A DNA stretch of 48,906 nt from NCBI GenBank assembly GCA_944391065.1, contig CALXSH010000009.1, positions 1 through 48,906 of the forward strand, in the 5' to 3' direction. This document shows, piece after piece, positions 1 through 48,906 of this stretch (positions are counted from its first letter, which is position 1; each line of letters opens with the position of its first letter). This DNA comes from an uncultured Kiritimatiellota bacterium (GTDB lineage Bacteria; Verrucomicrobiota; Kiritimatiellia; RFP12; DVOR01). Both the position numbers and the translations under genes were made by a program. The notes below the pieces were generated by a model, which worked only from the letters and a program-made list of their open reading frames with translations, did no database searches and was not told the DNA's origin.

Positions 1-116
1 GACTTTGGCTGGTTGGTGGCTTCCAATTTCCAACTTTGGGTTGTAAATGAAGGAGAACAGGTGACTAGGGTGTCGTATTCGGCCTTCTCTTGGATGCGCC
101 TGTCTACTCATTGAAA
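1..116. other. Left edge: possible beheaded gene start
   Basis: This stretch precedes the RHS homology. A good ribosome-binding site (AAGGAG, about 49-54) stands before a GTG at 61 that opens a reading frame of only about 17 codons, ending in TGA at 112-114, right where RHS homology begins (about 117). I infer that the start of some gene was cut off by the RHS segment. I do not recognise the short peptide, and it may be meaningless. Confidence 0.25.
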
Positions 117-1088
117 CAGGGCGACACCGTGATTACCATGTCCTTCGATTGCCTTGGTCGCCGCGTGGACTATCAAGAGACACGAGACGGTCAGGTCGCC
201 ACGCACTTCCGCTTTGTCTACGACAACTTCCTTTGCGTCCAACGATTGGACGCTGCCAACGGCAACGCCGTCCGCTCCGAGTTTGTCTGGGACCCCACGG
301 AACCCATCGCCACGCGCCCGCTCGTCATGCGCGCCAAGAACTGGGGCCTCAATCTCTTTTACACCCACGACGGCAACAAGAACGTCTCCGAGGTCTTCTA
401 CCACGCCCCACAGAACGGCATCGCCGCGCACTATGACTACGCACCCTTCGGCACCGTCACCCGTACCTTCAACGCCACCGAAGTGCTCGACCTCGCGCAG
501 TCGGGGACCACCGCCACGCTTTTGGCGCGCCGTTGGGAGAGCGCCTTGCTGGTGAATGTGGACAACGCCACCTTGCAGCGGTTGCTCAACCATCCCACCG
601 CGTGGGAGGTGCTCCAGAAGGTCGAGGGGTTCCGCAATCTCAACAAGGACGATGTGTCCATTTTGGTGAATCGCACGGAGGCCATCAAGGAGACCAAGCG
701 CGAGGGCAAGCAGACGGGCGAACGCGGGAAGCGGAAGCTCTCCGAGGAGGAGAAGGAATACAAGAGCAAACGCAAGCAAATCCAAGAGAAGCTCATCAAG
801 TTCGCCACGCGCATCCCGATTTTTATGTATCTGACCGACGACCGCGAACACTCGCTGAAAGAGGTTATCGCGCAGGTGGAGACGGCGCTCTTCGAGCGCG
901 TCACGGGGCTTACCCTCAGCGATTTCGGGCTGCTGATCTCCCTGGGCGTCTTCAATGACCGCGTGATGAATGCCGCGGTGCTGAATTTCAAGCGGTACGA
1001 AGACGCCAGCCTCTCCTATGCCGGCATTGACCGCCACGCAGCCGACCGCACGGTCGGCGCATGGGATACTGCCCTGCCCAGGGTATAA
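90..1088 (+). pseudogene. Chimeric remnant: RHS core fragment fused to helicase C-terminus
   Basis: A 332-codon frame opening at TTG 90, made of two unrelated parts. Codons about 10-126 (to about base 467) are RHS/YD-repeat core: GDTVITM, FVYDNFLC, FVWDPTEPIATRP, YDYAPFGTVTR. From about base 470 it becomes a helical, lysine-rich protein with VNVDNATLQRLLNHP, LSEEEKEYKSKRKQIQEKL, IPIFMYLTDDRE and a NFKRYEDASLSY ending. From memory this resembles the C-terminus of long DEAD/DEAH restriction-type (res-like) helicases of gut bacteria. The helicase motor domains are absent, so that half is a remnant. The RHS half lacks both the N-terminal repeats and the usual DPLG junction with a toxin. The fusion stays in frame, so a product is possible, but no ribosome-binding site precedes the start. 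Most likely a recombination scar; the helicase assignment is moderately sure. Confidence 0.6.
117..467 (+). repeat. Left arm of 351-bp RHS inverted repeat
   Basis: This segment matches the reverse complement of 48476-48826 without gaps, at about 90% identity by eye. Bases 257-352 are identical to the reverse complement of 48591-48686 (96 of 96 by eye). Both copies encode the same part of the RHS core. Confidence 0.85.
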
Positions 1089-1144
1089 CCAGGCCCGTCG
1101 CGTTTCCCGATGCGGCGGGAAAGGCGGACGGGGGGGCGGAAGTT

Positions 1145-1153
1145 TGCTATACT
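1145..1153 (+). promoter_or_regulatory. Extended -10 promoter of pyrF
   Basis: TGCTATACT matches an extended -10 (TG, one base, TATACT). The expected start is near 1160, giving a leader of about 32 nt that contains GGAG before pyrF. No clear -35 is seen. The same nine bases recur before the LysM lipoprotein gene (19628-19636). Confidence 0.6.
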
Positions 1154-1191
1154 CCCGGTCACACTTTTACGACAGCATAACGGAGAGTATC

Positions 1192-1908
1192 ATGGCTGAT
1201 CTGATTGTCGCACTGGACGTTCCCACCCGCAACGACGTCATTGCTACGCTGAACACACTCGGCGATTCCGTGGATTTCTACAAAATCGGCCTGGAGCTTT
1301 TTACGGCGGAGGGACCGGATATCGTCAAAATCGTGAAGGATGCCGGCAAGCGGGTCTTTCTTGATCTGAAGCTGCACGACATCCCGCGCACGGTCGAGCG
1401 CGCGGTGGCTTCTGGGGCCCGTCTGGGGGTGGATCTGATGACGATTCACAGCACCGGGGGCAAGGCCATGATCCGCGCCGCGGCGGAGTCGGCGGCGGCG
1501 TTTGGGGCGGCGGCGCCGAAAATCCTGGCGGTGACGGCCCTGACCTCGCTCGACCAGAGCGACCTGACGGATCTGGGAATTTCCCGCGAGATGCCCGCGC
1601 ACGTCGAGGCCATGGGGCTTCTGGCCGTGACCCAGGGGGCCGACGGCATTGTCTGCTCGCCGAAGGAGGTGGCGAACATGAAGCGTGTGCTGACGGCCGC
1701 CGCCGGCGGACGTCAGGTCGTGCTGGTGACGCCCGGCGTGCGTCCGGCCGGCGCCGACGTGGGCGATCAGAAGCGGGTGGCGACGCCTTCGGGTGCCGTG
1801 CGCGACGGGTCGACCCATCTGGTCGTCGGCCGGCCGATCCTGGCGGCGGCCGATCCGGTCGCCGCGGCCCGTGCCATCCGTGCCGAGATGGATGCCGCTG
1901 CCGTCTGA
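1192..1908 (+). CDS. pyrF: Orotidine 5'-phosphate decarboxylase
   Basis: Converts OMP to UMP, the last step of de novo pyrimidine synthesis, in the cytoplasm. The 238-residue length is normal. The N-terminus has the family pattern LIVALDVP, and the active-site signature DLKLHDIPRTV lies near residues 60-70 with the catalytic Asp-x-Lys-x-x-Asp set. The phosphate-binding end reads VTPGVRP and later VVGRPI. The frame stays open upstream to 1018, but ATG 1192 is chosen because GGAGAG lies 5 bp upstream and the homology begins there. It is first in a same-strand run with glyS, 77 bp on. That gap holds GC-rich inverted repeats and an AAGGAG site for glyS. Confidence 0.95.
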   Translation: MADLIVALDVPTRNDVIATLNTLGDSVDFYKIGLELFTAEGPDIVKIVKDAGKRVFLDLKLHDIPRTVERAVASGARLGVDLMTIHSTGGKAMIRAAAESAAAFGAAAPKILAVTALTSLDQSDLTDLGISREMPAHVEAMGLLAVTQGADGIVCSPKEVANMKRVLTAAAGGRQVVLVTPGVRPAGADVGDQKRVATPSGAVRDGSTHLVVGRPILAAADPVAAARAIRAEMDAAAV

Positions 1909-1985
1909 TTTTTCAGTATCCCGCCGCATTGCGGCATCAAGCGCGGCCGTCCGTCAGGGCGGCCGCACCCATAAGGAGCAACGAT

Positions 1986-3746
1986 ATGGACAAGAAGGCC
2001 GCCCCGAAGAGTTCGCTTGACGCGCTGGTTTCGCTGTGCAAGCGCCGTGGGTTTATTTTTCAGAGTTCGGAGGTCTACGGCGGGTTTGCCGGTTTTTGGG
2101 ACTACGGCCCGCTGGGCTGCGAACTGAAGCGCAACATCAAGGAGAGCTGGTGGAAGGCTACCGTCCGCAACCGTGAGGACGTCGAGGGTCTGGACGCCTC
2201 GATCATCATGCATCCGGCGGTCTGGAAAGCTTCCGGGCATCTGGACACCTTCTCCGACCCGATGAGCATGTGCAAGGGCAACTGCCGCAAGCTGATGCGC
2301 GCCGACCAGATCTGGGACATTTTCGACGAAAGCCCGATCGCGGAGGCGCTGCGCGGGATGCTCGGCGATGCCGGACGCATCGCGACCTGGTGCAAGGGCA
2401 AAGGCAAAGGCGTCGCCCCCGGCCTCTACACGGTGCAGCATCCCGAGCATCTGGAGACCATTTTCGAGCAGCTCAAGAGCGTGACCGATCTGCACGCACT
2501 CTATGTGCTGCTGGCGACGCCGGCGGGCGAACCGGAGGCTCTGCCGTGCCCGAACTGCGGCGGCGTCATGACCGAACCGCGGCCGTTCAACCTGATGTTC
2601 AAGACGGTCGTCGGCCCGATTGACGATCCCTCCAATGTGGCGTATCTGCGCCCCGAGACGGCGCAGGCCATCTTTGCCGAATTCCCCAACGTGCTGACAT
2701 CCAGCCGCCAGATGCCGCCCTTCGGCATCGGTCAGATCGGTAAGAGCTTCCGCAACGAGGTCACCCCGCGCAACTACATTTTCCGCTCCCGCGAGTTTGA
2801 GCAGATGGAGCTCGAGTTCTTCATCAAGCCCGACGAGGCCATCGAACTCCTCTGCGGCCATGTCGCCAAACTGACGCCCGAGACCGACCTCTCCGAGCCG
2901 CAGCCGGACTGGGGGTGGGAGTGCTGGCACAAGTACTGGGTCGAGCAGCGCAAGCAGTGGCTGATTGCCAACGGCCTGCCGAAGGATTCCTTCGTCGAAT
3001 ACTGGCAGAAGCCCGACGAACTGGCCCACTACGCCCGCGCCTGTGTCGACATTGAGTACCGTTTCCCCTTCGGCACGCAGGAGCTCGAGGGCATTGCGGC
3101 CCGTTCCGATTTCGACCTCAGTCGCCACCAGGAGCACTCCGGCAAGAGCATGGAGGTCTTCGACGAACCCCTGAAGCTTGCGGTTCGCAGGCTCTCAGAC
3201 GAGGAGAAGGCGGCCTTCCGCGCGAAGACCGTGGCCGAGTGGACGGCGCGCGGCAAGGAAGCCACGACGGCGGAGACCTTTGTCGACCGGCTCTTTGAGG
3301 GCAAGTACATTCCGCACGTCATTGAGCCCTCCTCGGGTGTCGACCGCATGGCGCTGGCCATGCTCTGCAATGCCTATGAGGAGCAGACCATCACCGACGA
3401 AAAGGGCAAGGAGGATGTCCGCACGGTGCTTCACCTTGCGCCTTCGATTGCGCCTGTGAAGGTCGCTGTCTTCCCGCTCGTGAAGAACAAGCCCGAACTC
3501 TACGCCAAGGCCCGCGAGATTTACCGCAGCATCCGCACGCTGTGCAACTGCTACTGGGATGAGTCCGGTGCCATCGGCCGCCGCTACCGCCGTCAGGACG
3601 AGATCGGTACGCCCTGGTGCGTGACGGTCGACTTCGACACCATCGAGAAGGACGGTACGGTGACCCTCCGTGACCGCGACACGATGACCCAGGAACGCGT
3701 GACCCTTGAGGACCTCCGCCGCCGCATCATGGAGGAGGTGCTCTGA
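1986..3746 (+). CDS. glyS: Glycyl-tRNA synthetase, homodimeric class II
   Basis: Charges tRNA-Gly with glycine. 586 residues, of the single-chain alpha2 type (archaeal, eukaryotic and some bacterial), not the alpha2beta2 type. The N-terminus has the family block RRGFIFQSSEVYGGFAGF and DYGPLG. Class II signatures follow: YLRPETAQAIF (near motif 1), FRNEVTPRNYIFRSREFEQ (motif 2) and EPSSGVDRMALAML (motif 3). A CPNCGG pair may bind metal. The C-terminal anticodon-binding domain is complete. The start at 1986 is set by AAGGAG 8 bp upstream; the frame continues to 1929 with no site. Its stop overlaps the next start (TGATG), indicating translational coupling. Confidence 0.95.
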   Translation: MDKKAAPKSSLDALVSLCKRRGFIFQSSEVYGGFAGFWDYGPLGCELKRNIKESWWKATVRNREDVEGLDASIIMHPAVWKASGHLDTFSDPMSMCKGNCRKLMRADQIWDIFDESPIAEALRGMLGDAGRIATWCKGKGKGVAPGLYTVQHPEHLETIFEQLKSVTDLHALYVLLATPAGEPEALPCPNCGGVMTEPRPFNLMFKTVVGPIDDPSNVAYLRPETAQAIFAEFPNVLTSSRQMPPFGIGQIGKSFRNEVTPRNYIFRSREFEQMELEFFIKPDEAIELLCGHVAKLTPETDLSEPQPDWGWECWHKYWVEQRKQWLIANGLPKDSFVEYWQKPDELAHYARACVDIEYRFPFGTQELEGIAARSDFDLSRHQEHSGKSMEVFDEPLKLAVRRLSDEEKAAFRAKTVAEWTARGKEATTAETFVDRLFEGKYIPHVIEPSSGVDRMALAMLCNAYEEQTITDEKGKEDVRTVLHLAPSIAPVKVAVFPLVKNKPELYAKAREIYRSIRTLCNCYWDESGAIGRRYRRQDEIGTPWCVTVDFDTIEKDGTVTLRDRDTMTQERVTLEDLRRRIMEEVL

Positions 3747-5455
3747 TGTGCCGCGGATTTCTTCGCGGCGCCGTCTGCGTCGCTGCGCTTCTGCTGCTCC
3801 TCTGCGTGCTGCCCCTGACCATGCTCCGTGCCGCGGGCAAGGGACCCGATATTGCGGTCACGGAACTTCCCGGGCTCTGGTCCTCCGGCACCCCGCCGAC
3901 GGTCTGGGCGCAGGATGAGCTCTACGTTCTCGAATTCTGGGCGACCTGGTGCGCGCCCTGCCGCGCCGCCATGCCGCACATGGAGGAGCTCTGGCAGCGC
4001 CTTCAGTCCAAGGGCGTCCACGTCATCGGCATTAATGTCTGGGAGAAGCGTTCGCCTCAGGAGATCACGGACTTTCTCGCCAAGCAGAAGATCCCGCCGA
4101 CCTATCCGATCGCGCTGGCGCGCAGCAATGCGCTGACCTCCAAGCTCAACATTAACGGCATCCCGAACACGGTAGTCCTCCGCAACGGCTCCGTCCTCTG
4201 GCAGGGCCATCCTGCTGAGCTCACCGAATCCATGCTTCTGGCCATGCGCGAGGGCAAAGATCCGAACGCGGTGAAAAAGGAGGCGCCGAAGGCCGAGCCC
4301 GAGGATCCCTTTGCCGTCCTGATTGCCAAGGAACAGGAGGCCGACAAGGCCGCCCTCGCCGGTGACTGGGCGGAGGCCGTCCGCCTGGAGACAGAGGCCA
4401 TCCTGGCCCATCCGCTTCAGAAGCGCCTGACCAAGCCCTATATTCCTGAGACGACGCCCGAGCGCCGTTCGCTCCGTATCGCGGACGATGCCGGCCTTCC
4501 CGCCATCGAAGGCGATGCGGCCGCGCCCTATGCCGCGCTGCTGGGCCGTCCGTTGCCCAAGGCTGACGGCGCGCTGACGGTCGTTTCCCTCTGGCGCTTC
4601 CCGTGGTGGGTCGCCACCATCAATCACGAGACGGCCATGTTCCTGCCCGGTGCGGAAGAGGATGCCTTCTTCGGGGCGCCCTTCCGGCTCTACACCGTGA
4701 CGGATGCCGCGCGCGAACGGCAGGCCATCCGCCTCCTCCAGCAGGTTCCCTTTGACTTGCCCAAGCTCACTTACGTGCCCAATCCGGACAAGGACCTCTT
4801 CGGCTTCACCGACCGCTGCAACTATCCCTTCGTCGCTATCTTCGTCGGCGAGGAGCTGGTCTGGCGAGGCGCGCTGGAATTGGCTCCGCGTGTCTTTGCC
4901 GGTCCGCTGAAGTCTGCCGATGAGTACCGCGCGGCCATTGAGAAGGACCGTGCCGAAGGCGAGGCGGAGTTTGCGCGCTTCAAGGCGCTCCGCGAAGCCG
5001 AAGGCGCTGAGTGCGAACGTCTCCTGAAGGAGCTCCGGGAGGACCTGCCGATGGGCGGCTACGCGTCGCCTTTCATGCAGTATCTCTTCGCTGTGCCCTT
5101 CGAAAAGCGTGACACGGATGCCGGTCTGCAGCTGCTGCGGCGTCTCGAGACCGCTTACGCCGACAACCGCTCCGCGCTGGTGATGCTGCTCAAGGTCTGC
5201 CAGTCCTGGCCCGAGCTGGACGATGTCTCCGGAGCGGAACGCAGCCGCGTCGCCGAACGCCTGGCCGAACTCTGCGCCCGCGCCTCGACGCCCGGCCGCA
5301 CCGAGGCCTGGTACGTCTACGCCGCCGACGTCGCCAACGCATCGGGGGACCGTGAACGCGAGACGGCCATGGTCCGTAAGGCACTGGAGGCTTCGCCCGC
5401 CGCTGTCCGCCTGATGGACTTCCGCGCGAAACGCCGCTCGCTGCCGTCGCGCTGA
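3746..5455 (+). CDS. Exported TlpA/ResA-like thioredoxin-fold protein with helical C-terminal region
   Basis: 569 residues. Residues 1-30 are a signal peptide or signal anchor with a long Leu/Ala/Val core. A thioredoxin domain follows: EFWATWCAPCRAAMPHME has the redox pair at C69 and C72, and a cis-Pro-type GIPNTVVLRNG loop comes about 75 residues later. After residue about 190 the protein becomes Ala/Glu-rich and helical, perhaps TPR-like, with no motif I can name; a second thioredoxin-like segment without cysteines may lie around residues 250-360. Expected role: thiol-disulfide exchange on the outer side of the membrane. It overlaps the glyS stop by one base and has GGAGGAGG inside glyS. 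A strong terminator follows. Confidence 0.75.
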   Translation: MCRGFLRGAVCVAALLLLLCVLPLTMLRAAGKGPDIAVTELPGLWSSGTPPTVWAQDELYVLEFWATWCAPCRAAMPHMEELWQRLQSKGVHVIGINVWEKRSPQEITDFLAKQKIPPTYPIALARSNALTSKLNINGIPNTVVLRNGSVLWQGHPAELTESMLLAMREGKDPNAVKKEAPKAEPEDPFAVLIAKEQEADKAALAGDWAEAVRLETEAILAHPLQKRLTKPYIPETTPERRSLRIADDAGLPAIEGDAAAPYAALLGRPLPKADGALTVVSLWRFPWWVATINHETAMFLPGAEEDAFFGAPFRLYTVTDAARERQAIRLLQQVPFDLPKLTYVPNPDKDLFGFTDRCNYPFVAIFVGEELVWRGALELAPRVFAGPLKSADEYRAAIEKDRAEGEAEFARFKALREAEGAECERLLKELREDLPMGGYASPFMQYLFAVPFEKRDTDAGLQLLRRLETAYADNRSALVMLLKVCQSWPELDDVSGAERSRVAERLAELCARASTPGRTEAWYVYAADVANASGDRERETAMVRKALEASPAAVRLMDFRAKRRSLPSR

Positions 5456-5477
5456 ACGCGTCGCCTACATAAATACT

Positions 5478-5513
5478 CAGGGGGCATCCGCTCGGATGCC
5501 CCCTGCTGTTTTT
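5478..5513 (+). terminator. Rho-independent terminator
   Basis: A 12-bp GC-rich stem (5478-5489 with 5494-5505), a GCTC loop and a trailing T-run to 5513. It closes the pyrF-glyS-thioredoxin unit just before the convergent HAD-like gene. Confidence 0.9.
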
Positions 5514-5533
5514 AGCGAGATGGGGCGGGGAAA

Positions 5534-6178
5534 TCAGGGGAGGAGCTTGGCTTTGAGCTTCGTCTGGAGGGTACGGTTGACCTGATCGCAGACGAAGAGG
5601 GCGCCCGCGCAGTCCTCAAAGGCCGTCATCGGGTCGGGAACGACCGCGGTACGCAGACCGATCTGCATGGCGGTACGGACGCTCGCGCCGCAGGAGACGA
5701 GCGCGACGGTGTGGCGGACGGGCGAGGTAAGCTCGACCATGGCGGCCTGCCACGAGGCTTCGCTGACGCCAACGGAGACGGGCGAGAAGTCGGGCACGAC
5801 GGCGATCTCCCTGGCGATGTCCTCAAAGAGCTCCAAGGCCGTATCGCGCCGCAGGTGGGTGACGATGCCAAGGCGGATGCCCGCATTGGCCAGAGGCCGG
5901 AGAAGCTGGCGGATTTGGGGTTTGGCGGCCATGGCGTTCTGCTGGAGCAGGGCCGTGTAGGTCGCGGCCAGACGGCGCTCGACATGGGCAGCATCGACGT
6001 TTTCCGGGAGAATCTTCCGCAGCGTGGGGCCGAGGGGACGGCCGTAGAAGCTGCGGACGAAGCGGTTGGGATCGTTGTCGCGGATGCCGTATTTGCCGAG
6101 TCGGTCGGCCAACACCTCGGCGGCCAGGGCGAAGCCCCCGAGAAAAATCGTGTCAAGTTCTACAATCAACGCAGGCAT
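5534..6178 (-). CDS. HAD-superfamily-like protein lacking catalytic acids
   Basis: 214 residues with the overall plan of a small HAD phosphatase (beta-phosphoglucomutase/Gph-like with a helical cap), but the motifs are degraded. Motif I, normally DxDGT, reads VELDTIF, so Glu replaces the nucleophile Asp and the Gly is gone. Motif II survives as GIVTHL. The motif III Lys is not evident. Motif IV, normally GD-S-x-x-D, reads SCGASVRTAMQIGLRTAVV with no acidic residue. It is probably non-catalytic, perhaps a binding or regulatory protein. It starts 2 bp after the smc stop, with GGAGG inside the smc end, so it is translated with smc. Confidence 0.65.
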   Translation of the reverse strand: MPALIVELDTIFLGGFALAAEVLADRLGKYGIRDNDPNRFVRSFYGRPLGPTLRKILPENVDAAHVERRLAATYTALLQQNAMAAKPQIRQLLRPLANAGIRLGIVTHLRRDTALELFEDIAREIAVVPDFSPVSVGVSEASWQAAMVELTSPVRHTVALVSCGASVRTAMQIGLRTAVVPDPMTAFEDCAGALFVCDQVNRTLQTKLKAKLLP

Positions 6179-6180
6179 AG

Positions 6181-9100
6181 TCAGGCCTCCTTTTTGAATC
6201 GCATGGAAAGGGTTTTTGAGACACCCTTCTCAGGCATCGTCACGCCGTAGACGATGTCCGAACCGGCAATGGTGTGCTGGTTGTGGGTGATGATGAGAAA
6301 CTGGGAGTGGACGAGGAAGTCCTTCAGCGCGCTGACAAAGCGGCCGATGTTGGAATCGTCCAGGGCCGCGTCGAGTTCGTCCAGCAGGCAGAAGGGCGCA
6401 GGCTTGATCAGGAAGATGGCGAAGAGCAGCGAGACGGCGGTCATGGTGCGTTCGCCGCCGGAGAGCAGGCTGATGGTCTGCGGCTTCTTGCCCGGCGGGC
6501 GGGCGATAATGTCGATGCCGCACTCGAGCGGGTCCTCCGCATTCTCCAGGAGGACAAGCTTGGCCTCGCCGCCATGAAAGAGGCGGGTGAACATTGTCTC
6601 AAAGTTCGCGTTGGCCTTCTCAAAGGTCTCGCGGAACATCTTGCCAGAGGTCTCATTGATGTCGCGGATGAGCTCAAGAAGTTCGTCGCGCGAAGCGATC
6701 AGGTCGGCCTCCTGAGTCTTGGTAAATTCGTAGCGCTCCTCGATGGCTTTGTATTCGTCGATGGCCAGGAAGTTGACGGGGCCGATGCGGTCGAGGTCGG
6801 CACGGAGAGTGGCGATCGTGCTCTCGAGAACGGAGTCGGCCGGTTCCGTCCCGCCCTCCGGGAGCTCCGGAAGATTCCACGTGTCGGGAGCGGTCGGGTC
6901 AACCATGTACTCGGTGGCGAGGCGTTCGGTCAGCGTCGTATGGCGGAGACGGTCCTCGGCCAAGGCGACCTCGGCGCGGTTCTTGGCCTCCTGCGCCTCC
7001 AAATGAAGACGGTGGGATTCGGCGACCTTGGCCTCAAGGCGTTCACGCTCGGCGTTGAGGGCCAGACGGTCTGCGCGGGCGGCCTCGAGCTGTTTGCGGA
7101 ATTCGAGAGTCTCGGCCTCCATACCGTCAAGTGAGCCGGTAATCTTCAGGTTCTCGTCTTCAAGGCGCTCGATATTGGAGAGGCAGGAACGGATGGAATC
7201 CTCGCGGCCGATAATGGTCGTACGGAGCTCGTTCAGACGGGCTTCGCAGTCGCGGAGGCGGGCCAAGGCATGTTCGCGCTTCTGGGTGAACCCCACCATG
7301 CGGTAGCGGGCTTCGCTGAGTCGGGAGGAGGCTTCATCCATGGCGCGCTCGAGTTCGCCAAGGCGGACGGAGAGGTCGGCACTGACAGCGGCGTGACGTT
7401 CGCGTTCGGCGGCCATGCCGTCGAGGGCGGTACGGGCCTGTTCGCGCGCCTCATCTTCGCGTCGGGTCTCGGCAATGATCTCCTCGAGCTTCGCGGAGAC
7501 CTCGGCGTGACGTTTGCCGGCCGCCTCGGCGTCGCGCGCAGCGGCGGCATAGGCGCCGTCGGCCAGGGCGGCTTCGCGTTGAGCCTTCTCCAGGGCGCGC
7601 TGGGTGTCGCGCTGCTTCAGGGCAATGGCCTCCAGCCGAGAGGCCAGCTGACGGCTGGTCTCCTCTTCGCGTTTGGATTCGCTGTCGACCTCGGCAATTT
7701 CGCTGTCGATACGGGCGCAGGCGATGCGGCGGGCCAGCGGATTGGCATCGCCGGCCGCGGCGACGCGCGCACCGTCGCCGGAGGGACAAAGGAGTTCGCC
7801 CGCGTCGGTAACGCAGGACGTATCAGGGTAGGGGAGCTCAGGGAGCTCGGAAACGGGGGTATAGGGAGAGAGGAGACGTGCCACGAGACCTTCGAAGCCC
7901 GGTTTGGCCCGGATGCCAAACGGAAGGGGTTCGGAGGACGGGGGCGTGCCGCCGGCGGCCAGGAGGCGCAGCGTCGTGTCGGGGGCGCGTTCGGGAAGGC
8001 AGCCAAGGACGGTTCGGACGGCCTCTGGGCCGCGGAGAACGAGCGCTTCCGACCAAGGCCCCAGCGCGGCCTCGGCGGCCTTGGCGCGCTCGAGCGGGAT
8101 CTCGATGACGTCGGCAAGGGGCCCCAGAACATCTTCGGCGGTGAGGCCAAACTCCTCGGGGGCGGTCATTAGGCGGCGGATGAGGGCGGCGCGGTCGTCA
8201 TCGGGCTGGGCGGAGAGCATCTCCTTGCGCGCATTGAGCGCAGCGAGCTTCCGGCCAAGCGTCTCCTGACGGGACTTGGCCCCGCAGAGGTCGTCGGCAA
8301 CGAAGGAACGGTCCTCGTCGAGGAGAATCAGGGCTTCGCGGGCTTCTTCGGCGGCCAGGCGGTGAGCCTCCGCATCGCCTTCGGCCCGGTCGCGGACAGC
8401 AGCGCGTTCGTCTCGGAGGCGGAGGGCTTCGTCGCATTCGGCCTGGAGGCGGCCGCGCATCAGGATGCGTTCTTCGCGGCCGGCGTCGGCCTTGGCCAGA
8501 ATCTGCTGGCTGTAAGCCTGGCGGCGGTCGCATTCGGCAAGGCCGTCATGGGCGGCCTGGAGTTTGGCGCGGGCTTCTTCAACCTCGGCGCGGCGGTCGT
8601 CGTAGACCTCCTGAGCGGCGTCCAGGATGTCACGGATGGCTTCCTCTTCGTCGGCGAAGGCGTCGAGGTCGGGACGTTCCGCGTCCTCGGATTCGAGCTT
8701 TTCAATCTGCTCGCGGGCGGCGGCAATTTCGCGTTCGAGGCCGACGGACCAATTGCGGTATTCATCGATGCGGGAAAGATTTGTTCTGATACGGTCCTGG
8801 GCGTGTGTATGGCGCGCGGCGCTGGCCGTCATGGCCTCGGTCAGCCTGGCGATGGTGTCCTCGCCTTCGGTGATACGGGCGTTGACGGCGGCAATGGCGG
8901 CCGCGTCGGCCGCGTCGGACTGGCCGATGGCTTCGATGCGGGCGACGGCTTCGGCCAAGCGGACGCCGGAGTCGGCGATAACGGTCTCCAAGGCAGCCAG
9001 ACGGCGGCGGGAAAGGGTGAGGTCGGCCGTGCGGAGCTCGCTCCTAAGGTGCCTGGCCTGCTCGGCCTTCTCGGCCTGATTGCGCAGAAGCGTGCTCTGA

Positions 9101-9699
9101 CGGCGGAGTTCGCGCAGGATGTCGGCCAGGCGGGTGAGATTTTCCTCTGTCTGCTGGATCTTGCGGAGGGCCTCTTTGCGGTCGGCCTTGAACTTGGTGA
9201 CGCCGGCGGCCTCCTCGAAGACGGCGCGGCGGTCTTCGGGACGGGAGGAGAGGATGGCGTCGATCTGGCCCTGCGCCATGACGGAGTAGGAGGTGGTGCC
9301 GACACCGGTGCCCATGAAGAGGCGCTGGATGTCCTTGAGGCGGCAGGGGGTCTTGTTGAGGAAGTATTGGTTTTCGCCGGAACGGTAGGCGCGGCGCGTG
9401 ACGGTGACCTCGTTGTAGTCGGTGCCGAGGGCGGATTCGCAGTCGGCGAAGAGCAGGGAGACTTCGGTCATGCCCAGCGGTTTGCGGGTGTCGGTGCCGT
9501 TAAAGATGAGGTCCTGCATCTTGCCGCAGCGCAGGGCACTCGGGCGCTGTTCGCCCAGCACCCAGCGGATGGCGTCGGAAACGTTGCTCTTGCCGCAGCC
9601 GTTGGGACCGACAATTGCGATCATGCCCGGTTCGAACGTCAGACGGGTCTTGTCGGCGAAACTTTTAAAGCCCAGAATCTCGAGTGCCTTGAGGTACAT
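6181..9699 (-). CDS. smc: Chromosome segregation ATPase SMC
   Basis: 1172 residues, typical length. It forms the condensin-like ring that compacts and segregates chromosomes. Walker A GPNGCGKS is at residues 31-38 with the usual AIRWVLGEQ block. Two long coiled-coil arms flank a hinge near residues 500-620 (VLGPLADVIEIP region). At the C-terminus the signature LLSGGER and Walker B CLLDELDAALDD close the ATPase head; Leu-Asp replaces the more usual Val-Asp. The frame runs on to 9873, but ATG 9699 is chosen because family homology begins there (MYLKALEILGFKSF). No ribosome-binding site is present and a -10 element ends 7 nt upstream, so the mRNA is probably leaderless. Neither scpA nor scpB is in the window. 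Confidence 0.95.
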   Translation of the reverse strand: MYLKALEILGFKSFADKTRLTFEPGMIAIVGPNGCGKSNVSDAIRWVLGEQRPSALRCGKMQDLIFNGTDTRKPLGMTEVSLLFADCESALGTDYNEVTVTRRAYRSGENQYFLNKTPCRLKDIQRLFMGTGVGTTSYSVMAQGQIDAILSSRPEDRRAVFEEAAGVTKFKADRKEALRKIQQTEENLTRLADILRELRRQSTLLRNQAEKAEQARHLRSELRTADLTLSRRRLAALETVIADSGVRLAEAVARIEAIGQSDAADAAAIAAVNARITEGEDTIARLTEAMTASAARHTHAQDRIRTNLSRIDEYRNWSVGLEREIAAAREQIEKLESEDAERPDLDAFADEEEAIRDILDAAQEVYDDRRAEVEEARAKLQAAHDGLAECDRRQAYSQQILAKADAGREERILMRGRLQAECDEALRLRDERAAVRDRAEGDAEAHRLAAEEAREALILLDEDRSFVADDLCGAKSRQETLGRKLAALNARKEMLSAQPDDDRAALIRRLMTAPEEFGLTAEDVLGPLADVIEIPLERAKAAEAALGPWSEALVLRGPEAVRTVLGCLPERAPDTTLRLLAAGGTPPSSEPLPFGIRAKPGFEGLVARLLSPYTPVSELPELPYPDTSCVTDAGELLCPSGDGARVAAAGDANPLARRIACARIDSEIAEVDSESKREEETSRQLASRLEAIALKQRDTQRALEKAQREAALADGAYAAAARDAEAAGKRHAEVSAKLEEIIAETRREDEAREQARTALDGMAAERERHAAVSADLSVRLGELERAMDEASSRLSEARYRMVGFTQKREHALARLRDCEARLNELRTTIIGREDSIRSCLSNIERLEDENLKITGSLDGMEAETLEFRKQLEAARADRLALNAERERLEAKVAESHRLHLEAQEAKNRAEVALAEDRLRHTTLTERLATEYMVDPTAPDTWNLPELPEGGTEPADSVLESTIATLRADLDRIGPVNFLAIDEYKAIEERYEFTKTQEADLIASRDELLELIRDINETSGKMFRETFEKANANFETMFTRLFHGGEAKLVLLENAEDPLECGIDIIARPPGKKPQTISLLSGGERTMTAVSLLFAIFLIKPAPFCLLDELDAALDDSNIGRFVSALKDFLVHSQFLIITHNQHTIAGSDIVYGVTMPEKGVSKTLSMRFKKEA

Positions 9700-9706
9700 G
9701 AAGATT

Positions 9707-9715
9707 ATTCTAGCA
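9707..9715 (-). promoter_or_regulatory. Extended -10 of smc, leaderless
   Basis: On the minus strand TGCTAGAAT ends 7 nt before the smc ATG (9699). Transcription should begin on or next to the start codon, and no purine-rich ribosome-binding site can fit. Confidence 0.6.
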
Positions 9716-9753
9716 AACTCCGGGCGGAGTTCATGCAGAGGAGGGCCTGGGTT

Positions 9754-9762
9754 TGGTAGACT
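9754..9762 (+). promoter_or_regulatory. Extended -10 of der, nearly leaderless
   Basis: TGGTAGACT lies 10 nt before the der ATG at 9773, leaving an expected leader of about 4 nt with no ribosome-binding site. It is divergent from the smc promoter. The -10 boxes are 44 bp apart, so both -35 regions fall around 9730-9739 and two polymerases could hardly bind together. Confidence 0.55.
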
Positions 9763-9772
9763 GTTTATTGTC

Positions 9773-11296
9773 ATGGAAGCACAGAAACCCACCCGAACCA
9801 TCGCCATCGTCGGCCGGCCCAACGTCGGGAAGTCGGCGCTTTTCAACCGTATCGCCAACCGCCGCATTGCCATCGTTCACGACCAAAGCGGCGTGACGCG
9901 CGACCGCATCGTCCGCGAGGTCTCCTGGCACGGGGAGTCGTTCCGTCTGGTCGACACCGGCGGCATCCGGCTCTTCGACGGGACCAAGGAGAAGGACGTT
10001 ATCGAGATGGCGGTCCGCGATCAGGTCGACGTGGCTATGGCCGACGCGGCCGCGGTCATTCTGGTCGTCGATGTGTTGGCGGGGATGACTCCCGACGACG
10101 CGGAGGTCGCCCGTTTGGTGCACAAGAGCGGCCGACCGTGTTATCTGGCCATAAACAAGTGCGACTTGCCGCGCCACGAGAAGGGCGAGGACGACTTTGC
10201 CTCGCTGGCCTTCCCGGCGTACAAGATTTCCGCGCAGCACAACCGCGGCATCGACGAGCTCATGGAGGCCGTCGTCCGCGAACTGCCGCCCAAGACCGAG
10301 GCCGAGCTCAAGGAGGAGCGGAAGCCGTTGCGTGTGGCCATCGTCGGGCGCCCGAACGCGGGCAAGAGCTCCTTTATCAACCGGCTGCTGCGCAGCGACC
10401 GCGTCATCGTCTCCAACGTGGCCGGCACGACGCGTGACTGCGTCGACGTGCCCTTCTCCATCGGCAATCGCAATTACACGCTGGTCGATACGGCCGGCAT
10501 GCGCCACGTGCACAAGATCGACACCTCCGTGGAGCGCTTCTCCCTCTTTCGCAGCGAGGAGGCCGTGCGCGAGTGCGACGTGGCAGTCCTTGTGATGGAC
10601 GCCGAGATCGGTCCGACGACGCAGGACAAGTACATCGCCTCGATGATTCAGCGCGAGAACAAGGGCTGCCTGATTCTGGTCAACAAGTGGGACATCGCCC
10701 GCGCGAAGGGGTTCACCGAGACGGCGGCCATCGCGCATATGCGTGATATGTTGCCCTTCCTCCGTCACGTGCCCGTGCTCTTCATCAGCGCCAAGGAGGG
10801 CTACAACGTCCGCAACACGGTCGAGTCCATTGACCGCGTGGCCGAGCATCAGCGCCGTATCCTGCCGACGGGCGTGCTCAACCGTACGCTGAACAATGCC
10901 TTCGCGCGCGCCCAGATGCCCAGCAAGATGGGCCGTCAGCTCCGTTTCCACTACGCCACGCAGACAGGTTCGAATCCGATGATTCTGCGTCTCTTTGTCA
11001 ATGACGCCCGCATCGCGACCAAGCCCTTCCAGGATTACGTCATCCGTATCCTGCGCGAGGCCTTCGATCTCGAAGGCGCGCCGATTGTGCTGCAGTTCCG
11101 CTCGCGCGTCAAGGCCGAGGACAAGGATAAGCGGCCCGCCGACGAGGCCGAAGGCGGTGAAGGGAAGGAGACCGGAGAGACGAAGCCGCTTCGTCGCCGT
11201 CCGCTCGCCGCGGTCCCGCATCGCCGCGACGGCAAGGGCAGAGGTCCGGCCCGCAACAATCTGACGCCCCGCACCAAGCGCCCGCGCAGGAAGTGA
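9773..11296 (+). CDS. der: Ribosome assembly GTPase Der (EngA)
   Basis: 507 residues. Double-GTPase factor needed for 50S subunit maturation. Two G domains are visible: GRPNVGKSALFN near residue 14 and GRPNAGKSSFIN near residue 190, each with DTGG or DTAG (G3) and NKCD or NKWD (G4). The KH-like C-terminal domain is present (LRFHYATQTGSNP). A basic tail with many Arg, Lys and Pro follows, longer than usual. The frame continues upstream to 9422 inside smc, but ATG 9773 begins the homology (MEAQKPTRTIAIVGRP) and matches the promoter position. The stop lies 8 bp before the helicase start. Confidence 0.95.
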   Translation: MEAQKPTRTIAIVGRPNVGKSALFNRIANRRIAIVHDQSGVTRDRIVREVSWHGESFRLVDTGGIRLFDGTKEKDVIEMAVRDQVDVAMADAAAVILVVDVLAGMTPDDAEVARLVHKSGRPCYLAINKCDLPRHEKGEDDFASLAFPAYKISAQHNRGIDELMEAVVRELPPKTEAELKEERKPLRVAIVGRPNAGKSSFINRLLRSDRVIVSNVAGTTRDCVDVPFSIGNRNYTLVDTAGMRHVHKIDTSVERFSLFRSEEAVRECDVAVLVMDAEIGPTTQDKYIASMIQRENKGCLILVNKWDIARAKGFTETAAIAHMRDMLPFLRHVPVLFISAKEGYNVRNTVESIDRVAEHQRRILPTGVLNRTLNNAFARAQMPSKMGRQLRFHYATQTGSNPMILRLFVNDARIATKPFQDYVIRILREAFDLEGAPIVLQFRSRVKAEDKDKRPADEAEGGEGKETGETKPLRRRPLAAVPHRRDGKGRGPARNNLTPRTKRPRRK

Positions 11297-11304
11297 CTCC
11301 CGCC

Positions 11305-14300
11305 ATGGGGACGGCATCGGTGCCGATCAGCGAATATGTCTCCGCTTCCGCGGGAAGCGGCAAGACTTACGGGCTGTCGCGCCGTTTCGCTGACCTCATC
11401 GCTGCGGGAGCGCCGCCGGAATCGGTCTGCGCCCTGACCTTTACCCGTGCGGCGGCACGCGAAATCTTCTCGGCCGTCATGGAACGGGTGCTGGAGTCGG
11501 ATTCGGAGGAGGTCCTGAAGCGGATGACGGAGGCGCTGCCGCGCCTCTCGGTCTATACAATCGACGCTTTCTCGGTGCTTCTGGCGCGTCTCTTCGCCTA
11601 TGAACTCGGTGTCAGCCCCAACCTCACGCTTTATGACGACGCTTCGCGGCCCGACGGCGACAACGCCGGACGGGCCATTGTCGGGCGAGCCATGCGGACG
11701 GCTCCCGGGCAGGCGCCTGCGGAGGTGCTGAAGCAGCTCGACATCGACAGGGCGGGGGAAGACCATGTCGGCAATCTCGCCCGCGAGCTCTGGGCCGTCC
11801 TGCGTAAATACCAAGGTCTGACCCGCGACACCTCGCCCGGGGATTGGGGCAATGTTGCCGCGTTTGGGCTCCGTCCGCTGGATGATGAAGAGCGTAGCCG
11901 CATCCTTGACCTTCTGGCTGCCTCCGATTTCTCGATGTGCACGGAGGCCATGCGGCGGAAACTCCTCGATGCCATCGCCAAATATCCAGGTCCACAGGTG
12001 CCCATTCGCCGGTTTGCCAGGAGCGTCAGCGACGCGTGGTTCGGCGAGAATCAGTTTGGCGCGCTCCGCAATGGCTCCATTTCGACCCGATCCAGAACCA
12101 TCGACCTCGGCGAGGGGACAAAGCGGCTTGCATGCCTTTTGTGGGAGGATCTCCGCGCCCGCGATCTGGCCGAGGCCGCCGACCATACGGCCAAGCTCCG
12201 GAGGGCCCTGAACCGCCTCAGCGAGGCGCGCGAGGCCTTCTCGGAAACTTCGGGCGCCGTGACCTTTGAAGAGCTGACGGAACGCCTCGGACGGATGCTG
12301 GGGAAGACCCTCTCCTTCACGGACCCGAAGCTGCTGGATGTCTGCTACCGCCTGAATACGAAAATCCGTCATTTGATGATTGACGAATTTCAGGATACTT
12401 CGACGGCCCAGTGGCGGGTGCTCTCCAATTTCGCAGCTGAACTTGCCTCGGGTGAGGATTCGACTTTCTATTACGTCGGTGACGTCAAGCAGTCCATTTA
12501 CGGTTGGCGAGGCGGCGACGTGACGCTCTTCGGCGATACCACGCGGTTGCCGCCCATTCCGCCGGGGCGGCCGCTGAACGAGTCCCGCCGTTCGGCTCCG
12601 GCCATCATCGATCTGATCAACGCCTCCATGCGCTTCCCGAAAGCCGCACTTTCCGGCGTGCCGGAGTGGATGGAGATCGCCCTGACGGCCTGGCGCGGAA
12701 CTTGGTGCCCCCATACTGCCTACAATAAAGAACGTCGCGGCTACGCCGCCGTCCTGACCCTTGAGGGGAAGACAAAGGCGGAGTGGTTCGACTGCCTGGT
12801 GGCCTATCTGGTCGGCCGTATCCGCGAACTGCGGCAGTCGGGACGCAGGCTCACCATCGCCATCCTCGGTTTTCAGAACAGCCTCTTTGTGCCCGACACG
12901 ACTTTCGGCGATGACCAGGGTGGGGATGGGCTGTTGGACAGACTTCGCAAGGCGGGCATCGCCTGCGCCATCGACGGCAAGTGTCCCATCGCCGATACGA
13001 CGTTGGGACGGTGGATGGTGACCTGGCTGCGGTGGCTAGACGAACCGAACGCAAGTTTCAGCAAGGCGTTACTGTGTCAGACCGCGCCGGCTGAGGCCTT
13101 CACCCCGGAGGCCGCTGCCAAGTGGAACCGTATGCTCTTTGAGTCGGGCGCTCCAATCTGTCTCGAACGTCTCATCGTCGACGGGGTCCTGTGCGGATTC
13201 ACCGAATACGATTTGGAGGCACTGGAGTGGATCCGCAACGGTTTGGAAGCCGGCGAGCGGGCCGGGGAACGAAATCCCGGTGTCCTCGCTTCCCGCCTGG
13301 AAGGGATGAAAATGCCCTGTTCCGCGGACGACAACGTCGTCTCGCTGATGACGGTTCACCGTTCGAAGGGCCTGACCTTTGATGTCGTTTTCTCTGTCTT
13401 TTCGGGCGATATCCTGAATCTCCGGCAGGACGACGCACTGGAAACCGGTGAGGGGTGGGTAATCGGACAGCCGACCCTACCCATCACGCGTAGTGTGCCG
13501 AAACTCAGGGCAGCCCGTGAGAGCCGTTTTCTCAGCCGGGCCCGGGACACGCTCTGCTGCCTCTATGTCGGCATCACGCGCGCCCGCCACGAACAGGTCG
13601 TCCTTGTGCCTGCCAAGGAGGCCACCCAATCGGGCACACGGGCCGGTCTCTTCTGCCTGCCGCTCACGGCGGGAAGGGCAGCTTTTCGCGAGGAGCCGCT
13701 TTCGCTGAAGATTCCGGGTGGCCTTATCGGTTATCAACCGGCCAAAGTCATCGCCGAATATGGCGGCAAGGACTGGTCTGCGACGATGCCCGCCGAAAAG
13801 GGTAGGGGTGGCGCCGGAGCGAAGCCAACCGGCACCTGGCACTGCGACGGTAATACGACCTCATCTGAGACGGAGCTCCCCAGTGAATCCGCCAAGGCCT
13901 GCACCGTCTTCGATATGCTGACAGGGGGGCATGGCGGTGCCAAGCGCCGCGGTATCTCTTATCACGATCGCCTCGCCGGCGTCGGCTGGACGGACCATTC
14001 ACCGGTCTTCAGAGAGGTTTTTATTCAGCCCGAAGAACCCTGTACGCTCTGGCGCGAACGGCCCTTCGTCGTCTCCTACACCGACCCCAAGGGGTATGCG
14101 AAGCGCATCGCGGGCCAGTTTGACCGCGTCCATATATTCAACGATTATGCCGTGATTTACGACTTTAAAACAGGCGCATCTTCGGAGGTGACGCCGGCAT
14201 ACCGGAGGCAAATGGAGGACTACCGGTATGCTCTAACGGTGCTGACGGGATTGCCGCCGGAAGTCATCCGGACGGTCCTGCTTTTTACGCGTTCCGAGAC

Positions 14301-14334
14301 GGCCGTCGAGGTGACGCAGGAGGCTTTGGTATGA
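11305..14334 (+). CDS. UvrD-family helicase-nuclease, AddA/RecB-like
   Basis: 1009 residues. ATP-dependent DNA helicase with a C-terminal nuclease, expected to process double-strand breaks. Motifs in order: Walker A SASAGSGKT (near residue 17), Ia ALTFTRAAAREI, II LMIDEFQDTS, III YVGDVKQSIYGWRGGD, V LMTVHRSKGLTFDVVF, VI LYVGITRARHE. The end carries a PD-(D/E)xK pattern (GQFDRVHI, then VIYDFKTG), as in the AddA/RecB nuclease. No AddB or RecC partner is adjacent. Two starts are possible: GTG 11293, overlapping the der stop, or ATG 11305; the latter is preferred because AGGAAG lies 11 bp upstream. The stop overlaps the next gene (ATGA). Confidence 0.85.
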   Translation: MGTASVPISEYVSASAGSGKTYGLSRRFADLIAAGAPPESVCALTFTRAAAREIFSAVMERVLESDSEEVLKRMTEALPRLSVYTIDAFSVLLARLFAYELGVSPNLTLYDDASRPDGDNAGRAIVGRAMRTAPGQAPAEVLKQLDIDRAGEDHVGNLARELWAVLRKYQGLTRDTSPGDWGNVAAFGLRPLDDEERSRILDLLAASDFSMCTEAMRRKLLDAIAKYPGPQVPIRRFARSVSDAWFGENQFGALRNGSISTRSRTIDLGEGTKRLACLLWEDLRARDLAEAADHTAKLRRALNRLSEAREAFSETSGAVTFEELTERLGRMLGKTLSFTDPKLLDVCYRLNTKIRHLMIDEFQDTSTAQWRVLSNFAAELASGEDSTFYYVGDVKQSIYGWRGGDVTLFGDTTRLPPIPPGRPLNESRRSAPAIIDLINASMRFPKAALSGVPEWMEIALTAWRGTWCPHTAYNKERRGYAAVLTLEGKTKAEWFDCLVAYLVGRIRELRQSGRRLTIAILGFQNSLFVPDTTFGDDQGGDGLLDRLRKAGIACAIDGKCPIADTTLGRWMVTWLRWLDEPNASFSKALLCQTAPAEAFTPEAAAKWNRMLFESGAPICLERLIVDGVLCGFTEYDLEALEWIRNGLEAGERAGERNPGVLASRLEGMKMPCSADDNVVSLMTVHRSKGLTFDVVFSVFSGDILNLRQDDALETGEGWVIGQPTLPITRSVPKLRAARESRFLSRARDTLCCLYVGITRARHEQVVLVPAKEATQSGTRAGLFCLPLTAGRAAFREEPLSLKIPGGLIGYQPAKVIAEYGGKDWSATMPAEKGRGGAGAKPTGTWHCDGNTTSSETELPSESAKACTVFDMLTGGHGGAKRRGISYHDRLAGVGWTDHSPVFREVFIQPEEPCTLWRERPFVVSYTDPKGYAKRIAGQFDRVHIFNDYAVIYDFKTGASSEVTPAYRRQMEDYRYALTVLTGLPPEVIRTVLLFTRSETAVEVTQEALV

Positions 14335-15275
14335 CGGAGCTCATTCCCACACCGGAAGAAGTCGGTCTCCGTGCGGACGCGTGGATTGCCTCCGGATTCC
14401 CGAAGGTCCGCAAGGCCGACATCCGAAAGTTCCTGGACGCGGGTATGCTGACCTTGGCACCGTCAGGCCGAAAGGTCTCCAAGGGTGACAAAATCATTGA
14501 CGGCGGCATCTATTGGCTCAAACAGCTCCCTCAGACAGAGGAGCTTAGAGCAAACGAAGCGGTGACTTACACGGTGCTTGCCGAGGATAACGGGATTCTT
14601 GCCGTCAGTAAACCGGCCGGCACGGACTGCCTGCCCAATGAGGCCTCCGAAACCGACACTTTGGCCAACGGGCTCTTGGCACGATGGCCTCAGCTCGCGG
14701 GGGTAGGGAACAGCCCTCTCACCTGCGGCGTCCTCCACCGCATCGATCGCGAGACCTCGGGGCTGGTCCTGGTGGCTCTGACGCAGGAGCTCTATGGGGC
14801 TATCCGCGGGCAATTTTCCGAACATACCGTCGTCAAGCGCTACCTTGCCTTGGTCCAGGGCAGTCTTATGCAACCCGGAAGGCTTGTCAACGAATTGGCC
14901 CACAATCCCCGCTACCCGGGTCACATGATTGATGCCACGAAGTGGAACAACATTCGACGGCCTATGCACGCCGAGACGGACTACGAGCCGATCCGCCGTT
15001 ACCGTCTGGAGGGACGGACCTTCACATTGGTTGACGTCACCATCCGCACCGGTGTAACTCATCAGATTCGGGCACAGTTCTCCTTCGCCGGTATGCCGCT
15101 CCTAGGTGACAGCCGCTACGGGGGACTTCAGCTTCCGGACTTTCCTAGGCACTTTCTCCATTCTGCCTCCGCCGAGCTCCTTCATCCAATCACAGGAGCG
15201 TCCGTCCGCTACGAAGCCCCGTTGACTGATGACCTGACCGTCATGCTGAACAGAATGACACCCGTACGTGCCTGA
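14331..15275 (+). CDS. RluA-family RNA pseudouridine synthase
   Basis: 314 residues. Isomerises uridine to pseudouridine in rRNA or tRNA. An S4-like RNA-binding domain occupies about residues 10-65 (RKADIRKFLDAGML). The catalytic domain has the RluA signature GVLHRIDRETSGLVL with the catalytic Asp at 139, followed by VKRYLALVQG and the HQIRAQF / LLGDSRYGG end. The target position cannot be read from sequence. It starts inside the helicase stop (ATGA overlap), so the two are coupled. No terminator is obvious downstream. Confidence 0.9.
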   Translation: MTELIPTPEEVGLRADAWIASGFPKVRKADIRKFLDAGMLTLAPSGRKVSKGDKIIDGGIYWLKQLPQTEELRANEAVTYTVLAEDNGILAVSKPAGTDCLPNEASETDTLANGLLARWPQLAGVGNSPLTCGVLHRIDRETSGLVLVALTQELYGAIRGQFSEHTVVKRYLALVQGSLMQPGRLVNELAHNPRYPGHMIDATKWNNIRRPMHAETDYEPIRRYRLEGRTFTLVDVTIRTGVTHQIRAQFSFAGMPLLGDSRYGGLQLPDFPRHFLHSASAELLHPITGASVRYEAPLTDDLTVMLNRMTPVRA

Positions 15276-15600
15276 CATGTGGTGGGATTCCCAATCGTGG
15301 CGCGCATCGGTTACACGTGGGTCGCATAACGGCGATTCTGATTTGAGTATAGGTCATAACACATTGTCTGGGCGTATGTTATTTGTGAGCTTCAAGCTCC
15401 TGTTCAGATCATCCGACATGTAATCTCCGTTTAGCACTGTGAGCAAGGACAACTTCAATGTTGGCATCAGGAGGAAACAGAAGTCGTTTTTTGGTGGAAT
15501 GCTGACGGGAACGGGCGGTTTTAGGTCTGTGATTATGTGCTTTCCAGACCTCACCATTAACGGAAATCTAACATTTTGGGGTGTTCAGAAGAGACCTTAT
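15276..15600. other. Gene-poor intergenic region, lower GC
   Basis: About 325 bp between the pseudouridine synthase and the oad promoter. It is clearly lower in GC than its surroundings. GAGCTT-C-AAGCTC forms a small hairpin around 15388-15400, and GACATGT occurs twice. On the minus strand a 21-codon frame (15419-15354) has GGAG 5 bp upstream of its ATG; no homology is evident. Two overlapping frames of about 67 codons look non-coding. I see no gene I can support. Confidence 0.5.
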
Positions 15601-15602
15601 TT

Positions 15603-15611
15603 TGTTATAAT
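15603..15611 (+). promoter_or_regulatory. Extended -10 promoter of the oad operon
   Basis: TGTTATAAT is a perfect extended -10, with an expected start near 15618 and a leader of about 50 nt to oadG. No good -35 is visible at the right distance. Confidence 0.65.
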
Positions 15612-15632
15612 TGAGCGCGGTTTTTACGTCAT

Positions 15633-15646
15633 GGGTTTATAAACCC
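15633..15646. promoter_or_regulatory. 14-bp palindrome in the oad leader
   Basis: GGGTTTATAAACCC is a perfect palindrome lying just downstream of the expected transcription start and 20 bp before oadG. It could be an operator or a small mRNA hairpin. No regulator gene is nearby to support either reading. Confidence 0.4.
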
Positions 15647-15666
15647 GTCAAAGAAACGAGGTCAGC

Positions 15667-15876
15667 ATGCTGCAGCAAGGTTTAGTACTTCTGGTTGCCG
15701 GTATGGCTATCGCCATCGGCTTCCTCTTCCTTCTCTCGATCGTTACGACGCTCTTGAAGCTTCTCGCCAAGTACGTCAATTTCTTCCCCGAACCGGTCGC
15801 GAAGAAGGCGCCTGCCGCGTCGGTCTCCGACGAAGAAGCGATTGCCGTGGCGATTGCCGTGGCTTCCGGCCGCTGA
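15667..15876 (+). CDS. oadG: Oxaloacetate decarboxylase gamma-like small membrane subunit
   Basis: 69 residues. One membrane helix (about residues 5-33, rich in Leu, Val, Ala) is followed by a Pro/Ala linker and an acidic-to-alanine end (DEEAIAVAIAVA), the layout of OadG subunits that anchor the alpha subunit to the membrane pump. A weak GAGG site precedes the ATG. Position directly before the alpha and beta genes supports the call. The sequence is too short for certainty from motifs alone. Confidence 0.8.
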   Translation: MLQQGLVLLVAGMAIAIGFLFLLSIVTTLLKLLAKYVNFFPEPVAKKAPAASVSDEEAIAVAIAVASGR

Positions 15877-15922
15877 TTTCCCCTACCCTTAATCCAATTC
15901 CCACAGAAAGTCAGGTCAGACA

Positions 15923-17704
15923 ATGAGTAAGAAGATCAAGTTCATGTGCACGGCGTTCCGTGACGGTTTCCAGTCTGTGTACGGGGCCCGCGTCCTCTCC
16001 AAGGATTTCATGCCAGCCGTGAAGGCTGCTTATGATGCCGGCATCCGTTGGTTCGAGGCCGGTGGCGGCGCGCGCTTCCAGAGCTGCTACTTCTACTGCC
16101 GTGAAGACGCTTTCGACGTCATGGATCTGTTCCGTAAGACCTGCCCGGAAGCCGATTTGCAGACGCTTTCCCGCGGCGTGAACGTCGTCGGTCTGGACAG
16201 CCAGCCCTCCGACATCATCAAGCTCCATGCCGACATGTTCAAGAAGCACGGCATGACCTCCATCCGCAACTTCGATGCGCTCAACGACGTTAACAACCTC
16301 AAGTGGTCCGGTCAGTGCATCCACGACGCCGGTCTCAAGCACGAAGTTGTCGTTACGATGATGGGCCTGCCTCCGGGCGTTGACAACAAGGGCGCCCACA
16401 CGCCAGAGTTCTATGCCGAACGTATTCGTCAGATCCTCAAGGCCGACATTCCCTTCGACCGTGTTTGCTTCAAGGACGCTTCCGGCACGTCGGCTCCCCG
16501 CACGGTTTATGAAACCATCCGTCAGGCCCGCAAGCTCCTCCCGGCCAAGACCCACATCCAGTTCCACTCTCACGAGACGGCCGGCAACGGTCTGACCTGC
16601 TACCTCGCCGCGCTCGAAGGCGGTGCCGATGGCGTTGATCTCTCCATGAGCCCCGTCTCCGGCGGCACCTGCCAGCCCGACATTATCACGATGTGGCACG
16701 CCCTCCGCGGTTCTGAATTCGATCTCGACATCGACATCGACAAGATCCGCGCGGCCGAGGATGTCTTCAAGGAAGCGATGAAGGATTACTTCCTCCCGCC
16801 GGAAGCCCTCTCCGCCAACCCTGTCATTGTCTGGTCCCCGATGCCCGGCGGCGCTCTGACGGCCAACACCCAGATGCTCCGCGACAACGGCCTGATGGAC
16901 AAGTACGATCAGATGATTGACGAAATGTACGACTCCGTCCGTTGCGGCGGTTTCGGTACCTCCGTGACGCCCGTATCACAGTTCTACTTCCAGCAGGCCT
17001 TTAACAACGTCATGTTCGGCAAGTGGAAGAAGATCGCTCCCGGTTACGGTAAGATGGTTCTCGGCTACTTCGGCAAGACCCCTGTCGCCCCCGACCCCGA
17101 GGTCGTCAAGATTGCCTCCGAGCAGCTCGGCCTTGAGCCCACGACCAAGACGGTGCTTGAGATCAATGATGCCGACGCCAAGAAGGGTCGCAAGGCCGCC
17201 GAGAAGATGCTCACCGATGCCGGATTGCCCGTCACCGAAGAGAACATCTTCATTGCCGCCTCCTGCCTTGAAAAAGGCATCGCCTACCTCAAGGATCCGG
17301 CCAACGCCCCGCTCGGCATCCGTCTGAGCGAGAAGCCGAAGGCCGCCGCCAAGGGCGGTGCCTGCACCGTCACGATTAACGGCAAGGCCTACGGCATCGA
17401 GCTCAAGGACGGCAAGGCTGTCGTCAATGGCAAGACCTACGACTACACGGTCGCCGACGGGATCTCCGCTGTTCCCGCTGCCGGAGCTTCCACCGGTGAG
17501 GTCATCTCCGCCCCCGTTCCCGGTCTCATCCTCCGCATCACGGCTCCGGCCGGCACCGCGGTCAAGGCCGGCGACGAGATTCTCGTCATGGAAGCTATGA
17601 AGATGGAAATGCCCATCAAGGCTCCTCACGACGGTACCGTTGCCTCCATCGCCGTCAGCAACGGTGACAAGGTCAATGCCGGCGACGCTCTGGCCACGAT
17701 GTAA
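15923..17704 (+). CDS. oadA: Biotin-dependent (oxaloacetate) decarboxylase alpha subunit
   Basis: 593 residues. The carboxyltransferase domain moves CO2 from oxaloacetate to biotin; beta then releases it and pumps Na+. A TIM barrel spans about residues 1-300: FRDGFQS (residues 13-19, in place of the usual RDAHQS), VCFKDASG with the carboxyl-transfer Lys, and FHSHETAG with the HxH metal ligands. A conserved helical domain follows to about residue 460. The C-terminal biotinyl domain carries VMEAMKME with the biotin Lys at 560, after a short Ala/Gly linker. The His-to-Phe change in the first motif is unusual. The substrate is inferred from the gene set; other acids such as methylmalonyl-CoA are less likely for this alpha type. 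Confidence 0.88.
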   Translation: MSKKIKFMCTAFRDGFQSVYGARVLSKDFMPAVKAAYDAGIRWFEAGGGARFQSCYFYCREDAFDVMDLFRKTCPEADLQTLSRGVNVVGLDSQPSDIIKLHADMFKKHGMTSIRNFDALNDVNNLKWSGQCIHDAGLKHEVVVTMMGLPPGVDNKGAHTPEFYAERIRQILKADIPFDRVCFKDASGTSAPRTVYETIRQARKLLPAKTHIQFHSHETAGNGLTCYLAALEGGADGVDLSMSPVSGGTCQPDIITMWHALRGSEFDLDIDIDKIRAAEDVFKEAMKDYFLPPEALSANPVIVWSPMPGGALTANTQMLRDNGLMDKYDQMIDEMYDSVRCGGFGTSVTPVSQFYFQQAFNNVMFGKWKKIAPGYGKMVLGYFGKTPVAPDPEVVKIASEQLGLEPTTKTVLEINDADAKKGRKAAEKMLTDAGLPVTEENIFIAASCLEKGIAYLKDPANAPLGIRLSEKPKAAAKGGACTVTINGKAYGIELKDGKAVVNGKTYDYTVADGISAVPAAGASTGEVISAPVPGLILRITAPAGTAVKAGDEILVMEAMKMEMPIKAPHDGTVASIAVSNGDKVNAGDALATM

Positions 17705-17725
17705 GATCGCCCAAGGAGACAGCAC

Positions 17726-19459
17726 ATGTACATGAAACATCTGGTAATGGCCCTGGTGCTCCTCCTCGGTTTCGGTTGCTTTGCCGAAACCCAGGCGGTG
17801 TCCGCCGCGGCTGCTGCCGTTGCCCAGACCGCGACGGCTGTGGCTGAGAAGACCTCCGCCGAGGCAGCGCCCACGGCGGGAAACAAGTTTACCGACATCA
17901 CCTCCATGGTCCAGCTCGTCAAACTGCGCCGTCAGCTCCTCCAGCAGAACGACGCTGCCGTCGAGGACAAATCCAACAACTCCAACTACCGTCTTCATGG
18001 TTCCTACATCCATGTGACCAACGGCCATATGACTACTGATGCCGACCTCGGCAAGGATGGCGTCACTAAGGAAGACTACGATCAGTACAACTACGTGGTC
18101 GAAAACGGCGTCCGCAAGATCCGTTACCCTGACCTCGTCGGCAAGCAGATTGACCTCCCGGACGTGACCGGCGTCATCCACTCTCACCAGGTTGGAAACT
18201 GGCAGCTTACCGCCAGCCGCATCGCAAGCATGTGGGATTCCACCGGTATCCGCGGCTTCTTCGCCAAGGAAGCGCCCGCACCAGCGGGTATCGCCGAGGG
18301 GCTTCCTTCCCATCACGCGAAGACGGCCCTGCCCTTCGGCATCAGCCAGTTGCTGATGATTGTTGTCTGTCTGGTCCTGCTCTATCTCGCGGTGGTCAAG
18401 GAATTCGAGCCCCTTCTCCTCCTCCCGATCGGTTTTGGCGGTCTCTTGGCCAACATCCCGTTCGCCGGCGTGACGGCGGCTCCGGTTCTGGACTCTCTGG
18501 GCAACATGGTTGAACCCGGCGGCTTCCTCTACTACACCTTCGAAATGGGCATCAACTCCGGCCTCTTCCCGATCCTCATCTTTATGGGTGTCGGCGCGAT
18601 GACTGACTTCGGTCCCTTGATTGCCAACCCCCGCACGGCGCTCCTTGGCGCTGCCGCTCAGCTCGGCATTTTCACCGCACTGCTCGGAGCTCTGGCCCTG
18701 ACGCTCTGCTTTGACAGCATCAACTTCTTCATTACTGATGCGGCCTCCATCGGCATCATTGGCGGCGCCGACGGCCCGACTGCCATCTGGCTGACGACCA
18801 AACTTTCGCCCGATCTGCTCGGTGCTATTGCGGTCGCGGCCTACTCCTACATGGCCCTCGTACCCGTGATCCAGCCGCCGATCATGAAGCTCTGCACCAC
18901 GAAGAAGGAACGTCTGATCCGCATGAAGCAGCTTCGCCCCGTCTCCAAGATGGAGAAGGTGTTCTTCCCGGTCGCCGTGCTCCTGCTCTGCGCAGCGCTG
19001 CTTCCCTCCGCCGCGCCGCTGATTGGCTCGCTCATGCTCGGCAACCTCGCCAAGGAATGCGGCGTCGTTGACCGCCTCTCCGACACGATGGCCAACAGCC
19101 TCTGTAACATCGTCACGATTCTGCTCGGTCTCTCCGTCGGTTCTAAGCTCGCCGCCGAGAAGTTCCTTAACTTCGAAACCTTGGGCATCTTGGTCCTCGG
19201 CGTCATTGCCTTCGCGGTCGGTACCGCCGGCGGCGTCTGGATGGCTAAACTGATGAATCTTTTCTCCAAGGAAAAAATCAATCCGTTGATCGGTTCCGCC
19301 GGCGTCTCCGCCGTACCGATGGCCGCCCGCGTCTCCAACAAGGTCGGTCTCGAAGAGGATCCCTCTAACTTCCTCCTCATGCACGCTATGGGCCCGAACG
19401 TCTCCGGCGTTATCGGCTCTGCCGTCGTGGCCGGTGTGCTTTACTTCTGCTGCCGCTGA
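17726..19459 (+). CDS. oadB: Na+-pumping decarboxylase beta subunit with N-terminal extension
   Basis: 577 residues, about 190 longer than ordinary OadB. The core from about residue 200 has the many membrane helices of the family: FGGLLANIP, the ISLVGADGPT-like [11 protein letters not shown] with the key Asp, [14 protein letters not shown], and the closing [14 protein letters not shown] / [14 protein letters not shown]. Before it lie a signal-peptide-like start (residues 1-24), an Ala-rich linker and about 130 residues of soluble, probably external sequence with no known motif ([16 protein letters not shown] region). AAGGAG sits 7 bp before the ATG. The gene follows oadA by 21 bp and ends at a strong terminator. 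Confidence 0.88.
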
Positions 19460-19476
19460 GCGGACACGGAAATCCG

Positions 19477-19508
19477 AAAAAGGGCCGCACAGCTGTGCGG
19501 CCCTTTTT
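19477..19508 (+). terminator. Rho-independent terminator of the oad operon
   Basis: A perfect 9-bp GC stem (19482-19490 with 19495-19503) extended by A5/T5, with an AGCT loop. It could act in both directions. Confidence 0.93.
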
Positions 19509-19627
19509 GTTCACCTTTGACGCAGGTCTCTCCGTCCTCCCCCGCATGCTCCTTTTCACCAATCCACCGAATTCGAGAGCGGCAAACGACGTTATTTTTG
19601 CGCCCGGTTTCCGCCTCGGTCAGATTC

Positions 19628-19636
19628 TGCTATACT
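19628..19636 (+). promoter_or_regulatory. Extended -10 promoter of the LysM lipoprotein gene
   Basis: TGCTATACT, identical to the pyrF element. The expected start is near 19643 and the leader contains AAGGAGG. Confidence 0.6.
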
Positions 19637-19670
19637 TTACACAGATGCTGACGTTTCCAAGGAGGTTATG

Positions 19671-20651
19671 ATGAGGTACTGGCTTCCGGCCATGTTTTCC
19701 CTGCAGTTGCTTTTCCTGTGCGGTTGCGGAGATTCCGTCTCCGATACTGAGTCGCGCGAACGTACCGACGCGCTCTTTACTGAGGCGGTCGCGGCTGCCG
19801 ACCGCGGCGACGTGGCTGCGGCTCGTGCGCTCTACGAGGAAATCCTCACCCGCGACCCCACCAACGGCACGGTCCATCTCTCCTTGGCCATGCTGCTTCA
19901 GGACAGCAGCAAGGATTATATCGGCGCCATCTACCACTATCAGCGCTATCTTGCTCTGCAGCCGATCTCTGAGAAGCGCGATCTCGTGATCTCCCGTCGC
20001 GATGCTTCCAAGACGTTGCTCACCTCGGAGCTCGCCGCTTCCGTTGTCGAACGGACCCAGCAGTCTCTCACTTTGGAGCGTGATTCCCTCTCCGCCTCGC
20101 TCTCTGAGGCCAAACGGACCGAAGCAACGCTTCGCTCAAAGCTCACCGTACAGGAAGAGGAACTCAATGCCCTCCGTCAGGAAAACAAGGAACTCAGCCG
20201 TTTGGTCGAAGCCCTCCGGACGGCCGATTCGAAGACGTCCTCGCCCGCTCTTGCAGAGAATACTGACACGCGCCGCAAGGCCCTCTTGGCTGCCCGTGAG
20301 GAGGCACTGAAGGAGAAGAGTTCCGCCGAAGACGCGGCGCTCGCTTCTTCCGATTCCATCGCGGCTATCCGCGCCCAGGCCGAGCAGATGCTGAACGCCC
20401 CCGACGGCGGTCAGGCGGCGATCAATGCCGCCACGCGTGAGGCTGCCGAAGGGCAGACCGATGCCGTCCCCTACCTCACCGTCCCCACGCCGGGGAAGAA
20501 ATACCTAGTCCGTCCCGGCGACACCCTCTCTAAACTCTCCCGCGAGGCCTATGGCACTCCCGGGCAGTGGCGCCGCATCCGTGACGCCAATCGTTCCTCC
20601 ACCAATCCCGACGGCCGTCTGCGCGCCGGTGAGGTGATTCTCATTCCCTGA
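19671..20651 (+). CDS. TPR/coiled-coil lipoprotein with C-terminal LysM
   Basis: 326 residues. A short signal with lipobox LCGC near residue 18 predicts a lipoprotein. Residues about 30-110 look like TPR helices (AADRGDVAAARALYEEIL). Residues about 130-190 are a coiled coil rich in Glu, Arg and Ser. The end is a clear LysM domain (KYLVRPGDTLSKLSREAYG ... LRAGEVILIP), which binds peptidoglycan. The likely role is a cell-envelope scaffold or division-related anchor. Two adjacent ATGs exist at 19668 and 19671; AAGGAGG sits only 2 bp from the first and 5 bp from the second, so the second is preferred. Confidence 0.8.
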   Translation: MRYWLPAMFSLQLLFLCGCGDSVSDTESRERTDALFTEAVAAADRGDVAAARALYEEILTRDPTNGTVHLSLAMLLQDSSKDYIGAIYHYQRYLALQPISEKRDLVISRRDASKTLLTSELAASVVERTQQSLTLERDSLSASLSEAKRTEATLRSKLTVQEEELNALRQENKELSRLVEALRTADSKTSSPALAENTDTRRKALLAAREEALKEKSSAEDAALASSDSIAAIRAQAEQMLNAPDGGQAAINAATREAAEGQTDAVPYLTVPTPGKKYLVRPGDTLSKLSREAYGTPGQWRRIRDANRSSTNPDGRLRAGEVILIP

Positions 20652-20669
20652 TCGAAACCTCTCTGCCGT

Positions 20670-20921
20670 ATGTCATTGCGCCACCGAGATAAGCCCGTCA
20701 CCTTTCGTTTGGATACGGGAGATGTCGTGGAGCGCGAAAGTCTCTTTCGTCGCCTCTTCGGACGACGCCGTCGTGCACTCTTTTCGCGATATATCACGGC
20801 CGGCGGCACGCGTGAGACGCGTCGTGACAGCGTTGCCGATCTTCGCGAACGCTCCTATGGCCGTCTTCTCTATGCCCTGTCGGCACTCGCCGTTATCTGG
20901 CTTCTCTTTCACTTACTATGA
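20670..20921 (+). CDS. Small basic tail-anchored membrane protein
   Basis: 83 residues, not recognised. The first 60 are hydrophilic and very Arg-rich (RRLFGRRRRALFSRY); the last 17 form one membrane helix ending at the stop, a tail-anchor layout. It starts 18 bp after the LysM gene and its stop overlaps the nspC start (ATGA), which supports it as a real, co-translated gene although no ribosome-binding site is visible. Confidence 0.6.
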   Translation: MSLRHRDKPVTFRLDTGDVVERESLFRRLFGRRRRALFSRYITAGGTRETRRDSVADLRERSYGRLLYALSALAVIWLLFHLL

Positions 20922-22099
20922 CCGTCGTTATACCCGAGACCCCCGCATTTGTCGTTGATACGGAGAAGATTCGCCGTAACGCCGCAATTCTGAACGACGT
21001 CGCCAATCGCGCCGGCGTAACCCTCCTGCTTGCGCTCAAAGCCTTCTCAATGCCAGCGGCCTTCCCCTACATGAAGGCCGCCGGAACCTGTGCGAGCAGT
21101 GTTCATGAAGCCCGCTTGGCCGTCGAACATTTTCCCGGCGAGCGGCACGTTTTTGCCGCGGCCTTCTCGGAAAGCGACATGAAGACCCTGCTGGATCTTG
21201 GCATCAACCATATCACCTTCAATTCCTTCGCACAGCTCCGCCAGTGGCGGCGTGTCGCGGCCGACCATCCGAACGGAGCCTCGGTCGAGGTCGGTCTGCG
21301 GATTAATCCGCAGCACTCCGAAGGTCAGGTCCCGATTTATGACCCCTGTGCACCGCATTCCCGCCTCGGCATCTGCCGGGACGCCTTCAAGGGGGAATCT
21401 CTCGAGGGGATTAGCGGTTTCCACTGCCACAACCTGTGCGAGCAGAATGCCGACGCGTTCATCCGTACCCTTGCCGCCATCGAGAACCGTTTTGGCGATC
21501 TGCTACCGCAAATCACTTGGTTTAATCTCGGCGGCGGACACCACATCACGCGGGACGATTATGACCGGGAAGCCTTTATTGATGCCATCCGAGGGTTCCG
21601 GACCCGCTACCCATGGCTAAAACTCTACATCGAGCCCGGGGAGGCCCATGTCCTCAATGCCGGAACATTTGTTACGACCGTCCTTGATGTCGTGGACAAC
21701 TGCGGGCCCATTGCCATCGTTGACGGTTCTGCGGCCTGTCATACGCCTGACGTCATTGAAATGCCCTATCGCCCCCGTGCTTATCTGACGGCCACCTGGG
21801 ATGGATCCGCCGAACCGCCGGCTGACGCCGACCGAGGGGCGGAACCCGGCTCAAAAGCCTGCACCATACGCATCGGAGGACCGAGCTGTTTGGCCGGGGA
21901 TATTTTTGGTGACTACGCCTTTGACCGTCTTCCGACGACGGGAGACCGCATTTACTTTGAAGACATGGCGCTGTACACTATGGTCAAGACGAACACATTC
22001 AACGGTATCCGCTTGCCCAATCTCTATCTGAAGACGGCTCCGTCGGCGTTTGAACTTGTCCGTTCGTTCAGCTACGATGATTTCATCTCACGTCTCTGA
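20918..22099 (+). CDS. nspC: Carboxynorspermidine/carboxyspermidine decarboxylase
   Basis: 393 residues. PLP-dependent alanine-racemase-fold enzyme that decarboxylates carboxyspermidine or carboxynorspermidine in the alternative polyamine pathway. The PLP Lys is K41 in LLALKAFSM. Other family blocks are GLRINPQHSE, GFHCHNLCEQ, WFNLGGGHH, YIEPGEAH, DGSAACHTPDV and GGPSCLAGD. Lysine/ornithine-type decarboxylases lack the HTPD/SCLAGD combination, which favours NspC. The partner dehydrogenase is not in the window. The start overlaps the preceding small gene. Confidence 0.9.
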   Translation: MTVVIPETPAFVVDTEKIRRNAAILNDVANRAGVTLLLALKAFSMPAAFPYMKAAGTCASSVHEARLAVEHFPGERHVFAAAFSESDMKTLLDLGINHITFNSFAQLRQWRRVAADHPNGASVEVGLRINPQHSEGQVPIYDPCAPHSRLGICRDAFKGESLEGISGFHCHNLCEQNADAFIRTLAAIENRFGDLLPQITWFNLGGGHHITRDDYDREAFIDAIRGFRTRYPWLKLYIEPGEAHVLNAGTFVTTVLDVVDNCGPIAIVDGSAACHTPDVIEMPYRPRAYLTATWDGSAEPPADADRGAEPGSKACTIRIGGPSCLAGDIFGDYAFDRLPTTGDRIYFEDMALYTMVKTNTFNGIRLPNLYLKTAPSAFELVRSFSYDDFISRL

Positions 22100-22117
22100 A
22101 ACAAACCGAGGAAAATT

Positions 22118-23191
22118 ATGAAACACTGGCTAATTGCACTTCTTACAACGATTACCTTCTCAGGTGTCCTTTTTGCCCAAGGCAACGTTTCTACCGTCAA
22201 AGGCAACATCACCGGCGAGAAGCATCTTTACGGTGCCACTCTCTCCCCGGATGAGCTTGACGGCCGCATTGTTATCGTCTGGGACGGCCGCAACGTTGTG
22301 AACCAGATGCTCAACGATATCCGCAATTACGAGGAGAATACCAACAGCAACAACTGGAAACCGCGTGTTACAGAGTACTCCTCGTATCGCGAATGTGAGC
22401 GGCAGGTCGAGGATTTTAAACGTTCTGTCAGAAATGCTCAGACTGACGGACGGGTTTTGGTTGTTGTTGCCGTACCGGTGCCGGACAACTCCCGGGAACG
22501 TAAACGTTATAACCGTGCCATCCGTCAGCTTCAGATTCCTTTTTCCGTCTACAATTTTGAGTCTGGGACTATTGCCTACGATTCCCGGGGCAATCAAGCT
22601 GTCCAAGGGGGTACCATTTCCGACGTTTCGCGCAATGCCAAGCTTCTCGACATCCTCGAGGAAACTCCGCCTTACATCAAAGGACGCATCTTCCACTATC
22701 TCACGCCGGAGCACGAAGTACTCGGCAAAAGCATGATCGAAGGCCGAAACATTGAGAAGGGCTACGAACAACTCAAGAAGGAGGCCGAAGCCGGCGATGA
22801 CAGTGCCAAAACCAAAGAAGCCGTTATGATGGTCGCGACCATTGAAGCCTATCTGTCCAAGCGCAGCTCCGAAATTGAAACCGCGCTCCAGTCCGCCCCC
22901 TCTCTGGCGCTTGAGCGCATCGCGATGTTCAACCGCACGGCGCCTACCCATGCCAAGAAGTACGCCAGGGCCTTTAATGCTCTCCGCCGCAACAATGACG
23001 TCAAGAAACTCGCTCAGGTGCGCAACTTCCTTGACGAAATTGCAAAAGGCAAGTATGGCCCCGCTGATACTGTCCGCTACTCTCAGATGCGGCTCCGGTC
23101 GCTCAATCCGCTCCTCAACAGCAAAAACGCCTCCGTTGTCGCCGAGGCCAATGCGCTCAAAGCCATTTTGGAGGGCTACTGCGAAGAATAA
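22118..23191 (+). CDS. Secreted protein of unknown function
   Basis: 357 residues, not recognised. A signal peptide ends near residue 20 (LFAQG). Residues about 50-190 alternate beta strands and helices (IVIVWDGRNV, RVLVVVAVPVP), somewhat like a thioredoxin fold but without cysteines. The rest is helical, with charged repeats and an ALQSAPSLALERI region resembling TPR packing. A GAGG site precedes the ATG. It follows nspC by 18 bp and ends at a terminator, so it may be the last gene of that unit, but nothing links it to polyamines. Confidence 0.7.
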   Translation: MKHWLIALLTTITFSGVLFAQGNVSTVKGNITGEKHLYGATLSPDELDGRIVIVWDGRNVVNQMLNDIRNYEENTNSNNWKPRVTEYSSYRECERQVEDFKRSVRNAQTDGRVLVVVAVPVPDNSRERKRYNRAIRQLQIPFSVYNFESGTIAYDSRGNQAVQGGTISDVSRNAKLLDILEETPPYIKGRIFHYLTPEHEVLGKSMIEGRNIEKGYEQLKKEAEAGDDSAKTKEAVMMVATIEAYLSKRSSEIETALQSAPSLALERIAMFNRTAPTHAKKYARAFNALRRNNDVKKLAQVRNFLDEIAKGKYGPADTVRYSQMRLRSLNPLLNSKNASVVAEANALKAILEGYCEE

Positions 23192-23212
23192 GCCAGTGCC
23201 GATTTGAAAACA

Positions 23213-23247
23213 AAAAATAGGAGCCTTCGAGAGAGGCTCCTATTTTT
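23213..23247 (+). terminator. Bidirectional rho-independent terminator
   Basis: A 13-bp stem (23213-23225 with 23235-23247) with A-run and T-run ends lies between convergent genes. The following 180 bp to 23427 holds nothing I can support. Confidence 0.9.
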
Positions 23248-23427
23248 GTGTGCCGCAAAGTCATCCCCCATCGGGCGGGTTTTCAAGGGTTCCGTCGGAA
23301 ATGCCGCATACCGGATGGTCTCAACACAGCTATCTGAAAGAACCCCTCTCGAGAAGAATCCTTTGAAGGGAGAGCCGTCCGAAATTCGACCAAGCGAAGC
23401 TCTGCCGATGAAGCGTCGAGTGGAATG

Positions 23428-24390
23428 TCAGGGTGCTCCGGTATCCGGGGCGCTGAGAGCGGCATCAATCTCCGCAATCTCATCGTCCGTCAGATCGTTG
23501 ACGGGAGAAAGCGGCACGACCCCTTTCTTCATCAATTCGATATTGGTCCTGCGCCGGATATAGTCCTCATCCTCGGGCGCAAGCCCTCCCGCGGCAAGTT
23601 CGGCGTCTAAGGCTTCCTGCGCCTGCTTCTTCTCGGCCTGCTGCCGTTCCACTTCCTTTTGGCGGTGCTCCGTAAGTCGCCTTAAATATTCCTGCGGCGA
23701 CTCGCCGGCCGCCACGGCCTGATGCAACTCGGAAACCCCGGCCTGAACCAGAGCCTCCGTTTCGGTCTCGGGTATGCGTTCATCCCGGTCGGGGTCGAAT
23801 TTTCTGGTAAACATTTCGGCGTCCCCTATAGGAATCGGCAGAGGCGGAGCCTCGACGTCAGGAGGCAGACTGAGCTGCATGGCGATAAGTTGTTCAGCCA
23901 AAGAATTCGGCGGAGGGCGTCTGCTCTGCTCCTCGGCCGCGAGCTGAGCGGCCTCGGCTTCACGGGCTTCGAGAAGGGCCGGCGTGATGGTTTCGACAAG
24001 TCCGAGTCCGAGCTGAAGCGTAAACATCGTTCCGTCGCGCTCAAAAGTGGCAATCTCGCGATCGTAATCGGAGAAAATCAACTTGAGGCCATTGCTAGAG
24101 TCGGAGTCAAAAAGCACGAGGTAAGACGGCTGGCTGCCGTCATTGTCAATCAGCCCGACCGCCGTCCGGCCGTCCGGCATCACAGTCATGGCACACAGCT
24201 GGATTTTGGAAGACTCCTCGAGGACTTTTTGCGGATCCTGTACGGGCGTGTCGTCAAGGGCGGGCGGATCCGGCGCCATCGCCCCGAAGGGGGCAGCATC
24301 GATGATCGGCTGATAATAATGCTTCGGCCGTCCTGCCGCAATGAGCGGCAGGGCGGCCAAGATAGAAACGATCGGCAGGAGCTCCCGCAT
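23428..24390 (-). CDS. Secreted protein of unknown function with Glu/Gln-rich coiled coil
   Basis: 320 residues. A short signal peptide (to about residue 19) is followed by YYQPIIDAAPFGAM, which recalls the PFG box at the start of GspC/PilP-type pilus and secretion proteins, then a small beta domain (residues about 60-125). The second half is low-complexity, rich in Glu, Ala and Gln (about residues 240-280) and helical. The GspC/PilP likeness is weak and only a hint. Its ATG overlaps the antiporter stop (TGATG), so it is co-translated. It is last in the operon, and a terminator lies 180 bp on. Confidence 0.65.
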   Translation of the reverse strand: MRELLPIVSILAALPLIAAGRPKHYYQPIIDAAPFGAMAPDPPALDDTPVQDPQKVLEESSKIQLCAMTVMPDGRTAVGLIDNDGSQPSYLVLFDSDSSNGLKLIFSDYDREIATFERDGTMFTLQLGLGLVETITPALLEAREAEAAQLAAEEQSRRPPPNSLAEQLIAMQLSLPPDVEAPPLPIPIGDAEMFTRKFDPDRDERIPETETEALVQAGVSELHQAVAAGESPQEYLRRLTEHRQKEVERQQAEKKQAQEALDAELAAGGLAPEDEDYIRRRTNIELMKKGVVPLSPVNDLTDDEIAEIDAALSAPDTGAP

Positions 24391-26543
24391 CAGTCTCCGA
24401 TAAAAGCCGATCGGATAGCCACGGCGTTCGGGGCGTTCAGCACGGCATTGCGGCGTTCTTCGGAGCGCAGGATCGTGAGGACGGCCGTAATGAAGGTCAT
24501 GTACGGAGAGTTGGCGGTGTCCGGCGTCAGCGTGAGGATGATGATGCGGCAGGCCTTCCCGTCATCGTCGTCGGAGAAATCAATCGGCGTCTCGGCGATA
24601 CCAATGGCACAGATCAGGCTGTCAACGGTCTCGGTGCGCGCATGCGGGCAGGCCACGCCGAATCCGACGCCGGTCGGCATGAGGGCCTCACGACGTATGA
24701 CTTCGTCCTCGGCTTTGGTAATATCCCTGACATAGCCGCCTTCGCGTAGCCGCAGCAACAGCTCATGAATGGCGCTGTTGCGATCGGTTGCATTCAGTCG
24801 GTGGATGATGTTGCGCTCACGAATGAAGCGGGAGAGAACCGAGACTTTCGAAGAATTGGCCCGGGCATCGGCGATGCCGACGTGTGTATTTCCGCTGATG
24901 GGCTTCCGAAGGGCTTCGAGAATGCCTTCGAAATCGACAATCGACTCGGCCATGACCAGACGGACAAACGCCAATGCTTCTTCGCGGGCTGAAACGGAGA
25001 TATCGCAGTCCCCGCAGGCAATGCTGAGAATGAAATCCGTGCGGCGGGCCTGGTAGAGCCCCTTGGCGGGATCGATCTGATGGATGAAGAACCCTTCCTT
25101 GGCGAGGTTCTGACGTATCTTGGACATCACCATGTTGGTCACGTCATGATTCGGAAAGTGGTAGGTCACGGTCGGCGTATCATCGCTGGACTCACGTTTT
25201 CGGAATTTTGCACGCATACCGTTCCACGGCAGGGCGAAAGCACCGATGAGAAGCGGCGGCGAAACCAAAGTGGTAATCAGCGTCATCATGACGGCGACCC
25301 CGAAGACCTCAGTGGCGACCTCCTCGGGCAGAAGGCCGGAACTGCTCGCAATGCCGGCAATAATCAGCGCGACCTCACCGCGGGGAACCATACCCAGACC
25401 GACGCGGGCGGCACCGACTAGGTTGAAACCAAAGAGAAGCGTCGGCAGACCGCAGCCGACAATCTTGGCGAGGATGGCCACGCCGGTGTAAACCCCGCCA
25501 AGCAACAGCACCTCGGGCCTCACCAACTGCGTGACATCGACCATCATGCCCATCACAGCAAAGAAAATCGGCACGAAGAACTGGTAAACGCCGTGGAGCT
25601 TCTCCTGAATCATCAGGCTGATTTCCGTGCGGGAGAAGGAGAGCCCGGTGACGTAGGCTCCGATGATCATGGCCAGACTGGCCTGTTCAAAGAGGCCTCC
25701 GACGATCAGCGCGAGACCAAGGGTCAGAATGGCGACTTCGCCGTGGGTGCCGCAGGGCTTTAGCGCGCGGGCCACCCACTTGGAGACAAGGATACCCACG
25801 ACCGTCGCACCGAGCCAGATACCAAGGCTTCTAGCCGCAATGATGCCGATATCCCCCCACGCGACGGACCCGCCGCTCTGCGTGGCGGCAATCATGCCCA
25901 TGCCGATGGCGAGCATGATAATGCCGAGTACGTCATCGATGACCGCTCCGGCAAGCGTCGTGACACCCTCCTGTGAGTCGAGCTTTTTGCGTTCGGAAAG
26001 GATGCGGGCCGTGATGCTGACCGAGGTGGCCGTACTCATGACGCCGAGGAAGATACAGGCCGGCGAATCCCACGGCATACCGAGAAAGACCGTCCCCACC
26101 CAGGCCCCGGTCACAAAGGAAACGATGACGCCTCCGATTCCGACCATCGAACCGACCGCCGAATACCGCATGAACATCCGAAGATCGGTCTCCGCTCCGA
26201 CCAGGAAGAGCAGGACGATCGAGGCCACCGTGCAGAGCCCGTAAAGCTCCGTGGAAACGCCGACACTTGATCCCGCGACCTGCTGAAATATCCACCAGTC
26301 AAAAGCCTTTCCAAGCGCGAAGGGGCCAATGACGACGCCCGCGCAGAGTTCGCCCAAAACGCTGGGCAGACGCAGTTTGCTGAAGAGCAGATTGCCCATG
26401 CGGGCGGCGAAGAGGATGATACCTATCTGGATGGCCAGTTCCATCATCTTGTGCGTCAGAGAAGGCGCTTCGGAGGCACCTTCACTAGCGAAAACCATCG
26501 CGGAACCGAAGGCCGCTGCCAGGAGAAGGAGTGTCTTTTTCAT
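24390..26543 (-). CDS. CPA2-type Na+/H+ antiporter with C-terminal PTS EIIA domain
   Basis: 717 residues. Residues 1-20 look like a signal sequence. About 12 membrane helices (residues 32-420) form a Na+/H+ exchanger domain (GELCAGVVIGPFALGK, LVGAETDLRMF, GAVIDDVLGIIML with the transport acids). A linker domain of about 130 residues follows. Residues about 560-717 match a PTS IIA-2 (fructose/Ntr type) domain, with the phosphorylatable His at 634 in VACPHAR. The fusion suggests that transport is controlled by PTS phosphorylation. An extended -10 sits 11 nt upstream and no ribosome-binding site exists, so the mRNA should be almost leaderless. Confidence 0.85.
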   Translation of the reverse strand: MKKTLLLLAAAFGSAMVFASEGASEAPSLTHKMMELAIQIGIILFAARMGNLLFSKLRLPSVLGELCAGVVIGPFALGKAFDWWIFQQVAGSSVGVSTELYGLCTVASIVLLFLVGAETDLRMFMRYSAVGSMVGIGGVIVSFVTGAWVGTVFLGMPWDSPACIFLGVMSTATSVSITARILSERKKLDSQEGVTTLAGAVIDDVLGIIMLAIGMGMIAATQSGGSVAWGDIGIIAARSLGIWLGATVVGILVSKWVARALKPCGTHGEVAILTLGLALIVGGLFEQASLAMIIGAYVTGLSFSRTEISLMIQEKLHGVYQFFVPIFFAVMGMMVDVTQLVRPEVLLLGGVYTGVAILAKIVGCGLPTLLFGFNLVGAARVGLGMVPRGEVALIIAGIASSSGLLPEEVATEVFGVAVMMTLITTLVSPPLLIGAFALPWNGMRAKFRKRESSDDTPTVTYHFPNHDVTNMVMSKIRQNLAKEGFFIHQIDPAKGLYQARRTDFILSIACGDCDISVSAREEALAFVRLVMAESIVDFEGILEALRKPISGNTHVGIADARANSSKVSVLSRFIRERNIIHRLNATDRNSAIHELLLRLREGGYVRDITKAEDEVIRREALMPTGVGFGVACPHARTETVDSLICAIGIAETPIDFSDDDDGKACRIIILTLTPDTANSPYMTFITAVLTILRSEERRNAVLNAPNAVAIRSAFIGD

Positions 26544-26554
26544 AATGGTTCAGT

Positions 26555-26563
26555 ATTATACCA
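26555..26563 (-). promoter_or_regulatory. Extended -10 of the antiporter gene, nearly leaderless
   Basis: On the minus strand TGGTATAAT, a perfect extended -10, ends 11 nt before the ATG at 26543. The leader would be about 4-5 nt. It separates the antiporter unit from the mannoside operon that ends at 26592. Confidence 0.65.
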
Positions 26564-26591
26564 AAGGCCTGTTTGAAAACCGTAAAGGAAT

Positions 26592-27881
26592 TTACTTTTT
26601 TGCGCTCCGGATTGACTCCGTGAAGGCCCGCATGGCGGCCGCGGAGTTGAGCTGGAAGGTCCTCAGACCGAACTCCGGCAGGATGGCGAGCAGGCGGTCG
26701 AAGATATCGCTCTGGATATTCTCGTAGGCCCCCCACTCTGTCACCGTCGTGAAGCAATAAATCTCCAGCGGAATACCGCGCTCGTTGCTCTGCAGCTGGC
26801 GGGTCATGACCGTCAGATCCTGACGAACCTGCGGGTGGGCGTGAAGGTAGGCCTCGCAGTAGGCGCGAAAGGTACCGAGATTGGTCAGTTTGCGCGCGTT
26901 GATGACCGAGACGCGCGAAGAGGGATGGGCATTGTTGTAGGCCCGGACTTCCTGGAGACGCTGCGCGAGGTAGTCGCGAAGGAGATCGATCTCCTTCCAG
27001 GCCTCAAGTTGCTTTTCCGTGGCGAATCCGACGGAATCCATGTCGATGACGATCGACCGCTTGATGCGCCGTCCGCCGGCCTCCGACATGCCACGCCAGT
27101 TCTTGAAGGGTTTCGCCAGGAGGTCATAAGCGGGAATGGTCGTGATGGTCTTGTCCCAGTTCTGCACGCGGATGGTCGTCAGAGCGACGTCGATGACCTC
27201 GCCGTCAGCGTCGGCGGCCGGTACCTCGATCCAGTCCCCGATGTGAATCATGCCGTTGCCGGCCAACGTCACCCCAGCCGTGAGGCCCAGGATTGAATCC
27301 TTGAAGACCAACATCAGCACCGCCGAAAGCGCGGTCAGACCGGAGAGAATGTACATCGGGTTCCGGCCCGAGAGCACCGCCACGATAGCGACCGCCGCGA
27401 AGCAGTACCCCAGCACCTTCAGAATCTGGAAGACTCCCTTCTGCGGGGAGGCCGAGACGCCCCGGCAGAGATTGACCAGATGGTAGGCCGCGTCGAGCAC
27501 CGCCGAGAAAATGTGGGCGCAAACGAAGTAGAAGCCGATCTGCGACGCCTTCAGCAGGACGGTCCGCATGGCGTGCGCATCCGACAGCAGCGTCTCAGAC
27601 AGAAAGCCCATAGAAATCACCGGAATCAACAGTAGCGCCCGGGGCAGCGCGCCGGAGTCCACGATGATTCGGCAGACGTTGTGGGGCGCGTAGGCCGCGT
27701 CGACCCGGCGACGGATGAACCCGTAAATGATCCGGCAGCCCAGATAGACCAGGAAGACAACCAAGACCACCACGGTCAACTGTATCAGACCGCTGAGAAA
27801 ATCATTCGTGATGGTTTCGGAGATACCCGCCTGGGCGTCGCGGAGGAATCCGATCAGAGCATCCAACATAACCGTTTCCAT
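26592..27881 (-). CDS. MscS-family mechanosensitive channel, YbdG-like
   Basis: 429 residues. Releases solutes on osmotic downshock. About five membrane helices (residues 30-205) end in the pore-lining helix ALSAVLMLVFKDSILGLTAGVTL. The MscS beta domain follows (MIHIGDWIEVPAADADGEVIDV, then TIRVQNWDKTITTIPAYDL). The long C-terminal domain with NNAHPSSRVSVINARKLTNLG is typical of the YbdG branch. ATG 27881 and ATG 27869 (codon 5) are both possible; AAGGA lies directly against the first and about 12 bp from the second. It follows the GH38 gene by 27 bp and may give osmotic safety during sugar loading; that link is inference. Confidence 0.88.
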   Translation of the reverse strand: METVMLDALIGFLRDAQAGISETITNDFLSGLIQLTVVVLVVFLVYLGCRIIYGFIRRRVDAAYAPHNVCRIIVDSGALPRALLLIPVISMGFLSETLLSDAHAMRTVLLKASQIGFYFVCAHIFSAVLDAAYHLVNLCRGVSASPQKGVFQILKVLGYCFAAVAIVAVLSGRNPMYILSGLTALSAVLMLVFKDSILGLTAGVTLAGNGMIHIGDWIEVPAADADGEVIDVALTTIRVQNWDKTITTIPAYDLLAKPFKNWRGMSEAGGRRIKRSIVIDMDSVGFATEKQLEAWKEIDLLRDYLAQRLQEVRAYNNAHPSSRVSVINARKLTNLGTFRAYCEAYLHAHPQVRQDLTVMTRQLQSNERGIPLEIYCFTTVTEWGAYENIQSDIFDRLLAILPEFGLRTFQLNSAAAMRAFTESIRSAKK

Positions 27882-27908
27882 TCCTTATCTTACTCTGCCT
27901 GCGCGACT

Positions 27909-30767
27909 TCAGGACCGATGGAAGCGCAGCGTCTTGATTTCGTACGGCGCCATCTCCAGCGTCAGCCTACCGTTTTCGTCCGGCGTGTGGGTGGCGAGCG
28001 TATGGAGTTCGCAAAGATCCGTCTCCTCAACGGGTCCCGTGACGCTCTCAAAGTTCATAAAGACCTCACCGCGGACGGCGGCATGCGAGACGACGCGAAT
28101 GACTAACGCGTCCGGTTCGCCCTCGGCCTGTTTCATCAGGACCACGTCAGCCACGCCGGTGGCAGAGACCGGCATCACCCGCGCGATGTTGTAGATCGGC
28201 ACTGGCCGCGGCAGCGTGTCATAGGCCTCCTCGCCCGATGCGGCCGAGAAGCCATAGACGAAGCGATGTTCGCCCTCTTCGCGCCGCTCGTCCGGATAGC
28301 AGGCCGACCGCAGCAGCGAAAGGGAGAGTTCGTCACGCTTCGCGCGGAATCCATACTTGCAGTCCGCCATGAGCGTCACGGGTTCGGCACCGTCATCCAA
28401 GGAGACCCAGCCCTGCGCGCAGGTCTCCACCTGCGCTTCCTGCCAAGAGGTATTTTCATGGAGGGGCCGTTCGGCCACGCCGTAGGGCACCGCGTAGCGG
28501 GCGACGTTCGCGTCGGAATCTGGGAAGAAGGCCGTTCGCAGCAGACGGCGCGTCTCATGCCAATCCACCGTCGTATCGAAGATTACCGACGGCCCGATCA
28601 GGGTCACCCGCTGCGTGACGACGGAGTCGCCGATTTCGGAGCGAATCACCAGCGCCTTCTCCTCCGCCGTGATGGTAACGGCCCTCGGGAAGGTCTGCCT
28701 CTCATTACGGTAATACTGATCGATATCCCACCCCTCGTAATTATTGGGACGGTCCACATAGAGCGAAAGGCGATTCGACGGCACCTTCAGGCACTCGCGG
28801 CCCGTCTCGAGACGGATAAGCGAGACCAACCTGCCCTGCCGATCGACGACCGCCCGAACGACGCCGTTGTCCAGTGTCAGTGACTCACCGTCAACCTGAA
28901 GACTCTCGCAGGGAGCAGAGGGACGCTCCAACGGTTCGGCATCAATGGCCTCGGCTGCGCAGCGCTGAAGGACCAGCGTTTCCTTGATGGCGTCGGAGAG
29001 TTCGGGTTCCGTATGTTCCTCATACTCCTCGCGGATGCAGGAGCCGGGAATGATGTCGTGGAACTGATGCAACAGCAGCGTCTTCCAGAGCCGGTCGAGC
29101 GTCGCCTTGGGATAATCCTCCGGATTGCCCGCGGCGAAAAGCGTCTCGGTATTCTGCAGCAGGAGCTCAAGACAGCGGTTAAGACGCTTCGTCCGCGACT
29201 GATTGGTATAGGTGCCGCGGTGGGTTTCGAAATAGAGTTCACCCTCCCAGGTCACCAGGTTCTTCCGGTCCTTCTCGAGGGCCTCGAAGAAGGCCTGACC
29301 CGTGCCGGGCGTCACCTTTGGCAGCCCCTCCAGATTGCGCATGCGGTTCAGACGTTCATAGTGGGCATCGCCCGGGCCGCCGCCGCCGTCGCCGATGCCG
29401 AAGAGCGAGAGGAAGCGCGGCGCCTCTGCCGCATCGGGATAGCGGTTCGAGGCCGGCACCATCGTCGCCGGCGACATATCGGCATTGTAGTCGTCCTCGG
29501 GCGGGAAGTGGGTCAGCACCTCGGACCCGTCGATGCCTCTCCAGTTGAATGTGTTGTGCGGCATCGTATTGAAGGGGTTCCAGGAGAGCTTTTGCGTCAG
29601 GAACCAGTCGCAGCCGCTGCGGCGGATAATCTGCGGCAGATTGGCATTGTAGCCAAAGACATCCGGCAGCCAGAGGCCCCGGACCTCCACGCCGAACTTC
29701 TCGATGAAATAACGCTTCCCGTAGAGGAACTGGCGGACCAGACTCTCGCCGCACGGGATGTTGCAGTCGGCCTCGACCCACATGCCGCCCTGAAGTTCCC
29801 AGCGGCCTTCGCGCACAGCCTTTCGGATCTTTTCGAAAAGCGCCGGGGCACGCTCTTCGACGTAGGCATAGAGCTGCGGCTGACTGGCGCCGAAAACCGT
29901 GCCCGGATAGCGTTCGAGGAGGGCGATCTGACTGGCGAAGGTGCGGACGGCTTTGCGCTTGGACTCACGGACCGGCCAGAGCCATGCGACGTCAATGTGC
30001 GCATGGCCGACGGCCGTCACATCCAGTGCGGACGACGCGGCCGGGCGGGAGAGCTCGGGGGCCAGAATACCCCGCGCGGCAGCGGCATTGGCCGGATCGT
30101 CGCCGTAGGCATCGATGGCGCGGTTAAGCACGGAGAGCAACTGGCGCGAACGGGCCGAGGGCGACGGAGTCTGACGGTAAAGCTGATACAGGACCTCGAA
30201 GTCAAAGCGCAGGGCGATGGCTTCCCGATCCAACAGGACAAGACGCATCGTCTGAGCCACAGCCGGCCGATGCCCGCCGATGTCATACCCTTCGGCACGG
30301 TGCGGATCAGTGACCAAACTGCGGCCAAAGAGCGAACTGCTCGTCGCTTCGGCCCAAAAGGAAACGGTCCGTCCGCGGACAACGGCCGGCGGCAGGAAGA
30401 AGAGATCTTTGGCGTAGCTCTCGTTAAAGACGGAATTGCCCGTCGTGGCATAAACCGGTTCGCCTTGCGGATCAAAGATCAGGGCTTCGCCGGTCAGATT
30501 CAGCGCGACAGCCGTCTCGGCGACAGGCCAGGAGCCGGGTATCTCGGCCTCAAAGCGAAACCAGGCGCTATCCCAGTCTTTGCCCCAGACGGAGCCTTCC
30601 GCGATCGGTTCGAGCGGTGCGGCATAGCGTTCCTGCCAAGGGCACTCCGCTCCGGTATTGCGGTAGGCGGCCGCCAGCGGCACCGTTTCGCGGAAGCGGT
30701 CTTTCCGGATATGCTCAAGAAAGAGGGCACAGCGCCGCTCAAACATCTTCTGGGCTTCTTTAAACAT
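27909..30767 (-). CDS. GH38 alpha-mannosidase
   Basis: 952 residues, normal for bacterial GH38. Removes alpha-linked mannose with retention, zinc-dependent. An N-terminal beta domain (about 1-245) precedes the catalytic core: GHAHIDVAWLWP with zinc ligands H257 and D259, the nucleophile Asp at 369 in WLPDVFGYN, and LLHQFHDIIPGS with the third-domain His. The C-terminal beta-sandwich runs to the end. No signal peptide is present, so it acts in the cytoplasm on imported oligosaccharides. Neighbours are the symporter (23 bp upstream) and the GH2 enzyme, so the likely substrates are mannose-rich glycans such as N-glycan fragments. Confidence 0.92.
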   Translation of the reverse strand: MFKEAQKMFERRCALFLEHIRKDRFRETVPLAAAYRNTGAECPWQERYAAPLEPIAEGSVWGKDWDSAWFRFEAEIPGSWPVAETAVALNLTGEALIFDPQGEPVYATTGNSVFNESYAKDLFFLPPAVVRGRTVSFWAEATSSSLFGRSLVTDPHRAEGYDIGGHRPAVAQTMRLVLLDREAIALRFDFEVLYQLYRQTPSPSARSRQLLSVLNRAIDAYGDDPANAAAARGILAPELSRPAASSALDVTAVGHAHIDVAWLWPVRESKRKAVRTFASQIALLERYPGTVFGASQPQLYAYVEERAPALFEKIRKAVREGRWELQGGMWVEADCNIPCGESLVRQFLYGKRYFIEKFGVEVRGLWLPDVFGYNANLPQIIRRSGCDWFLTQKLSWNPFNTMPHNTFNWRGIDGSEVLTHFPPEDDYNADMSPATMVPASNRYPDAAEAPRFLSLFGIGDGGGGPGDAHYERLNRMRNLEGLPKVTPGTGQAFFEALEKDRKNLVTWEGELYFETHRGTYTNQSRTKRLNRCLELLLQNTETLFAAGNPEDYPKATLDRLWKTLLLHQFHDIIPGSCIREEYEEHTEPELSDAIKETLVLQRCAAEAIDAEPLERPSAPCESLQVDGESLTLDNGVVRAVVDRQGRLVSLIRLETGRECLKVPSNRLSLYVDRPNNYEGWDIDQYYRNERQTFPRAVTITAEEKALVIRSEIGDSVVTQRVTLIGPSVIFDTTVDWHETRRLLRTAFFPDSDANVARYAVPYGVAERPLHENTSWQEAQVETCAQGWVSLDDGAEPVTLMADCKYGFRAKRDELSLSLLRSACYPDERREEGEHRFVYGFSAASGEEAYDTLPRPVPIYNIARVMPVSATGVADVVLMKQAEGEPDALVIRVVSHAAVRGEVFMNFESVTGPVEETDLCELHTLATHTPDENGRLTLEMAPYEIKTLRFHRS

Positions 30768-30790
30768 ACTGCATCTCTGTCTGCATGGGT

Positions 30791-32926
30791 TTAACAGACT
30801 CGTCCGTCGTCACCGCGGTCCGGGATCCGAGCCGCCAGATCGCGAAAAAGCTGACGCAATTCCAGAATACCACATCGGGTGAACCATACCGTGAAGACCG
30901 TCCCCAGCAGAATGGCCATGCAGAGTACTGTCACGAAGAAATAGATGCCCCACGCCCGGATGGACCAGGGCGAGAAGAGATTCCAGATGACAACGGCCAC
31001 GAAGGAGAGCAGAAAGCCGTAGACAAAGCTCCAAATCCAGGCCGCCCACGTGATGACCCGGTCGCCGCGTGTGTAGGCCGAATCGATGCCCAGGATGTGA
31101 TAGCGAAACTTATTGAAGAACCCACGCGGCGCCTCGGTCTCCCCCTCGGTCTCCTGACCGTCCAGCGCCCACTTCCCGCGATGGAGCATCCGGTCCATGT
31201 CGAAGGCCTTCCGACAGGTCACCAGCGAGACCGCCAGATAGGCGCTCAGCGAGAGCAGGTTGGCCAGGAAGAGCAGTTCCGTCGAATTGATGGGAAACCT
31301 GGCCGACGTGAGTTCCCAGACCACGAGCCCGAAGGCGTGGTCCGTCACCGCCTGGCAGACCAACCCGACGGCCGGCAGCCAACCGGCCTCTTCGAGCCAT
31401 GGATAGACCGTATCTGCCCAGCTAGCCTGACAGAGAAAACCGCCCAAGGCGATGACCGCGCCGACGATCAGTGAGGCGAAGGCTCCCTGGCGCGTGCCGC
31501 GTGACCAATAGAGGCCCAACGTAATCACCGCACCCGCGCCGGCCCAGAGCGCACCGGTAATCTGGAAAAACATCAGAATGAAGTCAAACTGCGCGAAGGT
31601 GTTGCTGAAGACGAAGGCGATCAATGCCACCAGTACGATAGCCGCGCGCAGCGCATTGATCTGCGTCCGCGTCGACAGCGGCCGTCTCAGCAACGGCACC
31701 ACCAGATCCTGAACCAGAATGGTACCCCACGAATGGAGATAGGTCGTGTCGGTACTGACCATCAGGAAGACCAGCAGCGCGCAGAAAATACCGACCAACC
31801 CGACCGGCAGCATGTGGCGCATCGACATCGGGATTGTCATCTGCGTCACCAGACTGGAGAAGGTCTGCCGCTGTTTCGGCGTCAGCTCCTTCACGGCGAG
31901 CGCGTCGACTGACCCGGCCTCTGGCACCGTTTCGGCCTGGGTCACCTCGGCGTAAACGCGTGCCTCCGTCGCAGCCGTCACCTCCCTGGCGCCGTCGGAG
32001 AAGTCGAGATGGTGCATGAAGGTGAAGGCGAAGACCGCCAGCAGCACATACATGAAGGTATTGAAGCTCTCGCGCCAGCGCCCCAGCAGGCCGCCCATCT
32101 TGCTCTCGTGCGGTGTCCGCGCCGCGCCATTGTAGCCCGACGAACCGGCCCAGGTCATATGCCCCAAAAACATTCCAAAGATCCCCGCCAGCACATAGAA
32201 GATATTGAAGTCCCGCAGGCTGATGCTGTCGAAGGGATTGATGAGGCTCATCCCCGCAGGCCGGTCCGCCAAGGCCGGCATGACCTGGTCACCCCAAGAG
32301 AATCGCCACAGGAAGAAGAGCAGAAGCGCCAAAAACATCGGATAGCTAAAAAGCCCCTGCACGCAGTCCGTCACCATCACTGTGACCTGACCGCCCATGA
32401 CCGCCACGATTACCGCGACACTCAGGAAGGCTGCCATGACCAGCATGGAGGTCTGCATGCCCCAGACCGTCTGCGGCAGATTCATATAGTAGACGAGGAA
32501 GCGCGCTCCGACCGCCGGGAAGATGGCGTAGTTGATGATGCCGGCGCAGGACTGGATGACGGCCGCCGTCAGACGAAAGGATTTGCCGTAGCGGATTTCA
32601 AAGAATTGACCCATGGTCATTGCCCGGGTCTCGCGGAAACGGTAGGTACAGTACCCTGTCATGGAGATGAAGAAAATGAAGGGCACCGTCACCGTCCACC
32701 AAAAGGCGATGGGGAATCCTGAGTTGTAATACATCTCGCCCATCGCGAGCAACGTAATCAGCCCCATTCCCGCCATGCCCGACGAGACACTGAGCACATA
32801 GCGCCCCGCCACGCGCCCGGCCGAGAGGAAGTCCGCCACGCTGCGGACATAACGCTGCGCCTTCAGGCCGACGGCGAGAACGACTGCCAGAGGAACCAGG
32901 ACGCAGAGCCAATCTATCCAGTGCAT
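30791..32926 (-). CDS. Sodium:solute symporter (SSS family)
   Basis: 711 residues with about 14 membrane helices, SGLT/PutP fold. Na+-driven uptake, here probably of a mannoside. Early residues have the SSS start (SVADFLSAGRVAGRYVLSVSSGMAG) and the helix-1 and helix-2 pattern GLITLLAMGEMYYNSGFP; MTMGQFFEIRYGKSFR is the family cytoplasmic loop. A hydrophilic insertion at about residues 310-360 is longer than usual. The substrate is inferred only from its place between two mannosidases. GAGAGGAC lies before the ATG, 8 bp after the GH2 stop. Confidence 0.85.
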   Translation of the reverse strand: MHWIDWLCVLVPLAVVLAVGLKAQRYVRSVADFLSAGRVAGRYVLSVSSGMAGMGLITLLAMGEMYYNSGFPIAFWWTVTVPFIFFISMTGYCTYRFRETRAMTMGQFFEIRYGKSFRLTAAVIQSCAGIINYAIFPAVGARFLVYYMNLPQTVWGMQTSMLVMAAFLSVAVIVAVMGGQVTVMVTDCVQGLFSYPMFLALLLFFLWRFSWGDQVMPALADRPAGMSLINPFDSISLRDFNIFYVLAGIFGMFLGHMTWAGSSGYNGAARTPHESKMGGLLGRWRESFNTFMYVLLAVFAFTFMHHLDFSDGAREVTAATEARVYAEVTQAETVPEAGSVDALAVKELTPKQRQTFSSLVTQMTIPMSMRHMLPVGLVGIFCALLVFLMVSTDTTYLHSWGTILVQDLVVPLLRRPLSTRTQINALRAAIVLVALIAFVFSNTFAQFDFILMFFQITGALWAGAGAVITLGLYWSRGTRQGAFASLIVGAVIALGGFLCQASWADTVYPWLEEAGWLPAVGLVCQAVTDHAFGLVVWELTSARFPINSTELLFLANLLSLSAYLAVSLVTCRKAFDMDRMLHRGKWALDGQETEGETEAPRGFFNKFRYHILGIDSAYTRGDRVITWAAWIWSFVYGFLLSFVAVVIWNLFSPWSIRAWGIYFFVTVLCMAILLGTVFTVWFTRCGILELRQLFRDLAARIPDRGDDGRVC

Positions 32927-32934
32927 ACGTCCTC

Positions 32935-35226
32935 TCAGCCCTCTGCGGGGGTATAGCTGTCACAGAGCGACAGCATCTTCAGATCATGGGGAAAATCATC
33001 CAATCTCAGCGTCCGCGGAGAGTCGGGCGCCAGATAAAAACCGTTGTCCGGCAGCTGCGCGGCCGTATCGAGCCAAACCCAGAAGGCCGGCGCCGACGCC
33101 GTCAGGCGCAGCTCACCATCCGCCCACTCGGCGCGGATACGGGCCCGCGGCAGGTCATAGGCCTTCGGCGGACGGAGGAAGAGGACCTCCGGCGGTTCGC
33201 CCTCAAGCGCATAGGTCACATAGGCCGCCTCCGGATGAGAAATCGGAAAATCGGTGTCGGCCTCGGTCAGCATACACTCCAAGCAACGTCCGTCGATGGC
33301 GTGCAGCCGGATGTCGCGGCGGATCGACCGCTCCGCCGGGCAGTCAGAGCAGAGGTCGACACGTACCGCGCGGCGGTCGGGCAGCAGCCACGCGGTCAGA
33401 ATCCGCTGGGCATAGAAACGACGCGCGGCGTAGTGGAGCAGTTTCCACCGCCCGCCGTACTCAATTGAGGACCACGAGACGGCCGGCCACGTGTCGTTCA
33501 GCTGCCAGTAAAGCGTGCCCATGCAGACCGGAGCCGACGCGCGCCAACGCCGCACAGCCCCATCGATGGCCATCGCCTGCTGCACCTGCGAGAGATAAAT
33601 CATCTGCCGGAAGGTCGAGGGGATACGGAAGTACCGTGCCATCATCTGCAGGATGTTCTTGTTGCCCGTGCAGGTCGCCTTCTGGCGGTGTTCGACGCCG
33701 GGGTGGGTCAGATTGTCCCCCCACTCCGCCGCGTTTGAGGGCAGGCTTTGAAACCCGAATTCGGAACAGAAGCGCGGCCTGACCGACGCGTAGGACTCCA
33801 ATCCCTCGCCGCCGTGCCAGACCTTCCAGAAGTGCATGTCGCCGCGTGTCTCATCATGCCACGACCCTGGCGCACACTCTGAAGGATTGGCGTACGGCCC
33901 GTTGCAGGGCGAACTCGGCCAGAAGAGACGGTCCGGGTCGGATTCCGTCACGGCCTCGCGGACCGCGCCGGCAAAGCGGAAGTAGTTGGCCGCCAGGACG
34001 GGATCGGCCTTCAGGTCACCGCCCGCGCAGAGCCCGAGAATCTCATTGTCCCCACACCACAGGGCAATGGCCGGGTGATGGCGCAGCCGGGCAATCTGTG
34101 TCCGGATTTCCGAACCGATCTGCCCGAGAAAGGCTGCGTCGGACGGATAGTGCATGCAGGCGAACATACAGTCGTGCCAGAGCAGAATGCCCAGTTCGTC
34201 GCAGGCCTCATAGAAGCGGTCTGACTCCCAGAGCCCCCCACCCCAGATACGCAGCATATTCATATTGGCCGCGACGGCGCTCTCAAGGAGCGGTCGCCAG
34301 CGGGATTCGCCCCCGTCAGAGGGAAGCGCCGAGGGCGGCACCCAGTTCGCGCCTTTGCAAAAGATCCGCCGGCCGTTGACCTCAAGGGCAAAACTCTCCC
34401 CGGCCGCGTCGGGTTCGCGCACCCAGCGCAGCTCACGAAACCCGATCCGGCGGGTGGCCCACCCCTGCGGCGTCTCGATTTCGACAGGATAGAGAGGCTG
34501 AGCGCCGGCGCCGGCGGGCCACCAGCGTTCGATTGCGGTGTCGGGAACGCGCAACGTGGGACCGGTCTGCCCCCATCCGCGAAGGGTCAGGCCCTCCGCC
34601 GAGATCTCCCAGTCATCCCCAGCCCTGACGACGCGAAGCGCAAGCGGCACAGCCGGACCGGCCAGGAGTTCGAGGTCGCCGTAAAGACCGCAGACGAGGA
34701 GACAGGGCGCCCAGTCCCATCCCGCGTGGCAGGCCGTCTTGCGGACGAAGTTCATGGCCGGAATGCGGTTATTGTCCGAGACGGGCGCCGCGATCGGAAG
34801 CGGTTCGGCCGCGGCAAGACGCTGAGCCTCGAGGTGAGGCGGACGGAGGGTGATCTCGATGCGGTTGGTGCCGGCCTTCAGGAGACCACCGACGGAACGG
34901 ATCACGGTCTGCATGGCCGAACGGTTCTCGGGCCCCAGCAACGTGCCGTTGAGACGGATTTCGGCGAAGGTATCGACAGCCTGGAAACGAAGCGTCGCCT
35001 CGGGCAGAGCGGCCCACTCGGGAGAAAGTTCAACGTCACGCGCGAAAGTCCAGGTCCGTTCGCGGACCCATTGAACGTGATGCTCGTTGTCCCCCTCATA
35101 GGGATCGGGAATGACGCCCGCGTCACGCAAAGCGGAATAGTTATCACCCGGCAGGGCAGCCGGCACAGAAATCGCGTCCCCGTCGGTGAGGGTCCAGGTT
35201 CCCGCCAAAGAAAGCCTTCTGTCCAT
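32935..35226 (-). CDS. GH2 beta-mannosidase
   Basis: 763 residues, cytoplasmic (no signal peptide). Hydrolyses terminal beta-mannose. A jelly-roll domain (about 1-190) with WVRERTW, a sandwich domain (190-285) and a TIM barrel follow. KGANWVPPSALP and MNMLRIWGGG are typical of the beta-mannosidase branch. The acid/base is E395 in LWCGDNEIL (commonly GNNE) and the nucleophile is E489 in RFCSEFGFQ. It could in principle be another GH2 exo-glycosidase, but the motif set favours mannose. AAGGA precedes the ATG, 15 bp after the phosphohexomutase stop. With GH38 it would dismantle the Man-alpha and Man-beta-GlcNAc parts of N-glycan cores. Confidence 0.9.
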   Translation of the reverse strand: MDRRLSLAGTWTLTDGDAISVPAALPGDNYSALRDAGVIPDPYEGDNEHHVQWVRERTWTFARDVELSPEWAALPEATLRFQAVDTFAEIRLNGTLLGPENRSAMQTVIRSVGGLLKAGTNRIEITLRPPHLEAQRLAAAEPLPIAAPVSDNNRIPAMNFVRKTACHAGWDWAPCLLVCGLYGDLELLAGPAVPLALRVVRAGDDWEISAEGLTLRGWGQTGPTLRVPDTAIERWWPAGAGAQPLYPVEIETPQGWATRRIGFRELRWVREPDAAGESFALEVNGRRIFCKGANWVPPSALPSDGGESRWRPLLESAVAANMNMLRIWGGGLWESDRFYEACDELGILLWHDCMFACMHYPSDAAFLGQIGSEIRTQIARLRHHPAIALWCGDNEILGLCAGGDLKADPVLAANYFRFAGAVREAVTESDPDRLFWPSSPCNGPYANPSECAPGSWHDETRGDMHFWKVWHGGEGLESYASVRPRFCSEFGFQSLPSNAAEWGDNLTHPGVEHRQKATCTGNKNILQMMARYFRIPSTFRQMIYLSQVQQAMAIDGAVRRWRASAPVCMGTLYWQLNDTWPAVSWSSIEYGGRWKLLHYAARRFYAQRILTAWLLPDRRAVRVDLCSDCPAERSIRRDIRLHAIDGRCLECMLTEADTDFPISHPEAAYVTYALEGEPPEVLFLRPPKAYDLPRARIRAEWADGELRLTASAPAFWVWLDTAAQLPDNGFYLAPDSPRTLRLDDFPHDLKMLSLCDSYTPAEG

Positions 35227-35241
35227 CCGTCCTTGTCTTCC

Positions 35242-36627
35242 TCAGCGTCCGAGCGTTTCGCGGACGCAGGCCGTCAACGCAGTCAGTTTGGCCTCTTTGC
35301 GGGCCTCGGCGGAGACGCGCAAAATCGGCTCCGTATTGGAGACTCGGACGCCGATCCAGCTGTCGGTCCAGTCGAGACGGACGCCATCGATGTCCGAGCG
35401 CGTCTCGGGCGCGCCGAAGCGCTTCAGCAGCGCCGTCACGACGGCCCCAATCGCGGCGGCGCGGTCGGGGATGTCCCGGAAATTGATCTCGCCCGTGGCG
35501 CAGTAGCGCCCCGCGACCTCGCGGACCAGCGCCGAGAGAGGCTTGCCCGCCGCCTTGGCGCGGGCCGTCAGACCGAGTATACGGAGGGCGGCCAGGATAC
35601 CGCTGTCGCACCAATGAAAATCACGGAAGTAGTAGTGCCCCGCCAGTTCACCGCCGCAGAGCGCGTGCAGGCGTCGCAGATCGGCCTTGGCGAAGGCGGC
35701 GCCGACGCGGACCATCTCGGTGGCGAACCCGTCCTCGCGGAGTTTCTCCGTGACGCCGCGGGAGGTACGCACGTCATGGATGACGATGGCCGGCTTGCCC
35801 GTCTCCGGATCGATGCGGCGCCCTTCGCTGTCGGGCGGCAGCAGGAAATCGGCGATGAAGGGTATCAGCATGTCGGGCGAAACGAAAGTCCCCGTCTCGT
35901 CGACGCACATCACGCGGTCCGCGTCGCCATCGAAGATAAGCCCCAGGTCGGCGCCGCTCCCGCGGACACGGGCCGCCACCATCGTCCGGTTGGTCGGTTC
36001 GAGGGGATTGGGCCCGTGATGGGGGAAGTGGCCGTCGGGCTCGATATTGATGTACTCCGGTCCGTCGCCGAAGAGGGCACGGACGAACGGTCCCGCCGCG
36101 CCGTCAGAACCATCGATGACGACCTTCAGCCCCGAGATGTCCGGGAGATGCGCCCGCATCCAAGCCAGGTAACGATCCGTCACGGGTTCGTCGCGGAGGG
36201 CTCCCGGCGTCACGGCGGGCGGCGGCAGAGCGTCGCGCTCAATCATCGCCTCGACGGTGTTGAGACCGCCCGCGTAACCGACGGGACGGGCCCCGGCCGA
36301 GGAGACCTTCATGCCGTTATGGTCGAGCGGGTTGTGCGAGGCCGTAATCATGACCGACGCGTCATAGCCGAGTTCGGCCGTGAAGAAGTAGGTCATCGGC
36401 GTCGTGACGACGCCGATATCCCCCACGTCGGCTCCCGCCTCGCGGAGACCGCGCACCAGCGCATCGCGCAGCGCGGGCGAAGAGAGACGCATGTCGCGCC
36501 CGACCAGCACCGTCTTCGCCGACAGTGCTGCGGGCAGACAGCGCCCGACCCTGTAAGCCAGCGTCTCGTCCAGCTCCGTCCCGTAAACGCCGCGGATGTC
36601 GTAGGCTTTGAAGGCATTCAGAGACAT
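35242..36627 (-). CDS. Phosphomannomutase/phosphoglucomutase
   Basis: 461 residues. Interconverts hexose 6-phosphate and 1-phosphate; with mannose it links the catabolic cluster to GDP-mannose. FKAYDIRG begins domain 1, the phosphoserine is S97 in ITASHNP, the metal loop is FDGDADRV, the sugar loop is GGELAGH (GEMSGH in most relatives) and the phosphate-binding end is VRVSNTEPILRVS. Mannose versus glucose preference cannot be told from motifs; context favours mannose. It lies 25 bp after rlmI and 15 bp before the GH2 gene. Confidence 0.88.
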   Translation of the reverse strand: MSLNAFKAYDIRGVYGTELDETLAYRVGRCLPAALSAKTVLVGRDMRLSSPALRDALVRGLREAGADVGDIGVVTTPMTYFFTAELGYDASVMITASHNPLDHNGMKVSSAGARPVGYAGGLNTVEAMIERDALPPPAVTPGALRDEPVTDRYLAWMRAHLPDISGLKVVIDGSDGAAGPFVRALFGDGPEYINIEPDGHFPHHGPNPLEPTNRTMVAARVRGSGADLGLIFDGDADRVMCVDETGTFVSPDMLIPFIADFLLPPDSEGRRIDPETGKPAIVIHDVRTSRGVTEKLREDGFATEMVRVGAAFAKADLRRLHALCGGELAGHYYFRDFHWCDSGILAALRILGLTARAKAAGKPLSALVREVAGRYCATGEINFRDIPDRAAAIGAVVTALLKRFGAPETRSDIDGVRLDWTDSWIGVRVSNTEPILRVSAEARKEAKLTALTACVRETLGR

Positions 36628-36652
36628 AGCTTACCCCGATTCTTATGGAAGG

Positions 36653-37846
36653 TCACATCACCCGGCAGAGCAGTCCCTTGAGGTAGAGCCCCTCGGGGAA
36701 GCGCAGCGACTCGGTATGGTCCGGCGCCTGACGGAGTTCGTGCAGGACGACGACCTCACGGCCCGCATCGTGCGCCGCCTCGGTGACGACGGTCCGGAAA
36801 AGCTTCGGGTCAATGGCCCCGGAGCAGGAAAACGTGGCCAGATAACCGCCCCGAACGACGAGTTTGATGCCGAGCAGATTGATGTCTTTGTATCCGCGCA
36901 GGGCTTTCATGGTCTGGACACGGGTCTCCGCAAATTTCGGCGGGTCAAGCACGACGAATCCGAAACTGCGGGCACGGTCACGGAATTCGCGCAGCACGCT
37001 GAAGACATTGCCCTGCAAAAAGGCCGACTTGCCCCCGCCGTCCGGGACGTTCAGCGCCGTATTGCGTTCGGCCAGCGCCAGCGCCGAGGCCGACAGATCG
37101 ACGTGGGTCACCGATGCCGCTCCCGCACGCAGGGCGGCGACGCCGAATCCGCCGGTGTAGGAAAAGGCGTTGAGCAGATCGGCCCCTTTGGCATAGAGCG
37201 CCACCAGACGGCGGTTCTCGCGCTGATCGAGATAAAATCCGGTCTTGTGGCCGCCGCGGACATCGACTTCAAAAGCCGTGTCGCCCTCGTGGATTGGGAT
37301 GCGGTCCGGCGGTTCTGGCCCGACCAGCGTCCCGACGGTCTTCTCAAGGCCCTCATGGGCCCGTCCGTCGGTATCGCTGCGCTCATAAAAGGCCGCACAT
37401 CCCGTGGCCTCGGTCAGCGATTTGACAATGACATCGCGGTTGCGCGCCGCCCCTGCCGTCGTGAACTGCCCGACCAGCACATCGCCGTAGCGATCGACGG
37501 TCACGCCGGGCAACCCGTCGGCCTCGGCATTGACCACACGCCAGGCATCGGTGCGGAAACGCTCGCAGAACCCTTCGCGCAGACTGCAGGCCCGCGCGGC
37601 CCGGTCGGCAAAAAAAGCCTCATCCACAGGCGTGCTGCCGGAGCCGAAGGTCCACATCCGGACGCGGATCTGCGAATGGGGAGAATAAGCCCCCAGCCCC
37701 AAAGGCGTGCCGTCGGCGGAGACGACCTGGACGGTCTCGCCGTTTTCCGGTTCGCGCGAAACGGTGTCAACGGCCCCGGAGAAAATCCAGGGATGCCCCT
37801 GGCGGGTGGGATAATCGCGTTTGGGTTTGAGTCGCACAATCTTCAT
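36653..37846 (-). CDS. rlmI: RlmI/RlmK-like 23S rRNA methyltransferase
   Basis: 397 residues. SAM-dependent class I methyltransferase of the RlmI (m5C1962) type acting on 23S rRNA. The N-terminal PUA domain reads RQGHPWIFSGAVD and LGLGAYSPHSQIRVRM; the central domain has RENRRLVALYA; the SAM motif is NAFSYTGGFGVAAL with VDLSASAL; motif IV is VVLDPPKFA. The frame is open to 37903, but ATG 37846 is preferred because the family begins at KIVRLKPKRD and GAGGA is 5 bp upstream. It sits 8 bp after rph, so RNA-maturation genes head the mannoside operon. Confidence 0.87.
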   Translation of the reverse strand: MKIVRLKPKRDYPTRQGHPWIFSGAVDTVSREPENGETVQVVSADGTPLGLGAYSPHSQIRVRMWTFGSGSTPVDEAFFADRAARACSLREGFCERFRTDAWRVVNAEADGLPGVTVDRYGDVLVGQFTTAGAARNRDVIVKSLTEATGCAAFYERSDTDGRAHEGLEKTVGTLVGPEPPDRIPIHEGDTAFEVDVRGGHKTGFYLDQRENRRLVALYAKGADLLNAFSYTGGFGVAALRAGAASVTHVDLSASALALAERNTALNVPDGGGKSAFLQGNVFSVLREFRDRARSFGFVVLDPPKFAETRVQTMKALRGYKDINLLGIKLVVRGGYLATFSCSGAIDPKLFRTVVTEAAHDAGREVVVLHELRQAPDHTESLRFPEGLYLKGLLCRVM

Positions 37847-37854
37847 GGGATTCC

Positions 37855-38544
37855 TCAGTTGTCGGAAAGGGCCTGCGCCTGCGCGGCAAAGAGGGCCTGA
37901 CACCCCTCCTTGGCCAGCCGGCGCAGCGTTTCGAGCTGTTCCTCGTCAAAAGGTTCGTGTTCGGCCGTGCCCTGGATTTCGACGAACCGGCCGTCGGAGG
38001 TCATGACGACATTCATGTCAACGTCTGCGGAAACGTCGTGGGCATAATCGAGATCTGCCGTCGGCTTTCCGCCGCAGATACCGACGCTGACGGCCGCCAC
38101 GCGGCGGACAATCGGATTTTCGGAGAGCTCCCCGCGCGCCATCAGCCCGCGTACGGCATCCTCCAGCGCGACCATGCCGCCGGTAATGGAGGCACAGCGC
38201 GTACCGCCGTCGGCCTGAAGCACGTCGCAGTCTACGGTGATGGTCCGTTCGCCGAGTTTGGCCATATCCAGCGACGCCCGCAGCGCGCGGCCGATCAGAC
38301 GCGAAATCTCGACGCTGCGCCCGTCCTGCTTCAGCTTCTTGATGTCGCGGTCCTTGCGCGTTGCCGTCGAGGACGGCAGCATGGCATACTCCGCCGTCAC
38401 CCATCCGCGCCCGGAATCGCGGAGAAAGGACGGGACCTTGTTTTCGACGGAGGCTGTGCAGAGCACCCACGTGTCTCCCTGCCTGATGAGAACGGACCCG
38501 GCGGCATATTTCGTGAAGTGGCGGACAAACTCGACATTGCGCAT
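37855..38544 (-). CDS. rph: RNase PH, N-terminally short
   Basis: 229 residues. Phosphate-dependent 3' trimming of tRNA. The core is intact: [87 protein letters not shown]. The usual start of about 10 residues with R-x-DGR before LRPV is missing. The frame upstream has no start codon before an in-frame TAG, and a good AAGGAG lies 7 bp before this ATG, so the short form appears genuine. An extended -10 lies 22 bp upstream. First gene of a seven-gene minus-strand run. Confidence 0.9.
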
Positions 38545-38565
38545 AGAGACGCTCCTTTCGCACGC

Positions 38566-38574
38566 ATTGTACCA
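38566..38574 (-). promoter_or_regulatory. Extended -10 promoter of the rph-mannoside operon
   Basis: Minus-strand TGGTACAAT. The expected start is near 38559, giving a leader of about 15 nt that contains AAGGAG. Confidence 0.55.
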
Positions 38575-38693
38575 AACCTATGCGCCGACCCGGGGCAAAG
38601 GGAACGAAGCTTACGGATCTGCCGCCCTCCCGCCCTACCGGCCTACCGTAGCGATTCCGCCCGCTTCACGTAATCACGCCTCCGCAGAGTGCC

Positions 38694-38909
38694 ATCTACG
38701 ATTGCCATCCCTACAGTGCTTGGGAGAAAGGCTCCATCGAACGCCACCGGTACCGCCTTCTGCTCTTCTCCCGCCCCAAATCCTCCGACTTCTCCAAGTC
38801 AAGCCCGCACGTGCTTAAGCAGACCTATCGCCTCTTCGCCCTCAAAAAGAATCTCCGAGTCCACGCACATTTTCCAAGTCTTCCCAAACGCACTGCGCAA
38901 ATCCATTGA
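38694..38909 (+). pseudogene. IS30-like transposase C-terminal scrap
   Basis: One plus-strand frame reads CHPYSAWEKGSIERH followed by a short F-x-R-PKSSDFSK run. This resembles the end of the DDE domain of IS30-family transposases (usually HPYSSWERGTNEN...FPKGTDF), including the catalytic Glu neighbourhood. It then decays to a stop at 38909 with no upstream catalytic Asp residues. It abuts the truncated Nif3 gene, suggesting that an insertion removed that gene's front half. Confidence 0.5.
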
Positions 38910-38916
38910 CATTCTA

Positions 38917-39258
38917 CACCCCCTCTCCCGCGATGCCTTCGCCCAGGCCGTGCAGGAGGCCCTGCGGCCCCCGCGCCCCATCCGCTTCGACTACGGCCGC
39001 GAGATCATCCACACCGTCGGCGTCTGCTCCGGCGGCGCCCCGGAGGGCGTCGACGACGCCGCCCGCGAGGGCCTGGACATCTACCTCAGCGGCGAAGCCT
39101 CCCTCCAGGCCTACAACCTCGCCAAGCAATGGGGACAGAACGCCCTCTTCGCCGGCCACTACGCCACCGAGCGCGTCGGCCCCCGCGCCCTCGGCGCCTG
39201 GCTCACCGAGCAGACCGCGCTGCCCTGCCCCCTCATCGACCTCGACCTCCCCTGGTGA
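38917..39258 (+). pseudogene. Nif3/YbgI-family protein, C-terminal fragment
   Basis: About 113 residues matching the second half of Nif3-like dinuclear-metal proteins (E. coli YbgI/YqfO type): VGVCSGGAPEGVDDAAREG, DIYLSGEASLQAYNLAKQWG, FAGHYATERVGPRALGAWL. The metal ligands Glu (GEAS) and His (GHYATE) of this half are present. The N-terminal half with the HxxxD ligands is absent and is replaced by the IS30-like scrap, so the gene is beheaded. The good codon pattern suggests that the loss is recent. Confidence 0.8.
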
Positions 39259-39573
39259 TCCGCCGCGGCCGCCGCGGACCCCGCGCGGGGCGATCGCCCC
39301 CGCGCACCCTTGCCAAAGACCTGTCATCCCCCTCCGCAAACCGCGGGTCAACCCCTTTGCCCACAGCGTGATAGGTCTTCCCAAAGACCTGTCATGCGGC
39401 GGGCCCCCGGCCTCGTTTTCCCAAGGGCTTTGCCTGGCGAACGGGGCCCTTGGGAACCTGTGGCGACGGCGCGCGGCTGATGGGCAGACAGACAAGGCGC
39501 CCCCGCGAGAGGGGCGCCTTGTCTGCTTCGCGGGGAAGGCGGGGGCCATGCGCCCAAACGCGCCGCCCTGCGC
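39259..39573. other. Non-coding stretch with several hairpins
   Basis: About 315 bp, very GC-rich. It contains overlapping palindromes (39279-39290 and 39287-39300), a hairpin at 39373-39390 (AGGTCTT with AAGACCT), a 15-bp direct repeat CCAAAGACCTGTCAT at 39313-39327 and 39381-39395, a 9-bp stem at 39420-39454, and a strong 13-bp stem (39491-39503 with 39511-39523) lying 50 bp beyond the DUF262 stop. The last may end transcription from the minus strand, though its T-run is poor. I see no gene. Confidence 0.6.
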
Positions 39574-41703
39574 TTACTTGCCGGCTTCTGGCCCTGTGGC
39601 CGGTTTAGACACGAAGTCGTTTAACCATGCCTCCAACTTCTCGGAGTCATTTCGAACGCTCTCTGGAACATTCTCCTCCTTTCCCCACTCGTTTTGCCCC
39701 ACCTTCAGTTGGATACCGTTTTCCAGGAGGGCAACCTCGTACTTGTCGTCATACTTGGCGTAAACCCATGACCCGGAGTCAAGCGTTACCCAATCAGTGG
39801 ACACGAGCTTCTCCAGCTTGTACCACCACGAAACCGCGGCGTCGATTCGGTAGGAGGAACGGATATTCTTCGTGGTGTAGAGGTAGACGCCATTGCCATA
39901 GGTGCGTACACTGTGGTCTTGCCAGTTCTGTTTCGCCACCTCCAGGTTCTGAAGCCAAAAGGACAACAGCTTGGTGTTCTCCTGCATGTCTATCGCGGCC
40001 TTGGTCTGGGCATCATTCCAATAAAGGAACGCTTTCAGGCTGTCATTGTCCTTGACCATGTAACATGGGATCCAGACGGAGTCGCATTTTGCGGCCTCGA
40101 CGTTCTTAATGACCTGACAAAGCCAGGTTTTGCGTTCTTCCGAGTCGAGGGTGCCGAAGGTCTTCTCGAAGCCCTCTCGCGTTTTATCCAATTGGCACGG
40201 GGACTTGTCGTTCCCCAGCCGTTCCAACAGGAACGTGATCCGGCCCTTCTGCCACGGCAACTTCTCCGCCGTCTCGATGGGGTCACGCCAGTCCTTGTTC
40301 TCGGCGATGAGGGAGAGCTTGGTGGCCTCTTCTTCGCACTGTTCCTGTGCGAAGGTGGCTTCCTCCGTGGCTTCCTCCGTGGCTTTCTTCGTGGCTTTCT
40401 TCGTGGCTTTCTTCAGTGCCTGTTGAAGGTCGCCCTCGGACAGTTTCCTGAAGGCCCGAACCGCGCGGACGAAGGTCTCCGCGCTGTCGATGGTCGCATT
40501 CTCGACGATGTTGTGGATGACGCGCTTCCAGTCGTCGTGTTCTTCTGGTTTGATGTCTGGTTTGATCAGATACGCATAGAGCAGGGCGAGGTCGGAATAG
40601 GTGAGGTTTTTGCGTTGCGCCAGCTTATCGGCGATCGGGAAAGGTTTCTTCTCTTCTTCGTCCCATGGGGCGGTCATCCAGTTGATGGCGCCTTCGGTGT
40701 CGGTCACACGCGTGAAGCCGTCGACCAGGAACTGTTTCCACGTGCCGTCATCACAGAGCCATTTGCGTTCGTCGTTGGGGAGCGTTGCCTGTTTGGTGAT
40801 GACGTTGAAGATGGTCTGCGCATGGGCGGCCAACGCTTTCTCGTTTTCTTCTTTGCCGGTCACGACTTGGTGCGCCAGAAGCAGGGCGAGGGTCACCGAA
40901 AGGAGCGCCGTGTCGCAAGGGACGGCGGGGTTGGTGTCGCCCGTGTACAGAGCCCAAATCGCGTCCAGCCACTCGGCGTCGATTTTGTTTGCCCAGTCCG
41001 GTACCTTCTTCCCATCGATGTAGGCCTTGAGGTTCTCGAAGGGCGTGAGGGGCTTGCCGCGGGCATTCAGCTTGCGGTAAGTCTCGTCGGGGTTGTCGTT
41101 TGAAGTCTTGAAACGCAAAAGGGTGACGGACTTTCTTTCCCACCAGTTGTCTGTGTCTGGCAAGACCTGTCCTTTGCAGGCCTCGTGGATGGCATCCAAC
41201 ATCCGCAACATTCCCATGACGGTGGGATCATGCTCCCAAGCGGCGAGGAACCAGGGTTGGTCGCGGATGGCTTCCTGCGGTGTCTGACCGTTTTGGGTGG
41301 CCTCGCGCCACGCCTTGCGAGAGCTCACAAGCGCCTTGCAAAACGCCATCGCGCTTTCGCGGACCTCATAGACAAAGCGGTCCAGTCGCTCCTTGACCTC
41401 TTCGGAGAGAGGCAGGTGATAGAGATGGAAGAGGAAGAGCGTGGTGAGGCGTTGCTGCCCATCCACGGGAATCATTTCCTTATCCTTATTAGAGACGAGA
41501 TAAACAAAGTCCAGACAGAGGGGCTTGGCTTTCCGGAAGGCGGTGTCCAACTCTGTGGCGAAGGCTGTTCGGATGTCCTTCGCCTGGGTCGTGGTGCGTC
41601 CTTGCGCATAGTCGCGCTGGATGTCGGGGATGACGATGCGCACGGCGCTATTGAGCATTTCCCAGAATGTGGTCGGCTCCAGGGAATTCGTGTCCTCCGC
41701 CAT
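39574..41703 (-). CDS. DUF262 protein, second of a pair
   Basis: 709 residues. The N-terminal DUF262 (ParB-like/GmrS-type) domain shows IPDIQRDYAQGR (near residue 25) and MIPVDGQQRLTTLFLF (near residue 97) with the conserved DGQQR. A helical body follows (RKLNARGKPLTPFENLKAY is also conserved in the family). Residues about 430-450 are a KKAT/EEAT repeat. The end (last 120 residues) is a mixed domain I do not recognise. No HNH motif is seen. DUF262 proteins are known in GmrSD-type nucleases and related phage-defence genes. Its ATG overlaps the stop of the upstream DUF262 gene (TAATG), so the two are made together and probably act together. Confidence 0.85.
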   Translation of the reverse strand: MAEDTNSLEPTTFWEMLNSAVRIVIPDIQRDYAQGRTTTQAKDIRTAFATELDTAFRKAKPLCLDFVYLVSNKDKEMIPVDGQQRLTTLFLFHLYHLPLSEEVKERLDRFVYEVRESAMAFCKALVSSRKAWREATQNGQTPQEAIRDQPWFLAAWEHDPTVMGMLRMLDAIHEACKGQVLPDTDNWWERKSVTLLRFKTSNDNPDETYRKLNARGKPLTPFENLKAYIDGKKVPDWANKIDAEWLDAIWALYTGDTNPAVPCDTALLSVTLALLLAHQVVTGKEENEKALAAHAQTIFNVITKQATLPNDERKWLCDDGTWKQFLVDGFTRVTDTEGAINWMTAPWDEEEKKPFPIADKLAQRKNLTYSDLALLYAYLIKPDIKPEEHDDWKRVIHNIVENATIDSAETFVRAVRAFRKLSEGDLQQALKKATKKATKKATEEATEEATFAQEQCEEEATKLSLIAENKDWRDPIETAEKLPWQKGRITFLLERLGNDKSPCQLDKTREGFEKTFGTLDSEERKTWLCQVIKNVEAAKCDSVWIPCYMVKDNDSLKAFLYWNDAQTKAAIDMQENTKLLSFWLQNLEVAKQNWQDHSVRTYGNGVYLYTTKNIRSSYRIDAAVSWWYKLEKLVSTDWVTLDSGSWVYAKYDDKYEVALLENGIQLKVGQNEWGKEENVPESVRNDSEKLEAWLNDFVSKPATGPEAGK
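40355..40414. repeat. Five 12-bp tandem repeats inside the DUF262 gene
   Basis: GTGGCTTCCTCC occurs twice and then GTGGCTTTCTTC three times, encoding (KKAT)3(EEAT)2 on the minus strand. Each unit is four codons, so slippage changes length without breaking the frame. Confidence 0.9.
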
Positions 41704-43268
41704 TACTTGGTCTCCTTCAGATAGTTTTTCAAGGTGTCAATCACGAATTGGGTGTACAGTTCCTGGTCTTTGGTGTCCCAAGTGTCTCCGCTTTCTTTCC
41801 CGACCAGCCGACAGAAGACCATGTGCGTCCCGAAGGGGATGAATGCGCAGTCTTCCTTCTTTGTGGGGTCGGCCCATTCGCGGAGCCACTCGCGTTTGGC
41901 GGGGAAGGTGTCATTGTTGAATCGCGCGTTGGTCTCGTGCGGGAGGAGCGCCATGTTGCCGAAGGCGTGCAGGTCGGCGTGCAGGTCGATTTTGCCGTCC
42001 TGTTTGAGCTCCTTGCCCCCCTCTTCCTGCTGTGCGTGGATATGCTCCAACGTCCATTTGGTGTTCCTGTAGGTGCCAAAGGGGAAACGCGTGCGCTCAA
42101 GCCCCGCGTGCTCCGTCATGGCCAGATTGAAGGCGAGCAAGATGGCCTCGATTTGCCTTCGGGCCTTCCAGTCCCCGTCATAGCGTGGCAAGTCCATCTC
42201 GTCAAACGATTTTTTGTCGCCCAAAAGTAAGGAGCGGCATTCTGCCGAGACTTGCCGGTCAAACTCCGAGCGTGGCTCTTTTTTCGCAACCTCCAAGAGT
42301 GTGACAAGCCTCTGGAAGCGCACCTCGGGATTCTCCTTGCGTTGGCCCATCAGGAACCCGAGCAGATGGTAGAGGCGCTGGTCGGCATACCACATGTCCA
42401 ACCGGTTGAAGATTGCCGTGATGGCTTCCCAAAAAGACTCCCAATCCTTATCCTCACTGATTTGCTTCCTGGCCTTCTCGTAAATCGCGAAGGGGTCTTT
42501 TTCCAAATCCGCCTTGGTGGAGGTGTTGGGCTGGCCACGGTACCACAGTTCAAAGAGGAAATCGATGCGCGTGGCCTCGAAGCGGGTGGCTTGCGGCTCG
42601 GGGTTGACGAAACACCAGAAGTCGTCATCTTGCAGACGTTGTTCCATGCGATCCCATGCGTTGGCGTAACGGTCGCGTTCGCGGGTGTCCGTGATGGCAG
42701 ACAACAACTCCGCCTTGATGAGCTCGGCGTTGGAGAGCGGGATTTTGCCGGAGTTCAGGCGCGCGAAGACTTCGTATTCTTTGTGTTCTTCGTGTTCGTC
42801 TGCGTCTTTCGGTACCTCGTACCACAGGAAGAAGGCGGAGTTGAGATAGTCCGACAACTGCGTTTTCTTGTCGCTCGGAATAGTCTTTTCCAACTCTTCT
42901 TTGGCTTGATTAATGAAGAATCTGTCCGGCTTCGATGGCGAGATATCCGAGGGTTTCTGCACGTCCTTGTGGCGTTCGTAGCGCAACTGCCATTTGTGGT
43001 CTTTCTTCAAGACGTCGAGCAGGAGCCAGAGGGTCGTCAGGCGTTGCTGGCCGTCGATGACGCGCCAAACCTTCTCCTCCGCGCTCTGACACACGACGAG
43101 CGGCTGGAGGCAGTAGGGCTTTTTCGCTTCGGCGGCCTCCAGAAGGTCTTCGGCAAGCTGGCGTACCTGGACTTCGCCCCACCGGTAGCCGCGCTGGTAG
43201 GAGGGAATGAAGAAGGTCAGGCCGGAAAGGGCCGCAACGGTTTTCGTCTCTAAGGTGTTGTCTGACAT
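41703..43268 (-). CDS. DUF262-DUF1524 protein, GmrSD-like, first of a pair
   Basis: 521 residues. The N-terminal DUF262 domain has FIPSYQRGYRWGEVQVRQL (near residue 20) and WRVIDGQQRLTTLWLLLD (near residue 69), plus FARLNSGKIPLSNAELIKAEL. The C-terminal third looks like a DUF1524 HNH-type nuclease: WTLEHIHAQ (the His-Ile-x-x-Gln pattern), FGNMALLPHETNARFNN and FPAKREWL. This is the architecture of GmrSD-type modification-dependent nucleases. The frame opens further upstream, but ATG 43268 is chosen because AAAGGA is 7 bp away and a -10 fits. It is coupled to a second DUF262 gene. A role in phage or plasmid defence is inferred from the family. Confidence 0.85.
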   Translation of the reverse strand: MSDNTLETKTVAALSGLTFFIPSYQRGYRWGEVQVRQLAEDLLEAAEAKKPYCLQPLVVCQSAEEKVWRVIDGQQRLTTLWLLLDVLKKDHKWQLRYERHKDVQKPSDISPSKPDRFFINQAKEELEKTIPSDKKTQLSDYLNSAFFLWYEVPKDADEHEEHKEYEVFARLNSGKIPLSNAELIKAELLSAITDTRERDRYANAWDRMEQRLQDDDFWCFVNPEPQATRFEATRIDFLFELWYRGQPNTSTKADLEKDPFAIYEKARKQISEDKDWESFWEAITAIFNRLDMWYADQRLYHLLGFLMGQRKENPEVRFQRLVTLLEVAKKEPRSEFDRQVSAECRSLLLGDKKSFDEMDLPRYDGDWKARRQIEAILLAFNLAMTEHAGLERTRFPFGTYRNTKWTLEHIHAQQEEGGKELKQDGKIDLHADLHAFGNMALLPHETNARFNNDTFPAKREWLREWADPTKKEDCAFIPFGTHMVFCRLVGKESGDTWDTKDQELYTQFVIDTLKNYLKETK

Positions 43269-43288
43269 ACGCAATCCTTTCACAGAGC

Positions 43289-43297
43289 AATTTATCA
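43289..43297 (-). promoter_or_regulatory. Extended -10 promoter of the DUF262 pair
   Basis: Minus-strand TGATAAATT, with an expected start near 43282 and a leader of about 14 nt containing AAAGGA. Confidence 0.5.
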
Positions 43298-43501
43298 AAC
43301 GGGAGGGGGCAGTCAATGAAGAGGTTGGGAGGTGTCGTGTATATTTCAAAACCGTCACTCGCCATCCGAGGTGAGCCTACGGCCTAAGCGCGTAGGCGCA
43401 CTTAAACCTTCCGAATGAGGGGGTGCATTTAGTCTTGCAAGAGTGGGAGCGCATTTTCTCTTGCAAGGGGGCGGATTATTGGAGATAAGGTTGATGGAGG
43501 C

Positions 43502-43525
43502 CCCCTCCCCCTCGAGGGGGAGGGG
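43502..43525. repeat. 24-bp perfect palindrome
   Basis: C4TC5TCGAG5AG4-type palindrome, centred on CTCGAG, with no loop. A second hairpin (ACGGGC-TAGC-GCCCGT) lies 20 bp further on at about 43544-43559. Either could be a cruciform or a strong RNA stem. Confidence 0.8.
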
Positions 43526-43587
43526 TGCATTTACTTCCTCCAAACGGGCTAGCGCCCGTACTAAGCAAACCAGAAAGGGCTCCCACT

Positions 43588-43776
43588 ATGGAAGACAACG
43601 ACACACCCCAGAAGCGTAAGGCTCATCTCACGCGGGATCAACGAATGACCATTGAGGCCGGCCCAAACATGGTGATTCATGTCCCTTCGACATTTTCACG
43701 ACCGCCTATACCCATGGAGCGGCATTCCTCAACGCCCTCAACATCAGAAAGGTCTCCCACAATGACATCATCCTGA
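43588..43776 (+). pseudogene. IS30-like transposase N-terminal scrap
   Basis: 62 codons with AGAAAGG upstream. The first 24 residues (KRKAHLTRDQRMTIEAG) match the start of the IS30-family helix-turn-helix; the rest is out of frame. Another frame just downstream (about 43690-43810) reads FTTAYTHGAAFLNALNIRK and ends at a stop, which looks like coding sequence after a deletion or frameshift. A broken gene. Confidence 0.45.
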
Positions 43777-44148
43777 AACCCCGTCTCCTCGAGGAAAATC
43801 GGAAAGACTGACTGCGCCTAAAAGCGCACTTACCTATTCCGAAAACAGCGGCGCATTCAGTTGTTCCGAAAAAGGAAGACACCTGCTCCGCTGAGGGGGA
43901 GTGTACCCTTTTCACCTCCTGAACGCTCCGGATTAGCCCTAAAACACCTCCTGACCCACCTCAGAGCCACCTTCGGTCTCAAGTTGACCCACGCTTTGGA
44001 AGGCGTAAATGCACTTTACGCTCATTTACTCTTACAACGGCGCACTTCGGATGGCGAGTGACCATTCCTCGAAACAGATGTTTTACGGATCACTTCGTAA
44101 TTCGTTGTAGACTATGAATTATGTTACAGTCCACTAAACTGCGATTTT

Positions 44149-44532
44149 TTAGTCCACAACTCGCGACCCCTTTTTCACAACAATACTTAAATCGTTTAAA
44201 TTGAGTTCGTAAATCCAGCCTCTTTGGTTGATCACAGTGAGTATATCTCCCGACAGTGTAAACTGTGTTATAGGACAAGCTTGAACACATTTGCTCAAGC
44301 CTTTTTGGGTTTCATATACAACCACATATATCTGACAAGTCCACTCAATTTTTCCAGTGACTACATTTCTCTTTACGATATAACCACTTTCTCCCCTTTT
44401 TACCTCATATATAAAACCGTCGCAAATTATGGGAATCGGCTTTTTTACAGGAGGTACTTTCGCATAACTATCCATTGCTACTATGCTAGCTATTATAAAG
44501 CATACTACCATTTTCATAAATGCTCCTTTCAT
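44149..44532 (-). CDS. Small exported protein, candidate immunity to the HExxH RHS toxin
   Basis: 127 residues, low GC, not recognised. A signal peptide covers about residues 6-24 (MKMVVCFIIASIVAMDSYA). The mature part is mostly beta with three cysteines. It starts 9 bp after the stop of the RHS-toxin gene, where immunity genes normally sit; that is the only ground for the role. The start is odd: GGAGCATTTATGAAA is duplicated in tandem (minus strand 44541-44527 and 44526-44512), giving two complete ribosome-binding-site/ATG sets (44532 and 44517) in the same frame. Confidence 0.65.
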   Translation of the reverse strand: MKGAFMKMVVCFIIASIVAMDSYAKVPPVKKPIPIICDGFIYEVKRGESGYIVKRNVVTGKIEWTCQIYVVVYETQKGLSKCVQACPITQFTLSGDILTVINQRGWIYELNLNDLSIVVKKGSRVVD

Positions 44533-44541
44533 AAATGCTCC

Positions 44542-46119
44542 TCATCCACACTGGCTCCCTAGACCACAATCTTTTTCCACATCGTAAGTTTCGCCACTTC
44601 CGTCATCATCATCTATATCTGGCTTGCATTCATGAAATAATTCATGGAGAATTGTCTCCGCAAGACATAAGTATCCCCATCTACATGTACGTGGGCAGAG
44701 ATAAATCTTCCACTTCCCATCAGTATCATACGTATAACCATAGTATGCGCTTTCAAGACAGTAATCACTTTCATTGTCAATAACAATTTCTAAGTTAGTT
44801 AATCGAGATACAGCATTACCCTTACAATATGTCGAAGAATCAAAACGACATTTGCATTTACTCGAGCTATCGAGTTGCTTTTTGGCTACAGTTATCGCAC
44901 GCTGTATGCGCCTTTGACACTCTGTCATTTCATCTTTTGATAATGGTGACACATACAGACCTAACCTATCGATTGAATTCGCTACATATGAGTACGTGTT
45001 CTGAGATGCAAATAATGTATCCGTTGAATTCACAATCGTTTTCACTCTAAACTCAATATTGCCAAGAGGATCCCGCGAAATCCACCTACCGTCTAATGCA
45101 TTATAATGCCTGAAGTTATAATACATCAACGCCAAGGCACTATCTGCGAACTCGGCAGAGAAACTCCACGGATTTTTCGCAATAGAAAGGTCGCACTGTA
45201 CAGTAGTTATACCAAATGGAGAGTATCCATAGTTTGCTACAACATCGCCATTCGTGGCTATAATCTCACTCACATTCTTATGTCCGTCATATAAATAATA
45301 TCTAACAACGTCATTGCACAACCACAAAAGCGGTCGTGTTATTACAGATTCCGTAGGATCCCAGACGTAGGAGTGGAAGAGGGCGTTATCGGCGCCACGG
45401 AGTTGCTGGATGCAGAGGTAGTTGTCATAGACGAAGCGTTGAAGCGTTTCTGCGCCATCCTTCACCGTGCGCATTTCGACACGGCGACCCATGCGGTCGA
45501 AGGCCATGGTGATCACGGTGTCGCCGGATTGCCAGCGGATGGGGCGGTTTTCGGCGTTATAGGAGACTGACCAAATGCCGGTTTCGGTCTTGACAAGGGT
45601 TTGGTTGCCGTCGGCATCATACTCTGGGACAAAGTCGTCTATCGCGGTGTATTGGTTGAGATTGTTGGCGGTGTAGGTCTTGCCCTCGGCGGTCGTACGG
45701 TTTCCGATGTCGTCGTAGGCATAGGAAACTTCGTCTGCCGCGATTAATTCATCGCGAGCGTTGTAGCCGTACTGCTCGTCGCTCTTTGAGGTGCGGCGGC
45801 CGAGGAGGTCGTTGGTGTAGACGTAAGTGGAGTAGGTGGCGTTGGTGACGGCGGTGAGAAGGTCGCGGTGGGGTTCGTAACTCCATGTGACCACGGCCTC
45901 ATTGGGATAGGTCAATTGAGATTTGAGGTTGGAACCTGCGAGGTAGTCCCAGCGGAACCCGTCGGATTCGGCGATGCGGCCCGTGGCGGAGTCATAGGTG
46001 ATGGATTGTTTGCGGTCGCCATCCACGGAGTAACCCACATTGCGACCGAAGGTGTCCCAATGGCAAGTGAGGGCCTTGGAATCCTGTGATTTCGTTTGTC
46101 GCTCGATCCTCTGGCTCAT
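44542..46119 (-). CDS. Truncated RHS protein with C-terminal HExxH metallopeptidase-like domain
   Basis: 525 residues. Residues about 15-355 are YD/RHS repeats (GRNVGYSVDG, FVYDNYLC, YVWDPTESVITRPL, YDGHKNVSEI, YGYSPFG) ending in the conserved junction YNALDGRWISRDPLGN. The variable C-terminus (about 355-525) is rich in Cys and ends with LAETILHELFHE, an HExxH zinc-peptidase pattern (residues 492-496), then an Asp-rich tail. Architecture is that of a polymorphic RHS toxin, except that the large N-terminal part and any secretion domain are missing. It has its own extended -10 and AAAGAGG site, so the short form is expressed as such. Toxic activity is inferred. Confidence 0.75.
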   Translation of the reverse strand: MSQRIERQTKSQDSKALTCHWDTFGRNVGYSVDGDRKQSITYDSATGRIAESDGFRWDYLAGSNLKSQLTYPNEAVVTWSYEPHRDLLTAVTNATYSTYVYTNDLLGRRTSKSDEQYGYNARDELIAADEVSYAYDDIGNRTTAEGKTYTANNLNQYTAIDDFVPEYDADGNQTLVKTETGIWSVSYNAENRPIRWQSGDTVITMAFDRMGRRVEMRTVKDGAETLQRFVYDNYLCIQQLRGADNALFHSYVWDPTESVITRPLLWLCNDVVRYYLYDGHKNVSEIIATNGDVVANYGYSPFGITTVQCDLSIAKNPWSFSAEFADSALALMYYNFRHYNALDGRWISRDPLGNIEFRVKTIVNSTDTLFASQNTYSYVANSIDRLGLYVSPLSKDEMTECQRRIQRAITVAKKQLDSSSKCKCRFDSSTYCKGNAVSRLTNLEIVIDNESDYCLESAYYGYTYDTDGKWKIYLCPRTCRWGYLCLAETILHELFHECKPDIDDDDGSGETYDVEKDCGLGSQCG

Positions 46120-46140
46120 AAACGCCTCTTTCCAACAAGA

Positions 46141-46149
46141 AGTTTAGCA
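46141..46149 (-). promoter_or_regulatory. Extended -10 promoter of the truncated RHS gene
   Basis: Minus-strand TGCTAAACT. The expected start is near 46134, with a leader of about 15 nt containing AAAGAGG before the ATG at 46119. The rest of 46120-46295 holds nothing else I can name. Confidence 0.5.
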
Positions 46150-46295
46150 AAGACGGCAGAAATACCAAAACCTCGGTGGGCTCCTAAAATCATACCGTCT
46201 TGCGGTTGCGTAAAGTTTCTCAAGAGCGCGCCATAACATCATGCAACTAAAATTATCAACTCCGAAATGTTTTTGGCATAGTCCACCATCCTCAA

Positions 46296-46727
46296 TTATC
46301 CGTCACTCCCACCTCCTATAAACCACGATTGCTTCGCTAGCACTCGATTGCAGCAACTACAGACAATCTCAGCATTTTTTGTACGTTCCTTGGTAATACA
46401 CGTATTAATTGTAGAGAGTGTTTCGCGTTTACAATAATAGCAAGTCCCTATTATTTTGATTTTTTTGAAATAAGTATAGTCTTTCGTAAATTTCCTCCAT
46501 TTTAAACAAAAAAATATCGCAATAATAACGTGAAACAACAAGAAGAGAAGGCGAGACATCCCCATGGGAATCGATTCTACGTAAAAACCAATAAGTCCGA
46601 ATGAACCAACTGAAAGGATGGCATACCCTCCCCCAATACCCAGTTGAAATGCAAAATCAATAAAAATGACATACGCTAAAACTTTTTCATAATCTTGTCG
46701 TTGAACGCAACGGAATATACGCTTCAT
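46296..46727 (-). CDS. Small membrane protein with zinc-ribbon-like end, candidate immunity protein
   Basis: 143 residues, low GC, not recognised. Two membrane helices (about residues 18-48 and 56-80) are followed by a basic loop and CYYC ... CSCC spaced about 25 residues apart, a zinc-ribbon pattern. AAGGA lies 7 bp before ATG 46727, inside the end of an RHS scrap. The frame is continuous with that scrap, so a 263-residue fusion starting at GTG 47087 is also possible. By position it resembles an orphan immunity gene whose toxin has been lost. Confidence 0.6.
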   Translation of the reverse strand: MKRIFRCVQRQDYEKVLAYVIFIDFAFQLGIGGGYAILSVGSFGLIGFYVESIPMGMSRLLFLLFHVIIAIFFCLKWRKFTKDYTYFKKIKIIGTCYYCKRETLSTINTCITKERTKNAEIVCSCCNRVLAKQSWFIGGGSDG

Positions 46728-47087
46728 GCTTTCATCCTTATGAAACCAAGTGGTGGTGCCGACGGCATCGGTGGCGGAGGTTTGGCGCCCCATGGCGTCG
46801 TAGGTGTAGGCAATGTCGGGCGTGGTGTCGGCGTAGTCCACGGAGAGGAGTTGGCCCCAGTCATCGTAAGTATAAGAGGTGGCGATGCTGCGGGCATTGG
46901 TGCGGGTGGCCAATTTGCCGTCGTCGGTGTAGGCGTAGGTCAGGCCCTTGCCGTCGGCGTAGGTCTTGGCGAGGAGGACGCCCGAGGCCTCGTCGTAGGC
47001 CCAGGTGGTGGTGTCGCCGATGCCGGAGGCCTCGTTGCGACAGGTCGTCATGGAAGTGCGGTTGCCGAAGGCGTCGTAGGCGTTCAC
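46728..47087 (-). pseudogene. RHS/YD-repeat scrap
   Basis: About 120 residues of high-GC YD repeats (MNAYDAFGNRTSM, WAYDEASGVLLAKTYADG, YTYDDWGQLLSVDYAD, YTYDAMGRQTSATDAVG) starting abruptly at GTG 47087, 21 bp after the preceding lipoprotein gene, and running in frame into the low-GC membrane protein. Neither a full RHS core nor the DPLG junction is present. It is the kind of fragment left when new toxin-immunity pairs recombine into an RHS locus. Confidence 0.75.
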
Positions 47088-47108
47088 GTTTTGAAAAATA
47101 ACAAACGG

Positions 47109-47639
47109 TTACTCATTTCTATCATCACAATGGGGCCACACCTTTTCAACAAAATCAATTTCCTTTAATCGAGAATCACACTCTTTCTTATCGAACCGTT
47201 GTGAATAAAATCGGAATCTCGGAAAATAAGAGAGGTTGGGATTAAGGCGATGATAGAAACACATCAAAATGAACAATCGTTCCTCTGATGACTCGGAACG
47301 CCACCACTCCAACTGCAAAAAGTCATAACATTCATATTCTGCAAGGAGAAGAATGGATTCCACGCACGTTTCATCGTACATCCCATACGTTAATCTCCAT
47401 TTCGATAAGGATAACGCATCATTGTTTAGCGTTGTGGAATCAGAGGACTGCCCCATGTCTCTAAGACATTGAAGATAGGTCTTATACACCTCGTGTGCCT
47501 TTTGCTCTGAATAGCACAGCTCTGGATAACAGTGTTCCGGATAATAAAGCCTTGAGGTCGCACCATTCACTTGCTTGCGTGCACACCCCACAAGCATTAT
47601 AACCATGATAAGTACACAGTAAAAAGGGAACTTCCACAT
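47109..47639 (-). CDS. Lipoprotein, candidate immunity to the caspase-like RHS toxin
   Basis: 176 residues, low GC, not recognised. A signal with lipobox MLVGC places the lipidated Cys near residue 19. The mature part is helical and rich in Tyr, Cys and Trp. It starts 11 bp after the RHS stop, with a GAGGTG site overlapping that stop, the usual place for an immunity gene. A membrane-anchored immunity protein would fit a toxin acting in the periplasm. Function is inferred from position only. Confidence 0.65.
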   Translation of the reverse strand: MWKFPFYCVLIMVIMLVGCARKQVNGATSRLYYPEHCYPELCYSEQKAHEVYKTYLQCLRDMGQSSDSTTLNNDALSLSKWRLTYGMYDETCVESILLLAEYECYDFLQLEWWRSESSEERLFILMCFYHRLNPNLSYFPRFRFYSQRFDKKECDSRLKEIDFVEKVWPHCDDRNE

Positions 47640-47650
47640 CTCAATTCACC

Positions 47651-48906
47651 TCAATTAAATCGTGGTTTATATGCGGGCCCAAGCGAAGAGGGGGGAATAT
47701 CATGGTTAGGATAGGAAAGCGAAAGCCCTGAATTGGGCACCTCCTTTCGCTCCATCCAACTTCCTGCCCCACTCAGCCACGTGTTGTTTTGGGGATCCGA
47801 ATGGCATGCCCCACGTGCAGCAATAACGCCACAGCCTGTAACTTTTGCCAACTTATTCGTAAAATCATCAGAGATACGACATGCATAAATCTGAATTCTG
47901 CAATCTTCACAAAACCGGATTGTACCATTTTGAATTTCTGCCCCAAGTTCTGACAACGTGGCGGAACTAGGGTCTCGTTTATTCAAATACAATCCGGAGC
48001 TTCCTGCATCTGCACCCGGAATACCATCCCCCTGTGGCGAAGAAGACCCATTATAAGCCCAGCCATGCCCTGCGAAAGTTAAATTACGGATACAACATTC
48101 GTCCGACGACAATGTCTGTTCTTTCAGAATGTCCAATATCTCTTTTCCCGTCTTCGCCTTAGACACGCTGGTTTTGCCATCGTTGCTTGCTATGTTACGA
48201 AAATGAGTGTTTTCATTTCCCGTGCCATTTGGGATAAAGATCCCAAGCGACACAGGCTCGCGTCCAAGACAATCGATTTTATTTATCGAATTGTCAGAAA
48301 ATAAGAAGAGAGCCTTTGTTTCAAGAGTATCTCGAGCCAGCCATCTTCCCGTCACAGAATGGTAGTGACGATAATTGTAGTAGACGAGGCCGAGGGTAGA
48401 GTCGTGGACCTCGGAGGAGAAACGGAAGGGGTTTTCGGAGAGGAGGTCGCGATTGGTAACGCGGGTGGCGCGGGCGGTGCGGGTGACGGCGCCGAAGGGG
48501 GCGTAGTCGTAGTGGGCGGCGATGCCGTTCTGGAGGGCGTGGTAGAATACCTCGGAGACGTTCTTGTTGCCGTCGTGGGTGTAGAAGAGGTTGAGGCCCC
48601 AGTTCTTGGCGCGCATGACGAGCGGGCGCGTGGCGATGGGTTCCGTGGGGTCCCAGACAAACTCGGAGCGGACGGCGTTGCCGTTGTCGGCATTCAGCCG
48701 TTGGATGCAGAGGTAGTTGTCGTAAACGAAGCGGAAGTGCGTGGCAACCTGCCCGGCGCGCGTCTCTTGATACTCCACGCGGCGGCCCATGCGGTCGAAA
48801 GCCATGGTGATTACGGTGTCTCCCTGCGTCCAACGAATGGGGCGATTTTCGGCATTGTAGGTGACAGACCAAATGCCGGTCTCGGTCTTGATGAGGGTCT
48901 GATTTC
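47651..48906 (-). CDS. RHS protein (5' end beyond window) with caspase/DUF4347-like C-terminal domain
   Basis: The frame is open to the window edge, so the start is not seen; at least 418 residues. High-GC RHS core (RFVYDNYLC, FVWDPTEPIATRP, YYNYRHYHSVTGRW) ends at LARDTLETKALF, a degenerate form of the DPLG junction. After that, GC falls and the sequence becomes unrelated: LTFAGHGWAYNG, then IQIYACRIS, TGCGVIAARGACH. The His after a strand (GHGW) and the Cys after a later strand (YAC) match the His-Cys dyad layout of caspase-like (clan CD) and DUF4347 domains. I infer a protease-type toxin end. The fold is a suggestion, not proven. Confidence 0.65.
   Translation of the reverse strand, partial: NQTLIKTETGIWSVTYNAENRPIRWTQGDTVITMAFDRMGRRVEYQETRAGQVATHFRFVYDNYLCIQRLNADNGNAVRSEFVWDPTEPIATRPLVMRAKNWGLNLFYTHDGNKNVSEVFYHALQNGIAAHYDYAPFGAVTRTARATRVTNRDLLSENPFRFSSEVHDSTLGLVYYNYRHYHSVTGRWLARDTLETKALFLFSDNSINKIDCLGREPVSLGIFIPNGTGNENTHFRNIASNDGKTSVSKAKTGKEILDILKEQTLSSDECCIRNLTFAGHGWAYNGSSSPQGDGIPGADAGSSGLYLNKRDPSSATLSELGAEIQNGTIRFCEDCRIQIYACRISDDFTNKLAKVTGCGVIAARGACHSDPQNNTWLSGAGSWMERKEVPNSGLSLSYPNHDIPPSSLGPAYKPRFN
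48476..48826 (-). repeat. Right arm of 351-bp RHS inverted repeat
   Basis: Inverted copy of 117-467 without gaps, about 90% identical by eye; 48591-48686 is identical to the reverse complement of 257-352. Confidence 0.85.

Follow-up and report, generated by a model that had tools for sequence, protein, structure and literature searches.

The window analysed here, an entire contig of 48,906 b from a 1.96-Mb assembly that is 94% complete, carries two adjacent genes, designated A and B, which very probably encode a restriction endonuclease of the GrwAB kind, made up of two proteins and dependent on DNA modification (type IV). Judged from comparative sequence data, the pair is a real and widely conserved two-gene restriction system of a type already known, and its products almost certainly cooperate in the cleavage of phage DNA that carries chemical modifications. 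New in the present study are the pairing statistics across phyla, the separation from TgvAB, a natural fusion of the two proteins and the exchange of modules in mosaic pairs. Studies of two-protein GmrSD-like enzymes are few, and the need for two DUF262 proteins is called unknown in the accounts of both TgvAB and GrwAB (PMC11411939, PMC12137116).

Organization and motifs of the gene pair

Both genes are located on the minus strand. Gene A (P0001; 41703-43268) encodes a GrwA-like protein of 521 aa, composed of a DUF262 domain, a helical linker and a DUF1524 nuclease. Its DUF262 (GmrSD_N) domain occupies residues 18-188 (42705-43217; Pfam, E 1e-33) and includes a DGQQR NTPase motif at residues 72-76 (43041-43055), in which R76 corresponds by motif to R81 of GrwA (PMC12137116). 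The DUF1524 (GmrSD_C) match (residues 399-462; 41883-42074; E 2e-7) contains H409, N438 and N447, the H...N...N pattern of a His-Me nuclease; together with E408 and K458, these residues are invariant in 19 of 19 homologues of A. Gene B (P0002; 39574-41703) encodes a GrwB-like protein of 709 aa, in which a DUF262 domain (residues 15-229; 41017-41661; Pfam, E 6e-21) is followed by a helical region (residues 230-530; 40114-41016), largely confident in the predicted model, and by a C-terminal region (residues 531-709; 39577-40113), which has no known domain, is modelled with low confidence and represents the most variable segment of the pair in the family. The DGQQR motif of B lies at residues 81-85 (41449-41463), where R85 corresponds by motif to R86 of GrwB (PMC12137116).

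The DUF262 domains of both proteins contain the QR, DGQQR and [FY]xxxN motifs, and DGQQR is invariant throughout the homologue alignments of both families. The signature IPxIQRDYAQGR marks the DUF262 domain of B and its homologues, the equivalent stretch being YQRGYRW in A homologues. The first-pass annotation had described two adjacent genes that share the DGQQRLTT motif of DUF262 and overlap as TAATG, the first alone having a DUF1524 nuclease end and the second an unrecognised C-terminus. The coordinates and Pfam bear this out: DUF1524 is matched by A alone, and no domain was recognised past DUF262 in the Pfam scan of B.

The TAATG stop/start overlap (41701-41705, minus strand) amounts to one base. 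A Shine-Dalgarno-like AAGGAG for B is situated within the 3' end of A (41712-41717, minus strand), and a similar element, AAAGGA, precedes A (43275-43280, minus strand). Since each gene has a separate site of this kind, translational coupling of A and B is plausible, but not required. The single promoter that was also proposed fares less well: the sole sigma-70-like candidate upstream of A (TTGACT-16-TAAATT; 43289-43316, minus strand) is at chance level, with one match seen versus 1.3 expected in shuffled sequence.

Pairing across genomes and a natural fusion

The association between the two genes was assessed in several collections. The 20 strong B matches in the 289 phylum genomes (E below 1e-20, with one 3' fragment set aside) each follow immediately on an A homologue; of these, 18 are adjacent, with spacing that ranges from a 17-base overlap to a 17-base gap, and two are fused to A. 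Conversely, the strong A matches in these genomes all adjoin B, except for two that end at contig edges. When 84,980 species genomes were scanned with the B alignment, 80 loci were retained, with no counter-example to pairing; these loci are distributed among Bacteroidota, Pseudomonadota, Bacillota, Actinomycetota, Spirochaetota, Thermodesulfobacteriota, Verrucomicrobiota and other phyla.

Among the 98 B homologues collected outside the window, 86 (85 of them distinct) have A directly upstream by an automatic rule. The 12 that failed the rule comprise ten imperfect loci and two at a contig start (L065 and L135), where B begins at the edge and the upstream sequence is unreadable. In nine of the ten imperfect loci, the upstream A is fragmented, cut or below threshold, and in the tenth (L101) the C-terminus of A is found upstream of B in another frame; for one pairing (L111), the raw sequence was inspected as well. 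There is thus no stand-alone B among the 98 homologues. On plasmids, A matches 15 records, all included in the 16 matched by B, and one of the plasmid pairs has an IS3 element inserted between A and B. In viral-catalogue contigs the two genes are paired in 11 of 11 cases. The two contig-end cases aside, A without B was found neither on plasmids nor in the 289 phylum genomes. Rare adjacency of the homologues, or a B that occurs alone, had been named in the first-pass annotation as speaking against a joint system; neither was encountered, as B follows A directly wherever the upstream sequence can be read. The window pair and about a hundred relatives show the GrwAB-like partnership to be ancient, without breaks and present in many phyla.

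The two proteins have also diverged together, the A and B protein distances being correlated across 83 pairs (r = 0.83, compared to a permutation maximum of 0.17). In addition, two related genomes (L038, and L037, the latter the same ORF as L085) encode a fused protein of 1240 residues, or a shortened form thereof, with the order DUF262-DUF1524-DUF262-C-terminus. The two fusion proteins are 96% identical to each other and thus probably derive from a single event. Gene fusions are a classical sign of physical association between the products, and the present one suggests that A and B associate physically. AlphaFold modelled the fusion with a pTM of only 0.52 and gave no interface score. For structural studies, the natural fusion supplies both partners as one chain; the GrwAB paper makes no mention of such a protein (PMC12137116).

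Relation to GrwAB, TgvAB and single-protein enzymes

GrwAB is a two-protein restriction system of V. cholerae WASA strains, first tested in 2025 (Adams et al. 2025, PMC12137116). According to that account, the DUF262-DUF1524 gene comes first and is followed by a gene for DUF262 plus unknown domains. Protection needs both proteins, GrwA alone giving none, and mutants in DGQQR of either GrwA or GrwB, or in the His-Me residues of GrwA, are dead. The system restricts phages with sugar-modified cytosine (e.g., glucosylated hydroxymethylcytosine) or 7-deazaguanine; phage escapers lose the modification enzyme, with mutations in the modification gene dpdA. Published counts place GrwAB in about 1% of genomes (PMC12137116).

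The window pair has the same layout, i.e., a DUF262-DUF1524 gene first and a DUF262-unknown gene second, with neither DUF1524 nor DUF7834 in the latter. The QR, DGQQR and H...N...N motifs are intact, and the N-to-N spacing is 9 in both systems. Residue numbering is likewise in agreement: R81, H431, N521 and N530 of GrwA compare with R81, H432, N522 and N531 of one family member (L050), and R86 of GrwB with residue 85 in window B and 86 in several B homologues. The two pairs differ in the H-to-N spacing of the nuclease, which is 29 residues in window A and 90 in GrwA, and in the C-terminus of window B, the small family of which was observed in this genus alone. On the basis of architecture, gene order and residue numbering, we assign the window pair with good confidence to the GrwAB type, as a distant member. 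The GrwAB-like kind is already described, and the window pair is new within it. The heteromeric GmrSD-type defence pair postulated in the first-pass annotation gains support from the pairing, the co-divergence, the fusion and the requirement of GrwAB for both proteins (PMC12137116); the sensor role that it suggested for B is a conjecture.

Another explanation would have A as a complete, single GmrSD/BrxU-like enzyme and B as a modulator or immunity protein, which restrains A or blocks phage inhibitors and has no part in target recognition. The single-protein enzymes Eco94GmrSD, BrxU, HEC-05 and HEC-06 indeed share the architecture of A, the best PADLOC model of which is HEC-06 (E 4e-26); these enzymes act alone, as reported for BrxU, SspE and Eco94GmrSD (PMC11411939), and A has all of their motifs. 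A role against phage anti-defences is also an option raised by the GrwAB authors (PMC12137116). Unlike the single-protein enzymes, however, A and B of the window type were never found apart, and the inactivity of GrwA alone, together with the dead DGQQR mutant of GrwB, suggests that B contributes to activity instead of restraining A. We therefore consider a merely modulating B unlikely.

The TgvAB system of V. cholerae, described in 2024, was evaluated as a second candidate. Its DUF262-only gene (TgvA) comes first and its DUF262-DUF1524 gene (TgvB) second, between hsdS and hsdR; T-even phages are restricted by the system, which depends on both of its proteins (PMC11411939). The window pair resembles TgvAB in having two DUF262 proteins, only one of which contains DUF1524, and it might thus be viewed as a TgvAB system, which is usually embedded in a type I restriction operon. 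For comparison, we collected an E. coli plasmid pair of the TgvAB type (L155), with the order hsdM-hsdS-DUF262-DUF262-hsdR, and relatives from several phyla. The gene order in the window is the reverse of theirs. DUF7834 is present in all of the first proteins of these pairs, among them TgvA of L155 and six other TgvA-like proteins, whereas Pfam reveals none in P0002 and 44 B homologues. The B DUF262 profile scores 280 bits with P0002, as opposed to about 10-39 with the TgvA-like proteins. In the tree of DUF262 domains, A, B, TgvA and TgvB each form a supported clade of their own; P0001 is placed in the GrwA-like clade (support 99/96) and P0002 in the GrwB-like clade (100/100). TgvAB membership was ruled out on the basis of gene order, the missing DUF7834 and the separate clades, and such an identity for the window pair is extremely improbable. 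In terms of their DUF262 phylogeny, TgvAB and the GrwAB-like pairs are separate lineages.

The solved relatives of the pair are SspE, DndI and BrxU, and an NCBIfam search gave nothing specific. SspE and DndI (6jiv, 9jfl), which are phosphorothioate-sensing DUF262-DUF1524 proteins, are the nearest of these: by sequence, DndI (9jfl, E 2e-23) and SspE are the best solved matches of A, and a Foldseek search with the B model found SspE and DndI as best hits, BrxU as a weak one and nothing else. By sequence, P0002 has no relative among solved structures and none in annotated phages. These similarities could imply that the pair senses phosphorothioate DNA in conjunction with a host sulfur-modification system, as SspE and DndI belong to such systems. 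No DndB was found in the window genome, in a search for which the positive control worked, although its absence is not certain as the genome is 94% complete; the corresponding DndE search was uninformative, as its controls gave no match. Moreover, no requirement for a sulfur-modification partner is reported for GrwAB or TgvAB. We consider phosphorothioate sensing by the window pair very unlikely.

Proposed mechanism, the variable C-terminus of B and genomic setting

For the window pair acting as a GrwAB-type enzyme, we infer heteromer formation, NTP use, sensing of modified DNA and cutting by the nuclease of A. The two proteins would assemble via their DUF262 parts, as suggested by the fusion, the co-divergence and the published model of the V. 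cholerae GrwA/GrwB pair (PMC12137116). Both DUF262 domains would bind and hydrolyse NTP through DGQQR, in keeping with the intact motifs and the published mutants. By analogy with V. cholerae GrwAB, the complex may recognise phage DNA with unusual bases, e.g., glucosylated hydroxymethylcytosine or 7-deazaguanine, whereupon A would cut this DNA with its His-Me nuclease (H409, N438, N447). B has no recognisable nuclease; more speculatively, its variable C-terminus may aid recognition or evade phage inhibitors.

The C-terminus of B lacks a Pfam domain in all 45 family members scanned, and the B model has a pLDDT below 50 over most of residues 534-678. Conservation is lowest in this segment in about 64-88% of pairwise comparisons, a share that varies with the identity band. 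By BLAST, any two A proteins are alike, as are any two B N-terminal parts, but only 8-10% of the B C-terminus pairs; the C-termini form 8-11 groups, according to the threshold. In one comparison (L046 and L047), DNA identity is about 79% up to B residue ~480, with nothing recognisable beyond. Two genomes of the window's genus carry mosaic pairs at a syntenic locus, the flanks of which are 92-97% identical. In these, the DUF262 of A is similar (81-89% DNA identity), the segment from the A linker through the B DUF262 is dissimilar (about 40-53% aa), the helical part of B is 96% identical in DNA, and most of the B C-terminus is different again. Such sharp identity borders argue for recombination, and the C-terminus of B has thus probably been exchanged between close relatives. 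On the B tree, the C-terminal types require 15 changes, compared to a minimum of 10 and a shuffled mean of 36.8; they mostly follow the tree by descent, so that swaps appear to be occasional rather than constant.

The mosaic pairs and the C-terminal exchange hint at a swappable module. In this regard, the target-recognition domains of HsdS provide an analogue for an exchangeable specificity module in B. That the C-terminus of B, and perhaps its DUF262 block too, acts as a swappable module and determines to which modified DNA or phage inhibitor the complex responds is a tentative idea, to which we attach rather low confidence; if true, it would explain the need for a second DUF262 protein. The mosaic genomes provide ready-made module swaps for asking what this protein recognises. 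The published accounts of GrwAB- and TgvAB-type systems, in the portion of the literature covered, contain no mention of C-terminal exchange.

The first-pass annotation had also placed the pair in a setting typical of defence islands. The RHS genes and the inverted-repeat segment stand, the latter (43354-44062) being a multicopy repeat, the end sequence of which occurs at 19 places in the genome (0 for a reversed-pattern control). The designation as a defence island is weakly supported for the window, because the ten neighbouring ORFs scanned include no transposase or other known defence gene. Among 101 direct neighbours, PADLOC most often matches DEDDh exonucleases, PDC-S48, IetA, WYL regulators and HsdS, a ranking by raw occurrence without a control set, which says nothing on enrichment. 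Within the window's genus, 3 of 17 genomes contain the full pair and one contains a 3' remnant alone, a patchy presence as expected for an accessory defence gene.

Probable exchange of modules between related pairs

The pairs consist of A, the GrwA-like DUF262-DUF1524 gene (window 41703-43268, minus strand), directly upstream of B, the GrwB-like gene with a DUF262 module and a variable C-terminus (window 39574-41703, minus strand). Comparison of two syntenic pairs from genomes of the window's genus (L034:5109-9178 in G017 and L035:2201-6168 in G154) revealed near-identical blocks that alternate sharply with highly diverged ones, a mosaic which suggests recombination of modules within the operon. 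Exchange of the C-terminus is clear in the B proteins of two further loci (L046:4776-7037 and L047:5053-7263), which share about 79% DNA identity as far as residue ~480 and have unrelated C-termini.

Fused, interrupted and residual pairs

A and B are also found fused in a single reading frame, with the domain order DUF262-DUF1524-DUF262-C (L038:2425-6147 and L037/L085:1878-5666). On a plasmid of Paenarthrobacter sp. AT5 (L151:6041-11327), the two genes are separated by an IS3 transposase gene, and B may be annotated there as two pieces. In another genome of the window's genus, all that is left of B is its C-terminal end of ~84 residues (L022:1501-1740; G237:C4:125889-126128), 66% identical to the window protein, with 85% DNA identity across window 39607-39803; this fragment is the leftover of a lost A/B pair.

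Repeats and a neighbouring gene in the window

Just upstream of the pair lies a 709-base repeat segment (43354-44062) bounded by 24-base terminal inverted repeats. Its end sequence occurs in 19 copies in the genome, several of them at contig ends, and the family resembles a non-autonomous mobile element. Within B, five copies of a 12-base repeat (40355-40414), a unit that preserves the reading frame, encode a KAT/EAT-rich stretch. Beside the pair, the recognisable portion of a NIF3/DUF34 reading frame (38689-39255) comprises only the C-terminal part (profile positions 133-238 of 256), and the gene is perhaps truncated.

TgvAB-type relatives

One Bacteroidales contig (L144:1477-15228, overlapping L066) combines both kinds of pair, GrwAB-type and TgvAB-type, with a third DUF262 gene in a span of 14 kb. 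When a plasmid collection was searched with a TgvA-like DUF262-DUF7834 protein (L142:2388-3830), matches were found in 968 plasmid records (859 from Klebsiella, most conjugative), whereas pairs of the type of the window's B protein (P0002) occur on just 15.

Follow-up and report, generated by a model that had tools for sequence, protein, structure and literature searches.

A divergent DUF4347-like tip and its lipoprotein-like neighbour as a predicted toxin and immunity cassette at the end of an RHS protein from an uncultured Kiritimatiellota bacterium

Background

The RHS protein encoded at one end of a contig from an uncultured Kiritimatiellota bacterium finishes in a tip of about 204 residues, for which the original prediction proposed a likeness to caspase-like or DUF4347 peptidases. 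The locus raises the question of whether this likeness is real and, if so, whether the RHS end is a toxin accompanied by an antidote of its own. DUF4347 (PF14252) is catalogued among the domains of unknown function and has few mentions in the literature searched. Throughout this work, "the window" denotes the whole stretch of DNA that was analyzed, 48,906 bases in length.

Several published proteins provide a context for the analysis. Tce1 of P. aeruginosa (PA0256, PDB 9QPE) is a cargo of Hcp3 that has been likened to the cysteine protease domain of TcdB; in the relevant passages of that paper His186 and Cys240 form a putative dyad, and the authors term the activity itself putative (PMC13323088). 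According to the same passages, neither Tce1 nor the related Tce2 markedly affects the growth of E. coli, Tce1 is not toxic in yeast either, the toxicity of Tce2 in yeast is alleviated by mutation of its Cys residue, and no obvious immunity gene is found near Tce1, which is possibly anti-eukaryotic (PMC13323088). In an earlier report, in the part concerned, PA0256 appears among putative antibacterial effectors and is assigned a DUF4347 domain (PMC8262886). Finally, a passage of Zhang et al. 2012 predicts a C-terminal Tox-Caspase domain in polymorphic toxins, including those with RHS repeats (PMC3482391). The initial remark that such an end is uncommon on an RHS protein was hence only partly right. 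Among the titles and beginnings of abstracts searched, none describes an RHS tip of the DUF4347 type that is accompanied by an immunity gene.

Results

The RHS core and its junction with the tip

The window comprises the entire contig C9 of a draft genome (1.96 Mb in 79 contigs, 93.9% complete). Because the contig stops there, the start of the RHS reading frame is missing and its 5' end is open (Table 1). The visible part matches the RHS-associated core TIGR03696 with 46.1 bits, above the cut-off of that family, and the core is followed by a variable tip, which is the layout of RHS polymorphic toxins. VipB, the sole T6SS family searched, has no match in this genome (at its 93.9% completeness), and by eye no PAAR domain is apparent in another RHS protein that it encodes, a 2307-aa frame on contig C41.

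Table 1. Features of the RHS protein end and the genes adjoining it; positions refer to the window.
Feature	Position	Strand	Basis or remark
C-terminal part of RHS protein, 417 aa visible	47651..48904	-	ORF list, TIGR03696 match, contig end
Core/tip junction RDTLE...IDCLG, altered	48272..48331	-	sequence reading; motif as given in part of PMC8765631
Asp192, expected site of the RHS aspartyl autoprotease pair	48329-48331	-	
Asp211, expected site of the RHS aspartyl autoprotease pair	48272-48274	-	
Predicted toxin tip, DUF4347-like, putative cysteine peptidase domain of the caspase type (clan CD)	47654..48265	-	Pfam, profile comparison, relatives
His280 of GHGW, predicted catalytic His	48065..48067	-	conserved in three tips
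Cys342 of IYACRI, after a strand, predicted catalytic Cys	47879..47881	-	conserved in three tips
Further Cys residues kept in three tips	47831..48097	-	CC 48092-48097, FCxxC 47900-47911, TGC 47831-47833
Cys367 of RGACH, probably not catalytic	47804..47806	-	kept in G359, absent from G495
Predicted immunity protein, 176 aa, lipoprotein-like, with LVGC at the end of its N-terminal signal	47109..47639	-	ATG 11 bases after the toxin stop
ORF opening with RHS core remnant (displaced-tip layout)	46296..47087	-	downstream of the immunity gene; ORF list, Pfam, TIGR03696 search

The junction between the core and the tip had been described as altered, and it is indeed non-canonical. As in the autoprotease cores of RhsA and the Tc toxins, the TIGR03696 core is accompanied by both aspartates; in contrast to RhsA, the prolines of RDP and DPxG are lost and the spacing of the aspartates is 19 rather than 22, judging from the section of the RhsA study that also reports that cleavage of its tip requires Asp1324 and Asp1346 (PMC8765631). 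By analogy, Asp192 and Asp211 may release the tip of the window protein despite the missing prolines. Eight RHS core ends are present in this genome; seven were read with the motif pattern, three of them as RDP and four as RDR, REP, RDT or RDL, while the eighth reads GCDP. As altered junctions are frequent among these core ends, we do not regard the one in the window as special evidence.

Motifs of the tip and their conservation

Two relatives of the tip allow the putative catalytic positions to be narrowed down. One terminates another RHS protein (RHS core 79.5 bits) in G359, a genome from the same phylum and a different class, and is 41% identical to the window tip over residues 16-168. Their alignment has a single shared His column (that of GHGW) and seven shared Cys columns, and every Cys of either tip falls in one of these. 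The other, from G495, a member of the same order as the window genome, is 21% identical and retains the His (HIHSHS), the Cys following a strand (LFGC), and the CC, FCxxC and TDC motifs; the Cys of GAC is replaced (GSA).

The GHG, strand-YAC and GACH motifs noted at the outset are therefore real, and their conservation in G359 argues against chance. The separation of "about 80" residues between His and Cys was roughly correct, as it amounts to 62 residues to YAC and 87 to GAC. Since the His of GHGW and the Cys of YAC are kept in all three tips, His280 and Cys342 are the candidates for the dyad, and we predict from this conservation that they are catalytic. In the suggested His-Cys layout the Cys of YAC is thus the likely partner, and that of GACH is probably not catalytic because G495 lacks it. 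The CC, FCxxC and TGC cysteines possibly form disulfides or a metal site.

Relationship to DUF4347 and to peptidases of the caspase type

In Pfam, the window tip matches DUF4347 with E 0.031 (14.5 bits) and the G359 tip with E 0.015 (15.5 bits), both below the gathering cut-off of 24.6 bits; up to E = 1, no other family was found for either tip searched singly. A more sensitive comparison was made with a profile of 25 DUF4347 domains of the phylum, taken from the fetched loci of a search that matched 53 of 387 genomes. Against this profile hhalign scored 86.7% for the alignment of two tips and 92.0% for that of three. With four DUF4347-like toxin tips added to the profile the values rose to 91.7% and 96.3% (E 2e-9), respectively. 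These four were hand-picked: of the eight weak or short matches to DUF4347 that were fetched, L093 and L095 were left out for lacking an HG or Cys motif, L096 because it is no tip, and L097 as truncated. Individually, the four match the tip pair poorly (0.2-5.5%). In none of the shuffled comparisons did any of the 200 column shuffles reach the real score (the top single shuffle attained 33.4%), and the reversed alignment scored 0.2%.

The match extends from the strand before the His through the strand after the Cys helix, and it places GHGW on the SHG and YAC on the YGC of DUF4347. Among the members of the profile, Y-x-C is present in 25 of 25 and the His in at least 90%, the exceptions being L056 and L058. 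Of the further Cys residues, the five that all three tips keep are not a conserved feature of DUF4347. Comparison with 17 Peptidase C14 domains yielded only 20.6% for two tips and 11.7% for three; these matches are weak, yet each lies above all 200 shuffles. Like Peptidase C14 and CHAT, the tip has a GHG motif and, behind a strand, a Cys; the profile comparison covered C14, as only 3 CHAT loci came up.

The solved member of the group provides a link to structure. Searched by sequence against the PDB, the window tip alone found no relative, and both tips together gave two chance-level matches only (E 0.84 and 1.5). The DUF4347 profile, on the other hand, retrieved 9QPE_G, a DUF4347 domain-containing protein, with E 5.9e-5, outranked by four de novo TIM barrels that score through repeated short matches. 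In this chain, the His and Cys in register are residues 77 and 131 by our count, which correspond to His186 and Cys240 if the chain begins at residue 110. AlphaFold2 models built from single sequences (pLDDT 45.9 with pTM 0.51, and pLDDT 36.3 with pTM 0.35) are too poor to judge whether the His and the Cys face each other. For the first of these low-confidence models, no Foldseek match reached E <= 0.001, and the VIA matches, with Z 6.7 at best, were all to generic alpha/beta folds. One VIA row, 7wld_K of the GPI transamidase complex (Z 4.3), is presumably a clan CD protease chain; it is indistinguishable from the other rows and was given no weight. In summary, the caspase-like or DUF4347 character originally proposed for the C-terminus is supported at the level of sequence, with the putative catalytic His and Cys in register.

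Distribution of DUF4347-like tips

Five distinct RHS tips of the DUF4347-like kind were found in the phylum: the one shared by the window and G016, and those of G359, G495, G165 and G033. A search of 240 genomes of the class with both tips matched three (G000, G016 and G495, the last with E 9.8e-8); the RHS core and tip in the G495 reading frame were recognized by eye. The G165 and G033 tips come from the fetched DUF4347 matches. In G165, DUF4347 scores 28.9 bits, above the cut-off of 24.6, and the RHS core 27.9 bits, below its cut-off of 32.5; in G033, DUF4347 scores 18.0 bits, below the cut-off, and the RHS core 60.8 bits. The subfamily of the window tip is rare, being present in 3 of 387 and 3 of 240 genomes in two overlapping draws. 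A count of 193 of 387 genomes was discarded, as the query alignment still held the RHS core and the bulk of the hits were core matches; weak tip matches in G306, G229 and G087 were dropped as likely chance, their ORF lists showing no recognizable RHS tip.

DUF4347-like tips also terminate proteins of other kinds, namely an eCIS-core protein of G277 (L092:1013-1756; DUF4347 34.6 bits, above the cut-off) and a MuF-like protein of G084 (L090:649-1386; DUF4347 23.1 and MuF 23.9 bits, both below the cut-offs). Searches of plasmids, phages and viral contigs yielded no relative, and that of genome contigs returned only the contig of G016. PHROGs and PADLOC gave nothing for the tip or the immunity protein.

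The neighboring gene

The gene directly adjoining the tip in the window, G016 and G359 encodes a protein with features expected of an immunity partner. In the window its N-terminal signal ends with LVGC, which we take to be a lipoprotein-type signal motif. The secreted-looking neighbor of the G359 tip is its homolog (BLASTP 37.0 bits, hhalign 85.7%; mature parts alone 36.6 bits versus at most 23.5 in 300 shuffles), and no homology was detected with the neighbors of the G165 and G495 tips. In G008 and G011 the gene is intact and the toxin is reduced to its last codons. The window and G011 copies differ at 14 synonymous and 13 non-synonymous sites, i.e. a dN/dS of 0.21, which covers the whole divergence, including the time before the toxin was lost. 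The gene behaves as an immunity gene because a homolog follows a distant tip and because it is kept after the loss of the toxin; from these comparisons it probably encodes the immunity protein of the toxin.

The exported appearance of the protein is a less specific argument. Thirty RHS tips were listed, two of them without a downstream ORF (the G165 and G033 tips, missed by the pattern, are outside this count), and in 22 of the remaining 28, the window and G359 included, the neighbor has a strongly hydrophobic N-terminus (at least 2.4 on a crude scale). Because this property is shared so widely, we rejected it as special evidence.

Mobility of the cassette

The window and G016 demonstrate that the tip and the immunity gene move together as a cassette. 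G016 belongs to the same genus, and its copy is nearly identical at the DNA level, the tip (204 residues) and the immunity protein each differing by one residue from those of the window, while the region before the tip bears no relation to the window sequence. The GC content is 0.475 in the tip and 0.414 in the immunity gene versus 0.598 in the RHS core.

In G016, upstream of the cassette, a filamentous-phage-like block (L009:1-3974) ends near the border of core and tip; it encodes an M13 protein I/Zot-like protein, a resolvase and a G2P-like replication protein, the last below its cut-off.

The orphan immunity genes of G011 (L112:5175-9659) and G008 (L113:9054-10192) stand behind a duplicated leader and the first ~22 codons of a pyrH-like gene (assigned as pyrH by eye); this duplicated start is fused with what remains of the toxin, and an intact copy lies nearby. 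The pyrH-like 5' part occurs a third time, where it continues in frame into an RHS core (L114, L115). Flanked by the orphan immunity gene on one side and the intact pyrH-like gene on the other, L112:6233-7681 encodes an RHS protein whose tip is rich in Cys (CCLAHDDCY) and presumably phospholipase A2-like.

In the window, the RHS remnant listed last in Table 1 lies between two tips and breaks into ~145 unrelated membrane-like residues; the RHS core reappears in an ORF at 46119. The stretch 44149-46119 holds the second tip, with the sequence HELFHE, which we assume to be a zinc-peptidase-like motif; for this tip, Pfam gives no family beyond E 0.059. The tip has its own neighbor gene (44149-44532) with a hydrophobic N-terminus, and the window contains two protease-like RHS tips in tandem. 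Farther away, two adjoining genes (39574-43358) match GmrSD-type defense families: GmrSD_N scores 117.2 bits in 41703-43358, and PADLOC reports HEC-06/Orf5 in both genes, more weakly in 39574-41703.

Discussion

We propose that an interchangeable toxin cassette forms the end of the RHS protein, and we consider it likely, with fair confidence, that this cassette comprises a peptidase tip of the DUF4347 group, with His280 and Cys342 as the dyad, and its cognate lipoprotein immunity protein. The tip would be a divergent cysteine peptidase of the caspase fold (clan CD). It would be held in the RHS shell and freed by self-cleavage near Asp211; once secreted (the route, like the toxicity itself, we infer), it would cleave a protein of a rival bacterium, most likely one of its envelope or secreted proteins. 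The 176-aa lipoprotein would act as the cognate immunity protein. Its signal suggests that the tip is neutralized at the envelope, which is where we place this step because the protein looks exported.

It is conceivable that the domain has the DUF4347 fold without peptidase function, serving as a binding or structural module or representing an inactivated copy. This is unlikely, though not negligible: the activity of DUF4347 is putative, two of the 25 profile domains lack the His, and Tce1 is harmless in E. coli and yeast in the published passages, but the His and the YAC Cys are kept in all three tips of the subfamily and the Cys mutation that alleviates the toxicity of the related Tce2 in yeast, as reported there, speaks for a catalytic role (PMC13323088). 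We find it improbable that the caspase-like domain is an autopeptidase that only processes the RHS protein rather than a toxin. A passage of Zhang et al. 2012 counts in favor of such a role (PMC3482391), but autopeptidase domains are usually found upstream of another toxin domain, whereas the window tip is the last domain, and the immunity-like gene behind it outlives the toxin.

A Cys-rich metal-binding toxin, e.g. a nuclease or a zinc enzyme, whose likeness to DUF4347 would be superficial, has the smallest chance of the three. The CC, the CxxC and one further Cys, conserved in all three tips and not in DUF4347, speak for it; against it stands a profile match that exceeds all shuffles and takes in the strand ahead of the His, the Cys helix and the strand behind that helix. 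We therefore retain the peptidase toxin with its immunity partner as the preferred interpretation.

With DUF4347, Tce1 included, the window tip shares the layout of strand-His-Gly followed by strand-Tyr-x-Cys. Its His and Cys are farther apart, at 62 residues compared with 39 in the first row of the DUF4347 alignment and 54 in Tce1, and the window tip differs further in falling below the Pfam cut-off, in its extra conserved cysteines, in its RHS core and in its immunity-like neighbor. The Tox-Caspase domain, as described in the passage of Zhang et al. 2012, is likewise caspase-like, C-terminal and linked to RHS repeats, with a conserved H and C; this likeness is one of description, not of alignment, and the list of phyla in that passage does not include Lentisphaerae or Verrucomicrobia (PMC3482391). 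The immunity families named there are Imm36 and Imm57 (PMC3482391), whereas the neighbor in the window matches no Pfam family at E <= 1. The window tip is a new, divergent version of the caspase-like RHS toxin tips that had been foreseen.

Conclusions

A broader speculation, about which we have more doubt than confidence, is that DUF4347 constitutes a class of payload delivered by RHS, eCIS-core and MuF-like chassis, and that the RHS versions are antibacterial peptidases acting in the envelope and matched by exported immunity proteins. Action in the envelope would explain why Tce1 is harmless when expressed in E. coli. The combination of a DUF4347-type tip with an antidote-like neighbor, which the solved member Tce1 does not have, offers a toxin/antidote test for the group, and the cassette in the window suggests that the envelope should be considered, as well as the cytoplasm, as the place of the target.
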